A stretch of 64,000 bases of DNA from Chloroflexota bacterium (lineage in GTDB: Bacteria > Chloroflexota > Anaerolineae > Anaerolineales > E44-bin32): positions 1 through 64,000 of the forward strand of contig JADFRG010000004.1 in the NCBI GenBank assembly GCA_022561385.1. The letters are read 5' to 3'. The notes under the pieces are model-generated. The model was given only the letters and a program-made list of their open reading frames with translations. It was not told the DNA's origin and ran no database searches. Shown piece by piece: positions 1-64,000 of the stretch; the stretch's first letter is position 1; the number at the start of each line of letters is the position of its first letter. The translations under genes were made by a program, and so were the position numbers.

Positions 1-572
1 CAAGCCTTTCACTTACTTTCGATGAATCTGATGAGGACAGGGGCGGTCCAGAGCTTGCGCGAATGTGCAAAGCATACTCAAAGGCAACTCGGGACTATTC
101 AGTGCCGATAGTATTTGTATTCGACAGAGACGAGAGTAATGCTCTAAAAAGTGCGCTGCTTGATAAAAACGATTTTCATGACTGGGGCCGGAATGTCTAC
201 TCGGCGGCACTTCCCGTGCCAGATCACAGAACAGACTCTCCGGAAGTGTGTATCGAGCTCTTATACTCCGATGATGAGATCACCGTTGTTGACGAGCACG
301 GTCATCGTCTATTCCTCAGTTCTGAATTTAATCAAGAGTCCGGCAGACACAACGTTGAAGGGTTGGTGTACTCCTACCCGGGGAAACTCAGGAATCAGAG
401 ATTGGTCGTCATGGATAATGACGTTTTTGACCTATCGAATAGGAACGTGGCGCTTCCCAAGATTCAATTTGCCAAATACGTGCTTGAGAGTCACAAAGGC
501 TTCGACGGTTTTGACTTCTCTGGGTTTGCCAATCTTTTTGAGTCAATGCTTCGGATTGGTTTGGAAGAGTAG
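1..572 (+). CDS. TOPRIM-like protein, C-terminal part (start lies before the window)
   Basis: The reading frame is already open at base 3 and runs to a TAG at 570-572, so the gene starts upstream; the first Met in view (base 63) is probably internal. A hydrophobic beta-strand followed by Asp-Arg-Asp (PIVFVFDRDE, bases 105-134) looks like the acidic DxD strand of a TOPRIM fold. The following pattern (NVYS..LPVPDHR, then CIELLYSDDEI and GHRLFLSSEF) resembles a family of uncharacterised bacterial proteins often found in accessory or defence regions. The catalytic N-terminal Glu strand is out of view. The TOPRIM call is an inference from one motif and recall of the family. The neighbours are also accessory. 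Confidence 0.5.
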   Translation, partial: SLSLTFDESDEDRGGPELARMCKAYSKATRDYSVPIVFVFDRDESNALKSALLDKNDFHDWGRNVYSAALPVPDHRTDSPEVCIELLYSDDEITVVDEHGHRLFLSSEFNQESGRHNVEGLVYSYPGKLRNQRLVVMDNDVFDLSNRNVALPKIQFAKYVLESHKGFDGFDFSGFANLFESMLRIGLEE

Positions 573-942
573 CTTATCAGGGGCCAAAGTCCCAAGGTCC
601 CAAGAGGAACCCCTATTTGCAGAGCCGACTTTTCAGTTAGTAAAACAGGCAATCAACTAAATTGAATCGGCCTTCAATTAATCCTGGAAAATTGCCATCT
701 TCGGGCGCGAGAATGCCCGTTCTCAATACCTATCTAGCTGCCCACTTCCGAATGCTATTGGGAACAGGTCCTATAAGGTTCCATCAGGCGCAGCTCGATG
801 ACTGAGTAAGGGATGGGGGAGCTGGCCAGCTACCCAATGCCGAGCGCATGACTTAGGATAACCCGCGTGGAATCCGACCCCGGCCCCTTTGATTGTTGGC
901 CAAACTTAAAAGTTCACGTGCTCGCCGGGTCACGAAAAAACA

Positions 943-980
943 GGCGCAATGCCCCGCCGCAAATCGGGGGCTTTGCGTTT
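943..980 (+). terminator. probable rho-independent terminator
   Basis: The arm GCAATGCCCCG pairs with CGGGGGCTTTGC across a short loop, and a T-rich tail (TTTCTATT) follows on the plus strand. It could end transcription of the TOPRIM-like gene 370 bases upstream. Confidence 0.4.
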
Positions 981-1142
981 CTATTGAACTCGAAGCCGCA
1001 ATGCGGATCTCCGCAGATTTCATTCGAAGAATCGCCTATATGGCTGAAGGCGTCGCTGGGCCGATGTCAAGGCCGTCACAGCCACCAAAACCCAGAGCCT
1101 CGGTGTTCTACTGCAACCTTCTGTATGTCCAGCTTTCGTATG

Positions 1143-1172
1143 GACGGGGTGGGCCCGACGGCCCACCCCGTC
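1143..1172 (-). terminator. perfect 13-bp hairpin behind the nuclease gene
   Basis: GACGGGGTGGGCC at 1143-1155 and its exact reverse complement at 1160-1172 flank a 4-base loop. It lies 15 bases past the stop of the minus-strand nuclease gene. No T-run follows, so it may be a transcript-end stabiliser rather than a classical terminator. Confidence 0.5.
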
Positions 1173-1186
1173 TCACTGCTTGCTTG

Positions 1187-2956
1187 TCACTGCGCCTTGA
1201 CTGCGTTGGTCCACGCCTTCTTGTAGTCGAGGACTGCCTCAGCGAAGTCACCGGCAGCGATATTGGCTACTGCGTCGGCCATGTTTCCTTGCGCCTGGGC
1301 GATCCGGCCCGGGTCGCCGCCGCCGAGCATGGCGATCGTGAGCTGCTTCAGAACTAGCTGGCGGTCCGCATCGAGCAGCGCGTCGATTGACGCCTGCGCA
1401 TCGACTGTCGCCACCTTTTGAAGCTCCTGGACCGCCTGGTGCTCACGGTCGAAGACGTGGTTGCCTGTCTTCGAATCGAGCGTCGACAAGTCGACCCACC
1501 AGTCCGGATTGAGGCTCTGGTTGATGCGCTCGATCGCCTTTTCGATAAACTTGTCATCCTGGTTATCGCCGGTCGGCAACATTAGTGTGAGCTCGGCTGC
1601 CGCCGTTTCCTTCAGCGTGATCGCCGGCGTGAGCCCGAGGCCGATCACAATAGGATCGTGGTCCGACGATCGGAATTCATCCGGGTTGAACAGCAACGGC
1701 TGGTTGAAGTCGTTGTAGTCCAGCCCTCGAGGCTCGTCAGCGTTGACATGCCAGAAGGCTGCTCCTGTTACCTGTGGGGTCATCGTCTCGCTCGAAAGCC
1801 CGTGGTCCAGGTAGCCGGACTGGCTGAAGAAGTTGAACGTGTACGCCCCGTCGCCGAAGCCGGAGCCCACGAAGGCCTCAATGAGGTCCGTGTAGCCGCC
1901 GGCCTCGATCGTGACAACCGGATTTTCTTGGGCATAGGCATTCAGGTCACCTATGACTAGGTAGTCGTTGTCGCCGCTGCCAGTTGGGTCGGTGGCAAGC
2001 CAGTCGACGATCGCTTGTGCCGCAGCCGTGCGGGTCAGGTTGCAGTTGCCCTGGCCATCGCCGATGTCCGGGTCGCCCACGCCGTCGCAGGGAGAGCCTA
2101 TCGACTTCAAGTGGTTTACGCCCACCGTGAATACGGCGCCGGTTGCATTCTCGACGAACGACTGCGTCAACATCGGCCGGTTCAGCGTGTCGTTGAACAA
2201 CGGGTCGTCGCTGCTGTCGAGCACCTCAAAGCCACCGAGCGGCGTAACCGAGGCCGGCTGGTAGAGCAGCGCCACCCGAATAGCGTCGCTACCAATCGCG
2301 CCGGTGGCGATGAATTCATACGTCCCCGGCGCGGTGGCGGCGTTGAGCCCCGCCACCAGGTCGGCGGTCGGCACGTCGCTGGGGTGGTTTTCGATCTCCA
2401 TCAGGCCCACCACGTCGGCGTCGAGTTGGCTAATCGCATCGACCAGCTTGTCGCGCTGCCGGGTGAACTCGGACGCCGTGTCGGCCCCGCGGCAGCCCTG
2501 GTTGCTCAGGGGGCCGCAGATGGGTCCAGCGTTGTCGAGCGTGGTGAAGTAGTTCAACACGTTGTACGCTGCCAACTGGATTGTGCCGCCGACGCTGGGC
2601 ACGCCAGGCCGCATGTTGACCCGGGTGAAGTTCACCGCCTGGGTCGGGTGGATCTCGTAGCTACCGAAAGCGAACCCGACTGCACCGGTAATCCCCGGGA
2701 TCGTGTCGCCCGTCCGCAGCGTGTTACCCGGCCCGAGATAGGGCGGCAGCGGCAGCGGGTTCTGCACCGTAGTGCCATCGTCGATCTGGATCCGGCTCCG
2801 GTCATTCAAGTCCTGCAGCGCGATCGCCGGTGCACCCGGCGCTACTACATTAGTCGGGTTGTCGAGCGGTGCGCCCACCGACAGGTCGACCTCGCCGAAG
2901 CGGGCCTGGTTGAAGTTCCCGGAGGCGTAGAGGGTCTGGTTGATGGTGATCTCCAT
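1187..2956 (-). pseudogene. ExeM/NucH-type extracellular nuclease, N-terminal half missing
   Basis: The product has the endonuclease/exonuclease/phosphatase fold of secreted ExeM-like nucleases: LAAYNVLNYFTT near residue 128, VVGLMEIENH (metal-binding Glu), LVIGDLNAY (Asp-x-Asn) and SSDHDP near the end of the domain. A helical tail of about 140 residues of unknown role follows. Family members normally begin with a signal peptide and further domains before the segment that starts here (EGMEITINQTLY). The frame upstream of the ATG stays homologous-looking for only nine codons (T-E-T-V-Q-G-V-E-G) before a stop, and the DNA then belongs to the M41 peptidase gene. I infer a truncated, probably non-secreted remnant made by deletion or rearrangement. 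An assembly join is the alternative. Confidence 0.75.
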
Positions 2957-3414
2957 GCCCTCAACACCCTGGACTGTTTCAGTTCACGCTCGTCAAGCAA
3001 CAAGTCGGCATTTTTACCTATGGCGAGATGGCCCCCGGGCATACTCAGGGCTGAGGCTACGCGAACGTAAAGCAAGCTCAAATAGGCCTCCAGCTCCTGT
3101 GGACCTCCTATAAGATAATCGGCCAGGAGTACGGTTACCTCGTTATCTTGAGACGTTCCCTCTGGTTCTTCATCAAGAATCATCACCTGGGCTAGTCCAC
3201 CTGCGTACATCACCATTACACGATTTTCGATAAACCTTCGGGTTCGTGCATCGGTGTTTATGTCGGGTTGAAAGCTCCCGGGTAGAGGGCGAGACATTAC
3301 CCTCCCCCAGCTGTCGTCGTCAGGAATGATCGAAACCGTGTTGAATGGGACTTGCCTATCGATAGCCATCACTGCATGGCCAGCCTCGTGATAGGCGGTG
3401 CTTTGCTCACTCAC
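2845..3414 (-). CDS. M41-like zinc metallopeptidase with a replaced C-terminus
   Basis: The first 12 residues contain the HExxH zinc site as AYHEAGHAV, followed by VSIIPDDDSWGRV. This is the layout of stand-alone peptidases related to the FtsH protease domain (M41) without an AAA module. Homology-like sequence continues to about residue 145 (LLLDERELKQSR, near base 2980). After that the frame runs through the 5' end of the nuclease gene in another frame, giving an Arg/Ser/Pro-rich tail up to the stop at 2845. Only the last few native residues are likely lost, so the enzyme may still work. Start ATG at 3414. Confidence 0.6.
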   Translation of the reverse strand: MSEQSTAYHEAGHAVMAIDRQVPFNTVSIIPDDDSWGRVMSRPLPGSFQPDINTDARTRRFIENRVMVMYAGGLAQVMILDEEPEGTSQDNEVTVLLADYLIGGPQELEAYLSLLYVRVASALSMPGGHLAIGKNADLLLDERELKQSRVLRAWRSPSTRPSTPPGTSTRPASARSTCRWAHRSTTRLM

Positions 3415-3560
3415 GATCTCCTACGATCGGTCCAGCAAGCCAGCAACATTTAGTTTTGATGATCACCTTTGGCTTCCGATAGTGCTTGGCCCGGAATAAT
3501 CAGTCTACACCCTCCCGGTAGCACCAGGCAGAATAGCCTTCATAGATCACGGCTGAGGAC

Positions 3561-3809
3561 TTAGTCCGAGGAATCGTTGTCATCCAGATCCGAACCGCTT
3601 TTAACAATTCCAAACATGTGAGTCAAGTTATCGTTGAACGAATCAATCGCGTGCCTCGCTGCGGCGCCGTTATTCAAGAGCCACAAGAGCTGCTTTTCGT
3701 CATTTTTGTCAAGATTGAATTCGTTCAACAGCAAAACCTCTGCCTGCGAAAGGTATGCTTTGGCCTCCGCCAGGTTCTTATTGATCTTGGCATAATTTGC
3801 TATGGTCAT
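3561..3809 (-). CDS. small hypothetical protein of the replication operon
   Basis: An 82-residue acidic protein starting MTIANYAKINKNLAEAKAYL. It is mostly helical in appearance, with an Asp/Ser-rich end (SGSDLDDNDSSD). I do not recognise the family. I chose the ATG at 3809 because the longer frame upstream overlaps the preceding gene and reads as low-complexity sequence. It follows the 71-residue gene by 29 bases on the same strand, so it is probably the third gene of the same operon. Confidence 0.45.
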   Translation of the reverse strand: MTIANYAKINKNLAEAKAYLSQAEVLLLNEFNLDKNDEKQLLWLLNNGAAARHAIDSFNDNLTHMFGIVKSGSDLDDNDSSD

Positions 3810-3838
3810 TTCAATTCTCTGGGGTGTACGGCTCCAGC

Positions 3839-4054
3839 TCAGTGTAACTTGGAAGGCCCCACCAGCACCGAGCCCCCGGTCCGCACCAGTTCTGCAGGCG
3901 GATGCCCGAAGGTCCACTCGAACGCTGTGATGCAGTCGTCGTCGCTGCAGGCTACCGAGTAGGCCAAGTAGTCATCCCTCGAATGCGTCATCCTGGAAGA
4001 GGGCGTAGCCTTCGGAGGGCTGGGCGTGAATTCGAGTCGCAATTGCGAAGCCAT
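3839..4054 (-). CDS. 71-residue protein coupled to the replication gene
   Basis: The ATG at 4054-4052 overlaps the TGA of the upstream replication-like gene (TGA at 4056-4054) as TGATG, a classical stop-start coupling signal, which is the main evidence that this is a real gene. The C-terminal half (ITAFEWTFGHPPAELVRTGG, then VLVGP) reads like a small globular fold. I do not recognise a named family. In lambda the gene next to O encodes the helicase loader P; this product is far too short to be called an equivalent on sequence. Confidence 0.5.
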   Translation of the reverse strand: MASQLRLEFTPSPPKATPSSRMTHSRDDYLAYSVACSDDDCITAFEWTFGHPPAELVRTGGSVLVGPSKLH

Positions 4055-4869
4055 CAGCTGTCCCAAAAGTCCGCAAACTGACCGACCGCGTATCTGTGCC
4101 TAGCGTCGGCGGCGGAACCATCGACCCCATACCAGTCCGGTACATCGTCAAACCACGAATTGCCCGCGTAGCTGACAAGCCATGCCCCCGGCTTGCGGAC
4201 CTTCCCCAGGGCAAAGCCCTTTTCCGCAATGGGAAGCCACTTCTCTAACCAGTCCTTTGACTGGAGGGTTTCCAGTTTGAGAAGGGTTTTCTCAGAGATA
4301 TTGAAAGAATGCGAAACAACCACGTTGTTGTTAATGGTTCTCTCTGTATTGTTCTCTTTGTCTTGTTCTCTATCGTGGGGCATTTTCGCCCGACTCCCGG
4401 TGCGCTCTCGCCCGACCCCAGGGGCAATCTCGCCCGACCCCAAGCCCGTTTTCGCCCGACCTTCGCCCTCCATAAATGCCCTTAGTGCTTCCTGGCTCAA
4501 GGCGTAAACGATGGTACGCCCTGGTCGGATAGCGAAGAAGAACTCGCCCGACTCCCGAATCTTGCTCGACCAGTGTTTTATCTTGTCCGGGGTAGCACCT
4601 AGTTCCTTGGCAAGTCGCCCCCTTTCGGCAAAGCAAACCCCGTACTCCAACCGGGTGTAATCACGAATTGCCGCCATCAGTAGCGCCACTCCGGGTCCGT
4701 ACTTCGGAGGCCAGGACTTATTGACCTGGTAATACGGCCCTTGCTTACTACGCGCGATCTGCCTCAACCGTTCGGCCTCTGCAGAGGCCTGGTCCGCCCG
4801 CTCTCGAAGTCTTTCAACTTCGCCGCCCTCGGTTGTCGGGACTATGTACTCTGTATGTTGTACAGTCAT
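4054..4869 (-). CDS. replication-initiator-like protein with an internal iteron array
   Basis: A 271-residue protein starting MTVQHTEY; the in-frame ATG at 4869 has GGGATGGA just upstream. Residues about 18-45 form a charged coiled coil (EVERLRERADQASAEAERL). Residues about 50-140 look like a winged helix: a tract of helices, then GRLAKELGATPDKIKHWSSK (recognition-helix style) and a beta wing. Residues about 141-170 form a linker encoded by a 22-bp DNA repeat array, and the Asn/Thr-rich stretch after it is encoded by an AT-richer repeat. The C-terminal part contains WLEKWLPIAEKGFALGKVRK. This order matches phage or plasmid initiators with an origin inside their own gene. The replication role is inferred from this architecture, not from a family match. 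Confidence 0.55.
   Translation of the reverse strand: MTVQHTEYIVPTTEGGEVERLRERADQASAEAERLRQIARSKQGPYYQVNKSWPPKYGPGVALLMAAIRDYTRLEYGVCFAERGRLAKELGATPDKIKHWSSKIRESGEFFFAIRPGRTIVYALSQEALRAFMEGEGRAKTGLGSGEIAPGVGRERTGSRAKMPHDREQDKENNTERTINNNVVVSHSFNISEKTLLKLETLQSKDWLEKWLPIAEKGFALGKVRKPGAWLVSYAGNSWFDDVPDWYGVDGSAADARHRYAVGQFADFWDS
4335..4470. repeat. origin-like array: four 22-bp iterons and three 14-bp repeats
   Basis: CGCCCGAC occurs at 4387, 4409, 4431 and 4453, exactly 22 bases apart, each inside a unit of the form YTYTCGCCCGACyyc (units 4383-4404, 4405-4426, 4427-4448, 4449-4470). Beside them are three 14-base units at 4335, 4349 and 4363 sharing TKGTTCTCT, in a locally AT-richer tract. Neither 22 nor 14 is a multiple of three, so the repeats change reading frame within the gene and cannot be explained as a protein repeat. 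A fifth out-of-phase CGCCCGAC lies at 4545. Iterons next to an AT-rich repeat tract is how many initiator-dependent origins are built. Confidence 0.6.
4851..4865. promoter_or_regulatory. dyad over the first codons of the replication gene
   Basis: CTGTA at 4851-4855 and TACAG at 4861-4865 form a perfect 5-bp dyad around TGTTG, two bases inside the coding start at 4869. A repressor or the initiator itself could bind here. The spacing is CTGT-N7-ACAG, one base short of the enterobacterial LexA box. Confidence 0.35.
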
Positions 4870-4889
4870 GTTCCATCCCAAATGCAGAA

Positions 4890-4930
4890 AGGCCGGCACC
4901 TCGCCAAGCAACCTGGCGATGTCTCGGCCT
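4890..4930 (+). terminator. imperfect hairpin with T-run
   Basis: Two 17-base arms match at 14 positions (AGGCCG...TCGCCA against TGGCGA...CGGCCT), with TTTTT at 4934-4938 on the plus strand. It lies between the replication gene and tRNA-Arg. I see no plus-strand gene that needs it, so it may mark an element boundary. Confidence 0.3.
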
Positions 4931-5080
4931 GTGTTTTTGTCGCCCCCGCGACTGGCACGTCAACAGGGGAATTGCAGAAGGTTAGGAAATTGTCTTGGGA
5001 AAAGATGCAGGGCCGGGTAGCACCCCGACCCTGCGGTAACGCAGGAGATTGGCCCTCTCTCGAAGACACAGGCTCCCAGG

Positions 5081-5155
5081 CGCGCCCGGCAGGACTCGAA
5101 CCTGCGACATCCGGATTAGAAGTCCGACGCTCTATCCAAGCTGAGCTACGGGCGC
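5081..5155 (-). tRNA. tRNA-Arg (TCT)
   Basis: The minus strand folds into a full cloverleaf: a 7-bp acceptor stem (GCGCCCG with CGGGCGC), D-arm GCTCAG..GGATAGAGC, anticodon loop CTTCTAA giving TCT, and T-loop GTTCGAGTCC. The discriminator base is G and no CCA is encoded. It lies at the edge of the accessory segment. Confidence 0.92.
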
Positions 5156-5171
5156 ACGTTATTCTGTTGTG

Positions 5172-5242
5172 TGCCCCGGTAGCTTTGTTGGCAGAACCTA
5201 CGGCTTAGAAGGCCGGTGCTCTATCCGTTGAGCTACGGGGGC
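5172..5242 (-). pseudogene. damaged second tRNA-Arg (TCT)
   Basis: The 5' two-thirds match a tRNA-Arg: acceptor GCCCCCG, D-arm TAGCTCAACGGATAGAGC, and anticodon arm CCGGCCTTCTAAGCCG (TCT). After GTAGGTTCTG the T-arm is replaced by CCAACAAAGCTA, which lacks the TTCGA loop, and the closing acceptor strand (CGGGGCA) pairs imperfectly. Loss of only the 3' part fits damage by an integration or excision event at the tRNA 3' end, or simple decay. Confidence 0.65.
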
Positions 5243-5287
5243 AGTTCCCCGACACCTCAATCTTATACCTTTTGACCGGCCGTGAAT

Positions 5288-5719
5288 CTAGTGTGCGGGG
5301 CGAATGCCCTTATATATGCGAGGTCCCGACAGAGTGCGCAAAATCATTCGCGCCGGTCGCCCGATCCTTTTAGCAAGCTCCTCGGGTCTTAAAGGAGCGT
5401 TTCCGTTGGCCAGGAAGGCACGGAAGACTCCGTTCACCAGGCTTGTTTGGGGCGTGAGATAGTCGTCCTGCTGCGCACAATGTGAGATCAGGATGTGTTC
5501 GATTCGACCCAAAACGGTTACTTCCGCAGTCCGGAGATCGACATGGTCGACCTGCACCTTGGGGTCGATTTCTGCATAGATTTCCTGGTGCTCCCGGCAC
5601 AGGTGGCTCCTCAGGTACACACGGAGATCCCGATCCGAGCGATCCCACCACTCGTAGTCGATATGGAAAGCAGTTTCCAGAGTAGGCCTGACCAGTGAAG
5701 GTGGAACGGCGGTGCTCAT
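5288..5719 (-). CDS. conserved-looking hypothetical, coupled to the 532-residue gene
   Basis: A 143-residue protein (MSTAVPPSLVRPTLETAFHI...). The central part is acidic with a His/Cys pair (SHLCREHQEIY), and the C-terminal part looks like a helix-turn-helix (LRPEELAKRIGRPARMILRTL). I chose the ATG at 5719 because it overlaps the upstream stop as ATGA and has GGAAAAAGG before it. I do not recognise a family. Coupling suggests it acts with the upstream product. Confidence 0.65.
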   Translation of the reverse strand: MSTAVPPSLVRPTLETAFHIDYEWWDRSDRDLRVYLRSHLCREHQEIYAEIDPKVQVDHVDLRTAEVTVLGRIEHILISHCAQQDDYLTPQTSLVNGVFRAFLANGNAPLRPEELAKRIGRPARMILRTLSGPRIYKGIRPAH

Positions 5720-7314
5720 GCCTTTTTCCACTCGCTCTCGTTCAGTTTCCAATATAGATCGCCCACGGGCTCGTAATATGGCTGGGTGACCAACTCGGCA
5801 AAAATCGGACCGGGAGGCAATCGTCTTATGACGTTCACCGCCGAATAAAGAGACTTTGCGTGCACGGTACCTTGCGGATTGAGCTTAGCAAGCTCACGAA
5901 ATACGTAGACGGTCAGCCTTTCAGGCGACATTTTCCGCTGCTCGCCGCTCTCCCACGCCTCATCCAGGGCCTGCTCGTCAATCTGCCCCACAATCATCCG
6001 CTCGTCATAAGAGGTCCCAACCGGGTGTTTTAACATTGTGAAGCCGATATTCCCGCCTTTGTCGATGGTTGCTGTCCGTATCCAATCGTTCCGCTGCCGA
6101 GGTTCCATGGCCCGAAGCACCACTTCTCCCTCCGTTTCAGACGGCGTAATTTGGATCAGCCCGCCTGCGGGCACCGAATTGCTGCTGTACCAATTGCCCA
6201 GACCGTATACGTACCGCTCCTTTCGAACAACCCATCCTGGAAATCGATCACCCGTGCGGCCGTCGACAAGCACGAATCGGATCCGAGGCGCTTCATAGGC
6301 CCTCGGGAAAAGCGGTTGCAGTCGCGTCGACAGCGGCAGCGTGCCGGCTTTGCGATGCGGGAACAGGATTGGCAGGGTGATTTCGGTCGCGGCGGCTGGT
6401 TCCGGAGCTTGCAGCTCACTTAGTTCGTCGTCCAGGCTCCGTTCAAGATCCAGCAATTCGTCCGTCAGCCGTTCTCGATCGTACTTTTTGGGTGTATAGG
6501 CGAGCCTGAGGGGAATTTTCAGCGCGTCCTTCGGCTCCAGCCGTTTCAAGTACCAAAGAATCTTTCCGGCCGGTCCAACCTCATCGAATCGCTCATCTTC
6601 CTGAAGCGCGAAGTCGACGGAGAATTCCGTGAGCAACGGATCCATTTCGGGCGGCAATTCCATATGCTCCACAAGGGATCGCGTCAGGAGCGGCCCGCCT
6701 TCTGCAACATCCAGGACCGCTTCTGCAAGATTGAGATGTCCCTCGTTGATGTCAGCTACGAGGCCACTATGAAACCAACGTCCTGCGATCCGCACGGTGT
6801 CGGCGCTTTCCTGTAGCCGCGCCTCAATCTTTCGGGCGATGGGAGGCCCATAGCGATCTTGAATGAATTCAGGCGATACGTCGGATTCGATCTCACCGGC
6901 CTCGGGTCCGGGCGAATTGAGAACGTGTTCCTGGAAGCGAGCGGCGAACTCTTTCGGTTTGTCGCTACCTTCGAATTTAACCCGGATCACGTCGAAGGAA
7001 GGTAGGTCGGGGTTGTTCGCCTCACGGATACTCGCCACGGTGCCGATCCGATTGTCGAGCAGTCGAAATACGAGACTTTCACCCACTTCATACTCGCCAG
7101 CGGGAACATAAGTCTTAAGTTCGATATTTGACCGAATCTCTTGCTCGATTCGAAGCAAGTCCAGGCGATGCGCCACCAACGCGCGAGACATTTCCTCCTT
7201 CGTGAGCGGAACTTCGCGCTCAAGAAGCAGGTTATCTATGAATTCAAGGTCTTCGTCCGTGACGTCGAATTCTCCCCAGTAGAGTTCTGAGGCGGGCGAG
7301 GATGCGAGATGCAT
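5716..7314 (-). CDS. large unrecognised protein, probably nucleic-acid related
   Basis: 532 residues, no signal peptide or membrane segment. The N-terminal part has a helix-turn-helix feel (EFIDNLLLEREVPLTKEEMSRAL). Residues about 70-150 look like an all-beta module (YEVGESLVFRLLDNRIGTVASI), and residues about 340-440 form another beta-rich domain (RFVLVDGRTGDRFPGWVVRK). I know no name for this family. It is the first gene of a two-gene minus-strand operon and is divergent from the DUF2007-like gene. Confidence 0.7.
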   Translation of the reverse strand: MHLASSPASELYWGEFDVTDEDLEFIDNLLLEREVPLTKEEMSRALVAHRLDLLRIEQEIRSNIELKTYVPAGEYEVGESLVFRLLDNRIGTVASIREANNPDLPSFDVIRVKFEGSDKPKEFAARFQEHVLNSPGPEAGEIESDVSPEFIQDRYGPPIARKIEARLQESADTVRIAGRWFHSGLVADINEGHLNLAEAVLDVAEGGPLLTRSLVEHMELPPEMDPLLTEFSVDFALQEDERFDEVGPAGKILWYLKRLEPKDALKIPLRLAYTPKKYDRERLTDELLDLERSLDDELSELQAPEPAAATEITLPILFPHRKAGTLPLSTRLQPLFPRAYEAPRIRFVLVDGRTGDRFPGWVVRKERYVYGLGNWYSSNSVPAGGLIQITPSETEGEVVLRAMEPRQRNDWIRTATIDKGGNIGFTMLKHPVGTSYDERMIVGQIDEQALDEAWESGEQRKMSPERLTVYVFRELAKLNPQGTVHAKSLYSAVNVIRRLPPGPIFAELVTQPYYEPVGDLYWKLNESEWKKA

Positions 7315-7350
7315 TCTAGGAATTTATGAGTTGGGGTAAAGGCGCCGCAT

Positions 7351-7356
7351 TATACT
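7351..7356 (+). promoter_or_regulatory. -10 box for the DUF2007-like gene
   Basis: TATACT lies 17 bases before the ATG at 7374, which predicts a leader of about 10 nucleotides. No good -35 is visible. Confidence 0.35.
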
Positions 7357-7373
7357 ATAGGGGCGATGTTGAA

Positions 7374-7634
7374 ATGGTTATGAGGGGCCTCGAAGAGCCG
7401 TCACACAAACTCGTTTCGGTTGGATTGGCTTACGGCCAGGTCCAGGCCGAGATCATGAAGGGCATGTTGAACGCCAACGAAGTTGATGTTTGGTTGTCCA
7501 ACGATTCCGCAGGTTTAGCGATCGGATTCGGGATCGGTCCCATGGCCGAGGTCGATATCATGGTCCGGGCCGAGCAGGCGGAGCAGGCCCGTTGGATTTT
7601 GGAGCAAGATGCTGAGGCAGAAGCCGACGCCTAG
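7374..7634 (+). CDS. DUF2007-like small protein
   Basis: 86 residues from the ATG at 7374; an in-frame ATG two codons later is equally possible. The pattern AYGQVQAEIMKGMLNANEVDVWL with a following PMAEVDIMVRAEQAEQARWIL is typical of DUF2007-type proteins. These have a small alpha-beta fold related to PII-like signalling proteins, and their role is not well defined. The stop codon shares the palindrome CTAG with the stop of the convergent peptidase gene. Confidence 0.7.
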   Translation: MVMRGLEEPSHKLVSVGLAYGQVQAEIMKGMLNANEVDVWLSNDSAGLAIGFGIGPMAEVDIMVRAEQAEQARWILEQDAEAEADA

Positions 7635-8980
7635 GGGAATTCCGCTTGGATCCAGTTAAGTGGATCGACGGGCACACCTCCCACCCAGACCTCCCAGTGT
7701 AAGTGCGCGCCGGTAACGCGGCCGGTACCCCCAACATAACCGATCGTTTGCCCGGCCGTCACAATCTCGCCGGGCTCCACCAAACTCTGCGATTGGTGTA
7801 GATAGCCGGTATAAATCCCCCAGCCGTGATCGATGTAGGTCGCGTTCCCCCGCACGGTCAAGAGATTTGAAAAGGCCACCCTTCCGCGCGCGCTGGCCAG
7901 CACAGGAGTGCTGCTACTCCCGAACAGATCCAGCCCGGTGTGATAGTAAATAAACCCGCTTCCGTTATAGCTGCGACGCGTGCCGAAAAAAGAGGGAAAC
8001 GTCTCGAAATACGTGGAGGGATAAACAAACTTCCCTTCCCAGAGTTTCTCCGGAGTCACCATGTTCACGACCCTGGCGATCAGCTCGTCCTCCGGCTGGG
8101 TGTTTGCTGGATCCAGCGTCTCAGGCGGCACCTGCAAGAATTCCTGTCCGTATCCCGCCGCTCGAAGCAGCAATGGTTGACTGTAACGCGTGCCATCGTC
8201 GACCATCAGTTCCAGTTCCACCAGCCCCGGTTCCGCCAGCGCGTGGATCCCTTGTAGGGCGAGTGCCGATGCCTCTCCAGCCACAATTACTTGTAATGGC
8301 CGGTCTCCGAGACGGCCGGTGATTTGGTTCGGGCCCTCGAATTGGATGGTGAGAGTCCCTCCCTGCGTCGCGCTCTCTGGCGACACGGTGACCGAACCGA
8401 ATTCCGGCGGTAAAGCAATCGTAACGTCTCGATCCCCGGGCGCATACATAAGCTCGCCCGTCACAAGCCACCGCCGACCCTCTATCCCGTTGCCATTAAT
8501 CAACCTCCAGGAATCTATGCCCAATTCGGCAGAGAGCTCAAGCATACTTTGACCGCGAAGCGTTGAGATTCGTTCTGAGGTCGGCATTCCTCCCGCGCCT
8601 TCTAGGTAGACGAGTGGCTGCCCGGAGTAGAGTCGTTGGGGATTGAGGACACGGTTCAGCTGGCCCAGCTGGTCTTCGCCCAGACCGTATCGCAGCGCCA
8701 GGCTGCCCAACGTCTCTCCGTAACGGACAGGGTCAAATTGCAGAGTCCCCGCAAGGCCCGGGTAACCCGGGATGACCAGGGTCTGACCCGGGAAAATCGC
8801 GGAGGGGTCTTCAATGTTATTGGCCTCCGCCAGCTGCTCGACCGGTGTGCCAAATATTTGTGAAATTGAGAATAGGGTGTCTCCGGCCTCAACTACATAC
8901 ACCGGACCGTCTTGTTGAGCGGTAGCCAAGGCTGAACTGGTCAGCAGGCTAAATACTACGAGGACAACGCCGACACGCAC
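7631..8980 (-). CDS. secreted LysM / M23-family peptidase
   Basis: The signal peptide is MRVGVVLVVFSLLTSSALA. A clear LysM follows (YVVEAGDTLFSISQIFGTPV), then two weaker LysM-like repeats, a beta domain, and a C-terminal M23 (LytM) domain with zinc-site motifs HTGLD and HLHWEVW. The first His of HLHWE is the usual catalytic partner. The product would cut or bind peptidoglycan outside the cell. I chose the GTG at 8980 because a TATAAT box ends six bases before it and the signal peptide then begins at residue 1; a GTG at 9013 would place that box inside the gene. Confidence 0.88.
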   Translation of the reverse strand: MRVGVVLVVFSLLTSSALATAQQDGPVYVVEAGDTLFSISQIFGTPVEQLAEANNIEDPSAIFPGQTLVIPGYPGLAGTLQFDPVRYGETLGSLALRYGLGEDQLGQLNRVLNPQRLYSGQPLVYLEGAGGMPTSERISTLRGQSMLELSAELGIDSWRLINGNGIEGRRWLVTGELMYAPGDRDVTIALPPEFGSVTVSPESATQGGTLTIQFEGPNQITGRLGDRPLQVIVAGEASALALQGIHALAEPGLVELELMVDDGTRYSQPLLLRAAGYGQEFLQVPPETLDPANTQPEDELIARVVNMVTPEKLWEGKFVYPSTYFETFPSFFGTRRSYNGSGFIYYHTGLDLFGSSSTPVLASARGRVAFSNLLTVRGNATYIDHGWGIYTGYLHQSQSLVEPGEIVTAGQTIGYVGGTGRVTGAHLHWEVWVGGVPVDPLNWIQAEFP

Positions 8981-8986
8981 GCGGCG

Positions 8987-8992
8987 ATTATA
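8987..8992 (-). promoter_or_regulatory. -10 box directly before the M23 peptidase start
   Basis: TATAAT on the minus strand ends six bases before GTG 8980, so the transcript should start at or next to the start codon. Confidence 0.45.
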
Positions 8993-9070
8993 GCGGTTTC
9001 GGGCTGCCCCCACTGGCGCGAAACCGCGACTGCACAGCCAGCCCCGTCTGCATACCCTTCCTTCCGTGTT

Positions 9071-9478
9071 TTATTCGACCCGGCCCAGGATTTTTTCTAC
9101 GCTTTCGAGCAGCTCCTGGGGGCCGAACGGTTTCGTGATGTAGTCGTCTACTTTGGCGATATGTAGTCCGAGGACCTTGTCGATGGACTGCGCCTTCGCG
9201 GTAATCACAATCACGGGGATCTCACGCAGAGATTCGTCCGACTTCATGCGCTGGTACACTTCCCAGCCGTCCATATCTGGCATCATAAGATCCAGCAGGA
9301 CCAGATCGGGCTTCTTCTGTTGAACCTTTTCCAAACCTTCCAGCCCCCCGTTCGCCCCCTCCACTATGAATCCGCGGCGGCCCAATATGAGCTGAACGAG
9401 GTCAATCATCTCCTGCTCGTCTTCGATACAGACGACGAGTTTACTTTTTTGGGGCGCGGTCCCATTGCCAATAGCCAC
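9071..9478 (-). CDS. stand-alone response-regulator receiver protein
   Basis: About 135 residues forming a single receiver domain: an acidic pair (CIEDEQEM), the phospho-acceptor Asp in LVLLDLMMPDMDGWEVY, Thr in VIVITA, and the Lys in DDYITKPF. No output domain follows, so it probably works by protein contact in a phosphorelay. The start is uncertain; I use GTG 9478, because sequence upstream of it does not look like protein. Confidence 0.82.
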   Translation of the reverse strand: MAIGNGTAPQKSKLVVCIEDEQEMIDLVQLILGRRGFIVEGANGGLEGLEKVQQKKPDLVLLDLMMPDMDGWEVYQRMKSDESLREIPVIVITAKAQSIDKVLGLHIAKVDDYITKPFGPQELLESVEKILGRVE

Positions 9479-9654
9479 GCAGAAAAGTTTACACCAAGGA
9501 TTCGGAAGACCGCAATGAACCGTGGTCCCATTAAACGCACAAGGTCGCCACATTCATGGCGACCAAGGCGAGAGTGGAAACACCTAAAGCGGAGGTTGCC
9601 GCTGTTAAGGTGCAGCCGGATTATGGCATAAATAGTCTCAATTGCGACTGAATT

Positions 9655-9687
9655 GAAAGGTGTCTGAAAGGTGGCTGAAGGCTAGCT
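9655..9687. repeat. three tandem 11-bp repeats
   Basis: Units GAAAGGTGTCT, GAAAGGTGGCT and GAAGGCTAGCT stand head to tail at 9655, 9666 and 9677. An 11-bp period puts each unit on the same helix face, as in binding sites of OmpR/PhoB-type regulators. They lie about 175 bases upstream of the receiver gene. Confidence 0.5.
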
Positions 9688-9873
9688 GAAGAGGATGTTT
9701 ACGAAGGCCGCTACCGTATACGCCAGGCCGAACAGGTTCGCAGCCAGGCCAAAAAGGCTCAAGGCCAAAAAAGTCAGACGAATCGGCCTAGTCACTGCGA
9801 GCGTCCGCGGCAGGAAATGAAGCGACAACCGACGGTCTAAGGGCAGGCATGGGATCCCTGTGCGGGCGAGCAT
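9682..9873 (-). CDS. possible small membrane protein
   Basis: A 63-residue frame from ATG 9873 with one strongly hydrophobic stretch (LTFLALSLFGLAANLFGLAY). There is no clear ribosome-binding site, and its 5' end runs into a perfect hairpin, so the call is weak. Confidence 0.25.
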   Translation of the reverse strand: MLARTGIPCLPLDRRLSLHFLPRTLAVTRPIRLTFLALSLFGLAANLFGLAYTVAAFVNILFS

Positions 9874-9900
9874 CCCGCACAGGGATAGTACCACGGTACT
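9854..9900. repeat. two adjacent perfect inverted repeats
   Basis: ATCCCTGTGCGGG (9854-9866) pairs exactly with CCCGCACAGGGAT (9874-9886) around a 7-base loop. AGTACC-AC-GGTACT follows at once at 9887-9900. No T-run follows on either strand, so this is not a standard terminator; a protein-binding site or RNA structure is possible. Confidence 0.6.
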
Positions 9901-10291
9901 GGGTCGATTTAGCGGTGACGGTCGCGCGTTTTTACCAACCCGAACCCCTGGGCACGGCCCTTAGGGGATGATCGATTTAGCGACCGCCCCGATTTCCCCG
10001 GGGAATAAGCCGGAGGGCCTCAGGTGGGCCCCATCTCGATCTAGAGGATTTAATTATCTTCGTGGATGTTGGCGCCGGTGATCCGCGGGTCTCAGTCCCC
10101 CCACCACTCCTTGGGCCACACCCCCCACGGGTGCGAAGGCCTGAGAGTGTGAGGTCCGCTGTCCGGGCTCCTCGGACTGAGCCTAGAATTCCGGAACAAT
10201 TCGCGGTTGCCTTCACGTCCTGACTCCGATCGGCAATTGTTCACTGCTCGGTGCGGGATTCCCACTCTGGAGTCAGGTGTTTTATTTGAGG
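9901..10291. other. gene-free stretch, GC-rich
   Basis: No gene supported. Several short GC-rich inverted repeats occur around 10110-10190. I looked for the hallmarks of tmRNA, SRP RNA and RNase P RNA and saw none. Confidence 0.4.
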
Positions 10292-10365
10292 TGGGCCACA
10301 CAGGAATCGAACCTGTAACCTGCGGCTTAAGAGGCCGTTGCTCTGCCTAGTTGAGCTAGTGGCCC
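10292..10365 (-). tRNA. tRNA-Lys (CTT)
   Basis: The cloverleaf on the minus strand has acceptor GGGCCAC/GTGGCCC, D-arm AGCTCAACTAGGCAGAGC, anticodon loop CTCTTAA (anticodon CTT) and T-loop GTTCGATTCC. The first anticodon-stem pair is an A-C mismatch; the other four pair. Confidence 0.9.
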
Positions 10366-10385
10366 GCGATGGTTCCTTCCCTCTA

Positions 10386-10437
10386 AACAGAGCACCGGAA
10401 ACGTCCGCTGCTCTGCCAAATTGATTTATCCAGCGAC
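10386..10437 (-). pseudogene. tRNA relic beside tRNA-Lys
   Basis: The minus strand contains ATCAATTTGGCAGAGCAGCGGAC, close to the D-arm and 5' anticodon stem of a standard tRNA. After that the anticodon loop is shortened (CGGACGTTTCCG) and no T-arm follows. It looks like a decayed tRNA just upstream of the intact one. Confidence 0.35.
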
Positions 10438-10664
10438 GAGGATTTTGCAACGGTCACTAGTCGCATAGGGTCGCAGTGAGGATCGCTGAATAAAAAAGGC
10501 CTCGCCGCGGATTATAACAGTATGCTCACGGGGCCCTGTACAATGCTCCCTGGCTCTATGCACAGATTTCTATGGCTTGCGCTGCGTGAAACCCATTGGG
10601 GTTCCGCCGATGATCCACTGCTTGGGACCACCCTCCGCCCCAATCGAGGTTTGAGGAGGCACAT

Positions 10665-11396
10665 GTGTTATTAGAAGGAAAAATTGCCCTGATCACCGGT
10701 GCAGGGCATCGGCTGGGCAAATCCATCGCACTGGCCCTGGCGGAGGAAGGATGCGATCTAATGATTCATTTCAATCAGGCCGGAGAAGCCGCGGCCGAAA
10801 CCGCCAAACAGGCTCGGTTATTCGGTGTGCGCGCGGATATCGTGGGGGCAGATCTTTCCCTGACGGAAGGGGTTCGCGAGGTCTATCGCGCGATCGACTC
10901 GGCCTATGGCCGAATCGATTTGCTTGCGAATTCGGCCGCAATACTCGAGCGGCGAGAACTACTTGAAGTGGACGAAGAGCACTGGCGCAGCACCATCGGA
11001 TTGAATCTCAAGGGCGCATTTTTCGTGCTCCAGGAGGCCGCCCGTCGCATGCGGAGCAAAGGCGGTGGAGGGATCGTGAACATATCCGACACCGCCAGCC
11101 GCCGACCCTGGAAAGAATTTCCCCTCCATTCAATCAGCAAATCCGGTTTGGAAATGCTCACCCAAGTTGCCGCCTACGCTCTGGCACCGGAGATCCGAGT
11201 GAACGGCGTGATTCCCGGCCCGACCCTTAAGCCGACCTGGATGCCCGATGAGAGATGGAAGGAGGTAACAAGTAGAATACCGCTCAGGCAGGCCATACCC
11301 AGTCGGAACGTTGCGGAAGCCGTGGTGTTCCTCATGACGAATGAGTACATCACCGGTCACTCGCTTCGCGTGGACGGCGGCGATTTGCTGATCTGA
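10665..11396 (+). CDS. SDR-family protein related to pteridine reductases, catalytic Tyr replaced
   Basis: A 243-residue short-chain dehydrogenase: nucleotide-binding TGAGHRLGKSIA near residue 11, Asn in LNLKGAFF, and Asp after NIS (NISDTAS), as in the PTR1/FolM branch. The active-site YxxxK reads HSISK, so the catalytic Tyr is His while the Lys remains. The fold and cofactor site look intact, so it may bind NAD(P) without normal reductase chemistry, or use His. Start GTG 10665 follows a strong GAGGAGG; the ATG two bases earlier is out of frame. Confidence 0.8.
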   Translation: MLLEGKIALITGAGHRLGKSIALALAEEGCDLMIHFNQAGEAAAETAKQARLFGVRADIVGADLSLTEGVREVYRAIDSAYGRIDLLANSAAILERRELLEVDEEHWRSTIGLNLKGAFFVLQEAARRMRSKGGGGIVNISDTASRRPWKEFPLHSISKSGLEMLTQVAAYALAPEIRVNGVIPGPTLKPTWMPDERWKEVTSRIPLRQAIPSRNVAEAVVFLMTNEYITGHSLRVDGGDLLI

Positions 11397-11428
11397 AGCT
11401 TTTGACCCTTCCAGGTGGAGAACCAGAA

Positions 11429-11905
11429 ATGAGTGAACGGAAGGAAGCGCTTCGCAGCCATATGGAACTTCAACATGCGGCAAGCTGGGCGGTACTGGAG
11501 GGCTTGAAGGAAAGCGATATGTCGGTGGAGGTTTATTCGGCGGTGGAGGGGATCTGGACCGTCAAGGACCTCATTGGACATTTGGCAGACGGGGAGAGGG
11601 GAAATCTCGGGCAGGCCCGGCGGCTGGTCGCCGGGGAGCAGACCGTGCCCCCGGACTTTGACCTTGATCGCTGGAATCGCGGAGCAGTGCGCAAGGCCGC
11701 TAATCGCTCCTCGGCCGAATTACTGACCACAATCGCCGACTCTTATTCGCGCGCGCTGTCCTTCCTGGAGAGCCTTGATGACATGGATTTGGATAAGGTC
11801 GGATTGCACTCCAGTGGCGCAATGATGACAACGGAGGATTTCCTGAGCCGGATGGTCGACCATCGGCTGGAGCATGTGACCGATATCCAAGCCGCCCTGG
11901 AATAA
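11429..11905 (+). CDS. DinB-family protein
   Basis: A 158-residue four-helix-bundle protein. The metal-site histidines are visible: one in IWTVKDLIGHLADGE (helix 2) and a HxxxH pair in MVDHRLEHVTDI near the end. The family includes thiol-dependent transferases and damage-induced proteins; the substrate cannot be told. ATG 11429 has GGTGGAGAA upstream. It lies 32 bases after the SDR gene, so both are probably in one operon. Confidence 0.75.
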   Translation: MSERKEALRSHMELQHAASWAVLEGLKESDMSVEVYSAVEGIWTVKDLIGHLADGERGNLGQARRLVAGEQTVPPDFDLDRWNRGAVRKAANRSSAELLTTIADSYSRALSFLESLDDMDLDKVGLHSSGAMMTTEDFLSRMVDHRLEHVTDIQAALE

Positions 11906-12015
11906 CGAAAAAATACGATTTATACGGCTCCAAGATTTCGATTCCAGTCGTGATGGGCGGGGCCACGGAGAGTATGTATACATAAAACGGCGGCGCGTGA
12001 CCCCCCACCAACTCG

Positions 12016-12402
12016 ATGCCCTATCCCATCCACGATCTGTACGTCCGGACCCTTCATACAGAACACACATCTGAAGGCTCAAGGCTGGAGGTGCTTCGGT
12101 ATAGCGACCATCTGCTGCGCAGGTTTGGATTGGCAGAGCTTGTATTCCTGAGGGCGGCCCAAGTTCGACCCGCGAGGCTGCGTAAGATCGTCGACGAAGT
12201 TTGGGCCTTGATCGAGGGCAGCGTGGAATTCAGCTGGCAGGATCAACGTTCATCGTCTCCGACGCGCGGGGTCGATTATCGGCTGCGCTGCGATCAACCA
12301 ACGCTCGTGCTGGCTCCCTTCGGAGTTGAGTTCGAGGTGCGGGCAGTAGACGGTCCGGCGCAGCTCCTTCGACTGGCCACCCATGAGAGCGACAAGGAGT
12401 GA
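12016..12402 (+). CDS. cupin-like (RmlC-fold) protein
   Basis: 128 residues. The stretch VDEVWALIEGSVEFSWQDQR followed by SSSPTRG and later VLAPFGVEFEV has the beta-barrel rhythm of dTDP-sugar-epimerase-like cupins (DxRxxSPT, iPxGV). The histidines expected at a metal or catalytic site are not clear. The stop overlaps the GTG of the UbiA gene as GTGA, so the two are translationally coupled. Confidence 0.6.
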   Translation: MPYPIHDLYVRTLHTEHTSEGSRLEVLRYSDHLLRRFGLAELVFLRAAQVRPARLRKIVDEVWALIEGSVEFSWQDQRSSSPTRGVDYRLRCDQPTLVLAPFGVEFEVRAVDGPAQLLRLATHESDKE

Positions 12403-13313
12403 TCACATTTCCTCAGCTTCGTCTTTTCATTCGTCTGTCGCGACCGCTTTTTCTGCTGGGCGGAGTGTTGCTCTACGCGCTGGGGGCGGCGATCGCCAAC
12501 TTTCTCGGTCGCCCGTTTCATCCCGCGTTATACCTGGTGGGCCAGGTTCTTGTCACTCTGCTTCAATTGATGACCCACTATCTCAACGAATACTACGACT
12601 CAGACGCCGATCAAGAAAATACATCCCGGACTTGGTTGACCGGTGGCAGCGGCGCGATCGGCCCGGAGAGCCTGCCAAAGAGCGTCGCCATTTATGCCGC
12701 GGTTCTAACCCTCGCACTTGCGGCTACAATCTCAACTGCCGCGTTGATAACCGGAGCGTTTCCGCTGCTGGTCTGGCCGGTGCTGCTGCTTGGCTTCTTG
12801 GGTGCGTTTTTCTACAGCACACCTCCCCTACGCCTTGTGTCGACCGGCTACGGGGAACTGGCGGCGGCGCTGGTGGTAGCCGGTTTGACTCCAACCCTCG
12901 CTTACGTACTCCAGACCGGCGAACTGCACCGGCTGCTCTTGATGAGTACGACGCCGTTGGTCGCGCTTTCTTTCGCTATGATTATTGTGTTTGAACTGCC
13001 GGATTACGCAACGGACCTCAAACACGGAAAACAAACCCTGATGGTTCGGCTTGGCTGGTCGGCCGCTATGAGAGCCCACGATATCGCGATTGTTTTTGCT
13101 CTGATCAGCTTTGCGATCGCGTTTTCCTTAGGGCTGCCTTCCAGGGTCAGCCTGAGTGCGCTCATCGTGCTGCCGCTGGCCGCAGCTCAAATGTGGCAGC
13201 TCAACCGGATTCGGAAAGGATATCCAACCAAATGGACCAGTCTGACCTTCAGCGCACTCGGCCTCTTTGTTATCGCCGCCTATCTGCAGCTCGCAGGGTA
13301 CCTGCTGACTTAA
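12399..13313 (+). CDS. UbiA-family prenyltransferase
   Basis: 304 residues with eight to nine predicted membrane helices. The first Asp-rich motif is HYLNEYYDSDAD (NxxxDxxxD) and the second is ELPDYATDLKHGKQT; both bind prenyl diphosphate through magnesium. The protein transfers a prenyl chain to an aromatic acceptor in the membrane, and the MenA-like branch (menaquinone) is the likeliest reading. Start GTG 12399 overlaps the preceding stop. Confidence 0.85.
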   Translation: MITFPQLRLFIRLSRPLFLLGGVLLYALGAAIANFLGRPFHPALYLVGQVLVTLLQLMTHYLNEYYDSDADQENTSRTWLTGGSGAIGPESLPKSVAIYAAVLTLALAATISTAALITGAFPLLVWPVLLLGFLGAFFYSTPPLRLVSTGYGELAAALVVAGLTPTLAYVLQTGELHRLLLMSTTPLVALSFAMIIVFELPDYATDLKHGKQTLMVRLGWSAAMRAHDIAIVFALISFAIAFSLGLPSRVSLSALIVLPLAAAQMWQLNRIRKGYPTKWTSLTFSALGLFVIAAYLQLAGYLLT

Positions 13314-13314
13314 T

Positions 13315-14547
13315 ATGCCAGAATTTTTAGAACTCGCCAACCCCAACGAGGCTCTAAGGACATTCTTAGAGGCCATTCACGGTAGTCCGAGAGCAGAGCG
13401 AGTGCGCACCGAGGATACCCTCGACCGCGTGTTGCTGCGTGACGTGGTCGCGCCCTCCCCGTTGCCGCCCTTTCCGAGGACGACCGTCGATGGGTACGCA
13501 GTACGGGCCTCTGATACGTTTGGCGCCTCCCCTGGCATGCCGGGTTATCTGAAGGTGGTGGGGGAGATACTCATGGGCACGGTTCCGGAGCTCGAGGTCG
13601 GCGAGGGCCAAGCGGTAGTGATTCATACCGGCGGGATGCTGCCGAGTGGAGCGGACGCGGTAGTGATGATCGAAGATACACAAGCCGTTGACGATACGGA
13701 GATCGAAGTATTAAAGCCGGTGGCCGACGGTCAGAATGTTTTGCATGAGGGGGAAGACGTGCAACCGGGAGACGTTGTAATCCAGGCCGGCACTCGCATT
13801 CGAGCTCAGGAGATCGGAGGTTTGTTGGCGCTCGGGTTCGGCGAGGTTGAGGTGGCTGAAGTCCCGCGGGTCGCCATCCTGTCCACCGGGGATGAAGTGG
13901 TCCCGCCTTCCGAGGAGCCCGCGCCCGGGCAGGTTCGGGACATCAATTCCTACACCCTCAGCGCGTTGGTAGAACGGGCTGGAGGAAGGCCGGTACGGTA
14001 CGGCATCATCCCTGACAATGCGGAGGCTTTAGAGACCATCGCGAAGCAGGCACACTCGGAGCATCACATGTTGTTGATCACAGCCGGATCCTCCGTGAGT
14101 GAACGCGACATCACCGCGGATGTAATTGCTGAGTTGGGCGAGCCGGGAATTCTGGTGCATGGCATCGCCCTGCGTCCGGGCAAACCTACGATCTTGAGTC
14201 TCTGCGACGGGGTGCCGGTGGTGGGATTGCCCGGCAACCCGGTGAGTGCGCTAGTAGTGGCGGGCCTGTTCGTGCTCCCCGCTATCCGAAAACTGCAGGG
14301 CTACCGGGGCCCGGAATGGTCTCCGACCATTTCAGCCAGCTTGCAGACCAATGTGTCATCCGTCGCAGGCAGAGAAGATTGGCTGCCATGCCGCCTGATC
14401 GTCACCTCCGACGGTCTCGAAGCGGAGCCGGTGTTTGGTCGATCGAACTTGATCTTCACGCTGGTTCGGGCCGACGGTCTGGTGCGCATCCCAGCCGCCT
14501 CGACTGGATTGGACGCCGGCGAAGAAGTTGAAGTGCGTCTTTTCTGA
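13315..14547 (+). CDS. moeA: molybdopterin molybdenumtransferase, first copy
   Basis: 410 residues, the normal MoeA length. Visible motifs are PFPRTTVDGYAVRASDT (the N-terminal DGYA signature), MIEDT, ILSTGDEV near residue 185, NSYTLSALVERAGG, ITAGSSVSERD and VGLPGNPVSALV. The enzyme inserts molybdate into adenylylated molybdopterin. The ATG follows the UbiA stop by one base, and a second MoeA follows at once, so the two may handle different molybdenum or tungsten cofactors or form a heteromer. Confidence 0.92.
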   Translation: MPEFLELANPNEALRTFLEAIHGSPRAERVRTEDTLDRVLLRDVVAPSPLPPFPRTTVDGYAVRASDTFGASPGMPGYLKVVGEILMGTVPELEVGEGQAVVIHTGGMLPSGADAVVMIEDTQAVDDTEIEVLKPVADGQNVLHEGEDVQPGDVVIQAGTRIRAQEIGGLLALGFGEVEVAEVPRVAILSTGDEVVPPSEEPAPGQVRDINSYTLSALVERAGGRPVRYGIIPDNAEALETIAKQAHSEHHMLLITAGSSVSERDITADVIAELGEPGILVHGIALRPGKPTILSLCDGVPVVGLPGNPVSALVVAGLFVLPAIRKLQGYRGPEWSPTISASLQTNVSSVAGREDWLPCRLIVTSDGLEAEPVFGRSNLIFTLVRADGLVRIPAASTGLDAGEEVEVRLF

Positions 14548-14548
14548 T

Positions 14549-16483
14549 ATGGCCCCCGCTAGCGTCTACCTAAAGGATGTTCCGCTCGATGAAGCCTGGG
14601 CTAAGTTTCGCTCTGCGCTGAAGCAGGTGAACCGATGGGACCCCCCTCCGGGCGAGAACGTGGCGCTGGAGCAGGCCGTGGGGCGCGTTACCGCTGAGCC
14701 GGTCTGGGCCAAGATTTCGTCCCCCCACTACCACGCGGCGGCCATGGACGGTTACGCCCTGCGCGGAGTGGATACGAATGGGGCAAGCGATCGATCGCCG
14801 GTGGAGCTAACCGACGAACGGATCAAGTTCGTCGACACCGGGGATGCCTTGCCAGACTGGGCGGACGCCGTAGTCCCGATTGAAGCGGTGGAAATTGTTG
14901 GAGATCGAAAAGACGCGCATAATATTTTGCTGCGGGCGGCTGTTCATCCCTGGTCCCACGTACGACCGATGGGCGAAGATATGGTGGCGACGGAGATGAT
15001 CCTGCATGCCGGCCACCAATTGCGGCCCGTGGATTTGGGTGCGGCGGCCGGGAGCGGGAGCGAAAGCCTGCTCGTAAGCAGGAAGCCCAAAGTGGCGGTC
15101 ATCCCCACCGGCTCAGAGCTGGTGGTGCCCGGTACCCTGCCCAAGCCGGGAGAGATCATTGAATACAACAGCCTGGTGCTGGCGGCGCAGGTGCAAGAAT
15201 GGGGCGGCGCGCCGACTCGATTCCCCATTGTTCGAGACGACGCCGAAGAAATCCGATCGGTGGTCCGTGAAGCAGCGGAACAGTTCGATCTCATATTGCT
15301 TAACGCGGGCTCCTCCGCCGGCTCCGAAGACCACTCTGCGGCAGTTGTGTCTTCCCTTGGGGAACTACTCGTACATGGAGTGGCTATCCGTCCGGGGCAT
15401 CCCGTGATCCTGGGAATAATTGAGGGCGGGGTGCCGATCATCGGGGTACCGGGCTACCCGGCTTCCGCGGCGCTGACCGGGGAGATATTTGTGCGGCCCT
15501 TGTTACGCCGCTGGCTCGGTCTTGCGAAGTCGGGCGAGAGCCAAATCGAGGCGGTGCTCACTCGAAAAGTACATTCCTCGCTCGGAGACGATGAGTATCT
15601 GCGAGTCTCCGTCGGCAGGGTCGGAGATCGAACGGTAGCGGCACCACTTTCAAGAGGTGCGGGCGTGATTACCTCCCTGGTGCGAGCAGACGGGATCGTG
15701 CGCATCCCGGCCGGCACTCAGGGTTATGCAGCCGGTACACAAGTCCATGTTCGCCTCTATCGCTCCCGGGAAGAGATCGAGCGAACCATCCTGGCCGTCG
15801 GCTCCCACGATCTGACCCTCGACCTGATCGCGCAGCAGCTGGCGACACACGGTGCACGGCTGAGTTCAGCCAGCGTGGGGAGTCTAGGCGGCCTGGTAGC
15901 ACTTGGCCGTCGAGAGGCCCATCTGGCAGGCTCTCATCTGCTGGATCCTGAAACCGGCGAATACAACCTATCCTATGTTCGCAAACATCTACCCGAAACT
16001 TCGGTGATGGTGGTGGGGCTGGTCCGAAGGTGGCAGGGATTGATTCTCGCCCGCGGCAATCCAAAGGGCATTCAAAACCTCGAAGAACTCATGCGGGAGG
16101 ACGTCGTGTACGTAAATCGGCAGCGAGGATCTGGCACCCGCGTGTTGTTGGACTACCAGCTGTCCCAGCTCGGCCTGGATCCGAGCGCGATCCAAGGATA
16201 CGGGCGGGAAGAATTCACACACCTGGCTGTGGCGGCCGCAATCTCTGCCGGAAGGGCGGACTGCGGAATGGGAATTCAGGCCGCGGCGGTTGCCCTGGAG
16301 CTGGATTTCATGCCGCTATTTAGCGAGCGTTACGATCTGGTGATTCCGCGGGAGCACTATGAGAGCGATTTGTTAGCACCGCTGCTCGAGATATTAACAA
16401 GCGATGTATTTGCCAACGCAGTCCGTGGCTTGGCGGGTTACGACCTGGAAGAGCCGGGAGCTATTCTGGCTGAGCTGGGCTAG
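14549..16483 (+). CDS. MoeA fused to a periplasmic-binding-protein-like domain
   Basis: 644 residues. Residues 1 to about 410 are a second MoeA (YHAAAMDGYALRG, VIPTGSELV, NSLVLAAQVQEWGG, GVPGYPASAALTGE). Residues about 420-640 form a PBP-like domain (VGSHDLTLDLIAQQLATHGA, YVNRQRGSGTRVLLDYQL, GRADCGMGIQAAA), as in the ligand-binding part of ModE/LysR-linked proteins. Such fusions are known in archaea and some bacteria and may sense or deliver oxyanion. Start ATG 14549, one base after the first moeA stop. The stop shares CTAG with the convergent protease gene. Confidence 0.88.
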   Translation: MAPASVYLKDVPLDEAWAKFRSALKQVNRWDPPPGENVALEQAVGRVTAEPVWAKISSPHYHAAAMDGYALRGVDTNGASDRSPVELTDERIKFVDTGDALPDWADAVVPIEAVEIVGDRKDAHNILLRAAVHPWSHVRPMGEDMVATEMILHAGHQLRPVDLGAAAGSGSESLLVSRKPKVAVIPTGSELVVPGTLPKPGEIIEYNSLVLAAQVQEWGGAPTRFPIVRDDAEEIRSVVREAAEQFDLILLNAGSSAGSEDHSAAVVSSLGELLVHGVAIRPGHPVILGIIEGGVPIIGVPGYPASAALTGEIFVRPLLRRWLGLAKSGESQIEAVLTRKVHSSLGDDEYLRVSVGRVGDRTVAAPLSRGAGVITSLVRADGIVRIPAGTQGYAAGTQVHVRLYRSREEIERTILAVGSHDLTLDLIAQQLATHGARLSSASVGSLGGLVALGRREAHLAGSHLLDPETGEYNLSYVRKHLPETSVMVVGLVRRWQGLILARGNPKGIQNLEELMREDVVYVNRQRGSGTRVLLDYQLSQLGLDPSAIQGYGREEFTHLAVAAAISAGRADCGMGIQAAAVALELDFMPLFSERYDLVIPREHYESDLLAPLLEILTSDVFANAVRGLAGYDLEEPGAILAELG

Positions 16484-17709
16484 CGACCAGGAATCCCGAT
16501 GATCGGCGCAGGTGTGAAGGTCAGGAAAAATATGATGAGCGCCAGGATCGCGGCCGCCTTTCGACCGCGGTCGAGTTCGGTGACGTCATCCAGCGGTTGA
16601 GCGTACGTTCTACCCATCAGGAACACGAGCGCCGCAAAGAGCAACCACCCCTGCCACACTACGATTAAAGCCACAAAGCCCACCACCACAAACGGCCAAA
16701 ATCGCCTGGCTCGCGACCCAAGCCAGGAGTATATGGAGTGCCCCCCGTCCAGCTGCCCGGCCGGGATCAAGTTGATGCCGGTTACCAGCAGGCCTGCCCA
16801 CGCCGCTATTGCCATGGGGTGTAGCTGCACATCCCGCCCGCCCAGCGGATACGGGACTCCGAATTGCCCTCCCGCCCCGGCGCCGATATTTCGAAGCCAA
16901 TAGATCAATTGGTTTTGACCCCCGAAGTCGGCAGGCGCCGGCAGCAGTTCACCAGTGACGACGAATTTGGCGGCCAGATACAGGAAGGAATTTCCCTCCA
17001 GATAACCGATTGATCCTGGCGGCGGGGCCTCGATCGTTTTTACCTGTGACAGGCTGAGCCCAAGAATCAGCAGAGGCAGCGCGACCAGCAAGCCGGCGTA
17101 CGGACCCGCGAGTCCCATGTCCAGCAGGTGTCTGCGATTCCTGGGACGCGACTTGAGTTGAATGAAAGCTCCCATCGTTCCAAGCAGCCCGCCTGGGAAT
17201 GGGATGAAAAAAGGAAGCGATACTGCAATCTTGTGGAAACGTCCGGCGAGGTAGTGGCCAAATTCGTGAGTGGCCAATATCCCGAGTAGAGTTCCGGCGT
17301 AGATAAGCCCCAACGCCAGCGGCTGACCCAGCAGGCTCTGTGTTGGATTTTCGTGAGCATAGGATCTGCCGTAACCGAGGCCGGTGTAGAGCACGGCTAG
17401 AAAGGTCGCTCCCGCGAGCAGCGCATGCAGCCACAGGCGGTCTGGCTTCGGCTCGGGGAATTCATCCGTCGCCAGGAAAACTTGATTACCTTCCTCCTGG
17501 CGCAGGAACAAGCCGGCCCCTTCTTTTGCAAATTGGGGCTCCAGACGATCGAAGGCTTCGGCCGCCTCCACACGCAAGTGACCCTGGTAGCGTGCCTTGT
17601 AGGGTCGATCCCTACCTCCCGGCTGCCAACGCTCAACGTCCATAACTTCTCGGACGATCGGCAGCAGCCGAGTCACCAAGTCATCCACACGCTCAACCGA
17701 CGAATCCAT
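16480..17709 (-). CDS. site-2 protease family zinc metallopeptidase (M50)
   Basis: 409 residues. The membrane-embedded zinc site is HEFGH (GILATHEFGHYLAG), with the third ligand in LIPAGQLDGGHSIYSWLG. There are about seven membrane helices and a cytosolic N-terminal domain of about 100 residues. Such proteases cut membrane-bound substrates such as anti-sigma factors. Start ATG 17709 has GGAGG four bases before it; the frame continues upstream but only through the tRNA-Sec gene. Confidence 0.87.
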   Translation of the reverse strand: MDSSVERVDDLVTRLLPIVREVMDVERWQPGGRDRPYKARYQGHLRVEAAEAFDRLEPQFAKEGAGLFLRQEEGNQVFLATDEFPEPKPDRLWLHALLAGATFLAVLYTGLGYGRSYAHENPTQSLLGQPLALGLIYAGTLLGILATHEFGHYLAGRFHKIAVSLPFFIPFPGGLLGTMGAFIQLKSRPRNRRHLLDMGLAGPYAGLLVALPLLILGLSLSQVKTIEAPPPGSIGYLEGNSFLYLAAKFVVTGELLPAPADFGGQNQLIYWLRNIGAGAGGQFGVPYPLGGRDVQLHPMAIAAWAGLLVTGINLIPAGQLDGGHSIYSWLGSRARRFWPFVVVGFVALIVVWQGWLLFAALVFLMGRTYAQPLDDVTELDRGRKAAAILALIIFFLTFTPAPIIGIPGR

Positions 17710-17730
17710 CAGACCTCCATAACGGCAAGT

Positions 17731-17823
17731 CGGGAGTGGATGGGAGTCGAACCCACCGCGGCCCGTTGACGGCCCGCCACCGATTTTGAAGACCGGGGAG
17801 CCCACCGGGGCCCAACCACCCCC
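17731..17823 (-). tRNA. selC: tRNA-Sec (TCA), selenocysteine tRNA
   Basis: The minus strand folds as a selenocysteine tRNA: an 8-bp acceptor stem (GGGGGTGG/CCACTCCC), a 6-bp D-stem with a 4-base loop (GGGCCC-CGGT-GGGCTC), anticodon stem CCGGT/ATCGG around CTTCAAA (anticodon TCA), a long GC-rich variable arm, and T-loop GTTCGACTCC. The extended acceptor and D stems are specific to tRNA-Sec, so this is not a Ser tRNA or a stop suppressor. It implies that this genome decodes UGA as selenocysteine. Confidence 0.92.
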
Positions 17824-17936
17824 AAGTCTGGGAAGCATACCCTACCGGCACGGGCCCTGACAAGAATGCCGATTACCATGATCCAGGTTTCCTATCGATC
17901 ATCCCCCGTGTGCCCTTGCTACAATCCCTTGAGAGT

Positions 17937-19166
17937 GTGCAAGTGCATCTAGCCCCGATCGACGAATCGATAAGGCCTATTTCCGCCTCGGGTACCCTGC
18001 CTCCCAAGCGAGACGCATGGGGTCTGTTCCTGATCATCGCCGGCTCGCTTGGACTCGGGTTTGGCCTGCTGATCTCAGCCGTTCTTGCCATTTTTTCGCT
18101 TTTCGGGCAACAACCGATTGCGTTGGGAGTCGAGGCGGCCGCGTTCCTCGCGCTTGGCTTGCTGGGGGCGCCTGCGATCTATTGGGGCGCCAAAGGTTCG
18201 GCCAAACGGGCGGAGCGCAAGCCAGATCGAGTCTGGGTTCTGGCGATGTTGCTTTATCCATTGGCTCTGTTCCTGGGGGCTCTTGCTTTCGAGGCAGGAA
18301 CCCTTCCCAGGCTTTTGGGCCCCATTGCCCACATCCTCGCCGCGGGCGCTCCGGTACTGTTCGTCGTATCCATTTCGCTTTCCCGCGGTCCGCTACTCTC
18401 CGCCCGACGTCGTTGGGCACACTTTCTTGCCGGGTTATGGGTGACGCCGCCCCTCGCCCTGACCATCGAATTAATTTCTCTGGTCCCGCTCGGCCTGCTC
18501 ATGATCCTGGGCTTAGCGCTCACTCCCGATGGCGAGGCTCTCTTTCGGGAGCTGCTCGCGGTTGAGATCGGCTCGGAGCAGCAGATCGAGTTGGCAACGC
18601 GCTTGATCTCGCAACCGATCGTGATTTTGCTGGGGGTCGGCATGCTCTCCGGAGTGGTCCCGATTATTGAAGAGCTGCTCAAATCCCTGACGATATGGCC
18701 TTTGCTTACGAGACCGATGACCTCCGGCCAAGCGTTCTTGGGAGGCACTCTTGGAGGTGCAGGCTACTCCCTTTTTGAATCGCTCTTCCTGCCGCAAGTG
18801 GGGGAGGAATGGGTGCTCACGATGGTGGCGCGCGGCGGCACGCCGCTGATCCACGCGTTTAACGCCGGGCTGGTGTGTTGGGGTCTGGCGGAAGGAGTGC
18901 GCCGAAAACGATGGCTCCTTTGCGCGGGCACCTACATCCTGGCAGTTGGCCTGCATGGGCTGTGGAACCTTAGTGCGATAGGGATTGGGCTCTCGGGACT
19001 TGGATTGGATTTAGAAACAGGCTATCTGGATCCAGTCCTCATGAGCACCCTGGGTTATTTGGGGTTATTAGGGTTGCTGGGGCTGGCAGTGGGCTCGCTT
19101 GCGGGATTGATCTGGCTTCCTGCCAGGCTCGATGCGGAAGGCCGGGCCCGGCCGCGCCGCACGTGA
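17937..19166 (+). CDS. PrsW-like membrane protease
   Basis: About 410 residues with eight or more hydrophobic helices. The EExxK motif of the PrsW glutamic-protease/CAAX-like group is visible in VVPIIEELLKSLTIWPLL; later helices carry GAGYSLFESLFL and ALIHAFNAGL-like histidine motifs (PLIHAFNAGL, VGLHGLWNL). PrsW cleaves anti-sigma factors. The start is uncertain: GTG 17937 sits 11 bases after a TACAAT box at 17920-17925, while a GTG at 17910 would place that box in the gene. The 3' end overlaps the convergent DedA gene by 112 bases. Confidence 0.78.
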   Translation: MQVHLAPIDESIRPISASGTLPPKRDAWGLFLIIAGSLGLGFGLLISAVLAIFSLFGQQPIALGVEAAAFLALGLLGAPAIYWGAKGSAKRAERKPDRVWVLAMLLYPLALFLGALAFEAGTLPRLLGPIAHILAAGAPVLFVVSISLSRGPLLSARRRWAHFLAGLWVTPPLALTIELISLVPLGLLMILGLALTPDGEALFRELLAVEIGSEQQIELATRLISQPIVILLGVGMLSGVVPIIEELLKSLTIWPLLTRPMTSGQAFLGGTLGGAGYSLFESLFLPQVGEEWVLTMVARGGTPLIHAFNAGLVCWGLAEGVRRKRWLLCAGTYILAVGLHGLWNLSAIGIGLSGLGLDLETGYLDPVLMSTLGYLGLLGLLGLAVGSLAGLIWLPARLDAEGRARPRRT

Positions 19167-19774
19167 TGGATGACATAAAAGATAAAACCTGCGAGCAAAA
19201 CAATAGCGATGGGGATATCAAAGGGTCGCATAATGCCGCGCAACTCTTCCCAGTTTGCCCCGAACGCGTAGCCACCAAGCGCCAACAAACCGGTCCATAT
19301 AAATGAGCCTACGAAGGTGTAGAGAATAAAGCGCCCAATGCGCGTTCCCGAAACGCCCAGTGGAAATGAGATGAAGGTACGTACAATCGGCAGCAAACGC
19401 GAATAAAACGCTACCGCGTCTCCCCAGCGGGAAAACCAACGATCGGCCAGCTCGAGATCGTGGTGACTGATCATGACATACTTCCCGTAACGATCCAGGA
19501 ACGGCCGGCCGCCGAATGCGCCCAGGGCATAGGAAGCGATGGATCCAACGGTGCAGCCAACGGCGCCCCATAAGCCGCCGAGCAAAACCGCTTGCAGTGC
19601 GCTTCCACCTTGAGCCTGAACCAGCAACCAGCCGGCCAGGGGCATCGTGACCTCGCTCGGAATGGGGATGTTCGCGCTCTCTAACGCCATGATGACCGCC
19701 ACGCCCCCCCAGCCAATGGCCTGCAGGACGTCGGTGAGCATCAGTACGATCTGGTGTTCGAGTTCGGCGGGCAT
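19055..19774 (-). CDS. DedA-family membrane protein
   Basis: 239 residues. The N-terminal amphipathic segment and ALESANIPIPSEVTMPLAGW are typical of DedA (E..xP.PSE), and the central R-x3-P motif is FYSRLLPIVRTFISFPLGVSGT. Family members help lipid-carrier (undecaprenyl phosphate) flipping and envelope integrity. The last 37 codons, a Ser/Pro/Asn-rich tail, overlap the PrsW-like gene on the other strand. A TATACT box lies about 24 bases before the ATG. Confidence 0.9.
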   Translation of the reverse strand: MPAELEHQIVLMLTDVLQAIGWGGVAVIMALESANIPIPSEVTMPLAGWLLVQAQGGSALQAVLLGGLWGAVGCTVGSIASYALGAFGGRPFLDRYGKYVMISHHDLELADRWFSRWGDAVAFYSRLLPIVRTFISFPLGVSGTRIGRFILYTFVGSFIWTGLLALGGYAFGANWEELRGIMRPFDIPIAIVLLAGFIFYVIHHVRRGRARPSASSLAGSQINPASEPTASPSNPNNPK

Positions 19775-20099
19775 CGTTCTCTCGTTACGAAGCGAGCAGT
19801 ATAACCAGAACCAAAATGGGAAGCAACGATGGCATCGGCGGCACGATCAGGCGCAAGTGCAGGTTCGTCCAATTTCACGCGCCCTAATATCATCGCCTCG
19901 CAGACGTCCTATCGCCGGCCTCTGGGCTCAATTTCCAGATCCTCCTACCCGATCGATGATCTGATAGGTAGATGCTCCCGCTGGCGAAACGAGGTCGAAG
20001 TGATATATTATCCCCCGCGCCTGCTTCGGTCTTCGATTGACCGGCGCAATATTCATCCGAACCCGAAGTCCATAATTGACTAAGCCGAGAGTCGAACTC

Positions 20100-20447
20100 A
20101 TGATGGACCGCCTACGCGACCTTCAGGCCTCCTCGACGGACGTCGAGGCATCTGCCGTGGTCAGCATAGACGGACTTACGATGGCCTCTTCTTTGCCCCC
20201 CGATGTTGAGGAAGACCGTGTATCTGCCATGTCGGCCGCCATGATTTCCCTGGGCGAACGCATCGCTACGGAATTGGGCCGAGGCACGCTGGATCAAGTG
20301 TACATTAAGGGTCAGACCGGGTATGTGATCCTCAGGTCGATTGGCCGCGAAGCTGTGTTAACAGTATTGGCGCGGGAGCAAGCGAAGCTCGGCCTGCTTT
20401 TCCTCGACATGCGCCGCGCAGCGGAGGATCTCTCCAAATTGCTCTAG
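20100..20447 (+). CDS. roadblock/LC7-domain protein
   Basis: 115 residues with the roadblock pattern: EASAVVSIDGLTMASSLP, then VSAMSAAMISLGERIATELG and VLTVLAREQAKLGLLFLDMR. Such proteins act as partners of small GTPases such as MglA. No GTPase is visible in the window. ATG 20100 is chosen; the glycosyltransferase starts one base after the stop. Confidence 0.85.
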   Translation: MMDRLRDLQASSTDVEASAVVSIDGLTMASSLPPDVEEDRVSAMSAAMISLGERIATELGRGTLDQVYIKGQTGYVILRSIGREAVLTVLAREQAKLGLLFLDMRRAAEDLSKLL

Positions 20448-20448
20448 G

Positions 20449-21183
20449 ATGCGACAGCTTACCGTCGTCATCCCCACCTATAACGAGGCCGAGAACCTCC
20501 CCTCGCTCGTCGATGATCTATTTGCGACCTCCATATCCAATTTAAAACTCATCATTGTGGACGACGGATCCCCGGACGGGACGGGCCAATTGGCGGAAGA
20601 GCTGGCCGATCGGCTGCCTGGGAAGCTGACCGTTGTCCACCGCGCGGGAAAGATGGGTTTGGGGTCAGCCTACATTCTGGGGTTTGGCGTGGCGCTGTCC
20701 GAGGGAGCCGAGGCGGTAGGGCAGATGGATGCGGACTTTTCGCACTCCCCCTCCTACTTGCCAGATTTCTTGGCCAAACTTGAAAACTGGGACGCGGTTT
20801 TCGGTTCACGTTACGTGGAGGGAGGACGCGTAGACGAGCGCTGGAGCGCCGGGCGGGTCTTCCTCTCGAAATTCGGCAACACCTATGCAAGAGTCATCTT
20901 GCGGCTGCAGGTGCGAGATTCCACCGGGGGTTATAGGATCTGGCGCTCGGAAACCCTTTCCGGGATGCCGCTCAAGCGCATCCGCTCGGAGGGTTATGTT
21001 TTTCAGGTGGAGATGGCGTACCTGGCGCAGAAATTGGGCTTCAAAATTTCGGAGCAGCCGATCTACTTCGAAGATCGGCGCATCGGTCAGTCCAAGATGT
21101 CGCTGAAGATTCAACTCGAGGCCGCCCTTCGAGTCTGGCTGCTGCCCTACTTTTACCGCGGCCTCCATTCCAACCGAGCTTGA
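20449..21183 (+). CDS. GT2 glycosyltransferase, polyprenol-phosphate mannosyltransferase type
   Basis: 244 residues with no membrane helices. Motifs are VIPTYNEAENLPSL at the start, IIVDDGSPDGTG, the metal-binding QMDADFSH, and FGSRYVEGGRV. This is the soluble catalytic-domain form of dolichol/polyprenol-phosphate mannose synthases, which charge a lipid carrier with mannose from GDP-mannose. It is probably in one operon with the roadblock gene. Confidence 0.87.
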   Translation: MRQLTVVIPTYNEAENLPSLVDDLFATSISNLKLIIVDDGSPDGTGQLAEELADRLPGKLTVVHRAGKMGLGSAYILGFGVALSEGAEAVGQMDADFSHSPSYLPDFLAKLENWDAVFGSRYVEGGRVDERWSAGRVFLSKFGNTYARVILRLQVRDSTGGYRIWRSETLSGMPLKRIRSEGYVFQVEMAYLAQKLGFKISEQPIYFEDRRIGQSKMSLKIQLEAALRVWLLPYFYRGLHSNRA

Positions 21184-21224
21184 GGGCTCGCACTAAGGAA
21201 TAGTTACCGCTCGGGTACGGCAGG

Positions 21225-22037
21225 TCACTCCAGGCTGGCGACCCTGGCCAGAGCCCCCCAATCCACCACGCTCAACTCCTGGGCCCTCGAAGACGGATCG
21301 ATCCCGGCCATCGTCAATACCTCGCCCGCCTGCTTGCCAAGCACGGGCCCCAGAGAATTCCTCAATTTCTTCCGGCGTTGCGTGAATCCTGCCCGAGCAA
21401 GGCGAAACACTGGAGCGATCCATTTAGCCTCCAATAGAGGGGCCGCATGGATATTGATGGTCAGGATGGATGAACTCACCTCGGGTTTGGGGAAAAATGC
21501 TTCGGCCGGAATGTCCCCCCAAATTTCCGGTACCCCGTAAATCTGGACACTGAGCGCAAGCAGGCTCATTTGACCCGGCTTGGCAATGGCGCGCTCTGCA
21601 ACTTCGGACTGGACCGTCAACACCATGCGGTCGGGAGGCTGCTCTGCCTCAAGATAGTGGCGCAATAACGCGCTGGTGATGGTGTAGGGGATGTTGGCGA
21701 CGACCCGGTATTCGGGGGGCGTCTCAATCTCGACCGTTAGCGCGTCGCCCGGCACGATATCCACGTTATCCGCGCCCTTTAATACCGCCTTAAGAATCGG
21801 AAGCAAGTTCAGATCCAGCTCAATCGCGGTCACATGCGCGGCGGTGACCGACAACCTTCGCGTGAGGGCGCCAAGGCCAGCCCCCACTTCAACAACGGCC
21901 TCCGTCCCGCGCAGTTCGGCGGCCAGCAGGATATCGTCGAGTGCCTGGCGGTCTATTATGAAGTTTTGTCCGAGTCTCTTGCGGGGGCGAACGCCATAGG
22001 CGCGCAACAGCTGGCGCGCGGCGAGAGGATCCGGCAT
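21225..22037 (-). CDS. rsmA: 16S rRNA dimethyladenosine transferase RsmA/KsgA
   Basis: 270 residues. Motifs are LGQNFIIDRQALDDIL at the N-terminus, VVEVGAGLGALTRRL (SAM binding) and VVANIPYTITSALL (catalytic NIPY). The enzyme dimethylates the two adjacent adenines near the 3' end of 16S rRNA. The start ATG (22037) overlaps the stop of the upstream G5/3D gene as TGATG, so the two are translationally coupled. Confidence 0.95.
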   Translation of the reverse strand: MPDPLAARQLLRAYGVRPRKRLGQNFIIDRQALDDILLAAELRGTEAVVEVGAGLGALTRRLSVTAAHVTAIELDLNLLPILKAVLKGADNVDIVPGDALTVEIETPPEYRVVANIPYTITSALLRHYLEAEQPPDRMVLTVQSEVAERAIAKPGQMSLLALSVQIYGVPEIWGDIPAEAFFPKPEVSSSILTINIHAAPLLEAKWIAPVFRLARAGFTQRRKKLRNSLGPVLGKQAGEVLTMAGIDPSSRAQELSVVDWGALARVASLE

Positions 22038-23422
22038 CAGGGAAAGATGTAGACGATGGACTCAGGAGCTGGGATAGGGGTTAGGAAGTAGACCGTGACG
22101 TTTCCGGACCAGGTGACCCAATTGTTGTCCTCATATCCCAGATCGATCCAGCGGCCCTTGACCCCACTCCCCGTATCCGCGGCCTCTGCGAATCCATAAC
22201 CGGGTACATACATCATCGTCCCAAAGAGGATCAGACTTCGGTCGATCGCCACCAGGCCCTTTACCAACCGCTTGCCGGAGGCCGTGATCCCAAACCAGGG
22301 CGCGTCAGGGGATACTCCCGCACGAGATGGGGAGTAGGAGGTGGCGTACATCTCAAGCTTACGCCAGTAGTCGAGCGGACCGTCGGCAGTGGCGATCGTT
22401 CGAACCTGGATCTGGGTCCCGTATCCAATGATCTGTGGAGTGGGATCCTGAGCCACCCACTCCCCTTCCAGAACTCGGCTTACTTCCAGGCCATCCTCTA
22501 AACGCACGCGCAGGCGATTGCTTGTGACACCGTAGCCGCCGGACTGCACGATAAGCTGGTTATCGATTGCGAGCGTGTCTACTGGCTGATACAAGGTATC
22601 GAAGCTCAAGGGCCGCTGCTCCATATGGACTTCTTCTCGGACCCGGACAAGCTGAATCTGACCGTCGGCAGGAAGGGCTTCGGCCCCGTCCGGGATAACA
22701 TAATCCAGGCCTATCAGTCGCAGGCCGGCATCGGCAAGCGCACCTTCGACCGTGTCAGCCGCCGAACGCCCTCGGATCTCCTGCTCGGCCAACCGAATGG
22801 TCACCGGCACAGAGCGTACCAGCCGGGCCTCGATGGAACGGTCGAGGGGAGTGTTCGGAAGCGGATCGAGTCGATCGCCCTCATGCAGCCGGATCCCGCT
22901 TTCCCAAAGCGCCTCTCCTAAGGTCGGCGCGGAGGAGTACAGCCAGCGCGCTCTGCCCTCCAGCATGAGGCGAATCGGGAGCCCACGCTTGAGCTGAATA
23001 TGGGAGGGGGCAGCCGAGCCCGCAGATATGCCGTCTAGAATGAGCCGATCGCCGGGAAAGAGCGGACCCGCGATCAGATTAGCCGGATCGGTTTCTGCGG
23101 TCTGCACCAAGCGGATCGTACCCTGATCCTCCATTGCGACCGGACGTGCCAGGTTCAGCTCAACTACCGGAAACGCACCGTCTTCCCACTGCAATTCGGT
23201 GTCAACGTTTGGCAAAAGCGCGTCGTTGGGGCCAAGCACGATTCCCGCCTCCCGGAGCAGATCCATTGGCCGGCGGGCGTGTGTACGCAGTTCGCGCGGC
23301 TCCCCATTGATCACCAAGAGGGCCGGCCGCGCCGTAGCGTAGTAGAGCACGAATAACCCCGCCGCCGTCAACATGAGCGGAAGGACGGGCGGGACGATGC
23401 GACGTGTGGCTGCCAGTTCCAT
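22037..23422 (-). CDS. DUF348/G5/3D-domain cell-wall protein (YabE/Rpf-like)
   Basis: 461 residues: one N-terminal membrane anchor (VLPLMLTAAGLFVLYYATA), three DUF348 ubiquitin-like repeats (e.g. LLVINGEPRELRTHARRPMD), a G5 domain near residues 280-360, and a C-terminal 3D domain (MYATSYSPSRAG, then DTGSGVKGRWIDLGY with catalytic Asps). This is the layout of YabE-type lytic or resuscitation proteins, here next to rsmA as in Firmicutes. ATG 23422 sits eight bases after TAGACT, which supports this start over one at 23542. Confidence 0.88.
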   Translation of the reverse strand: MELAATRRIVPPVLPLMLTAAGLFVLYYATARPALLVINGEPRELRTHARRPMDLLREAGIVLGPNDALLPNVDTELQWEDGAFPVVELNLARPVAMEDQGTIRLVQTAETDPANLIAGPLFPGDRLILDGISAGSAAPSHIQLKRGLPIRLMLEGRARWLYSSAPTLGEALWESGIRLHEGDRLDPLPNTPLDRSIEARLVRSVPVTIRLAEQEIRGRSAADTVEGALADAGLRLIGLDYVIPDGAEALPADGQIQLVRVREEVHMEQRPLSFDTLYQPVDTLAIDNQLIVQSGGYGVTSNRLRVRLEDGLEVSRVLEGEWVAQDPTPQIIGYGTQIQVRTIATADGPLDYWRKLEMYATSYSPSRAGVSPDAPWFGITASGKRLVKGLVAIDRSLILFGTMMYVPGYGFAEAADTGSGVKGRWIDLGYEDNNWVTWSGNVTVYFLTPIPAPESIVYIFP

Positions 23423-23430
23423 ACGCAGGG

Positions 23431-23436
23431 AGTCTA
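23431..23436 (-). promoter_or_regulatory. -10 box directly before the G5/3D gene
   Basis: TAGACT ends eight bases before ATG 23422, predicting a leaderless transcript. No -35 is obvious. Confidence 0.4.
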
Positions 23437-23662
23437 CTATGCCCTTTCCCCATTCCAGCACGGCGAGTGACGCCGCAGGGGAAAATCGCGCCAGGCGGCG
23501 TGCGATAGAGAAAATTCGAACAGATATTGAAGGCCGCGGCACAAATCTCCGCCAGCCGGCCGCCTGCGTGCCCGCTTGGTACAGGCCGGCCTACCATTTC
23601 TGACCGTTTGAAGCCAGAATTTTCTGAGGGATATCGGCGCAAAACGCCGATTTGCTGATTGG

Positions 23663-23749
23663 CGGAGAGGGTGGGATTCGAACCCACGGAGCCTTGCGGC
23701 TCACGCGCTTTCCAGGCGCGCGCGTTAGGCCAGACTACGCTACCTCTCC
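23663..23749 (-). tRNA. tRNA-Ser (GGA)
   Basis: The minus strand has acceptor GGAGAGG/CCTCTCC, anticodon loop CTGGAAA (anticodon GGA), a long variable arm (GAGCCGCAAGGCTC) typical of Ser tRNAs, and T-loop GTTCGAATCC. The discriminator is G. Confidence 0.93.
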
Positions 23750-23797
23750 TTGGGGAGGAAGGGCCGCATTATAGCATGCGTGCTTTCAGCCCAATAA

Positions 23798-24736
23798 CTA
23801 GGGGAGGTAAGGTGCCTCGGAGAGGATCTCCAGTCTTTCAATAGGCGGCCCAAGACTAAACAAGGTCACGTCAAAGTCGAATGATGATCCTTCTTCTGGA
23901 GCCTCCCAGGTGCGAAATCCTACGGGCACATCATTTTCATCGAGCGCGATCACGACCAACCTCAATGCCACCGGGCGATTTGAAGCCCAATTCAACACCT
24001 CCACCCTTCCCTCCGCCCTCGCGCGGTCTCCGTCGAGCGAAATGCTGGTAGCTTCAATGTTCAGGTCCAGCTCGGCGTATCGCAAGTTAAGTCCGCTGGC
24101 CCGCAGGGCGCTGATCGGCATCGCAGAGGCGGTGCTGAAGCGCGGTTGCGGCGGGCCGAAGGTCGCTACCAGGACGGATCGGCCGCCAGGAAGAACAAGA
24201 TTGATCGGCGCATAAGCAGGTTCGGTCATCAGCGGTTGGCCGGAGCTATCGGAAAGTGTCACCAGCGCTACAACTCCCTCCACGGCGAATTCGCCGTAGA
24301 CCGAGGCGGTGAGCAGACAAGTGAGAAGCTCCTCGTTCTCCTCGTAACAGGCGACCGGTGACATATCGATCGGCACTGGCGTTGCCGACGGAATGGGCCC
24401 CTGGGCGCCTGAAAGGGGGAGGTCGAGGCTGTCCCCAACAATCAGCAGACGAGGATTGACTCCCGGATTCGCCAAGAGTAAGTCGGCCAGATCGACCCCA
24501 TAGCGGATCGCGATCGAGAGCAAGGTATCGCCTTCGACGATTGCGTGCACTGGCGGAGTCGGACTGGGGCCGGCGGTTTCAACTGGAACGATCGTACCTC
24601 CCAGCTGCACCGTAGCGGTTGGAGTGGACGGCCGGCGCGGCAAGAGGGTCTGCGTGGCAGCGGGGGGCGGCACACTTCCTACTTCCGTGCAGCCCATGAG
24701 AATTACAACGAGAGCAAGCAACAGTGGTCGGGGCAT
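23798..24736 (-). CDS. LysM-domain lipoprotein
   Basis: 312 residues. The lipobox is VILMGCTE near residue 15. A Pro/Thr-rich spacer leads to one LysM (HAIVEGDTLLSIAIRYGV) and a C-terminal beta-sandwich region of about 180 residues without a recognised name. It is probably anchored outside the membrane and binds peptidoglycan. ATG 24736 is chosen; a TTG one codon earlier is possible. A TATAAT lies 12 bases upstream. Confidence 0.8.
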   Translation of the reverse strand: MPRPLLLALVVILMGCTEVGSVPPPAATQTLLPRRPSTPTATVQLGGTIVPVETAGPSPTPPVHAIVEGDTLLSIAIRYGVDLADLLLANPGVNPRLLIVGDSLDLPLSGAQGPIPSATPVPIDMSPVACYEENEELLTCLLTASVYGEFAVEGVVALVTLSDSSGQPLMTEPAYAPINLVLPGGRSVLVATFGPPQPRFSTASAMPISALRASGLNLRYAELDLNIEATSISLDGDRARAEGRVEVLNWASNRPVALRLVVIALDENDVPVGFRTWEAPEEGSSFDFDVTLFSLGPPIERLEILSEAPYLP

Positions 24737-24748
24737 CAACGGCCGCGG

Positions 24749-24754
24749 ATTATA
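24749..24754 (-). promoter_or_regulatory. -10 box before the LysM lipoprotein
   Basis: TATAAT on the minus strand, 12 bases from ATG 24736; the predicted leader is only a few nucleotides. Confidence 0.4.
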
Positions 24755-24803
24755 GCTCAGGAGGATGGCTAGCCCATGCGATCCGTTGTGCGCCCCATAC
24801 CGC

Positions 24804-24814
24804 TATGCTAGACT
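24804..24814 (+). promoter_or_regulatory. extended -10 (TATGCTAGACT) before the TPR gene
   Basis: The hexamer TAGACT (24809-24814) with TATG upstream ends ten bases before ATG 24825. The same 11-mer occurs at 51206-51216. Confidence 0.45.
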
Positions 24815-24824
24815 TGCTCGCCTC

Positions 24825-26879
24825 ATGAGCGGTTCCACCGATAGCATGTTCATGGAGGCCATCGCCGCTGCTCGGGCGGGCAATCGAGTGCGGGCGAAAA
24901 GTCTCCTGACCAAGCTGCTCAAGACCGATTCAAGCGTGGTCGACTACTGGGTTTGGATGAGTTCAGTAGTCGAGTCCATGCGTGAAAAGATCTACTGCCT
25001 CGAATCAGCCCTTAATCTAGATCCAACCAACCGCGCGGTCCTGAGAGGCCTGACGTTGATGGGCGCACGGGCCCCTAACCAGGCCGAGCTTGCCGCGGCG
25101 GCCAAGATCCCTCGTCGACAGATCGCGGCCATCGCAACCGGCGCTTCCGTAGGCGGTGGAGCGCGGCTTCCGCGACTTCCGGGGCTGCCGTGGCGGATCA
25201 TGGCCTATGCGCTTGTGGCGGTGGTCACACTCTTCGCGGTGGGATTTATTGCTCGAGCCGTGCTGCCGTTGCTGGGGCCGCGGGCCCTTTCTCAGGCGCC
25301 GACGCTTGCACCTCCGCCCGCGGTGGTCACTTCGACCCCCGAGACCCCCACTGCGACTCCCACCACGATTCCGGCCACTCTCCGCGTTCAACGCACCGCC
25401 ATTCCAACCGAATTTGCTCAAACACCGCTGGCATTTTTTGTAGCCCAGACGCCCACCCCAACTTCGATTGTAGGAGTGACCCCACATCCCGCCTTCGAGG
25501 CCTACCGCTCCGGACTTCGGGCGTTGGAGCGCGGCAACTTCCAGGACGCCGTAGGATTCTTTAATCAGGTGCTTGATTTGGACGATTCCTTGCCGGACGT
25601 CCACTTTTTTAAGGGCGAAGCACAGCGGTTCTATGCCATGTCGGACGAGGGTGAAAAAGATCGCGGCGCGCTGCTCGGCAGTGCCATCAGAGCCTATGAT
25701 CGGGCCGTATTACTTGATGCGGAGTATGCGCCGCCCTACCTGGGGCGAGGCCATGCGCTCCTCGCGCGAGCAGTCATTCGCGAAGGCTCGGATGGGCTCG
25801 ACGGTCAGGATCTGCCGGCAGATTTTGAAAAAGCCCTTCAGATCGATCCTACCTACAGGCAAGCCTACGTCGCCCAGGGAGAGTTCTACCGACGGGTCGG
25901 CCTCTGGAAAAGCCTGGAAGATACGATGCAGGCCGCGCTCGATGTCGGATTGCGCGATCCGGTAATCTACATCTTGCTGGGCGAGGCGCAGCTCAATCGC
26001 CGAGAACATGAAGCGGCCCTGGACAGCGCCATCGAGGGCAGCGGTGCGGATCCGGCGAATTTGTACGGGTACTTCGTGCTGGGACGAGCCTTTGTCCGCC
26101 TCGAACAATATGAGCAAGCCCTTCCGCCGTTGCTGACCTATGTTGCGTATCAGGGCGGCGACCATCGCGGTTGGAGCGATCTGGGTCGAACACAGCTCGA
26201 GCTCGACGATCTGCCAGGCGCCGCGTTTTCGCTAAATCAAGCCCTCACTATTAACGAACGTTATTCGCCAGCTTTTCTCGGGCGCGGCTGGCTGAATTTG
26301 CGATTGGGAGACTATCGATCGGGGCTCAACGACTTTAACAAGGCGCGCCAGTTCGGACAGGAAACGATCGAGTTGTTCCTGGGGCTGGGACAGGCCTATT
26401 ATCTATTGGGAGATCTTCAGGAGGGCCTCAATCAGGCCAACACCGCCATTGTGCACGCCTCGGAGGCCGAGGCGTGCAAAACGGGAGAGCGAGATACTTC
26501 GCGTGCCTATGCCCTGCGCGCCAATATCTCGGAAGCTTCGGATGAGCTAACAGATTACGCTATCCAAAACTGGGAGTGGATTTTAGACCTGGAGTGCCCG
26601 GACCCGCTCATCCGACTGCGGGCACAGGAGCACTTGTTGATCCTGACCGGGGATATTCCGGCACCCTCGCCGACTGCCAGCCGCACCTCGACCCCGGATA
26701 GACCTACTCTGACCCCGACAACAACAGCCACTGCAACGCTCTCTCCGACGCCGGCGCAGACCTTCACCCCATCGCCTACTCCTACGCCGGCGCCTACCGC
26801 AACCACCGACTCCAGAGCCGGGTACGCCCAGCTCTACCCCCGGTCCTTCCCCAACCCCCACCACCCCTCCGTGGGGTAG
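24825..26879 (+). CDS. membrane-anchored TPR protein with Thr/Pro-rich ends
   Basis: 684 residues. A cytosolic N-terminal helical part of about 120 residues is followed by one membrane helix (MAYALVAVVTLFAVGFIARA), a Thr/Pro-rich linker, a chain of tetratricopeptide repeats (about residues 230-590, e.g. ALERGNFQDAVGFFNQVLDL), and a second Thr/Pro tail. It is probably a scaffold; the partner is unknown. Start ATG 24825 lies just after an extended -10 box; the longer frame from 24765 would read through that promoter. Confidence 0.8.
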   Translation: MSGSTDSMFMEAIAAARAGNRVRAKSLLTKLLKTDSSVVDYWVWMSSVVESMREKIYCLESALNLDPTNRAVLRGLTLMGARAPNQAELAAAAKIPRRQIAAIATGASVGGGARLPRLPGLPWRIMAYALVAVVTLFAVGFIARAVLPLLGPRALSQAPTLAPPPAVVTSTPETPTATPTTIPATLRVQRTAIPTEFAQTPLAFFVAQTPTPTSIVGVTPHPAFEAYRSGLRALERGNFQDAVGFFNQVLDLDDSLPDVHFFKGEAQRFYAMSDEGEKDRGALLGSAIRAYDRAVLLDAEYAPPYLGRGHALLARAVIREGSDGLDGQDLPADFEKALQIDPTYRQAYVAQGEFYRRVGLWKSLEDTMQAALDVGLRDPVIYILLGEAQLNRREHEAALDSAIEGSGADPANLYGYFVLGRAFVRLEQYEQALPPLLTYVAYQGGDHRGWSDLGRTQLELDDLPGAAFSLNQALTINERYSPAFLGRGWLNLRLGDYRSGLNDFNKARQFGQETIELFLGLGQAYYLLGDLQEGLNQANTAIVHASEAEACKTGERDTSRAYALRANISEASDELTDYAIQNWEWILDLECPDPLIRLRAQEHLLILTGDIPAPSPTASRTSTPDRPTLTPTTTATATLSPTPAQTFTPSPTPTPAPTATTDSRAGYAQLYPRSFPNPHHPSVG

Positions 26880-27022
26880 GTAGCGGGTCAGGTGAGAACC
26901 AGCGGGAGCCTGCGCTCAGATCTAGCGCACTCAATGATTGAACCAGCCCAGTTGAATTTCTTATTTTGAGAACACGGGGCGGCCCGGCACTCCGTGGGCC
27001 GGCGGCGAAATTCTCCGGTGTC

Positions 27023-27051
27023 TAGACATTCGCCCGTCGCTGAGCTAAAAT
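27023..27051 (+). promoter_or_regulatory. rpsT promoter
   Basis: TAGACA (27023-27028), a 17-base spacer and TAAAAT (27046-27051). The leader to the TTG start would be about 45 nucleotides and can form a small hairpin (GGCAT/ATGCC). Confidence 0.5.
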
Positions 27052-27102
27052 GGCGCGCTGGCATATGGCACGTGAAGATGCCATGGCAGACTGGAAAATC
27101 GA

Positions 27103-27372
27103 TTGGCTAATACGAGATCCGCCAAGAAGCGCATTCGTCAAAACGAGAAACGACGGGTGCGTAACCAGTCCGATCGCACGCGCGCGCGCAACTACGTGCG
27201 GCGGGCGCGGGCCGCGCTCGAATCAGGAGATCCGGAGGCGGCCTCCGCTGCGGTCCGACTGGCCGCAAGTGAGCTCGACCGAGCCGCTACCAAAGGGGTG
27301 ATTCACTCCAAGAATGCGGCCCGGCGGAAGGGTCGGCTGATGAAGCAGCTCGCGGCGCTCGCCAAGGCATAA
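27103..27372 (+). CDS. rpsT: 30S ribosomal protein S20, TTG start
   Basis: 89 residues, highly basic: MANTRSAKKRIRQNEKRRVR and VIHSKNAARRKGRLMKQL are standard S20 signatures. The first codon is TTG at 27103, since the conserved N-terminus leaves no room for another start. In E. coli rpsT also uses UUG and the weak start takes part in autogenous control; whether that holds here is inference. A terminator follows the gene. Confidence 0.95.
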   Translation: MANTRSAKKRIRQNEKRRVRNQSDRTRARNYVRRARAALESGDPEAASAAVRLAASELDRAATKGVIHSKNAARRKGRLMKQLAALAKA

Positions 27373-27395
27373 CCCTATCGTCGCGAACTTGTTGT

Positions 27396-27426
27396 GGCCT
27401 CGACGCATGTGGTCGGGGTCTTTTTT
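27396..27426 (+). terminator. rpsT terminator
   Basis: A 9-bp stem with two G-T pairs (GGCCTCGAC/GTCGGGGTC) around GCATGTG, followed by six T. Confidence 0.75.
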
Positions 27427-27475
27427 ATTTGGCGCTCTTCCTTCCTAGCAATCCTTTCGGAATTTAATCCAGACC

Positions 27476-29260
27476 ATGTTTGACTCGGAGATCCTCGAAC
27501 TGACCGCTAGCCTCCGGGAAGCCTTGGATCGCGCCGACATCCCCTACCCAGAACAGATTCAGTGGAACCCCACTCCTTTTCGAGGCCGATGGGGCATCGG
27601 AACCGCGGTCGCGTTCCAAGCGGCCGCGCTCGAAAAGACCGCGGGCGATGTTCAAGAGCGTGCGCGGGAGATCGCGTCAATGGCCGCGCGCGAAATCGCT
27701 CTGCCCTCGGGATTTGAACTTGTACAGGCCGAGAAGGCGTACATCAACGCCTATTTTGATACCGCAATCTATGCCACACGTGTCGTCGACACCGTTTTGC
27801 AGCAGAAAGAAAATTTTGGCCGGGGCGCGCCAAAAGGCGAGCGCGTCATGGTGGAGTACGCCCAGCCGAATACCCACCACTCGTTTCACATCGGCCATGC
27901 GAGAAATACCGTGCTGGGAGAATCCCTTGCCAGGCTCGTCGAATTCGCTGGCTTCGAGACCGTGCGAGCCTCCTACCCGGGAGATATCGGTCTGGGGGTG
28001 ATCACTTGTGTCTGGGCTTATAAAAAGTTTCATGACGGCCAGGAGCCTGAGGGCGTCCATGAGCGGGGCCAGTGGCTGGCCAAGATTTACTACGAAGCCA
28101 ACCAGTTAGTGACCGCCAGAGAGGGCGAGACGGACGAGGAGCGCCAGCTGCGCGAACAATACGATGCGGAGCGCCGCGAGATGTTTCGCCTCTGGGACCG
28201 CGGGGACCCGGAGGTCCGCGAGCTGTGGCGGAGGACGCGGGAGTGGAGCCTGGCGGAACTCTACGACATTCTGGAGATGTTGGGTGCGGAGATCGACGTA
28301 TTTTTCTTTGAGAGCGACATGGATGAACCGGCCAAAGAAATCGTCGAGGAACTCATTTCCCTCGGCATCGCGGAAGATGAGCGGCCGGAGGGTACGGTCT
28401 TCGTTAAGATTGACGAAAAATTGAATCTGGATCGGGAGAAATATCGCACCTCGGTTCTCCTGCGACAGGACGGTACGACCCTCTATTCGGCCAAAGACCT
28501 CGCATTGGCGAAACGCAAGTTCGATTCCTACGACGTAGATCGATCGATATACGTCGTAGACGTCCGTCAGAGCCTGCATTTCGACCAGGTGTTCAAGATT
28601 CTCGAGCTTTGGGGGTTTGAACAGGCCGCGAAGAGCCACCATCTCTCCTACGGCTTCGTGACTTTGCCCGGGGGAATGATGTCTTCCCGAATGGGGAACG
28701 TGGTGCTGTATATGGATGTTGCCACAGAGGCGCAGCGCCGCGTGCTCGATATTATTGCCGAAAAGAATCCCTCCCTTTCGGAGGAAGAACGGAGGGTAGT
28801 TGCGCGCCAGGTCGGGCTGGGTGCGCTGAACTATGCCCTGATTTCGGTGGACAACACGAAGGAGATCGTCTTCGATTGGGACAAAGCGTTGAGCTTCGAA
28901 GGCCGGTCGGCACCCTATATCCAGAACGCACACGTCAGAGCCAACAGCATCCTGAAAAAGTCGGAGGGGGTCCCGGATGCGGCCAGTTTCGACTACGAGC
29001 TTCTAGAAATGGAATTGGAACTAATCGAGCGAATCTCTCAATTCCCCGATGTGGTCCAACGCGCCGCAAATGAATACAAGCCGTTGAACATGTCAAATTA
29101 TGCCTATGAGCTGGCCAAGACCTTTCATGGCTTCTATCACACGGTGCCCGTCCTGCGATCGGATCGGCGGGAGGCAAGAATTCGCTTGACCGCAGCCGCC
29201 AAGCAGACCCTCGCCAACAGCTTGCGGTTGTTGGATATCGAGCCCCCGGATCGAATGTAG
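27476..29260 (+). CDS. argS: arginyl-tRNA synthetase
   Basis: 594 residues. The HIGH signature is HHSFHIGHARN near residue 140, and the class I second signature is in MMSSRMGNVV. The Add1-like N-terminal domain and the C-terminal anticodon-binding domain with the ending LLDIEPPDRM are typical. It charges tRNA-Arg; one intact and one damaged tRNA-Arg gene lie at 5081-5242. Confidence 0.95.
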   Translation: MFDSEILELTASLREALDRADIPYPEQIQWNPTPFRGRWGIGTAVAFQAAALEKTAGDVQERAREIASMAAREIALPSGFELVQAEKAYINAYFDTAIYATRVVDTVLQQKENFGRGAPKGERVMVEYAQPNTHHSFHIGHARNTVLGESLARLVEFAGFETVRASYPGDIGLGVITCVWAYKKFHDGQEPEGVHERGQWLAKIYYEANQLVTAREGETDEERQLREQYDAERREMFRLWDRGDPEVRELWRRTREWSLAELYDILEMLGAEIDVFFFESDMDEPAKEIVEELISLGIAEDERPEGTVFVKIDEKLNLDREKYRTSVLLRQDGTTLYSAKDLALAKRKFDSYDVDRSIYVVDVRQSLHFDQVFKILELWGFEQAAKSHHLSYGFVTLPGGMMSSRMGNVVLYMDVATEAQRRVLDIIAEKNPSLSEEERRVVARQVGLGALNYALISVDNTKEIVFDWDKALSFEGRSAPYIQNAHVRANSILKKSEGVPDAASFDYELLEMELELIERISQFPDVVQRAANEYKPLNMSNYAYELAKTFHGFYHTVPVLRSDRREARIRLTAAAKQTLANSLRLLDIEPPDRM

Positions 29261-29289
29261 CGGGCAGAAAGAAAGATGAACGAACTCTG

Positions 29290-30624
29290 ATGGAGCCAGA
29301 CCGAGTCTTAATAATGGGAGCTGCAGGGCGAGATTTTCACAATTTCAACGTGTATTTTCGAGCCAATCCTGCCTACGAAGTTGTGGCCTTCACCGCTACC
29401 CAAATCCCGAACATTGAAGATCGAACCTATCCGGCGGAGCTTGCCGGTGAGGCGTACCCGAACGGCATTCCGATCTACCCTGAAGAGCGGCTCGAAGCCC
29501 TGATCGAGTCGGAGCGAATTACGCAGGTCGTCTTCGCTTATAGCGATGTTCCGCACACCTATGTGATGCACGTCGCCTCGCGAGTCTTGGCGGCAGGTGC
29601 TGATTTTCGAATGATGGGTTTAAAATCGACCCTGATCGAATCGTCCAAGCCGGTGGTCGCGATTTGTGCCGCCCGTACGGGGAGCGGAAAAAGCCAGACC
29701 AGCCGCAAAGTGGCCTCCATATTGCGAGAACTCGGGCATAAGCTGGCGGTCGTTCGCCATCCGATGCCGTACGGTGATTTGAAGGCCCAGGCGGTGCAGC
29801 GTTTTGCCAACTTCGAAGATCTGGACCGCTACGCCTGCAGCATCGAGGAGCGGGAGGAATATGAGCCACACCTGGCCCAGGGCGCAGTGGTTTATGCCGG
29901 GGTGGACTACGAGGCGATATTGAGGGAGGCCGAGAGAGAGGCCGACGTTATCCTGTGGGACGGAGGCAACAACGACCTCCCCTTTTTCAAGAGCGATTTA
30001 TGGATCGTGGTGGTGGACCCCCACCGGCCGGGGCATGAGTTGAGCTTCCACCCGGGAGAAGCCAACGTGCGCGCAGCGGACGTGGTTATTATCAACAAGG
30101 TCGACACCGCGGCAAAAGAGGACACGGAAACAGTGCGCCAAAATGTGGCGATCTTGAATCCGCAGGCCGAAATAATCGAAGCCGCCTCCCCCATTCAAGT
30201 GGATAACCCGGATGCCATTCGCGGCAAGCGCGTCCTGGTAGTGGAAGACGGTCCCACCCTGACACACGGAGGGATGGCCTACGGAGCGGGCTGGATCGCG
30301 GCCGAGAAGTTTGGAGCCAAGGAGATTGTGGACCCGCGCCCTTATGCCCAGGGCTCCATATCCGAGGCCTACCGTAAATATCCCACCACCGGGATGGTGC
30401 TCCCTGCGATGGGCTACGGACCGGAGCAAATGGAGGAATTGGAACAGACCATCAATTCTGCCGACGTTGAGGTCGTGGTCATCGGCACCCCGATTGACCT
30501 GGGCAAGCTACTTCACCTCGACAAGCCCTATCAGAATGTCCGTTATGAATTGGAAGAACTCGGCAAACCCCGTCTCCCGGAGATCCTGGAGGAGCGGTTT
30601 GGCCGAGGATCTGAAGCCGCATGA
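29290..30624 (+). CDS. cyclic 2,3-diphosphoglycerate-synthetase-like GTPase/ATPase
   Basis: 444 residues. The N-terminal Rossmann-like part (RVLIMGAAGRDFHNFN) is followed by a P-loop domain: Walker A AARTGSGKSQTSR near residue 128, a switch-like ILWDGGNNDLPF, and a NKVD-type base motif (VIINKVDTA). Archaeal homologues make the thermoprotectant cyclic 2,3-diphosphoglycerate; bacterial members have no clear role. Its stop overlaps the start of the DNA methyltransferase (ATGA), an unexpected partner. Confidence 0.8.
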   Translation: MEPDRVLIMGAAGRDFHNFNVYFRANPAYEVVAFTATQIPNIEDRTYPAELAGEAYPNGIPIYPEERLEALIESERITQVVFAYSDVPHTYVMHVASRVLAAGADFRMMGLKSTLIESSKPVVAICAARTGSGKSQTSRKVASILRELGHKLAVVRHPMPYGDLKAQAVQRFANFEDLDRYACSIEEREEYEPHLAQGAVVYAGVDYEAILREAEREADVILWDGGNNDLPFFKSDLWIVVVDPHRPGHELSFHPGEANVRAADVVIINKVDTAAKEDTETVRQNVAILNPQAEIIEAASPIQVDNPDAIRGKRVLVVEDGPTLTHGGMAYGAGWIAAEKFGAKEIVDPRPYAQGSISEAYRKYPTTGMVLPAMGYGPEQMEELEQTINSADVEVVVIGTPIDLGKLLHLDKPYQNVRYELEELGKPRLPEILEERFGRGSEAA

Positions 30625-31886
30625 GTCACAACCACCCCGTGCTGCAGTGGCAGGGTAAACAGGCGGTTTATCCCCCGCCGCTTCAGCTGGTCCAGAGCGC
30701 GTTGGTCCTGCCCGAAGAACCCCCCGAGCTGAACGGTTCGCGACTCATTGAGGGCGAGAATTTGGCCGTCATGAGCGCACTGCTGGCTGACTTTGAAGGA
30801 AAAATCGACCTCATTTACGTTGACCCCCCATTTCTATCGGGGAAGTCGTACAGGGTGCGAACTGGCCGAAAGGAAGATTCCCGCCACCCAGAAAACTGGA
30901 AAACTGCCGAAGGCTTCCAAGACGAATGGCGCGATCGTGCGGACTATCTCAACATGCTCTATAGCCGACTCCGCCTCATGCACTCATTACTGGCCGAAAC
31001 CGGAAGCTTGTACCTGCACCTGGATTGGCACGCCGCCGCGTACGCCCGGGTGCTCCTGGACGAAATATTTGGCCCCGACCGTCTCCTGAATGAGATCATC
31101 TGGACCTATCATGGGCCCTCCCCGATCCGAAGCGCATTCAAGCGAAAACACGACACCTTGTATGTCTATACGAAATCCAAGGAGTACACGTTTAATGCGG
31201 ACGCCGTGCGAGTTCCCTACGATGCCGCCACGGTCAAAACCTTTTCTTCGCCGAAGGCCGGCTTCGGAAAGCGGCCTGACCTCGCGCGCGGCAAAGTGCC
31301 CGAGGACTGGTGGTACTTCCCAGTAGTGGCGCGAATGCATCGTGAGCGCACCGGCTATCCGACTCAGAAGCCAGAAGCGCTGCTGGAGCGCATCATCCGC
31401 GCTTCCAGCAATTCGGGTGACCTGGTGGCCGATTTTTTCTGCGGGTCCGGAACGTGCGTAACTGTGGCACGACGGCTGGGACGCCGGTGGCTGGGATGCG
31501 ACATATCCCCTCTTGCAATAAATACCACGCGCCGCCGGCTGCTGCTCGAGCCCGAAGCGGGAGGCTTCGGCGTCTGGGTAGGCAGGGATCGTCAGGAACA
31601 TCATACTTTGCACCCCAAAATCGAAATCACGTCCGATAATTTGAATGTGGAAGCTCGACTGACGAATCTTGAGCCGGAGGCCCTAATTGCTCTGGAGTTT
31701 GATTGGGATTTTGATGGCCATCTGTTTCGAAGTCGGGCACAATCTATTAAGGGCTGGCGGCAGGAAACTATCAACACTCGGCTCGGACATTCTTATCCCA
31801 GGGCCGGAAACTATGTAGTTGCCGCACGGGCGGTCGACGCCGAGGGACAAACCGGTCTGGCGACCGAGCGCGTACAAGTGGGTTAG
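30621..31886 (+). CDS. orphan beta-class DNA methyltransferase with a C-terminal PKD-like domain
   Basis: 421 residues. The catalytic motif DPPF (DLIYVDPPFLSGKSYR) precedes the SAM motif (VADFFCGSGTCVTVARRLG), the order of beta-class N4-cytosine or N6-adenine methyltransferases. Residues about 340-421 form a beta domain with the PKD-like pattern FDWDFDGHLF ... GHSYPRAGNYVVAARAVDAEG, which may help bind DNA. No restriction enzyme gene is nearby, so this is probably a solitary or epigenetic methyltransferase. Confidence 0.83.
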   Translation: MSHNHPVLQWQGKQAVYPPPLQLVQSALVLPEEPPELNGSRLIEGENLAVMSALLADFEGKIDLIYVDPPFLSGKSYRVRTGRKEDSRHPENWKTAEGFQDEWRDRADYLNMLYSRLRLMHSLLAETGSLYLHLDWHAAAYARVLLDEIFGPDRLLNEIIWTYHGPSPIRSAFKRKHDTLYVYTKSKEYTFNADAVRVPYDAATVKTFSSPKAGFGKRPDLARGKVPEDWWYFPVVARMHRERTGYPTQKPEALLERIIRASSNSGDLVADFFCGSGTCVTVARRLGRRWLGCDISPLAINTTRRRLLLEPEAGGFGVWVGRDRQEHHTLHPKIEITSDNLNVEARLTNLEPEALIALEFDWDFDGHLFRSRAQSIKGWRQETINTRLGHSYPRAGNYVVAARAVDAEGQTGLATERVQVG

Positions 31887-31910
31887 AGACCAGCCCCGCT
31901 CACAATGAAA

Positions 31911-31936
31911 AAAGCGCACCGATATCGGTGCGCTTT
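31911..31936. terminator. bidirectional terminator
   Basis: A perfect 26-bp palindrome (AAAGCGCACCGAT and its complement) between convergent genes. Six A at 31908-31913 give a T-run for the minus-strand regulator; the plus strand gets TTTC only. Confidence 0.8.
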
Positions 31937-31959
31937 CTGATTCATAGTGACTTTACTGG

Positions 31960-32625
31960 CTAAACAGGAAGATCAAATCGATATCCCATCCCCCGGATGG
32001 TATGCAAGAATTCAGGCGCACTGGGATCTCTTTCAATCGCATGCCGCAGCCAGCTCATATGCACATCGAGAGTCCTCGTGTCTCCGGTGTAGTCGGTGAG
32101 CCAGATCTCTCGGATCAGCTTCTTCCGAGTCAGCAGCTTCCCGGGATTATGCATAAATAACTCAAGCAGCTTGGCCTGCTTGGGTGTCAGCCTCGCTTCT
32201 TTGCCGTTGACTCGGACCTTCCGCTGGGCCAAGTTGAGCTTCACAGGGCCAGCTTTAAGAACGTATCGTTCATCTCCCGGGAGGAGTCTGATGACCCGGT
32301 TGACCAATTTCCGAGGCGTAAACGGCTGGACGAGTGTTACGCTCGATCCGTTTCCGGGATCCGGCTGCGTGCCGCTGGGTGAAATCAGGATAATTGGAAC
32401 GCCATCCAAACTCGCGCGCGCGGTGCGGGACATGCGGGAACCGCTCGTTCGCATCGAGGCCGCGTCCAGGATCAATACATCCGGAGTGGTTTTGCTCGCG
32501 GCTCTAATTCCTCTGTCCACTTTATGATGGACGGTGACATCGAAGCCTTTCTTCTCGAGCGGCGCTGCGAACGAGGGTGCGCTCGGCCGGCCGCTCTCGA
32601 CCAGAAGGATTTTCGCTATCGCCAT
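31960..32625 (-). CDS. OmpR-type regulator with a degenerate receiver domain
   Basis: 221 residues. The C-terminal part is a clear winged helix (LTPKQAKLLELFMHNPGKLL, then DVHMSWLRHAIERDP and TIRGMGYRF). The N-terminal part has the receiver layout but lacks key residues: the acidic pair is ES (ILLVESG), and the Lys of KPF is Gln (LVQPFTPRKL); the acceptor-position Asp (VLILDAAS) remains. Normal phosphorylation control is doubtful. A full promoter lies upstream with a 77-base leader. Confidence 0.85.
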   Translation of the reverse strand: MAIAKILLVESGRPSAPSFAAPLEKKGFDVTVHHKVDRGIRAASKTTPDVLILDAASMRTSGSRMSRTARASLDGVPIILISPSGTQPDPGNGSSVTLVQPFTPRKLVNRVIRLLPGDERYVLKAGPVKLNLAQRKVRVNGKEARLTPKQAKLLELFMHNPGKLLTRKKLIREIWLTDYTGDTRTLDVHMSWLRHAIERDPSAPEFLHTIRGMGYRFDLPV

Positions 32626-32652
32626 TCAGTGAGGCCCCCAGCTAAAAGAACT

Positions 32653-32679
32653 CGGCAGCGGAGGAATTTCTCGCTGCCT
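32653..32679 (-). promoter_or_regulatory. leader hairpin of the regulator gene
   Basis: GGCAGCG pairs with CGCTGCC across about 11 bases inside the predicted 77-base leader of the gene starting at 32625. Confidence 0.3.
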
Positions 32680-32688
32680 GTATTGGCC

Positions 32689-32717
32689 ATTATACATGAG
32701 CGACATTGGTGCATCAA
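32689..32717 (-). promoter_or_regulatory. promoter of the OmpR-type regulator
   Basis: TTGATG (32717-32712), a 17-base spacer and TATAAT (32694-32689) on the minus strand. Confidence 0.6.
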
Positions 32718-32724
32718 TGAGAGT

Positions 32725-33885
32725 TTAGTTTAGCGGGTCGAATCGGTACAAATCTTCAATCGAATGGAGCTGCTCGCTCGATTGGGTGCGACTCGCTCCC
32801 CCTCCCTCCTCGGGGCTGCGTCCTCCGCCGAATCCTCGAAATGGCCGCTCGCCGATCCGGTCCATCAACGAATTCGCGTAAGCCACCGGGCCGACCCACA
32901 AGGCCAATGGGCTTAAATCTTCACGCAGCCTGTCCGAGCCGTGCCGCCATTGACTCCGGATAACATACCGGCCGATCCGTCGGGCTGCCTGTTCGATTTC
33001 ACGCTCCCGTTGTGATGCGCGACCACCGGCACTCAACATCCAGATTGGAAGCCGGGAAGGTTCGCTAAAGTACTCCAGGTGGGCCCATTCCTCAAGCTCC
33101 TGAGCCGACGCAGATTGGCCAGCCGCCTCGATTACTTTCGCCGACGCAAACATCGCCGCCCCGCGAACGGGCCCGGAGCCCAAGAAAAGAATTGGCCGGG
33201 TAGGATCGACCTGTTGCGCGGCTGCGCGCCCTAACTCCGATTCGCCTTCAGCCCATTCCGACAGCGCCTCGGGCAGGGATTGGACGGCCTCGTCGACCTC
33301 TTCCTTGAGCCTTGGCTTCGATAGATGAATTCCAATCGCATAACCTGCCATGAGTCCGGCCAGGTAGCTAATCAGACCTGGGCCCTCAGTTGGACTGGGT
33401 AAGTCGAGGGAGAATGTGTCGTCGACGGTGGTTGCGAGGGTGCTATGTTGATCAGCCGTAATCCCCAACGTGCGGGCCCCCAGGTCTTTGGCCAGCCGGA
33501 TGGCCTCGATCGTGCGGGCGGTTTCTCCGGAGGCGGAAATCCCCACCACCAGTAGGCCTTCGCCTGTTGATCGGGGAATCGTGTATCGTGCAGCTTCCAT
33601 GGCGTGAAGTCCCTGCACCGGCCGACCGGTCCAATTTGTGATTGCATACGCCAGGGAGTAAGCCGCGTGGTGCGAGTCACCGCAGCCACAGAGGATAATC
33701 TCGTGGAAGTCCGGTGCGAGAATGTGCGCGGCTTTTTCCTTGGCCTGAGGCCAAAACTGTTGGATAAATTGGGAGGCAGCTGCTGACTGAAGGTCTAATG
33801 ACGTGGGCAATTCAGTATAATGCGAGGGATGTCGGTCCGTTACCTCATCATCGGAGGGCTTCGGGAAGACTATTATATCACCCAC
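32725..33885 (-). CDS. SIS-domain protein (GlmS isomerase-like)
   Basis: About 386 residues with two SIS (phosphosugar-binding) domains, as in the isomerase half of GlmS. LCGCGDSHHAAYSLAYAI and VVGISASGETARTIEAI mark the first; LFLGSGPVRGAAMFASAKVIEAAGQSASAQELEEWAHLEYFS marks the second. It lacks the glutaminase domain, so it may be a sugar-phosphate isomerase or deaminase-like enzyme. The GTG at 33885 keeps a homologous-looking HPSHYTEL segment but makes the gene overlap the 5' end of the divergent PfkB gene; a TTG at 33810 is the alternative. Confidence 0.75.
   Translation of the reverse strand: MGDIIVFPKPSDDEVTDRHPSHYTELPTSLDLQSAAASQFIQQFWPQAKEKAAHILAPDFHEIILCGCGDSHHAAYSLAYAITNWTGRPVQGLHAMEAARYTIPRSTGEGLLVVGISASGETARTIEAIRLAKDLGARTLGITADQHSTLATTVDDTFSLDLPSPTEGPGLISYLAGLMAGYAIGIHLSKPRLKEEVDEAVQSLPEALSEWAEGESELGRAAAQQVDPTRPILFLGSGPVRGAAMFASAKVIEAAGQSASAQELEEWAHLEYFSEPSRLPIWMLSAGGRASQREREIEQAARRIGRYVIRSQWRHGSDRLREDLSPLALWVGPVAYANSLMDRIGERPFRGFGGGRSPEEGGGASRTQSSEQLHSIEDLYRFDPLN
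33814..33821. promoter_or_regulatory. overlapping -10 boxes on both strands (AGTATAAT)
   Basis: TATAAT on the plus strand (33816-33821) ends seven bases before ATG 33829. On the minus strand the same bases give TATACT (33819-33814). This may be a symmetric promoter core, if the SIS gene starts at or after 33810. Confidence 0.4.
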
Positions 33886-34833
33886 GATGGCCAGGCCCGA
33901 TCCGCCGTGCTCGGCGGCAATGCAGTGTATGCCGCTGCTGGAGCCGCTCTTTGGTCCGATTCGGTCGGCTTAGTCGGCCGCGTAGGATCTAACTTCCCGA
34001 CCCAGTGGTTGGACGCGATCGCGCGCGCGGGGTTGGACATCAGCGGGATCAAGGTGCTTCCGGATCCGCAAGATACCCGAACGTTTTACGCGTACCTCTC
34101 ACTCGAGGATCGAGTGGATACAAGCCCAAACCTGCATTACCAACGCGCAGGACTTCCTCTGCCCAAAGCGCTTGTTGATTACGTTTCCTCGACCGAGGGG
34201 CAGCACTCGAAAGACAGGCTCGGCCCACTCGCCGTTCAGCCTGCAGATATCCCTGACACGGCAGGATCCGCTGTTGCGGCTCATCTTGCGCCGGGAGACT
34301 ACCTCACTCATAGCATCGTCCCGGCCCGATTACGCGAGCTAGGGGTCGGCCCCATTACGGTTGATCCTTCTGTTCGTTACATGGAGCCCGAATTCAGAAG
34401 AGAGCTGCCCAACCTCTTGAAGGGGCTAGCGGCCTTCTTGCCCAGTGAATCAGAAATTCAATCTTATTTTCAGCCGCGGCCGCCTGACCTGTGGGAGATG
34501 GCCGAGAGCCTGTCTGAGCTTGGCTGCCCGATTGTTGGCATCAAGCGCGGCGGCGCAGGACTGTACCTCTGGGATCGGGCGGAGGGCCGACGCTGGCATA
34601 TTCCAGCCTACCCGTCTCGGGTCGTCGACGTTACGGGTGCCGGAGACGCGTTCTGCGGCGGTTTCCTGGTGGGCCTAAGCGAGACTGCCGATGTACTTGA
34701 GGCCGGCCTCATGGGAAGTGTTTCCGCCTCGCTCGCGATTGAGGGCGCCACGGCGCTATATGTTATGGGCGCCGCGCCAGGCCTTCCCCAGGCCAGGCTA
34801 GATGCGCTGCGGCCCACGGCGCGCTTGATCTAG
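33829..34833 (+). CDS. PfkB-family carbohydrate/nucleoside kinase
   Basis: 335 residues. The N-terminal GGNAVYAAAGAALWSD pattern and the C-terminal DVTGAGDAFCGGFLVGL, with the catalytic Asp of GAGDAF, define the ribokinase/PfkB fold. The substrate cannot be told. The ATG comes directly after a TATAAT box; GAGGG touches the ATG and is too close to act as a ribosome-binding site, so the mRNA is probably leaderless. It is followed at two bases by the M20 gene. Confidence 0.87.
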   Translation: MSVRYLIIGGLREDYYITHDGQARSAVLGGNAVYAAAGAALWSDSVGLVGRVGSNFPTQWLDAIARAGLDISGIKVLPDPQDTRTFYAYLSLEDRVDTSPNLHYQRAGLPLPKALVDYVSSTEGQHSKDRLGPLAVQPADIPDTAGSAVAAHLAPGDYLTHSIVPARLRELGVGPITVDPSVRYMEPEFRRELPNLLKGLAAFLPSESEIQSYFQPRPPDLWEMAESLSELGCPIVGIKRGGAGLYLWDRAEGRRWHIPAYPSRVVDVTGAGDAFCGGFLVGLSETADVLEAGLMGSVSASLAIEGATALYVMGAAPGLPQARLDALRPTARLI

Positions 34834-34835
34834 CC

Positions 34836-35936
34836 ATGGATCTTGATCGCTGGATAGAACTAACGCTCGCGATACAGTCCATTCCTGCCCCAACTTTCGG
34901 TGAATCCGAGCGGGCAGCCTTTCTGCGCTCCGAGTTCAAGGCATTGGGCACGATTCGGGTGGATCAGGATGAAATCGGGAACATCTTCGCGCTCATACCT
35001 GGGGCCGACGCCCCACCCCTGATCGTCTCTGCTCATCTCGATACCGTCTTCCCAAGCAAAACAGAGCTGATTCATCGCCGAACCCGATCGCGCATAATTG
35101 GACCCGGGGTCGGGGACAATTCGGTGGCGCTGGCCGCCCTCCTTGAGCTTGGCCGTGACCTGCAGGATCGAAAGTTGGCGGGGGACGTTTGGCTTGTCGC
35201 CAACGTAGGCGAGGAAGGTTTAGGTAACTTGCGCGGCATGCGAGAGGTAGTTGCTCGGTTTGGCGACCAGGTCACCGCGTATCTTGTTCTGGAAGGGATG
35301 GCACTGGGGCACATATACCATCGTGCGCTGCCCGTTCGGAGATATCGTGTCACCATTCGCACCAAAGGGGGGCATGCCTGGATTCATGCCGGCCGGACCT
35401 CGGCCCTTCACAAGCTGCTGGAAGTCGGAATGCGACTGCTAGAGCTCCCGATTCCCGACGCGCCGCGCACAACGCTGAATATCGGCCGCATGGAGGGTGG
35501 ACTCTCTATCAACAGCATCGCCGATGCGGCGGTACTTGAAATCGACGTGCGGTCGGAATCTGAGGCTACTCTCGAGGAACTGGATCGCCAATTAATGGAA
35601 TTGGTCACGAAGTTCCACTCGAATCGAGCCAAGGTGGAGCTGACGCTTGTGGGATCTCGTCCGGGAGGTGATCTGGCCGCCGATCACCCTCTGGTTATGG
35701 CTGCCCTCCAATCATTGACCAAAGCAGGCGAACGAGATGTTTACCTCGAATACGGCTCGACTGACGCGAACGTGCCGCTCAATCGGGGCATTCCTGCGGT
35801 GTGTGTGGGGATCACCAAGGGCGGAGAGGCGCACACCGCCCGCGAGTACATCGATATCCGGCCTATGCGAAAAGGTTACACGGCCGTTCTGGATCTTATC
35901 GAGATGACCTTTTCATTAAACGGTATATCGACCTAG
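34836..35936 (+). CDS. M20-family peptidase/amidohydrolase
   Basis: 366 residues. The zinc-site motifs are SAHLDTVFP (His and Asp), GPGVGDNSVALAAL (bridging Asp) and NVGEEGLGNLRG (catalytic Glu pair). The dimerisation domain (RTKGGHAWIHAG) is present, and the last His ligand is in KGGEAHTAREY. It resembles PepT/ArgE-like di- or tripeptidases. It follows the PfkB gene by two bases. Confidence 0.88.
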   Translation: MDLDRWIELTLAIQSIPAPTFGESERAAFLRSEFKALGTIRVDQDEIGNIFALIPGADAPPLIVSAHLDTVFPSKTELIHRRTRSRIIGPGVGDNSVALAALLELGRDLQDRKLAGDVWLVANVGEEGLGNLRGMREVVARFGDQVTAYLVLEGMALGHIYHRALPVRRYRVTIRTKGGHAWIHAGRTSALHKLLEVGMRLLELPIPDAPRTTLNIGRMEGGLSINSIADAAVLEIDVRSESEATLEELDRQLMELVTKFHSNRAKVELTLVGSRPGGDLAADHPLVMAALQSLTKAGERDVYLEYGSTDANVPLNRGIPAVCVGITKGGEAHTAREYIDIRPMRKGYTAVLDLIEMTFSLNGIST

Positions 35937-35959
35937 TCGAGCCTGGTCGCTTCGAGCCT

Positions 35960-36754
35960 TCAGGACGTGGGCGAGGGGGTCGGCGTTGGAGCGGATCCGT
36001 CGATCCTGAAACGGGACGAGACGATCCAGTTTTTTCCAAGAAACATCTGCACTTCATATTCTCCCGGTAGCCACCCCTGCAGGGGCTCACACTCCGTATA
36101 GCCGTAGCCTCCGGTCCCTCCATCCCAGGGCTTGGTTTCGGAGCAGACAATCGAGGATTCCAAATACCAGATCGCCGTCCATCGCACGCCATCCTCCAAG
36201 AAATCGTAGGTGAAGGCACCGAATAAGATACCGATCGGATTCTCAAACCCGGTGGCAGGAGCGATCGCACGGTTTAAGGTATCCAGATTACGGCTGATTT
36301 CAATCGTGCTGAAGACGGCCTCCGGCCGCGGCGTGATGGTTTCCCTGAACAACACGGTCAGGCCTTCAGGGATCTCAGGCGTTGAGGTAGCGGAGGGGGT
36401 AGGCGTGATACTGGCGGTCGGAGTGACGGAGGCAGTCGGCGTAATCGAAGGAGGCAGGGTGAGAGTCGGAGTGGGCGTGAGGGTCGGAGTAGGGGTATTC
36501 GAGGGAGTTGGCGTCACGATTACCGCTACCGCCTGCGGACCGAACACGCGCGTCACCAATCCGAAAAAACCGAGCGCAAATCCAAGCAGAATGAGCCGCC
36601 ATCCTTCTCGAATACGCTGGCTGCGCAGGGTGAAGAATGGGATGGCTTGTGCACCGCGCAGGGTGCGCCACCCAAGCCAAAGCAACAAGGGCATGGACAG
36701 GGAGAACAAGGCCACTACGATGGCAATGGCCGAATCAAGAGTGCCCAGAAGCAA
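35960..36754 (-). CDS. membrane-anchored hypothetical with Thr/Pro linker
   Basis: 264 residues: two N-terminal hydrophobic helices (about residues 5-28 and 53-78), a Thr/Pro-rich linker (about 80-125) and an outside domain containing two Cys (IVCSETK, YTECEPL) that could form a disulphide. The end, GEYEVQMFLGKNWIVSSRFRI, resembles a beta-sandwich strand pair. No family name. Confidence 0.7.
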   Translation of the reverse strand: MLLGTLDSAIAIVVALFSLSMPLLLWLGWRTLRGAQAIPFFTLRSQRIREGWRLILLGFALGFFGLVTRVFGPQAVAVIVTPTPSNTPTPTLTPTPTLTLPPSITPTASVTPTASITPTPSATSTPEIPEGLTVLFRETITPRPEAVFSTIEISRNLDTLNRAIAPATGFENPIGILFGAFTYDFLEDGVRWTAIWYLESSIVCSETKPWDGGTGGYGYTECEPLQGWLPGEYEVQMFLGKNWIVSSRFRIDGSAPTPTPSPTS

Positions 36755-36833
36755 ATCCTCCGCAAGGATTGAAGGTCGATGGTACGGATCGGGTGCGCTG
36801 AGTTACAGGGGGTCGAGGCGAAGATCCATCGGG

Positions 36834-37946
36834 TCAGCGAACGGTAAAGTAGCTGAAGTGGTACTGGATCTTGCCCTCTCTCAGACCCAGCGTGTCGTTT
36901 CCGTCAATCACCTGCCCGCGAGAACTCTGCGCCGTCCAAGTGTAATGTCGAGTCGACCCCGAGCCGGCCTTCCCGGTGATTTCGAAACTTGCCTCAGGCA
37001 GGATTTCTCGGAATAACCTTCCGTACCAGTTCGCGATTGCCTCACGCGAAAAGATCGTTCGCTCTCCTGTAACGTGTGCCGCGTTTTCGGCATACAATCC
37101 GGCCACCAGTTTTCGATCGTGCTGGTTCAATCGGCCCACCAATCGCTCGGGCATGTCGACCACAGGGGCATCCGGTGGATCGGAGGGCCAGTCAAAATCC
37201 GCTACCGCGCTCCAAAGGTCATTGTACGCGGGCCGCGACCCCACATCCCAGCTCCAAGCATTTGCGGCACTTAACCCCATCTCTTTTGCTTTGGCGAAGA
37301 AGCGCGAAGTTTCATCTGCGGACGGGCGCCAATTTCCCCTTCCATAGATGGGAGCCGTGGGGATGATTGGCCGCGCCGGATTGAGGGCCATATATTGCTC
37401 AACACAAATCTCCAGCTGAGTTTCAGGATTATGTCTTTGCTCGTAGTAGACCTGTGGCATAGCGTAATCACAAGCGGAAAGAAACTCCGAGTACGGAAGG
37501 GTCCGATGAAGTTTCGGAAAGCGGTAGGTGCTTAGTGCGATGGGCAGGTCAGGCAACGCCGCCCGGAGCTCTTTCATATATCGGGTGGCGGCGGTGCGCT
37601 TGCTGGTCGACTGATATTCGGCTTCGGCATCGATCACGAATCCATCCATCCCGAGCGCTTTCGTTCGCTGGATGGCCAGGCGCGCCTCTCCAATCGGATT
37701 TCGCCCGCGCACATACTGCCAGCCCCAGACCTCGATCCCCTCTTCCTTCAGGGCTTGACGCACGGGCGGAATGAGATCCACTTTCGTCTTGGGGTCCAGG
37801 TTGTAAGTCCAACGGTCCCCATCCGCGATCTTGATGAGAACGTGCGATAGCCCGGCCGCCTTGGCCTTAGCCGCGATGACCTCCGGGTCACCCCCCTCGC
37901 ATTTCCAGAGCTGCCAAATGAAGAGCCCCTTACCGCGTAATTTCAC
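36834..37946 (-). CDS. TIM-barrel glycoside-hydrolase-like protein with an NTF2-like C-terminus
   Basis: 370 residues. The first 245 look like a glycosidase-type barrel: KGLFIWQLWKCEGGD, GIEVWGWQYVRGRN, DGFVIDAEAEYQ (acidic strand end) and YAMPQVYYEQRHN. The last 110 resemble a SnoaL/NTF2-like fold (LVGRLNQHDRKLVAGLYAEN, then AIANWYGRLFREILPEASFEI). There is no signal peptide. The GTG start overlaps the stop of the DNA polymerase IV gene as GTGA. The substrate is unknown. Confidence 0.65.
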   Translation of the reverse strand: MKLRGKGLFIWQLWKCEGGDPEVIAAKAKAAGLSHVLIKIADGDRWTYNLDPKTKVDLIPPVRQALKEEGIEVWGWQYVRGRNPIGEARLAIQRTKALGMDGFVIDAEAEYQSTSKRTAATRYMKELRAALPDLPIALSTYRFPKLHRTLPYSEFLSACDYAMPQVYYEQRHNPETQLEICVEQYMALNPARPIIPTAPIYGRGNWRPSADETSRFFAKAKEMGLSAANAWSWDVGSRPAYNDLWSAVADFDWPSDPPDAPVVDMPERLVGRLNQHDRKLVAGLYAENAAHVTGERTIFSREAIANWYGRLFREILPEASFEITGKAGSGSTRHYTWTAQSSRGQVIDGNDTLGLREGKIQYHFSYFTVR

Positions 37947-39109
37947 TCCGCATCCTCCAGCGGGCGCTGACGCATACTCCCCGCGCGCCGCAACGCGCGG
38001 CGTCCATATTTCTCGCGAATTCTATCTACTGCTCTTAACAATTTGTGATCCTGCTCCCAGCTTCGGTCGAACAGCTCAAGCTGGCGCATTGGGGGACCCA
38101 AATCTGCAAGTCCAATTCCCAGCAGCCTTACCGCCTTTCCGGGCCTCCAGTTGTCGATGAATAACTTGAGAGCCGCGGCATAAATTTCTCCATCCTGATC
38201 GGTGGGTTGACTCAGGCGCACTTGCCTGGTGAAGGTCGAAAAATCCGGCCATCGCAGCTTGACCCGCACCGTAGATCCTGCAACGCCGGCTTTTCTCACC
38301 CTGGTTCCCACCCGCTCGCTCAGGTGGAGCAGGTGCCGGCGCAGCTCCTGTATGGAATCTACGTCCTTTGGGAAAGTTCGTTCGGCCGACACCGAACGCC
38401 GATCATGCAGCTCTTCGACCGGTCGGCCGTCCAACCCTTTGGCCCTGGATGCAAGATCTATGCCTCGCGCGCCAAAAAGTTGAGAAAGCCTGGCCTCTGA
38501 CATCCGCGCTAGATCCGCGATCGTCCGAATTCCATAAGCTGCAAATCGTTTGGAGGTCTTGGGCCCCACGCCCCATATCATGCTTACTGGGAGCGGGGCC
38601 AGAAATGCCGCTTCCTGGCCGGGAGGGACAACGAGCAATCCGTTGGGCTTGCCAACTTCAGTGGCAATCTTTGCCACCAGTTTGTTCGTTGCAACTCCCC
38701 AGGAGGTCGGCAGCCTGAAGCGTTCCATAATTTCCGCCTGCATCTCCGAGGCGGCCGGCTTCCCACCCCGGGGATCATCGCTTACGTCCAGGAACGCTTC
38801 ATCAATCGACATCTGCTGCATCGCCGGAACCGCGCCCCGTAGAAATGCCATAACCTCACTCGAATACTCCGAGTAATCTCCATGGCTGGAGCTGACGATG
38901 ATCAAATCTGGGTGTAACCTGAGGGCACGCGACACGGGCATGGCGGATCGGATGCCGAACTTGCGAGCCGGATAGGAGGCGGATGTGACCACCCCGCGCC
39001 CCTCCGGACTTCCCCCCACCACAAATGCCTTTCCGCGCAGATCGGGATTGCGAAGCTCCTCGACCGAACAAAAGAAGGCGTCCAGGTCAACGTGAAGTAT
39101 TTGTCTCAC
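37943..39109 (-). CDS. dinB: DNA polymerase IV (Y family)
   Basis: 388 residues. Catalytic motifs are ILHVDLDAFFCSVEE at the start and MSIDEAFLDVSD near residue 105; the helix-hairpin-helix (VSMIWGVGPKTSKRF) and little-finger domain follow. It copies past DNA damage. GTG 39109 has AAGAAG before it. I see no SOS-type box in the 137 bases between it and the divergent small gene. Confidence 0.93.
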   Translation of the reverse strand: MRQILHVDLDAFFCSVEELRNPDLRGKAFVVGGSPEGRGVVTSASYPARKFGIRSAMPVSRALRLHPDLIIVSSSHGDYSEYSSEVMAFLRGAVPAMQQMSIDEAFLDVSDDPRGGKPAASEMQAEIMERFRLPTSWGVATNKLVAKIATEVGKPNGLLVVPPGQEAAFLAPLPVSMIWGVGPKTSKRFAAYGIRTIADLARMSEARLSQLFGARGIDLASRAKGLDGRPVEELHDRRSVSAERTFPKDVDSIQELRRHLLHLSERVGTRVRKAGVAGSTVRVKLRWPDFSTFTRQVRLSQPTDQDGEIYAAALKLFIDNWRPGKAVRLLGIGLADLGPPMRQLELFDRSWEQDHKLLRAVDRIREKYGRRALRRAGSMRQRPLEDAE

Positions 39110-39186
39110 TTCTTACAGGGGTCTCTGGATAGAACGGTAACGTCTGCAGTAAGATAATGCTCTCTTCGAGCGTCAGCGGGCACTGA

Positions 39187-39220
39187 GAGCATCGGACAGC
39201 ACCGCGGAGCATCGGAGAGC
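39187..39220. repeat. two 14-bp direct repeats 20 bases apart
   Basis: GAGCATCGGA followed by [C/G]AGC at 39187 and 39207; spacing of two helix turns. It lies in the divergent region between dinB and the small Cys-rich gene. Confidence 0.4.
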
Positions 39221-39246
39221 TTCGAAAGGAGGTCGGTAGAGCAACA

Positions 39247-39465
39247 ATGGAAACACGACAAGAAGCCGCTTTGTCAAGACTAGAAGCTAACCCCAGAGTA
39301 GGCAGGATCCGGCTGATTGTGTCCGCTGATGCGTGTCCGGCATGTCGGGGGCAGGAAGGCGAATACAACAAGGGCCAGGTGCCGGAGCTTCCGACGCGAG
39401 GCTGCTCCCACGCCTTAAAATGCCGCTGCTTTTACGAGCCCTCCCTGACAGAGATTTTCCCTTAG
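39247..39465 (+). CDS. small Cys-rich protein
   Basis: 72 residues with a CPAC pair (VSADACPACRGQEG) and a second Cys group (GCSHALKCRCFYEP), a spacing that suggests a zinc ribbon. The pattern ACPAC...VPELPxxGC...CRC also occurs in small phage-type and bacterial proteins of unknown role. AAAGGAGGT lies about 12 bases before the ATG. It ends one base before the convergent nucleotidyltransferase gene. Confidence 0.65.
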   Translation: METRQEAALSRLEANPRVGRIRLIVSADACPACRGQEGEYNKGQVPELPTRGCSHALKCRCFYEPSLTEIFP

Positions 39466-40845
39466 TCAACTAAATGTAATCAGCCGATTCCGCGCGAACT
39501 CGAGCGCCTCTTTTTCGGATTCTATGCTCCCCTCCACCTGTTGTTCCGCGATGGCGGCCAGCAATTCCCCGATGAGCGGTCCCGGCCTCAGGTCGAGCGC
39601 AGCCGCCAGTTCGTCGCCGCGCAAAAGCCGGGGAGGGTCCACAATACGCTCATAACTCTCGAACCAGGCCTCCAGCAGTTTTCGAGCCACGCTAATTTTC
39701 AGCTCCCATATTTCTTGTGGCGGCGACTGAGCGAACGAGATCGCCAGATAAAGCAGAATCGCCTCGACTCCGGGAGACTCGCTCTCGCGGAAGTAGCGGT
39801 GGGCTCCCAGGTCGGTCATGTCGCCTTCCAATTCAGCCACTCGGGGGCGGTGGCGCATGATGGAGCGGGCTCGAGCGGCTTCTGCCTCACTGAAGCGAAG
39901 TGCACGGGCGCGCGTGTACACCGTACCTTCCATATCTTCCACTGCGGAAAACAACGCGACCAGATATAGGATGTGGCTCGCACGGTGACCTCCACGGACG
40001 GTAGAGGCGAGGTGCTCTCCCAGGACCGCTCGAAAGCGGCCGAGACGCAGTGTCAATTCGGCCATGGGGAGATTTCCGGCCTTTTCAGGCTCAAAGTCGC
40101 CGGCCGCAGCGCCCAGAAGATCGGTGAGTTTGTCCACAATTCTCAGAGTTTGATCCCATTCTTTGGGACTGAGCTCAGCTTGCTCCGGTAGGACGGCCGG
40201 AAGCAGCTCCAACCTCCGCATGAGTCGCATGGCGGTCACTACCCACTCAGACTCGAACATTCCCGATAGTTCGTCTCGCCTGCGTTCGGCGGCACATCTG
40301 GATAAAGCCGCCGCCGATTGGCGAACCTGCGCCTGGGTCCCCTTCTCGATCCGCAACCTCATGCTCGACGAGAGACGGACCGCCCGCATCGACCGGATTG
40401 GGTCCCGCTCGATCGAATCGGGTGCACACGCGCGCAGCAGGCGGTCCTTGAGGTCCTGAAGTCCGCCCAGGGGGTCAATCAGCCGCTCTGGATGCTTCAA
40501 CTCGATAGCGAGCGCGTTCATCGTGAAATCTCTGAGTTTGAGATCCGCCTCTATGGTCGGGGCTCTGAGCCGGGCGATATCGAGCGTTCTGTGGCCGGAA
40601 AGCATCACGCGCCCGGCATCTCGCTGCTGGTCCAGAACGTAACAGGGCACCTGGAGCGCGTCGGCCAATCCACGCGTCAAAGAAATGGCCTGCTGCTCCA
40701 CGGCGAAATCGAGATCCGGTTGCTTTAGGTCGAGAAAATGGTCGCGCAGCGCGCCCCCGACAAGCCAGACCCGCTGACCGTGGGATTGCGACTGAATGAG
40801 CGCGGCCAGGTCCGACGGCAGGAGGCGTTCAAGAAGCGTCGTCAA
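39466..40845 (-). CDS. CCA-adding enzyme / poly(A) polymerase family nucleotidyltransferase
   Basis: About 459 residues. The head domain has VWLVGGALRDHFL and the acidic pair DLDFAV; LRDFTMNALAIEL and ERDPIRSMRAVRLSS are the conserved neck motifs. It adds or repairs CCA on tRNA 3' ends; none of the window's tRNA genes encodes CCA, so such an enzyme is needed. The start is uncertain: TTG 40845 gives a normal N-terminus and overlaps hpt by 17 bases; ATG 40905 is possible. Confidence 0.85.
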   Translation of the reverse strand: MTTLLERLLPSDLAALIQSQSHGQRVWLVGGALRDHFLDLKQPDLDFAVEQQAISLTRGLADALQVPCYVLDQQRDAGRVMLSGHRTLDIARLRAPTIEADLKLRDFTMNALAIELKHPERLIDPLGGLQDLKDRLLRACAPDSIERDPIRSMRAVRLSSSMRLRIEKGTQAQVRQSAAALSRCAAERRRDELSGMFESEWVVTAMRLMRRLELLPAVLPEQAELSPKEWDQTLRIVDKLTDLLGAAAGDFEPEKAGNLPMAELTLRLGRFRAVLGEHLASTVRGGHRASHILYLVALFSAVEDMEGTVYTRARALRFSEAEAARARSIMRHRPRVAELEGDMTDLGAHRYFRESESPGVEAILLYLAISFAQSPPQEIWELKISVARKLLEAWFESYERIVDPPRLLRGDELAAALDLRPGPLIGELLAAIAEQQVEGSIESEKEALEFARNRLITFS

Positions 40846-41395
40846 GCTCGGGGACTTCGTCTTGGCGAACGACGCCGATGAAAGGGAGGTTGCGGTAGTA
40901 CTCATCGAGATCCAGGCCATAACCAAAAACGTATTTGTTCGGAATCTTGAAGCCGCGGTAATCAATGGGGACCTCGGATTCCCTTCGTTCAGGTTTATCC
41001 AGAAGCGTGCAAATTTTCAATGATTTCGGTCGGCGCAAATTGAGCAGTTCCAGGACGGAGGCAATGGTATTGCCGCTGTCGATGATGTCCTCCACCAGGA
41101 GCACGTTCCGCCCGCCGATGGACATGGTGAGATCAAGCGTAATGCGCACCTGGTTCGTCGATTGGCGTGCGCCCGCGCCGTACGAAGATACCGCCATGAA
41201 GTCGATACTGTGGGGGACCGTGAGCTCGCGCATAAGATCCGATAAAAAAAGCACTCCCCCGCGCAGTATGCAGATCAGCAGCAGGTCCTGACCCTCATAG
41301 TCGGCGCTGATCTCCTGCCCCAGTTCGCGGACCCGGCGCTGTAGCTGTTCCTCGGTGATGAGGATCTCCTCCAAGTGTTCTTGATAGCCGCTCAT
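40829..41395 (-). CDS. hpt: hypoxanthine phosphoribosyltransferase
   Basis: 188 residues. The PRPP loop is [16 protein letters not shown], with [18 protein letters not shown] and [20 protein letters not shown] typical of Hpt. It salvages hypoxanthine or guanine to the nucleotide. ATG 41395 overlaps the tdk stop as ATGA; the reading order is tdk-hpt-cca. Confidence 0.93.
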
Positions 41396-41952
41396 TCGGG
41401 CACCTGATGATGCTCCCGACACCGGGCCTCATACAACTCGCTCGCACCGACCGCAATGACTGGGTCCGAGGCGCGCGCAGGAGCATTGTCGATCAGACGT
41501 TGAGTCCGAGTGGCCGGCTTTCCGCATACCATACATATGGCATGCAGCTTGTCGACCCGCTCCGCGGTCGCCATAAGCCAGGGCATCGAGCCGAAGGGAT
41601 TACCTCGAAAATCCGTGTCTAGCCCGGCCACGATGACTCGCCGGCCTTCATCCGCCATATCTCTACACACCTTCAAGATCATTTCGTCAAAGAACTGGGC
41701 CTCGTCAATCGCAACCACAGTGGTATCTCCCGCCACCGCGTGGGGGATGGCCTCCGCGGTCTCAATTGAAGTGGCTTCGAACTGACCTCCGGCGTGGGAA
41801 GTGACCATCTCGGAAGGATCGCGATCGTCCACGGACGGCTTAAAGACCTGCACCTTTTGACGTGCGATCGTGGCGCGCCTGAGCCGGCGGATCAACTCTT
41901 CCGTCTTCCCGCTGAACATCGAACCGGTGATAACTTCCAATGATCCAGTCAA
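41392..41952 (-). CDS. tdk: thymidine kinase
   Basis: 186 residues. The P-loop is [27 protein letters not shown] carries the catalytic Glu; a zinc-binding CxxC (MVCGKPA) is followed by a C-terminal RCREHH. It phosphorylates thymidine for salvage. First gene of the tdk-hpt-cca run, placed after the rpmE terminator. Confidence 0.94.
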
Positions 41953-41972
41953 GCTTCAATCCCTCCGATACG

Positions 41973-42001
41973 AAAAAGGCAGGTGCCTGAGCACCTGCCT
42001 T
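41973..42001 (-). terminator. terminator of the rplU-rpmA-rpmE operon
   Basis: An 11-bp stem around GGCAGGTGC/GCACCTGCC with a CTGA-type loop; five T follow on the minus strand. Confidence 0.85.
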
Positions 42002-42024
42002 GAGTTTACTTCAAACGTGCAGCG

Positions 42025-42498
42025 CTAGATCTGAGGCTCTCCGGCAGGCTCCGGTAACTCAAAACCGCGCGATTTCATTCGGCGCTTGAGATCCGCCAGG
42101 CCCTTGCGGCCGAAATTTTCGATTGCCAGGAGCGCGGCGTCCCCCTGCCGCATCAGCTCCAAGGCCTGGCCTACATCTTTGATACCCGCCTTGTCGAGCG
42201 CGGTCCGGGCGCGATTGCCGATGTCGAGATCCGCAATGAGAGTGTCCGGAGAGGTCTTGGCCGCCTCACGGACCTGCACCTCCTGAATAAACCCTTCTCT
42301 GGCCTCGAGCTTGCGGTAGAACCGATCGACTTGACCCTCGGTATCAACGATGCGCTGCTCACCGGTATAGAAGGGATGACAATCGGAACACACGTCGGTA
42401 TGAATCCGCTCTACCGTCGAGCCCGTTGTCCACGAGTTTCCGCACGAACAGGTCACAATCGCCTCTAGGAAATACTCTGGGTGAATTCCTGGCTTCAT
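42025..42498 (-). CDS. rpmE: ribosomal protein L31 fused to an alpha-CTD-like domain
   Basis: 157 residues, twice the usual L31 length. Residues 1-65 are a standard zinc-type L31: HPEY, Cys17, Cys19, Cys37, Cys40, and [21 protein letters not shown]. Residues about 86-149 read like the C-terminal domain of RNA polymerase alpha: [20 protein letters not shown], then [13 protein letters not shown]. Arg96 aligns with E. coli alpha Arg265, and Gly130 and Lys132 align with Gly296 and Lys298, all DNA-contact positions in alpha. Asn268 and Ser299 are not kept. ATG 42498 overlaps the L27 stop. Confidence 0.88.
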
Positions 42499-42755
42499 GC
42501 GGTGCTCTCCAACACGTTGACCCGCTTCTTGCCCCCCCGGACGTAGTCGAACATAACGATCCCATCGCGAGTGGCGAATAGTGTATCGTCCGACCCCTTT
42601 CCGACATTCAATCCGGGGTGGATGCGCGTACCCCGTTGTCGGACCAGGATGTTTCCAGAACGAACTACCTGGCCCCCATAACGCTTCACTCCGAGTCGCT
42701 TCGACCGACTGTCTCGACCGTTGCGAGTTGAGCCGCCACCCTTTTTATGTGCCAT
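42495..42755 (-). CDS. rpmA: 50S ribosomal protein L27
   Basis: 86 residues: [20 protein letters not shown] and [15 protein letters not shown] are standard L27. The N-terminal tail reaches the peptidyl-transferase centre. Second gene of the L21-L27-L31 operon; 11 bases separate it from rplU. Confidence 0.96.
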
Positions 42756-42766
42756 CTGCTGTTCCT

Positions 42767-43213
42767 TTAGTTCTTAGTGGGCGCCTTGGGTTTGGCGTCG
42801 CTTACCTTAGTCAAAGCCTTGCGCTTAGCGCTTGATTTCGTTGCGCTAGATTTGCTCTTGGCGGCAACCTTCTTCTTTGTCTCCGCTTCCGGAGCCTTCG
42901 GAAAACCGATGCTTTCAATCGCCACATGTGTGAGCAGCTGACGGTGTCCCTGTGTGCGCCTGTATCGCTGCTTGGGCCTGAATTTAAATACAATGATCTT
43001 CTTGCCCTTTGGGTGATCCTGCACCTTGCCCTTGACGCTGGCGCCCTTAACGAACGGCGCGCCCACATCCACCTTCTTCCCGTCCGAGACAAGCAGGACA
43101 TCTTTGAATACAACGGGTTTGCCGATCTCGAGCGACATTCGGTCCATCTCAATGAGGCTGCCCTCATACGCCAGATATTGCTTCCCGCTGTATTCGACGA
43201 TAGCGTATTTCAT
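42767..43213 (-). CDS. rplU: 50S ribosomal protein L21 with a Lys/Ala-rich tail
   Basis: 148 residues; residues 1-103 are normal L21 ([35 protein letters not shown]) and about 45 residues of Lys/Ala/Ser-rich tail follow. L21 usually ends near residue 103. The start ATG has no clear Shine-Dalgarno sequence; a hairpin occupies that place. Confidence 0.94.
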
Positions 43214-43214
43214 A

Positions 43215-43230
43215 GGGTATGGTTCATACC
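43215..43230 (-). promoter_or_regulatory. hairpin directly before the rplU start
   Basis: GGTATG-AAC-CATACC (with adjacent bases) lies one to two bases upstream of ATG 43213, where a ribosome-binding site would be. Confidence 0.45.
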
Positions 43231-43242
43231 ATGCGACGGAAC

Positions 43243-43272
43243 ATTATAAAGGGGGCCAAATCGCGATGTCAA
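43243..43272 (-). promoter_or_regulatory. consensus promoter of the rplU operon
   Basis: TTGACA (43272-43267), an 18-base spacer and TATAAT (43248-43243); the leader would be about 23 nucleotides. Confidence 0.75.
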
Positions 43273-43368
43273 CCTCCTTGGACCTCGAACACTTCGTGCA
43301 TCGAACAGGATCCCCAGGGGCCAGCGGCCTCCAAGGATCGTAGAATGCCTGGCCCAGGTGGCTGCCAG

Positions 43369-46300
43369 CTAGTCGGCGGCGACCATCTCCGCTTCCGGAA
43401 CTTTCAGCGCGTCGGCGTCCTCATCGGGCTCCGGTTCGACCTCTTCTTTGGGTACGAATACCCCGTCCAGGCGTTCGTCATGTAACACGCGTTCTTCGCC
43501 GGGGAATCCGGTTCCGGCCGGAATCAACTTCCCGATGATCACGTTTTCTTTGAGCCCGCGCAGGTGATCCACCTTGCCTTCAATGGCGGCCCCGGCCAGC
43601 ACTTTGATCGTGTGTTGGAACGAGGAGGCCGACAAGAAGGATTCGGTGCTCAGGGAAGCCTTGGAGATTCCTAGCAAAATCTGAGTGGCGCGCGCCGGCG
43701 ACTTCCCGTCCAGCAACAGCTGCTCATTTAAGCGCTGCAAGTACCGGCGATCGACAAGATCGCCAGGCAAGAGATCGGTATCTCCCGGATGCGAGATCTG
43801 AACCTTCGAGAGCATCTTGCGAATGATCACCTCGAAGTGTTTATCGTTAATGTTCTGTCCTTGGGATCGATAGACCTGCTGGACTTCCGTCAGCAAGTAG
43901 AGCTCACAAGCCTCTCGGCCCAAAATCATCAAGATGCGATGTGGATTTTGGGAGCCCTCAGTGAGTTGATCCCCGGCCTCCACCTTATCTCCGTGTTTTA
44001 CGAACAGCCGGGCGCTCGCCGGTACGTCGTACTCCGCCTCATCCTTTTGTTCATAGGAGATAGTGACTAAGCGATCCTCGACCATGGCTTTTCCGCCGTG
44101 GAGAGCAGTGGTCTTCGAGTCGCCGCGGCTCGCAATGAGATCACCCGCTTCCACCTCATCGCCATCTTCTGTCTGAAGTGACCAGTTACCAGGGATCTTG
44201 TATTCGTCATGCAGCATCTGACTGACTTCGACACGCACGACGCGCTGTCCATCCGGCGTGTCCGGAGCGAGGATCTGCACCGTGCCTTCAATTTCAGAGG
44301 TGATTGCCTCGCCTTTAGGCTTCTTGCGGGCTTCGAACAATTCTTCGACGCGGGGAAGACCGGTCGTGATATCCCCACCCGCCGCGACGCCGCCCGTGTG
44401 AAAAGTGCGCAACGTGAGCTGTGTTCCAGGCTCACCAATAGACTGAGCAGCGACGATTCCGACCGCCGCCCCCAGCTCCACCATCTTGCCCCGGCCCAGG
44501 TCCATGCCATAACATTCCGCACACATCCCAAATTGCAATTCACAGGTCAGCGGGGAGCGAACCATAACTTCTTCCACTCCCGCCTCCTCGATCTGCTGAG
44601 CCGCCTCCGCGTCCAATACCTGTCGGCGAGGATAAAGAACCTCCCCGGTTTCGGGATCGGCAACCGCCTTCGCCAACACACGACCCAGCAATCGGGCCGA
44701 AAAGTCCTGACCCGCGACATCATCCGAGGATCTCAGCACGATGCCTAGTTCAGTCCCACAATCTTCTGAATTGGTGATCACGTCCTGTGCGACATCTACC
44801 AGGCGACGCGTCAAGTAGCCTGCGTCCGCCGTGCGCAGGGCGGTATCCGTGAGGCCCTTGCGTGCGCCGTGGGTCGAGATGAAGTACTCGAGAGTGTTGA
44901 GCCCATCTCTGAAGTTGGATCGAATCGGAAGCGGGATGATCCGACCCGCGGGGTCGGCCATCAAGCCGCGCATTCCTGCCAGCTGCGAAATTGGACCAAA
45001 TCCTCCCTTGGTCGCGCCGGATACGGCCATGATACTCAGATTCCCGGCCGGATCCATCCCGGCCCGGACGGCGGCTGCCACCTCTGCCGTCGTGTTCTGC
45101 CAGAGCTCGATGACGCGCTCATTCTGCTCTTGCTCGGTGAGCAACCCACGCTGATAGTCCGCTCGCACCAATTCGGCCGCCTCCAAAGTGCGCGCGATGA
45201 TTTCACCCTTTTCTTTTGGTACCGTGATATCCGACACAGCGATTGTGGTACCCGATTGGGTGGCGAACGAAAAACCTATGTCTTTGATCGCGTCTACCAC
45301 TTCTGGCGTGCCATCCTCTCGCAGCTGTCGGTATATCTCGGCGACCAACGTTTGCATCGCTTCCTTGTCCAGCACATGGTTTACGAAGCGAAGCTCATCC
45401 GGAAGTACGCTATTAAAAAGCGCACGACCCACGGTGGTGTCGATCACGCGCTTGACCCCCTCCGCCAGGCGAGCTCCTTCGTCGTCATACCAGGAAACGA
45501 TCTGGAGCTTAATCGGAGCGTGCAGATCGACATCGCCCAGGCTCCAAACCATCTCCACTTCTTCGATGCTGGAGAAGGCTCGGCCTTCGCCCTTGCGGCC
45601 CTTGCCTTCCACCTGCATCGTCAGGTAATACACGCCCAGGACCATGTCTTTGGACGGGCTCACAATCGGCGCTCCGTCCGCGGGCTTAAGCAGGTTTACG
45701 CTGGACAACATTAACTCGCGTGCCTCTGTAACCGCGCGTTCCGAGAGCGGCACGTGAACCGACATCTGGTCGCCATCAAAGTCCGCGTTGAATGCAGAAG
45801 TTACCAGCGGGTGCAGTTGAATGGCCTTCCCTTCGACCAGTACGGGCTCGAAAGCCTGGATGCCCAGACGGTGCAGCGTCGGTGCCCGATTCAAGAGCAC
45901 CGGCCGATCCTTGATAACTTCTTCCAGGACCTCCCAGACCTCCGGTCGCTCGCGCTCGATGATGCGCTTGGCGCCTTTGACATTTGCCGCGTAGTTATAG
46001 AGCACCAGCTTGGAGATGACGAACGGGCGATACAGCTCGAGGGCCATAGTCTTCGGAAGGCCACACTGGTGAAGCTTCAAGTTCGGCCCGATCACAATCA
46101 CCGATCGACCGGAGTAATCCACGCGCTTTCCCAGCAGATTTCGGCGGAAGCGGCCCTTCTTACCTTTCAACATGTCGCTGAGCGACTTCAGCTCGCGACG
46201 TCCCCGGCGCGATAACGCCTTGCCGCGCTGTGCATTATCGATCAGCGAGTCGACCGCTTCTTGGAGCATCCGTTTCTCGTTTCGGACGATAACATCCGGC

Positions 46301-47661
46301 GCACCAAGCTCGACCAGGCGCTTCAGGCGATTGTTGCGATTGATGACTCGGCGATAGAGATCGTTCAGATCGGAGGTAGCGAATCGTCCGCCATCGAGCT
46401 GAACCATCGGTCGCAAGTCGGGTGGGATCACGGGCAACACGGTCAAGATCATCCACTCCGGTTTGTTTCCCGATCGCCGAAAGGCCTCCACCACGGTGAG
46501 GCGCTTTGTGGCCTTCTTGCGGCGCTGCTTGCTCTTCGTCGTGCGGACTTCCTCCCATAGTTCGAGCGCAAGCTTGTCCAGGTCCAGGCGCTGGAGAATG
46601 TCGTAAAAGGCCTCGGCCCCCATGTCGGCCCGGAACACCTGCCCCCAGCTCGATTTCAGCTCCCGGTAGCGGGTGTCGCCGAGGAACATCATCTGGCTAA
46701 TTCCCTCCAGCTCCTCGCGCTCGTTCACCAGCTGTTCGATCCGCGCCAGGTTCTCCTCTTGTGGAGCAGCTTTAACTTCTTCCAGCGCGCTATCCGCGAG
46801 TTCCTTGACCTCCTCGATTTCGGCCTTTACCTTTTCGGCTTTTTCTTCCCACTTTGCCTTGGCAGAGCCTTCGATCGTCTCCAGCCGTTCCTTGACGATT
46901 TCTTGGACCGCGGCGAGGTGATCTTTGGATATCGTCTCGCCCTTCTCGGCGATTTCCTGATTTACGGCCTTAAACACGATCGCCACCCGAATGGTCTTCC
47001 CAGACTTGTCGCGCAAATCACGCTCAAGCCGCTGGCCTTCTCGAATGATCGGGTCTATTTGCTGGGCGACTTCCTCTTCATAGGCCGCTTTGAGCGCCTT
47101 CTGCTCGGCCTCCAACTCGTCCAGTCTTTCCGTCTTTTGGGCGTTGATTGCGTCCAGCTCCTCATTCACCGCGTCGTGATGAGCGGTCTGCTGGGTCGAG
47201 ATTTGTTCGTCGATTCGCTTGATCGCCTTGCTGCGCGCATCCTCGTCGACATGGGTCACAATGTACTGCGCGAAATAAAGTACGCGATCAAGATTTCGCC
47301 GGGAGATGTCCAGGAGCAAGCCCAGGTAGGAGGGTACACGCCGCGTATACCAGACGTGCGCCACTGGAGCTGCCAGCGTGATATGCCCCATGCGCTCACG
47401 CCGCACCGAGGCACGCGTAACTTCTACACCGCACTTTTCGCAGGTAATGCCTCTGAATCGGATATTCTTGTACTTGCCGCAGTAACACTGCCAATCTTTG
47501 GTGGGGCCAAAGATTGCCTCACAGAACAAGCCGTCCTTCTCGGGACGCAGGCGCCGGTAATTGATGGTTTCCGGCTTCAGTACTTCGCCATAAGACCAGC
47601 TGAGCATGATCTCAGGCGAGGCGAGGCTAATACGTAGCGCTCGAAACCTTTTCGATTCCAC
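43369..47661 (-). CDS. rpoC: RNA polymerase beta' subunit
   Basis: 1430 residues. The N-terminal zinc site is [20 protein letters not shown]; the catalytic magnesium loop is [12 protein letters not shown]; the second zinc group is CGTELG ... [14 protein letters not shown] long charged coiled coil (about residues 150-310) fills the clamp region. The gene has its own promoter and is not next to rpoB; the upstream gene is a histidine kinase on the same strand. Confidence 0.97.
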
Positions 47662-47814
47662 GCGTTCCCCTCCGCTTTATGTAAAAACTAGGTTTCTCTC
47701 GGAATACGAACAAACGTGCTAGGATCGTCACAAACGAAACCAGCGCTCAAGCCACCGTGCCTCGAACGCTGCCTCGAACAATTTTCGCGGCGATCCTTTG
47801 CCATGTAAGGCTAT

Positions 47815-47842
47815 ATTATACGTCTGGGTTCGCGAATGTCAA
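47815..47842 (-). promoter_or_regulatory. consensus promoter of rpoC
   Basis: TTGACA (47842-47837), a 16-base spacer and TATAAT (47820-47815). The -35 overlaps the stop codon of the upstream kinase gene. The leader would be about 145 nucleotides. Confidence 0.75.
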
Positions 47843-50800
47843 GCATGGGCCTTGTTTTCGGCTGAGACTTGTTTTCGCTGTAAGAGCAAGGGGATGGCGA
47901 TCGTGAACTTGCTTCCCACTCCAAGCCGGCTTTCGACGCTCACCCTCCCGTGATGCTGCTCGACAATCGACTTGACGATCGCCAGTCCTAGCCCGGAACC
48001 CTTGGTGTCGTCTTTGCCAAGTCTGAAGAACTTTTCGAATAGCCTGGGCTGATCGGCGGGAGCGATCCCCACCCCGGTGTCTTCCACCTGAAAGATCTGG
48101 CGGCCATCCACTTGCTCGGCTCGCAGAATGACGCGGCCTCCTGAAGCGGTATATTTAATGGCGTTGTCAACCAGGTTGGAAACGGCTTGACGAAGCAGCA
48201 TCGGATCCGCCTGAACCGGTTCCATGGAGTCGTCGAGTTCTATCTCGAGCGACACCCGCTTGTTAAGCGCCTGGGGTCGGAAGGAGTCCAGGATGTCTTG
48301 TGCCACGCGCGAGATCTCGACCGGTTCGGGCGAGAGGCCAATCCCGGTCTCAATGCGCCCCAGGTCCAGCAGATCGTCTACCAACTTACTCATTCGGTCG
48401 ACGCTCGTAAGGATCTTGTCCAGAAACTCCTGCTGCTGATCGTTGACCGGGCCCACATTCGACAACATGGTCGCATAGCCGCGCATCAGGGTGAGCGGCG
48501 CGCGCAGGTCGTGGCTAACGGTCGAAACGAACTCCGACTTCAGCGTATCTAGAATCTTGAATTGTGTCACGTCCGATAACACACAGACCCGGCCGGTTTC
48601 ACCTCCGGGCACCTCGGAGGCTACCGCGTAGAGCACGCGGCCACCTTCGGCCTTGATCTCAATCGCCTGCTCGCTCGCGGTCGGTCGGGTCAGCAGCTTT
48701 CTGAGCTCGGGGGGTCCAATCGCGTCCCTGATCGGCATTCCGACCATGTCGTCGGCTCGGCCGGTCAAGACCGCTTCGGCCGCCGGATTGGCGAGCGAGA
48801 TACGCCCACTGGAATCCGTGACAATCACCGCATCCGGAGTCGATTCCAGGATCGTCATCAATCGGCTTCGCTCTTGCTCGGCCCGGTGGTAGAGTCCCAC
48901 ATTGGCGAGCGAGATCCCGAGCTGACCGGCAACTATGGATAGCAACTTGGTCTCCGAAGCGGCGAATGTTCTAGGCGTTCGGTAGCCTAACCACAGCGCG
49001 CCCAAGAACTCATCTTCGTGGGAGACGGGAATCGCGATCAGAGAGTCCAAACGATCCTGAACTCCGGCTAAATCCAGTACCGCGCCCGCTCTGGATGGGT
49101 TTTCCAGCACGAATTCCCCGCGCTCCTGCGTGAGCTCCTGAATTCCCGCATCCAGGCTCTCCCATCCGAGTCCGCCCTGACCGGCCTTATAGGTTCCGGA
49201 CTTGAGCACGAGTCGAACCGATTCGGCCCCAGTCAAATCCCGAATCTTGCCGAGCACTACCGGGAGCGCCTGATCGAGGTCGAAGCTCTCGGACATGCGC
49301 TGGCTCGTCGACAACAACAGATTTAGCTCCTCCAGGCGGGCCTTGAGGCTGATGCGCATATGTTCGAATGACGTCGAGAGCCTGCCAATCTCGTCCTCGC
49401 CTTTGGTGGTTATGTGGCGATTCAGGTCGCCACGCGCGATCGATTCTGCGGTGGACGCCATCTGCCGTAGCGGTCGCGTGAGACGACGACTCATCAGATG
49501 TACGCCCGCAATAAACACTCCCCCGATGGTGACCAGTAAGATGAACAAATTGGCTGTGGTGGCAAATGCCAGGGTGTCCAGCGTGCGCTGCGGAGTGGAG
49601 ACGATCACGCTCCAGGGGTAACCTTCCACCGGGTGCGAGTAGACCAAAGCGCGCGCCCCTCCTGAACCCGTGGCCTCGAAGGTAACGCCTTCCGGGCCAC
49701 CTGCGAACTCCGCCGGTTCTAACCATTGCTCGGGGTCAGGGTGAGAAATCACCCTTCCCCGCTCATCCGCGATCAACGCTTGTCCGTCCTGGTATGCGGC
49801 CAATCGCGCCAGCACCGGCTGCAAGAGTGGGTTGCGCGCGAGGTCGGTCCAACCTACCACGGACGATCCCGGCCCAATCACCGGGGATACAAAAACCAGC
49901 TGCACTCCCTCATCCGCCCGATCCGGCGCCATGGTGATCTCCTGAGGGACGCGCGCCTTGGCGGCAGCCAGGATCTCCCCATGAATTGTCACGGAGCCCT
50001 GCGGCCAATCGGCGAGCACGGTTCCGGAAGAGTCGAGCACCGCCAGGCGCGTGAAAAATGTCAGGGAGCGGTGGGCATCCGCTAACAGCGTGGTCATGAA
50101 TTGATCGCGCCCTCCGACCCCTTCCATGCTGGCCGCAATATCACGAATCTGCGTCCGGCCGGTATGGATAAAAAACGGAATGCCTTCCCCGGCCTGACGT
50201 GCGGTCTGCTCCATCTGATCGGAGATGATATCGGTCGCCGAGGACCGGGCCAGCAACCAATTTCCGTAAGTCAGCGCCGAACCGCCTATCAATCCAAGCG
50301 TGACGATCACCGCCACCATACGTGCGGCTAGAGAGCGGTTGTACGGTCCGCTTTGGATTTGGGCGGGACGATGCCATGGCACGAGAGACCGGATGCTTTC
50401 GGCTATCATTCCGGCGATGGACATCTCGATGACGCTGGCCAACAGCGTCGGTCCGAGAAGCGAAAGTGAATAATCCAGCGCGTCGAAAAAGTCGCCGCCA
50501 CTGTAGACAAAGTTTTCGATAGTCCGCATCACGCCGAACAGCAGACCCACCGCAAGCGCACTCGGCAGTGGTCGCGCCGCCAATCGCCCTGGCCAGTCTG
50601 CATAGCCACGCCGGATAAGCCAGGCAAAAACTGCGGCCTGCGCCGCGATGCTAAAGGGGGTCAGCAACCGCTGAACCATCCAGCCGCCGCGGGCAAGGCC
50701 CCCTAAGAACGCGACCGCAATCGCAAAAGGCTCACCTAATAATCCAGCCGCCAATATCCATGGGAAGGCGCCGAATAGCGGGAACGATGCGTCGGCCGGC

Positions 50801-51165
50801 ACCAACGGCCGGCCGGGGTAGGCCAACCCCTCCGCGCCAGGGAAATGCACGGCCAGCAGCGCCGACGCGATGGGCGCAGAAACGAGAAGGCCCAGAAAGA
50901 GGGCCCGATCCGATTTCTTAGGAAGGGAGAGTCGATTGTGACGGAGACCCAGAACGATCAACAGCAAATAGACCGCGATCAGCACATAACCAATATCGCG
51001 GGTGGGCAACGCCAGGTAGAAGGATCCCCCGAATCCCCAGCTCCCCACGTTCATGAGTCCTCCGAAATCAAGAGCGGCGGCGGGATTATACAAGCCCTGT
51101 AGAGATTTCGAAATCAAAGCCGGCATCGCCGGAATTTCCTCCGGGGGCACGGCGCGACCTAACAT
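47839..51165 (-). CDS. large membrane sensor histidine kinase
   Basis: 1108 residues. An N-terminal multi-helix membrane sensor (about residues 55-290) is followed by an outside Cache-like domain (about 300-540), another membrane helix, HAMP (about 575-630), GAF (about 640-790), PAS (about 800-880), and a kinase core with the His in VSTVSHDLRAPLTLMRG and ATP-site motifs NLVDNAIKY, VEDTGVGI and GSGLGLAIV. The divergent neighbour is a receiver-TadZ fusion, so the two may form one signalling unit. The input is unknown. Confidence 0.88.
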   Translation of the reverse strand: MLGRAVPPEEIPAMPALISKSLQGLYNPAAALDFGGLMNVGSWGFGGSFYLALPTRDIGYVLIAVYLLLIVLGLRHNRLSLPKKSDRALFLGLLVSAPIASALLAVHFPGAEGLAYPGRPLVPADASFPLFGAFPWILAAGLLGEPFAIAVAFLGGLARGGWMVQRLLTPFSIAAQAAVFAWLIRRGYADWPGRLAARPLPSALAVGLLFGVMRTIENFVYSGGDFFDALDYSLSLLGPTLLASVIEMSIAGMIAESIRSLVPWHRPAQIQSGPYNRSLAARMVAVIVTLGLIGGSALTYGNWLLARSSATDIISDQMEQTARQAGEGIPFFIHTGRTQIRDIAASMEGVGGRDQFMTTLLADAHRSLTFFTRLAVLDSSGTVLADWPQGSVTIHGEILAAAKARVPQEITMAPDRADEGVQLVFVSPVIGPGSSVVGWTDLARNPLLQPVLARLAAYQDGQALIADERGRVISHPDPEQWLEPAEFAGGPEGVTFEATGSGGARALVYSHPVEGYPWSVIVSTPQRTLDTLAFATTANLFILLVTIGGVFIAGVHLMSRRLTRPLRQMASTAESIARGDLNRHITTKGEDEIGRLSTSFEHMRISLKARLEELNLLLSTSQRMSESFDLDQALPVVLGKIRDLTGAESVRLVLKSGTYKAGQGGLGWESLDAGIQELTQERGEFVLENPSRAGAVLDLAGVQDRLDSLIAIPVSHEDEFLGALWLGYRTPRTFAASETKLLSIVAGQLGISLANVGLYHRAEQERSRLMTILESTPDAVIVTDSSGRISLANPAAEAVLTGRADDMVGMPIRDAIGPPELRKLLTRPTASEQAIEIKAEGGRVLYAVASEVPGGETGRVCVLSDVTQFKILDTLKSEFVSTVSHDLRAPLTLMRGYATMLSNVGPVNDQQQEFLDKILTSVDRMSKLVDDLLDLGRIETGIGLSPEPVEISRVAQDILDSFRPQALNKRVSLEIELDDSMEPVQADPMLLRQAVSNLVDNAIKYTASGGRVILRAEQVDGRQIFQVEDTGVGIAPADQPRLFEKFFRLGKDDTKGSGLGLAIVKSIVEQHHGRVSVESRLGVGSKFTIAIPLLLQRKQVSAENKAHA

Positions 51166-51187
51166 AAGGTGTGGGAAGGTCGAATCC

Positions 51188-51216
51188 TTGCTCGCCGTTC
51201 GCCTTTATGCTAGACT
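51188..51216 (+). promoter_or_regulatory. promoter of the receiver-TadZ gene
   Basis: TTGCTC (51188-51193), a 17-base spacer and TAGACT (51211-51216) with an upstream TATG. AGGAAA precedes the ATG, so this gene has a normal leader. Confidence 0.55.
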
Positions 51217-51254
51217 GCTTTAGTCGTTTCTAGGCTCATTTTTTCAGGAAAAAG

Positions 51255-52409
51255 ATGACAGAGAAGATCCTTATCATCGATGACGACATCGATACCTTAA
51301 AACTCGTCGGCTTGATGCTGGAGCGCCAGGGGTATCAAATCGCGGTCGCAAGTAACGGCACGATCGGTCTCTCCAAGGCCGCCTCCGAGCGCCCGGATCT
51401 GATCTTGCTGGACGTCATGATGCCGGATATGGACGGATATCAGGTCACGGAACGACTTCGGTCCGATCCCTCCCTCGCGCATATACCCATTGTTATGTTC
51501 ACCGCTAAGACCATGGTGGACGACAAGGTGAGAGGTTTCGAATCCGGCGTCGATGACTATCTGACAAAACCTACCCATCCCGCCGAGTTAACCGCCCACG
51601 TGAAGGCGGTGTTGTCGAGATCGATCGCGACGCCGGCAGCCAAAGCACCTGAGCAGGCGCAGATTATCAGTTTTTTCGGAACGCGGGCTGGCCTGGGAAC
51701 TACCACCCTCGCATTAAACGTGGGGGTCGCGATGCAACAGACCGGGACCAGCGTGGTGGTGGCGGAAATAAATCCGGGTCGGGGTTCCATGGCTCTGGTA
51801 TTGGGTATTACGACCCCCACCGGTCTGACTGCCTTGCTCTCGCGATCGCTTAAGGACATCCATCTTCGATCGGTCGAGGCAGAGCTGGTGACACACAACA
51901 GCGGCGTGCGATTGTTGCTGGCGTCTTATCAACCGCAGGAGGCCGAGTTGGACGACGCTGTGCCCCAGATGGAGGCAGTGATCAGCAATCTGGTCACCAT
52001 GAGCGACGCGCTGATTCTAGACATTGGCTCGGGCGTACGCCCGTTCACCCGCCCCTTGTTGACCTTAAGCACCCGCGTAATTGCCATCGTTGAGCCGGTT
52101 TATCCTTCCAACATCATCGCCCGCGCGGTTTTAGAGGAGATGTTCTCGAGCGGATTGGAGCGCAGCAAGACCAGCCTGGCCCTCGTCACTCGAGAACGAA
52201 CCAGCCTCAACATCCCGTGGAAGCAAGTCGAAGCCGATTTGGGTATCGAATTGGCAGGGATCATTTCTCCGGCTCCTGAACTTGCGCAGCAGGCGGCTCA
52301 GAACGGCAAGCCGCTGGTGATGTTGCATCGCGACACTCTGACTGGCGATCAGATCCTCAAAATGGCTGAGACTATCAGCTCCCAGTTGACCCTCGCCAAA
52401 ACCCTTTGA
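51255..52409 (+). CDS. receiver domain fused to a CpaE/TadZ-type MinD-like ATPase
   Basis: 384 residues. Residues 1-120 form a full receiver (IIDDDIDT, LILLDVMMPDMDGYQ, DDYLTKP). Residues about 135-380 form a ParA/MinD fold with an altered Walker A, FFGTRAGLGTTTLALNVG, where both lysines of the deviant motif are replaced, as in TadZ/CpaE proteins that place type IV pilus machinery at the pole. No tad pilus genes lie in the window. Divergent from the large kinase. Confidence 0.85.
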   Translation: MTEKILIIDDDIDTLKLVGLMLERQGYQIAVASNGTIGLSKAASERPDLILLDVMMPDMDGYQVTERLRSDPSLAHIPIVMFTAKTMVDDKVRGFESGVDDYLTKPTHPAELTAHVKAVLSRSIATPAAKAPEQAQIISFFGTRAGLGTTTLALNVGVAMQQTGTSVVVAEINPGRGSMALVLGITTPTGLTALLSRSLKDIHLRSVEAELVTHNSGVRLLLASYQPQEAELDDAVPQMEAVISNLVTMSDALILDIGSGVRPFTRPLLTLSTRVIAIVEPVYPSNIIARAVLEEMFSSGLERSKTSLALVTRERTSLNIPWKQVEADLGIELAGIISPAPELAQQAAQNGKPLVMLHRDTLTGDQILKMAETISSQLTLAKTL

Positions 52410-52573
52410 GCGAAACCAGTCTCCGGCGCGGCGCCCGGGCGGCAGCAGAGTTTCCCTATTCGGCAGGTGAACAGGGCCCGCTCCTGCTTATGGTTCGGGA
52501 GTTCGGCTGTCAAGATTTGCGAACCGATGCACGCCTTTTACGGATGTCGTGGTCGAGCCGTTCGCATGGGTGA

Positions 52574-53836
52574 TTGATCAGGTGGGTCTTGAAAAGTAAT
52601 CCTCCCGGCCCGGAAACTGAAATCCGGAATTATCCAAATTTATTGAATCGGTATCAGCGCCTGCTGGAGCTGACCTCCGATCTGGCCGCGACTTTCGACC
52701 TGGATACTTTGCTGCAGCGAATCGTGGTGGCGGCCAGAGAGTTGACCGACAGCGAAGCCTCGTCCCTCTTACTTTACGATAAACAGACCCACTCTCTCTA
52801 CTTCGAAGCGGCCACCGGTTCGCTCGTAGACGGCGTCGGGCAGCGGGCCATTCCGGCGGACAATAGCATCGCTGGCTGGGTATTCACCCATGGGGAGCCT
52901 ATCCTGTCCCAGGACGTGCTTAACGATCCCCGCTTCTATCGAGAGATGGATGCCCTCACGCAATTTGAAACTCAAAGCATATTGGGTGTTCCACTCCGAA
53001 CGAAAGACAAGGTCCTGGGGGTCATCGAATCTGTCAACAAGACCGAGGGCATTTTTACCGACGAAGATGTGCAGATCCTGCAGACGCTTGCCGCTCAGGC
53101 CGCTATAGCGATCGAAAATAGCCAGCTATTCATGCAAAGCGACCTCATTGCTGAAATCGTACACGAGCTGCGAACTCCGCTGGCCGCTCTGACGGCCGCC
53201 TCCCATCTGCTGCAGCGCTCCGACCTCCCAGCTGACCAGCGCACGAAATTGAGCCAGACGATTCTAAATGAGGTGCAGCGCCTGAATGACCTTACGACTG
53301 ATTTTTTGGAGCTCTCCCGCCTGGAATCAGGCCGCACACACTTCGAGCGTGAGCCGGTTCATTTGGGCGGTCTCGTTCAGGAGTCGTTAGAGGTGGTGCG
53401 CGCTCAGGCAGAATCCAAAGAGATCAAGCTGGAGACTGAAATCGACCCCTCGTTAACTCCTGTTCACGGCGATCGAAAGATCCTCAAGCAGCTCCTGCTG
53501 AACCTGCTCACAAATGCCATCAAATACAGCCCTCCAGAGAGTGTCGTGACGGTTGTCCTCCGCTCGGAGGGCAACGAGGTGTTGATGGAAGTACGCGACA
53601 CAGGGCGCGGGATTTCACCTGAAGATCAGAAGCGCCTGTTTCAGCGGTTCTTTCGCGCGGGTAACGCACAGGACGAAGTTCAGGGAACCGGATTGGGGCT
53701 GGTGATCGCGAAACGTATCGCCGAGAGCCATGAAGGTTCGATATCCGTAGAGAGCACCCTCGGCAAGGGGTCCACATTTACGGTCAGGCTGCCCGAGCGA
53801 CCCTCAACGGGAGCCACGACCCGCCCGCGCAATTAG
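52574..53836 (+). CDS. soluble GAF-domain histidine kinase
   Basis: 420 residues, no membrane helices. A GAF domain (about residues 25-175, ELTDSEASSLLLYDKQT, SIAGWVFTHGEPI) precedes the kinase core: His in AEIVHELRTPLAALTAA, then NLLTNAIKYSPPES, VRDTGRGI and GTGLGLVIAKR. The start is uncertain (TTG 52574 or TTG 52589). It lies 164 bases downstream of the receiver-TadZ gene on the same strand, so it is a possible partner. Confidence 0.87.
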   Translation: MIRWVLKSNPPGPETEIRNYPNLLNRYQRLLELTSDLAATFDLDTLLQRIVVAARELTDSEASSLLLYDKQTHSLYFEAATGSLVDGVGQRAIPADNSIAGWVFTHGEPILSQDVLNDPRFYREMDALTQFETQSILGVPLRTKDKVLGVIESVNKTEGIFTDEDVQILQTLAAQAAIAIENSQLFMQSDLIAEIVHELRTPLAALTAASHLLQRSDLPADQRTKLSQTILNEVQRLNDLTTDFLELSRLESGRTHFEREPVHLGGLVQESLEVVRAQAESKEIKLETEIDPSLTPVHGDRKILKQLLLNLLTNAIKYSPPESVVTVVLRSEGNEVLMEVRDTGRGISPEDQKRLFQRFFRAGNAQDEVQGTGLGLVIAKRIAESHEGSISVESTLGKGSTFTVRLPERPSTGATTRPRN

Positions 53837-53881
53837 CGCAGTTCGCCGGGGCCGGGGAGACCGGGCCGCGTCAGCTGCTTC

Positions 53882-55567
53882 CTACCCTCTCCGCCCGAAC
53901 TGTCGCTCCAGCGCTGCAACCGATAGATGCACCATGGTCGGACGTCCATGCGGGCAGGTTCGGGGGGACGCACTCCGCTCGAGGTCCAAAATCAACTGCC
54001 GCTGCTCGGCCACGGACAAAACCTGGCCGGCCTTGATCGCGGCCCGCTTACAGACCCGTGCCGCCAATCGGGCTTCTATGTGCGCGGCCAAAGGCGATTC
54101 GTCCTCTTCAAAATCTTCAACCACCACCCTCAGCGCCCGCTCCGGGGACAGGTTGGATACCACAGCAGGCACGGCCCGCACGCGGTAGGTCTGGGCTCCG
54201 AACGGCTCGATCTTAAAGCCTAGCGATTCCAAGGCGCTCAAGTTGCGCTGTACGATGTCGGCTTCGACCTCCGTCAGTTCGATGGTTTCCGCCTGAAGCA
54301 ACCCCTGGGATTCGGGCCGCTGCGATTCGACCTGGGCCATGAGCTTCTCGAATAACACACGTTCATGCGCCGCATGTTGATCGATGAGGTAGACCCCATC
54401 CGGACCTTCTGCCACGAGATAAGTTGCCGCCACCTGGCCAACCGAGCGAAGGATCGGAACGGTCAGGGTCCGTTGGGAGGCAGGCTCGATGGTGCGTTCG
54501 ATCGGTTCTGAGGATCCGAAGTTCTGCGCTGAAGAACTTCCAGACCAGATAGGTTCCATCGAAATTGGCTGGACCGGCGCCTGCCCAAGCAAAGTAGCCC
54601 GGATCGCGCGTTGAACGATCGAGAAAACCAGCCCCGGATCTTCGAAGCGGATTTCCGCCTTGGTAGGATGTACATTGACATCCACGCTCTCCGGCGGCAC
54701 GTCGATGGAAATGACCACAATCGGGAAGCGCCCGACCATCAGAAAGGAATGGTAGGCCTGGATTACGGCCGATCCTAGGCTCACATCTTGAATCCATCGC
54801 CCATTTACAAACAACGTGATTTCTCGGCGATTGGACCGATTAACGAAGGGCGCCCCCACGAAACCGGATACCGTAATGCCCTGGCTAGAGGCCTTCGTGA
54901 CTGGGATCATTTGTTGCGCGAGCTCCAGGCTGTATACCTTTGCCAGTACCTCGATTGGATCTCCATTTCCGCTGGACTGAAGCTGAAGGCGGCCCTCACT
55001 GCTCAATTCGAAGCGGCGGTTCGGGTAAGCCATCGCATAACGTTTGACCAGTCGGGAAATTCGCCCGCGTTCCGTAGTATCCGATTTTAGAAAACGCCGC
55101 CGGGCCGGCACGTTGAAGAACAGGTCCTTTACCTCAACGGTTGTGCCTTCGGCGCTTCCAATGGCTTCGATCTCTCCCACACGATCCCCTTCAACTCGCA
55201 GCCGTGTACCGGCCTTCTCACCCACCGCACGGGTCGTCACGACCATTCGAGATACAGCCGCGATAGAGGCCAGAGCTTCACCTCGAAAGCCGAGGGTTCT
55301 GATCGCATGCAGGTCATCGATCGTTTCGAGTTTCGAGGTCGAATACCGCTCGATCGCAAGCTTGACCTCGCTTCGAGGAATTCCTGAGCCGTTATCAGCG
55401 ACCTGGACCAGCGACTTACCGCCGCCTTTGATCTGCACCTGGAGCACCGTGGAGCCGGCGTCCAGCGAGTTTTCGATCAACTCTTTGACGATCGAGGAGG
55501 GGCGTTCGACCACTTCGCCGGCCGCGATGGCGGACGACACTTCTTCAGACAACACTCGAATGGGCAT
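53882..55567 (-). CDS. mutL: DNA mismatch repair protein MutL
   Basis: 561 residues. The GHKL ATPase part has IAAGEVVERPSSIVKELIEN, VADNGSGI and TLGFRGEAL. The C-terminal domain carries the endonuclease motif DQHAAHERVLFE and the late CPHGRPT, so this is the nicking type of MutL found outside the enterobacteria. A TATAAT box ends eight bases before ATG 55567. No mutS lies in the window. Confidence 0.95.
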   Translation of the reverse strand: MPIRVLSEEVSSAIAAGEVVERPSSIVKELIENSLDAGSTVLQVQIKGGGKSLVQVADNGSGIPRSEVKLAIERYSTSKLETIDDLHAIRTLGFRGEALASIAAVSRMVVTTRAVGEKAGTRLRVEGDRVGEIEAIGSAEGTTVEVKDLFFNVPARRRFLKSDTTERGRISRLVKRYAMAYPNRRFELSSEGRLQLQSSGNGDPIEVLAKVYSLELAQQMIPVTKASSQGITVSGFVGAPFVNRSNRREITLFVNGRWIQDVSLGSAVIQAYHSFLMVGRFPIVVISIDVPPESVDVNVHPTKAEIRFEDPGLVFSIVQRAIRATLLGQAPVQPISMEPIWSGSSSAQNFGSSEPIERTIEPASQRTLTVPILRSVGQVAATYLVAEGPDGVYLIDQHAAHERVLFEKLMAQVESQRPESQGLLQAETIELTEVEADIVQRNLSALESLGFKIEPFGAQTYRVRAVPAVVSNLSPERALRVVVEDFEEDESPLAAHIEARLAARVCKRAAIKAGQVLSVAEQRQLILDLERSASPRTCPHGRPTMVHLSVAALERQFGRRG

Positions 55568-55575
55568 GGTGAGGG

Positions 55576-55581
55576 ATTATA
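55576..55581 (-). promoter_or_regulatory. -10 box directly before mutL
   Basis: TATAAT on the minus strand, eight bases from ATG 55567; predicts a leaderless mRNA. Confidence 0.45.
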
Positions 55582-55591
55582 AGGCCGCCGG

Positions 55592-55620
55592 TTGACCGCC
55601 ACCCCGCGACTGCATATACT
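55592..55620 (+). promoter_or_regulatory. promoter of the CoA-transferase operon
   Basis: TTGACC (55592-55597), a 17-base spacer and TATACT (55615-55620). The ATG at 55633 is about six bases after the expected start site. Confidence 0.6.
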
Positions 55621-55632
55621 CGCCAAACTAGA

Positions 55633-55884
55633 ATGGAAAACCTACCCGAGTTCAGTCCCGCGGCGGTCATCTGCCTGACGCTGCTAATAGTTGTAGGGGT
55701 GAATGGTGGTTTAATTCTCGCGGTCCGGCGCGGCGGCACACATCGCCAGGTCGAGCTGCTCAGGCGGGTAGCCAAGGCGGCGAAAAATCCCTGGTTCAAT
55801 CAAGACAAGTCGTTCGGCGAATTGAGGGAACGCGTATCCGAGCTGGAATTGGATCAGGCCGATCCTTCCGACCCCGATGGATAA
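55633..55884 (+). CDS. small single-helix membrane protein
   Basis: 83 residues: one helix (AVICLTLLIVVGVNGGLILAV), then a basic and later acidic cytosolic tail (FGELRERVSELELDQADP). I do not recognise it. It overlaps the start of the CoA-transferase gene by eight bases, so the two are coupled. Confidence 0.6.
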   Translation: MENLPEFSPAAVICLTLLIVVGVNGGLILAVRRGGTHRQVELLRRVAKAAKNPWFNQDKSFGELRERVSELELDQADPSDPDG

Positions 55885-56671
55885 ACGGATAAGCCTTCAG
55901 GAAAGTGTGGCACTGCTCCCGGAAAAGGACGCGGTTCTGGGCCTGGGCGGTGTGACCAACTATCGACGCCCCATGGCTTTCGCTCTCGCCATGCTGGCTG
56001 ATCCTCCGGCTCGCACTTTCACTCTGCTCTCATTCACGGCCGGCCTAGAGAGCGATATTCTCGTTGGGGCAGGCCTGCTGTCGCATGTCAGAACCTGCTA
56101 CTTTGGATTGGAGGCATTCGGGCTGGCCCCGAATTTCACGCGGGCCGCCTCCGAGGGCGCCCTGGAAATAATCGAGGAGAGCGAGGCCAGCCTGGCGCTC
56201 GGGCTGCGCGCCACACTTTCCGGGGTTGGCTTCATGCCTTCTCGGGCCTGGCAGGGTACGGACCTCCTGAAACTCCGGCCTGACGTGAAGGAAGTGCTGG
56301 ACCCTTATACCGGAGCCAGGTTGACCGCCTTCCCCGCCGTGCGATGTGACCTCGCGGTCATTCATGCGTTGAAGGCCGATGTTATGGGAAACGCAGATAT
56401 CGGACAGAATTGGGGGGTAGATCGAGAGCTGGCCTACGCGGCCGATCAAGTTCTAATTACCGCCGAGGAGGTCCTGCCGCGGCTCGATCGGGCGGACATT
56501 GACGGTTCGGTTGTGACCGCCGTCGTAGAGGCTCCGCGGGGCGCCTGGCCTACGTCATGTTATCCAAACTACCCGCTGGACGGACGTGAAATACTGCAGT
56601 ACGTGGAGGCCGCCGGCTCAGAGTCGTATGATCTGCTGCTCCGTTCTTGGGCCGATCGCCACCTCAACTAG
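55877..56671 (+). CDS. CoA-transferase family I, alpha-type subunit
   Basis: 264 residues. DAVLGLGGVTNYRRPMAFALAM and later LLKLRPDVKEVLDPYTG and VRCDLAVIHALKADVMGNA are typical of the alpha subunit of glutaconate- or ketoacid-CoA-transferases. The catalytic Glu usually sits on the beta subunit, and no beta gene is next to this one. Substrate unknown. Confidence 0.72.
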   Translation: MDKRISLQESVALLPEKDAVLGLGGVTNYRRPMAFALAMLADPPARTFTLLSFTAGLESDILVGAGLLSHVRTCYFGLEAFGLAPNFTRAASEGALEIIEESEASLALGLRATLSGVGFMPSRAWQGTDLLKLRPDVKEVLDPYTGARLTAFPAVRCDLAVIHALKADVMGNADIGQNWGVDRELAYAADQVLITAEEVLPRLDRADIDGSVVTAVVEAPRGAWPTSCYPNYPLDGREILQYVEAAGSESYDLLLRSWADRHLN

Positions 56672-56768
56672 GCTCCATTCCGCATTGCATCCTTCCCCGA
56701 TATTGTTCATGCTTCTCTTATGATCCTATGATATTTTCGCCACGCTCGTCGGCAGCAGGAGCGTTCGC

Positions 56769-58040
56769 ATGAAATCAAACGCCTGGAAAATCATCCTGAT
56801 ACTGGCCCTGGCAATCGGGCTAACCGGACTGGCATTTACCTCCGGAGTCGCACTCGGCTACGTGGCGCCGCGGTTTTTTACCGATTCAGGAGAGGCTCCT
56901 CCGCTTGAGCTCGCTTTTCCTCAAATCGCCTCCGGAGATGATATTGCGCCGGATAATAAGGCGGATCGTCAAGAGCTGATCGCGCCCTTCTGGGAAGCCT
57001 GGGACATTCTGCAAAATCAATATGTCGACCAGCCGCTTGACGATAATACGCTCATGCGGGGCGCGATACGCGGCCTGGTGGATTCGCTTGAGGATCCGCA
57101 TACCTCCTACATGGATCCGGATGAGTACCTGCAGGCCAACCTTCCGCTTAACGGCGAGTATGAAGGGATCGGCGCCTGGGTGGATTCGGAAGCCGAATAC
57201 CTGACGATCATTGCCACCATGCCTGGATCTCCGGCTGAGGCGGCCGGGCTAAAGTCCGGAGATTGGGTGGTGGCGGTGGACGGCGAGGACGTCACGGGTA
57301 TGGACCCGAGTCTGGTGATCCGCCGAGTTTTGGGCCCGGCCGGAACCTCGGTCAGGCTCAGCATCCGGCGTGAAGGGCTTCCGAGCCCGTTCGAAGTCGA
57401 AATCATTCGCCAGAAAATTGATCTCCCAAGCGTTGAGAGTGAGATGCTCGAAGACAATATCGCTTATGTGCGTCTCCTGACCTTCGGTGCAGACACCGCG
57501 GGCGATCTCAAGCGTGCGCTCAAGGAATTGCTGAGAGAAGATCCGGTGGGCTTGATTCTGGATCTGCGCGGGAATGGAGGAGGCTTCCTAAACTCGGCGG
57601 TGGATGTCGCCTCCGAATTTATTCCAGAGGGTGTCATTCTGATCGAACGACTTGGGGATGGTGAGGAGAAGATCTACCAGGCCAGATCCCGTGGTAGTGC
57701 AACCGAAATTGAGTTGGTGGTCCTGATCAACGGAGGCACGGCCTCTGCCTCTGAGATCGTGGCCGGCGCCATTCAGGATCACGCACGCGGCACGGTGGTC
57801 GGCGAAACTTCATTCGGCAAAGGTTCCGTACAGAACTGGGTGGAGCTGGCCGACAACGAAGGTGCGATCCGCGTCACGATTGCCCGTTGGTATACTCCCG
57901 ATGACCGGCTCATCCACGGCATCGGTTTGAGTCCAGACGTTGAGGTTCTGATCCCCGAATCCGGCCTCGATGAGGGGGAGGACCCACAGCTGGATCAGGC
58001 CATCGAAATTCTGTTGGGTGAGGCAGTCCCGAACCGCTAG
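56769..58040 (+). CDS. S41 C-terminal processing peptidase
   Basis: 423 residues. An N-terminal signal anchor (IILILALAIGLTGLAFTSG), a PDZ domain (about residues 130-210, APAEAAGLKSGDW-like), and the S41 core with GNGGGFLNSAVDVASEF, the Ser in GGTASASEIVAGAI and the Lys in TSFGKGSVQ. It processes envelope proteins outside the membrane. Confidence 0.92.
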   Translation: MKSNAWKIILILALAIGLTGLAFTSGVALGYVAPRFFTDSGEAPPLELAFPQIASGDDIAPDNKADRQELIAPFWEAWDILQNQYVDQPLDDNTLMRGAIRGLVDSLEDPHTSYMDPDEYLQANLPLNGEYEGIGAWVDSEAEYLTIIATMPGSPAEAAGLKSGDWVVAVDGEDVTGMDPSLVIRRVLGPAGTSVRLSIRREGLPSPFEVEIIRQKIDLPSVESEMLEDNIAYVRLLTFGADTAGDLKRALKELLREDPVGLILDLRGNGGGFLNSAVDVASEFIPEGVILIERLGDGEEKIYQARSRGSATEIELVVLINGGTASASEIVAGAIQDHARGTVVGETSFGKGSVQNWVELADNEGAIRVTIARWYTPDDRLIHGIGLSPDVEVLIPESGLDEGEDPQLDQAIEILLGEAVPNR

Positions 58041-58073
58041 GCTCCCCTAGGACCAAACAGAGAGGGGGTTCGC

Positions 58074-59426
58074 GTGGATCCCTCACAAATTGAGCTTGCG
58101 CTGGCGCGCATTCGAACTGCGCTGGAAGCCGGCGAAGTTCAGGCCGCAATCGATAGCCTGACCGATCTGCATCCCGTGGATCGGGCGGACGCCTTTTCAG
58201 ATCTCGACCAAAAAGATCAGGCGGCCCTTTTGCCTCGGCTGGACCTGAAAGCAACCGCCGATTTGTTGGAGCAGTTGGAAGACGAGCAAGCCGCGGCGGT
58301 AGCCGAAACGTTTGATTCGGAACAGCTTGCCGACGTACTGGATGAAATGGAGCCGGACGAGGCGGCGGATGTGCTCGGTGACTTGCCTGCCAAGCGGGCG
58401 GAAGAGGCGCTGGCCGAAATGGAAGAGGCCGGGAACGTGCTCCCGCTGTTGCACTTCGCGGATAAAACGGCAGGGGGTCTGATGACAACCTCCTTCATCG
58501 CGGTTCCCAAGGGAACGACAGCTCTTGAAGCGATTGAGGTCCTTCGTCGTGTGGAGCCCAGTCCAGGGACGCCCTATTATCTTTACGTGGAGGATGAGGC
58601 CGCCCGATTGGTCGGTATCCTGGGATTGCGCGAGCTTGTCATCGCTACGCCCGATACTCGAATCGAAACCATCATGGAGCCAGAGGTGATCTTCGCGCAT
58701 ACCGAAGAAGACCAAGAGCAGGTCGCCTTACGTATGGCGCGCTACGACCTTGCCGCGGTGCCGGTGATAGATGATCGAGGGGTGGTGGTCGGAGTTATCA
58801 CCCACGACGATGTGATGGATGTGGTCGAGGAGGAGGCCACCGAAGACATCTACCGGTTGGCCAACGTCCCAGACCCATACCTTTCAATTTACAGCCCGAT
58901 CCGGCTGGCAATCAGGAAGCGGATTCCATGGTTATACCTGAGTGCGGCGACTGCGCTTTTTGCGGCGTGGGTCATATCAAACTTCGAAGTGCTTATCGCG
59001 GAGGTAGCATTCCTTGCCGTCTTCCTCTCCGTAGTGGCAGGCCTGGGCGGCAACACGGCCACCCAAAGCTTGGCAATGATCGTTCGCGCACTAGCCCTCG
59101 GAGAAATTGATCGGCGCCACGCTTGGCGCACCGTGCTCAAGGAAGGCGTGACAGGTCTTGTCGCGGGCGTGCTCGTGGGGACGGTTGTCGGATTGTCGGT
59201 CTGGCTCTGGAAAGGGAATCCGGTGCTGGGCCTGGTTTTGGGTGTGGCGCTGGTCGGCAATATGCTTGTTGCAGGATTCGTTGGTGCGCTCGTTCCCCTT
59301 TCGCTCAGGGCTCTGGGGCTCGACCCCGCCCTGGCTTCTTCGGTTTTGGTGACCACCGTGACCGACAGCGTCGGCTTTGCCCTATTTCTGACGTTGTCCG
59401 CCCTGGCACTTTCCTATCTCCGATGA
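58074..59426 (+). CDS. mgtE: magnesium transporter MgtE
   Basis: 450 residues: an N-terminal helical superhelix (DLHPVDRADAFSDLDQKDQAALL), two CBS domains (about residues 135-255, e.g. YDLAAVPVIDDRGVVVGVITHDDV) and five membrane helices with the DPALASSVLVTTVTDSVGF segment of the magnesium site. GTG 58074 is the start. The stop overlaps the following gene as ATGA. Confidence 0.93.
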   Translation: MDPSQIELALARIRTALEAGEVQAAIDSLTDLHPVDRADAFSDLDQKDQAALLPRLDLKATADLLEQLEDEQAAAVAETFDSEQLADVLDEMEPDEAADVLGDLPAKRAEEALAEMEEAGNVLPLLHFADKTAGGLMTTSFIAVPKGTTALEAIEVLRRVEPSPGTPYYLYVEDEAARLVGILGLRELVIATPDTRIETIMEPEVIFAHTEEDQEQVALRMARYDLAAVPVIDDRGVVVGVITHDDVMDVVEEEATEDIYRLANVPDPYLSIYSPIRLAIRKRIPWLYLSAATALFAAWVISNFEVLIAEVAFLAVFLSVVAGLGGNTATQSLAMIVRALALGEIDRRHAWRTVLKEGVTGLVAGVLVGTVVGLSVWLWKGNPVLGLVLGVALVGNMLVAGFVGALVPLSLRALGLDPALASSVLVTTVTDSVGFALFLTLSALALSYLR

Positions 59427-60079
59427 GCGTTTACCGCACCCTCCTAGGTCTATTTTTCCGCCACTTCTATTCAACACTCGCCTGGTCTTACGACCTCGTG
59501 GCCACCGTAGTGTCCGTAGGCCAGTGGACCGACTGGGTTCGATCGGTGCTGGATCCCCCCCCTGCCCGGCCCACCCTGGAGCTTGCGCACGGGCCCGGCC
59601 ATCTGCTTCTGGCGGTCAATCGGCAGGGTGGACGAGCTTTCGGAGTGGACGCTTCTCGTCAAATGTGCCGCATGGCCATCCGCCGCTTGGAACAGGCGGG
59701 GCAGGAACCGAGAGTGGTACAGGCGTTGGCGCAGGCGCTGCCCTTCCCCGATCAAACCTTTGCCACGCTGCTCAGCACGTTTCCGACCGAATTCATTCTG
59801 GATCCAGCCTCTTTGCAGGAGGCAAATCGGATGCTCAGACCGGAGGGACAATACCGGATCGTGCCGATGGCAGAGATCATCGGCAACGGTTATCTGGATC
59901 GCGTGGCGGCCTGGCTTTTCCGCGTAACCGGCCAATACGCCGATCTGCCGCCATCATGGACCGACCCGATCTCGGAGGCAGGATTTCGCGTTCGCAGGGA
60001 CGATGTCCTGTTGAGCCGCTCGAAAGTAATTCGACTCATTGCGTCGAGGGCGGAGAATAAGGAAAGCCAAGCTGCCTGA
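59423..60079 (+). CDS. class I SAM-dependent methyltransferase
   Basis: 218 residues. The SAM motif is TLELAHGPGHLLLAV; ALPFPDQTFATLLSTFPTEFI is motif IV-like, and MLRPEGQYRIVP is the late motif. The layout resembles UbiE-type enzymes; the substrate is unknown. ATG 59423 overlaps the mgtE stop. The frame open upstream of this ATG lies inside mgtE and is not used. Confidence 0.82.
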   Translation: MSVYRTLLGLFFRHFYSTLAWSYDLVATVVSVGQWTDWVRSVLDPPPARPTLELAHGPGHLLLAVNRQGGRAFGVDASRQMCRMAIRRLEQAGQEPRVVQALAQALPFPDQTFATLLSTFPTEFILDPASLQEANRMLRPEGQYRIVPMAEIIGNGYLDRVAAWLFRVTGQYADLPPSWTDPISEAGFRVRRDDVLLSRSKVIRLIASRAENKESQAA

Positions 60080-60845
60080 GCTCAGCCAATCCGGCGATTT
60101 AGCGATGCTTATCGAGAAAAACGGTAAGCAGTTCATTATCCAGCTGGATCCCGATCAGCGGCTCCAGACCCACCGCGGCGTGTTGGAACACAGGGATCTA
60201 ATTGGACTGGAGTGGGGACAAAAAGTATCGACCCATATGGGCCACGACTTCCTGATGCTGCAGCCCTCGATGCGCGACCTCCTTCTTCACACCAAGCGCC
60301 TGTCCCAAATCATCTACCCCAAAGAAATTGGCTACATACTCCTTCGCCTTTCCATTGGTCCCGGGACTCCGGTCGTCGAAGCCGGCACTGGATCGGGCGC
60401 GCTGACGACCGCGTTCGCCTGGGCAGTCGGGCCGCGGGGAACAGTTTATTCCTATGACCGGCGACAGGACATGCTGGAGCTCGCCGCCCGCAACCTGGAA
60501 CGGGTCGGCCTGCGCGACCGAGTGGAGCTCAATCATCTTGATATTGAGGCCGGATTTTCAGAGCGGGGAATTGGATCCCTCTTTTTGGATCTCCCACACG
60601 CCCATCGCTATTTGCGACAAGCGCACGCGGCTATGGCGAACGGTGGAATTCTGGGCGTGATCCTGCCGACGGTCAATCAGGTAAGCCGCTTCTTGAGCGA
60701 ACTGGAGGGCGCGCTCTTCGCTCTGCCCGAAGTGTGCGAAATCATGCTTCGCTTCTACAAGCCCAACCCGCAGCGCCTGCGCCCCACGGATCGTATGGTG
60801 GCTCATACCGGGTACCTGCTGTTTGCGCGCGCGGTAAGTGGTTAG
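60039..60845 (+). CDS. trmI: tRNA (adenine-58-N1)-methyltransferase (TrmI type)
   Basis: 268 residues. An N-terminal barrel (GDLAMLIEKNGKQFIIQLDP, THMGHDFLMLQPSMRDLL) precedes the Rossmann part with VVEAGTGSGALTTAFAW and LFLDLPHAHRYLRQA. This layout is typical of TrmI/PIMT-like tRNA m1A58 enzymes. The start is taken as TTG 60039 because the barrel begins before the first ATG (60105); it overlaps the preceding gene by 41 bases. Confidence 0.87.
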   Translation: MRRGRRIRKAKLPELSQSGDLAMLIEKNGKQFIIQLDPDQRLQTHRGVLEHRDLIGLEWGQKVSTHMGHDFLMLQPSMRDLLLHTKRLSQIIYPKEIGYILLRLSIGPGTPVVEAGTGSGALTTAFAWAVGPRGTVYSYDRRQDMLELAARNLERVGLRDRVELNHLDIEAGFSERGIGSLFLDLPHAHRYLRQAHAAMANGGILGVILPTVNQVSRFLSELEGALFALPEVCEIMLRFYKPNPQRLRPTDRMVAHTGYLLFARAVSG

Positions 60846-61431
60846 GCGCGTGGACGATCTCAGGGCCCGGCTGAGGCGCTCGCTCAGCGAATTAGATTCT
60901 AGGATCGAGACGGAGTGGGACGCGATTCCCGCCGCGGTCCTGATACCTATTTATCAGGAAGAAGGGCATTGGAAATTGTTATTCACGCGCCGGACCGACT
61001 CCGTGGATGTACATGCCGGCCAGGTTTCATTTCCCGGGGGTCAGATCGAGGCCTCGGACGGTACGGCCATATCCGCCGCCCTTCGGGAGGCAGAGGAGGA
61101 AATAGGCCTGAATCCAGCCGACGTGGATACGCTCGGACAGCTCAATCCGCTGTTCACGGTGACTCAGTTTTTGATCCATCCCGTGGTGGGTTTCTTCCCG
61201 TGGCCTTACTCCCTAACGCCCAACCCCTCGGAAGTTGCCCGAACCTTCGGAGTTCCGATCGATTGGTTGTCAGATCCCAAGAATCTCGAGGTCCGGGAGC
61301 GCCGACCCATGATTTCGGGACCCAATGTTCGGGTCTACTATTTCAAGGAATTTGAGGGTGAGACGATCTGGGGAGTGACCGCAAGGATCACATTAAATTT
61401 CCTGCAATTGGTAAATGTTGAGAACCGGTAA
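60838..61431 (+). CDS. NUDIX hydrolase, CoA pyrophosphatase type
   Basis: 197 residues. The NUDIX box is GGQIEASDGTAISAALREAEEEIGL, with the preceding SVDVHAGQVSFPGG typical of the NudL/CoA-diphosphatase group. It splits CoA or similar nucleotide diphosphates. GTG 60838 overlaps the preceding stop by eight bases; GTG 60850 is possible. Confidence 0.88.
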   Translation: MVRRVDDLRARLRRSLSELDSRIETEWDAIPAAVLIPIYQEEGHWKLLFTRRTDSVDVHAGQVSFPGGQIEASDGTAISAALREAEEEIGLNPADVDTLGQLNPLFTVTQFLIHPVVGFFPWPYSLTPNPSEVARTFGVPIDWLSDPKNLEVRERRPMISGPNVRVYYFKEFEGETIWGVTARITLNFLQLVNVENR

Positions 61432-61513
61432 AGTCGAAGCTCGCCGATCAGATGTGTCGGCAACCCATTAACCAGGGTGGTAATTATGGTGCGGATATTG
61501 CCCGATTAGGGCC

Positions 61514-62200
61514 CTAGCTAGCTTCCTGAGACCCGGCCTCGGCCGCCGCATCAGCACCTTCACCTTCCTCTTCGTCTCCGGCCTCTTCCTCGCCCTCAAG
61601 CAGCTCTTCGAGCTCTTCCTCTTCGACCACTTCTTCGATAACTTCTTCGACCTGATAGATCGGGCGGGCGATCAGCTCTTCCGATTCGGTCAGCATGGTG
61701 ACATTTTCGCCGATGAAGAGGTCCGCGACCGCTATCGAATCCTCGAGATTCTCGAGAATCTCAAGATTGACTGTGATGCGGTCCGGCAAGTCGGCCGGCA
61801 GCGCCTCGACCTCGACCGTCGTCACGCCGGTCAGCAGCACGACCCCTGCCGCCTCGGCCGCGGGTGCTTCACCGATCAGCTCAATCGGCACCACGGCTCG
61901 AATACGTATGTCCATGGCCACCTTGAGAAAGTCTACATGCAGGTAGTTGCCACGAATGACGTCTCGCTGCGTTCCTCTCACCAGGACCGAGTGCAGCTCG
62001 TTATCAAGTTCAAGCTCGATCAAGGTCGAGCCACTGGCCCGCAAAAGCAAGCGTGAAGCTTCGCGCAGGTCGAGTTCGATGGGAACAGATTCGATTCCGG
62101 CCCCGTACAATACGCCGGGAAGTCGTCCATTTTGCCGTAGCGACTTAACTCGCTTTCTGATCAGCGTCCGTTTCTGAACCTTGAGCTTTGGAGTGTCCAT
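61514..62200 (-). CDS. rplY: 50S ribosomal protein L25 (Ctc type) with an acidic tail
   Basis: 228 residues. The 5S-rRNA-binding domain (residues 1-95) starts LKVQKRTLIRKRVKSLRQNG; the Ctc domain follows (VVPIELIGEAPAAEAAGVVL); about 40 strongly acidic residues close the protein. The gene lies near pth but on the opposite strand, not in the usual rplY-pth operon. Confidence 0.94.
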   Translation of the reverse strand: MDTPKLKVQKRTLIRKRVKSLRQNGRLPGVLYGAGIESVPIELDLREASRLLLRASGSTLIELELDNELHSVLVRGTQRDVIRGNYLHVDFLKVAMDIRIRAVVPIELIGEAPAAEAAGVVLLTGVTTVEVEALPADLPDRITVNLEILENLEDSIAVADLFIGENVTMLTESEELIARPIYQVEEVIEEVVEEEELEELLEGEEEAGDEEEGEGADAAAEAGSQEAS

Positions 62201-62216
62201 CGATTGCTCCCGAATT

Positions 62217-62687
62217 CTAGGTGCGCCTGCGCAATAGCCGACCCAAAAGCAAGAATATTCCGCCCGTTACGCCCGCCGCCACGCCTGCCAACAGCGCCCC
62301 GCGCGTGTCGAGGTAGGTTTGCACATCCCCATGCACCTCCCGAGCCACGAAGATCAAGCTGGGACTGTTGCTGACATATACCTCTCGCCCAACGACCAGG
62401 CCGGTCCTTGAATCCTCAAGCTGGGCCGTATCAGCAAGCGCCAGTCCGGTGGCGGACCCCAGAAACGTAATTTGGTCTCCACGTACGGCTACCGCGCCCG
62501 ATTGATGCATGTCGATTCTGCCGCCCTGCACGTTCCAGGCGCCGCCCTGATGCATTTCGATATGGTTGCCTGAGATGGATCGGGCTCCCCCCCGGGTGAT
62601 TCGGATTTCCTCCGCCTCCACGTAATCGACCCTTCCCCCGTCGATGTTGATCGTTTCAGCGTCGATGCGCTCAACGTCCTTTTCCAT
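62217..62687 (-). CDS. bactofilin/beta-helix-like membrane protein
   Basis: 156 residues from ATG 62687. Residues about 10-90 form short repeats of alternating polar and hydrophobic residues (EEIRITRGGARSISGNHIEM, then GGAWNVQGGRIDMHQSGAVA), as in polymerising beta-helix proteins. A C-terminal helix (AGVAAGVTGGIFLLLGRLL) ends in Arg residues. No true bactofilin match can be claimed. Confidence 0.6.
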   Translation of the reverse strand: MEKDVERIDAETINIDGGRVDYVEAEEIRITRGGARSISGNHIEMHQGGAWNVQGGRIDMHQSGAVAVRGDQITFLGSATGLALADTAQLEDSRTGLVVGREVYVSNSPSLIFVAREVHGDVQTYLDTRGALLAGVAAGVTGGIFLLLGRLLRRRT

Positions 62688-62928
62688 CCCGCTCCTTTTC
62701 CGCCTCCACGTCTTCCGCCTCACGTCACGTAGCTGCTGCGGCGTGTGGGCCGGCACTTAGCAGCAAAAATGGGCTGCCCATGGATCGAGGGTGCCCAACG
62801 CTCGGCGATTCTAACGGGGAAGGGTAGCGGCGTCAACATGATAAACTCGTCAGTTGCCTTGTGCTTATTGGGCTCAAGCAATATGGAAGTTCTCGATTGT
62901 TAATCTTGCGCCTGCCCGTGGGCAAAGA

Positions 62929-63591
62929 ATGTTAATTTCGAGAAGCCTCATGGTGGCCTGGCTCTCGGCCTCCACCCTTTTGTTGCCGCTAAGACAGGTC
63001 CCTGGATTTGCCGAAATTACAGATCCCGGAGAAGGCCAGTCCGTGACCGGAATCGTCACCGTTTTTGGCACCGCCAGCCACCCTGCCTTTGAGAGCTTTG
63101 AACTGGCCTTCAGCTTCGATCCGGATCCTACTGACACCTGGTTTCCGATCGGCGAGGCGTTGAGTACTACCGTCCTCGACGGACGACTTGCAATATGGGA
63201 TACAACCGGGGTCACCGACGGAAATTACCGGCTCCGGTTGCGAGTCAATGTCGAGGGTTTTGCTCCATTTGAAGACGTGATCGAGGGGATCAGAATTAGG
63301 AATTACACACCTACGGAAACTCCGCCCCCGGAAACCTTGACCGCACGGCCGACTGCGGCAGCAACGCTCATCGCCGCCCCTCTGAAGGAGGAACCGGCCG
63401 TTCCCGAGCCGTCTGATCGGTTTTCGATCGCGCTCAGGGCAGGCATTTTTTCGGGTCTCGCACTTATGTTATTTACCGCCGCCTATGTAGCCCTGGCGCC
63501 GAAGGTGCGCGCCTATACCGGCTACTTGCGCATCCGGCGGCTGCATCAGCGACAGGACCGAGCCCGCCAACGAGGCCGTAGGCGTGAGTGA
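62929..63591 (+). CDS. secreted/anchored Ig-like surface protein
   Basis: 220 residues. A signal peptide (MLISRSLMVAWLSASTLLLP), a beta-sandwich domain (ITDPGEGQSVTGIVTVFGTA ... YRLRLRVNVEG), a Thr/Pro linker, a membrane helix (IFSGLALMLFTAAYVAL) and a basic end. The stop overlaps the pth start. Confidence 0.7.
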   Translation: MLISRSLMVAWLSASTLLLPLRQVPGFAEITDPGEGQSVTGIVTVFGTASHPAFESFELAFSFDPDPTDTWFPIGEALSTTVLDGRLAIWDTTGVTDGNYRLRLRVNVEGFAPFEDVIEGIRIRNYTPTETPPPETLTARPTAAATLIAAPLKEEPAVPEPSDRFSIALRAGIFSGLALMLFTAAYVALAPKVRAYTGYLRIRRLHQRQDRARQRGRRRE

Positions 63592-64000
63592 TTACCTGAT
63601 TGTCGGCTTGGGCAATCCCGGCCGGCACTATCGCGGCAACCGGCACAACGCGGGGTATATGTTGATTGACCGCCTGCTGGAGGCCTATGGTACATCGCTG
63701 AACAGAAGTCTGGCGGAAGCGTTGGTTGCCGTAATTAAAGATGGAGATCACACATTGGTGCTTGCTAAACCCCAGACCTACGTTAATGAATCGGGGCGCA
63801 CGGTGGCCTCCCTGTTGCGTGCTTTCGGCCTTGAGTTGCCAAGTGTTCTGGTCGCCTTCGACGAACTGGATCTTCAGCTAGGAACGCTTCGAATGCGCCC
63901 CGCAGGTGGCTCCTCGGGACATCGAGGGATGCGATCGATCATAAATCATTTGGGGAGTCAGGAATTTCCCCGACTGCGCATCGGTATTGGGAGACCCCCC
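63584..64000 (+). CDS. pth: peptidyl-tRNA hydrolase (runs past the window end)
   Basis: 139 codons in view from GTG 63584. VGLGNPGRHYRGNRHNAGYM carries the catalytic His, with KPQTYVNESG and FDELDLQLGTLRMRPAGGSSGHRG. The enzyme frees tRNA from dropped peptidyl-tRNA. The gene overlaps the preceding stop by eight bases. Confidence 0.95.
   Translation, partial: MSDYLIVGLGNPGRHYRGNRHNAGYMLIDRLLEAYGTSLNRSLAEALVAVIKDGDHTLVLAKPQTYVNESGRTVASLLRAFGLELPSVLVAFDELDLQLGTLRMRPAGGSSGHRGMRSIINHLGSQEFPRLRIGIGRPP

Follow-up and report, generated by a model that had tools for sequence, protein, structure and literature searches.

The DNA analysed here, referred to as the window, is a 64,000-bp stretch of a Chloroflexota bacterium draft assembly (94 contigs, 2,900,412 bases, completeness 92.12) and corresponds to positions 1 to 64,000 of a contig of 121,327 bp (G000:C48:1-64000). 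Since the window starts at contig base 1, its left end is the end of the contig, and the join between a nuclease gene and a peptidase gene described below lies ~3 kb from that end. A tRNA-SeC gene was predicted elsewhere in the window (17731–17823, reverse strand), which suggests the use of selenocysteine.

At the contig end, positions 3–572 (forward strand) encode the C-terminal part of an RT-Toprim fusion protein whose gene is cut by the end of the contig; it matched the PADLOC model RT-Toprim_I-C with an E value of 8e-21 over model positions 368–524 of 529, and the rest of the gene was not found in the assembly. This piece is followed by a dispersed repeat at 671–986, which occurs at at least eight other places in the same genome and at least nine in the sister genome G001, and at none in 29 other genomes searched, the same-genus genome G002 included, with no more than nine candidates scored in each genome. 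The repeat contains a well conserved module of ~160 bp (~708–868) and has a hairpin-like end; it matched no Rfam family and showed little covariation (1 of 43 pairs).

The frame at 1187–2983 (reverse strand, 598 codons) encodes an extracellular nuclease of the ExeM/NucH type that is truncated at its 5′ end. It matched NCBIfam NF033681 (ExeM/NucH; 455 bits, cutoff 300), which places it in the family, and PF03372 with 34.2 bits; solved structures gave no match at 1e-5. The NF033681 match covers model positions 99–545 of 546, so that the first 98 positions are missing. Matches to the nuclease were found in 17 of 101 genomes, the window's own included; the other 16 contain 19 homologous places, and the closest relative, in G009, is 59% identical over the core. 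In the endonuclease/exonuclease/phosphatase (EEP) core the conserved acidic, His and Asn positions are largely retained: of the columns conserved in ≥90% of relatives the window nuclease keeps 77 of 89, and of the conserved D/E/N/H columns 29 of 31, columns that may be equated with the residues named in ExeM. Together with a strong codon bias, the kept columns argue for a core that is not heavily decayed.

The first ATG of the nuclease frame lies at 2956, and its first firmly homologous codon at 2962. The similarity of the relatives begins at the residues E-G-M (2962–2954). Three residues before the E of this motif, all 17 relatives with letters at that point have E where the window has Q; nuclease homology therefore probably ends between 2971 and 2962. 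All 17 places that cover the start point continue upstream in frame for 175–503 residues, lengths that are limited by the fetched flank of 1,500 bp and by contig ends; the remaining two of the 19 (L005, L012) are interrupted by contig ends and were left out of this count. In the window, no secretion signal or front domain precedes the core in frame, and the upstream position is taken by an M41-like gene in another frame. A reading made from the sequence alone had held that the signal peptide and front domains were removed, and had named relatives with the same short frame as the finding that would overturn this; the missing 98 model positions and the upstream continuation in 17 of 17 relatives bear the claim out, and no relative with the short frame was found.

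A search of the window's own genome with the complete nuclease frame as query did not turn up the missing half of the gene. A query of 500 N-terminal residues from the G009 protein did not find it in G000, G001 or G002 either. As a positive control, this second query found nine of the ten nuclease-bearing genomes tested, one of them being its source; the single miss was G064, in which a contig end interrupts the nuclease. With the genome ~92% complete, the absence of the N-terminal half from the assembly falls short of proof that the genome lacks it.

Upstream of the nuclease on the same strand, a frame of 189 codons starts at GTG 3414, and its part at 2980–3414 represents a small M41-like peptidase gene that has lost its 3′ end. 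PF01434 matched the frame with 33.5 bits (cutoff 29.9), and alignment with relatives shows the HEAGH motif, which together identify it as Peptidase M41; the query included the out-of-frame tail described below, and the matched stretch is residues 3–92. A fused AAA+ ATPase domain as in FtsH was not found, the gene starting at the HEAGH region and Pfam listing PF01434 only. Among solved structures (PDB), FtsH chains alone were matched, at 0.01, and plasmid and phage records gave no match to the protein. Its similarity to small stand-alone relatives, the first compared being L023 (165 aa) and L024 (186 aa), reaches residue 145–150, or bp ~2980–2965, and by these comparisons the gene appears to belong with the short stand-alone forms. 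Lengths were surveyed in 88 loci (80 from one search, L023 and L024, and six viral), of which L023 and L077 are one contig; 87 ORFs were matched, and 20 of the 87 are shorter than 300 aa from stop to stop. Relatives aligned to residue ≥140 continue ~14–42 residues past position 145, mostly 14–18, a count from which L078 was left out, its alignment entering the out-of-frame tail of the window. The window gene thus lacks only its last ~15 codons. In their place stand ~45 out-of-frame codons, with which the ORF extends to 2845 in a reading frame other than that of the nuclease, and the codon score of this tail (2845–2979, reverse strand, inside the nuclease gene) is below that of all 33 reference ORFs.

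The points at which family homology ends on either side place the breakpoint between the two genes at 2962–2980 on the reverse strand, an interval of ~18 bases. Two unrelated genes, both truncated, are thus fused within less than 20 bp. This agrees with the sequence-only reading, which had set the junction of the two frames at ~2980 and had two unrelated genes of one strand joined within ~15 bases. The same reading had the M41 gene capped at the junction, and the gene does reach ~2980; it is not cleanly capped, lacking the ~14–42 further residues (mostly 14–18) found in its relatives and having gained the out-of-frame codons. Its description of the site as a precise rearrangement or assembly scar holds as to a scar of two genes within less than 20 bases, and rearrangement is only the more probable of the two origins, as weighed below. 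There is no run of N at the join, and no direct repeat was identified there from the joined sequence alone, the unbroken parent genes being unavailable for comparison. A 101-bp query across the join found, in its own genome, itself and a chance 14-mer only, and the exact 41-mer of the join had no match in viral_contigs or in genome_contigs, where near records may be omitted. A direct repeat at 1511 and 2930 (15 of 16 bases) was considered as a join repeat and rejected; it lies inside the nuclease gene and is, by our own estimate, at about chance level.

To the right of the M41-like gene lie an ORF of 118 aa with no assigned function (3561–3917, reverse strand) and a gene at 4054–4911 (reverse strand), the first being part of a variable stretch behind a tRNA-Arg gene and the second its tRNA-proximal end. 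The latter contains iteron-like tandem repeats of 22 bp in 3–3.5 copies (4377–4461); its family matches are weak, and it is putatively replication- or regulator-like by its position, its repeats and the neighbour found in G001. The replication-like protein was matched in two of 151 genomes, its own included, and gave no pattern match in viral_contigs. The tRNA-Arg gene (tct, 5079–5155, reverse strand) is the last gene of the shared backbone ahead of the variable stretch, and a degenerate second tRNA lies at 5172–5242. Window positions 4926–9835 align at 80% with contig C268 of the sister genome G001, which carries the same tRNA-Arg, and around that tRNA the two are 94% identical over 375 bp. 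Beyond this tRNA G001 carries a different replication-like gene (L035, 5112–5534) with its own 24-bp tandem repeats in coding sequence, a difference that shows the stretch left of 4926 to be variable.

No integrase was matched among five ORFs tested in 1–5079. An island boundary was sought as a second occurrence of the tRNA-Arg 3′ end, and the only match, with one mismatch, was in contig C7, where there is a tRNA-like match too. Neither an integrase nor a duplicated attachment core was thus seen at the tRNA-Arg in the assembled part, the contig ending 5 kb away. Separately, a 118-bp piece of G001 at L035 8–125, which lies at the opposite end of the contig with the shared tRNA-Arg, is 94% identical to window 4769–4886, and near it a 22-bp stretch matches, apart from one mismatch, the tRNA-Arg 3′ end.

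Base composition shifts abruptly at the join. GC3 was 0.82 in the nuclease, 0.54 in the M41-like gene and 0.51 in the RT-Toprim piece, compared with 0.66 (SD 0.04) in 33 reference ORFs, and the differing values of the three point to an island-like make-up. Among relatives, GC3 of the nuclease core ranges from 0.45 to 0.95 and tends to be higher in GC-richer loci, a range that rules out the separation in GC3 as proof of foreign origin.

The explanation we favour, at somewhat better than even probability, is that the join is a real scar of illegitimate recombination in a variable island linked to the tRNA-Arg, with two gene relics left behind. A small mobile-element-like stretch, comprising the replication-like gene, the 118-aa ORF and the M41-like gene, would adjoin the tRNA-Arg. 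An illegitimate recombination event, in the simplest case a deletion at ≤~18 bp of microhomology, would then have connected the M41-like gene near its end with the interior of the nuclease gene, removing the promoter, signal peptide and N-terminal half of the nuclease together with the last ~15 codons of the M41-like gene. The join would thus be present in the living genome, and both products would be non-functional relics. This explanation is preferred because the sequence on either side appears native to the genus (80% synteny with G001 to the right, the dispersed repeat to the left), and because the homology limits leave little room for a shared k-mer; the k values usually used in the final step of assembly exceed the overlap available at the join. 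The island-like make-up by GC3 counts for it too, as does the failure to find the N-terminal half in the own genome with a query that works in nine of ten nuclease-bearing genomes. Against it stand the contig end 3 kb away, the draft of 94 contigs, the abrupt change in composition, the absence of the join from the other records searched, the failure to find an attachment copy or, in the five ORFs tested, an integrase, and the lack of the left repeat in G002. Several of these points speak for an assembly chimera, an alternative with a smaller though substantial probability, in which the left ~3 kb with the RT-Toprim piece, the repeat and the nuclease would come from a different place or strain than the tRNA-Arg stretch, the two having been brought together near the contig end through a chimeric read or a false connection in the assembly graph. 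The draft state, the nearby contig end and the sharp change at the join, which fits a chimera as well, count in its favour, as do the failure to find a second example of the join and the missing N-terminal half, which looks as if the rest of the nuclease lay in an unbinned contig. A chimera is disfavoured by the lack of an N run, by the ≤~18 bp between the homology limits, within which a long k-mer could hardly be shared, by the finding that the join region, a 14-mer aside, occurs only once in its own genome, and by the marks of the same genus on both sides.

That the nuclease is a natural short form, starting at ATG 2956 and lying operon-like behind the M41-like gene, is highly improbable. 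The kept conserved columns, among them most candidates for metal and phosphate binding, and the strong codon bias, which speak for a core that is not heavily decayed, would suit such a form; against it, each of the 17 relatives that cover the point continues upstream in frame for 175 residues or more, the window frame begins within conserved family sequence after the loss of 98 model positions, and the M41-like gene is itself broken off at this point. Function also speaks against it. According to the work on Shewanella ExeM (PMC6085458), deletion of the YhcR-like (OB-type) domain that precedes the EEP core abolished activity, and activity remained when the lamin-tail domain was lost. If this domain effect carries over, the truncated nuclease would be inactive as well as unsecreted. 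The least probable of the readings, with hardly any weight, is that the join is both real and selected, with a cytosolic, front-less ExeM core placed behind an M41-like peptidase and beside RT-Toprim in a defence island.

With the recombination scar as the preferred reading, each component can be set beside its known counterpart. The nuclease resembles ExeM/NucH proteins (NF033681; Shewanella ExeM) in its EEP catalytic core, with a profile match well above cutoff from position 99; unlike them, it has no signal sequence and no lamin-tail domain, the region before the core is cut, and its C-terminal tail differs, as tails do among the relatives too. The M41-like frame shares HEAGH, an invariant Asp and the helical part to residue 145 with stand-alone small proteins such as those of Anaerolineales, Singulisphaera and Bryobacterales, and differs from them in that its last ~15 residues are replaced by the ~45 out-of-frame codons. 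Variable genomic islands and integrative elements linked to tRNA genes form a known class. The locus is like them in having a conserved tRNA and backbone on one side and, behind it, replication-like genes that differ between G000 and G001, and unlike them in that no integrase and no second attachment core were seen in the assembled part.

The feature is an ordinary one, probably a rearrangement scar, and a natural short nuclease is unsupported. In annotation neither frame should be entered as intact, be it the 598 codons as a secreted nuclease or the 189 codons as an M41 peptidase; the join marks a variable spot behind the tRNA-Arg in this genus.
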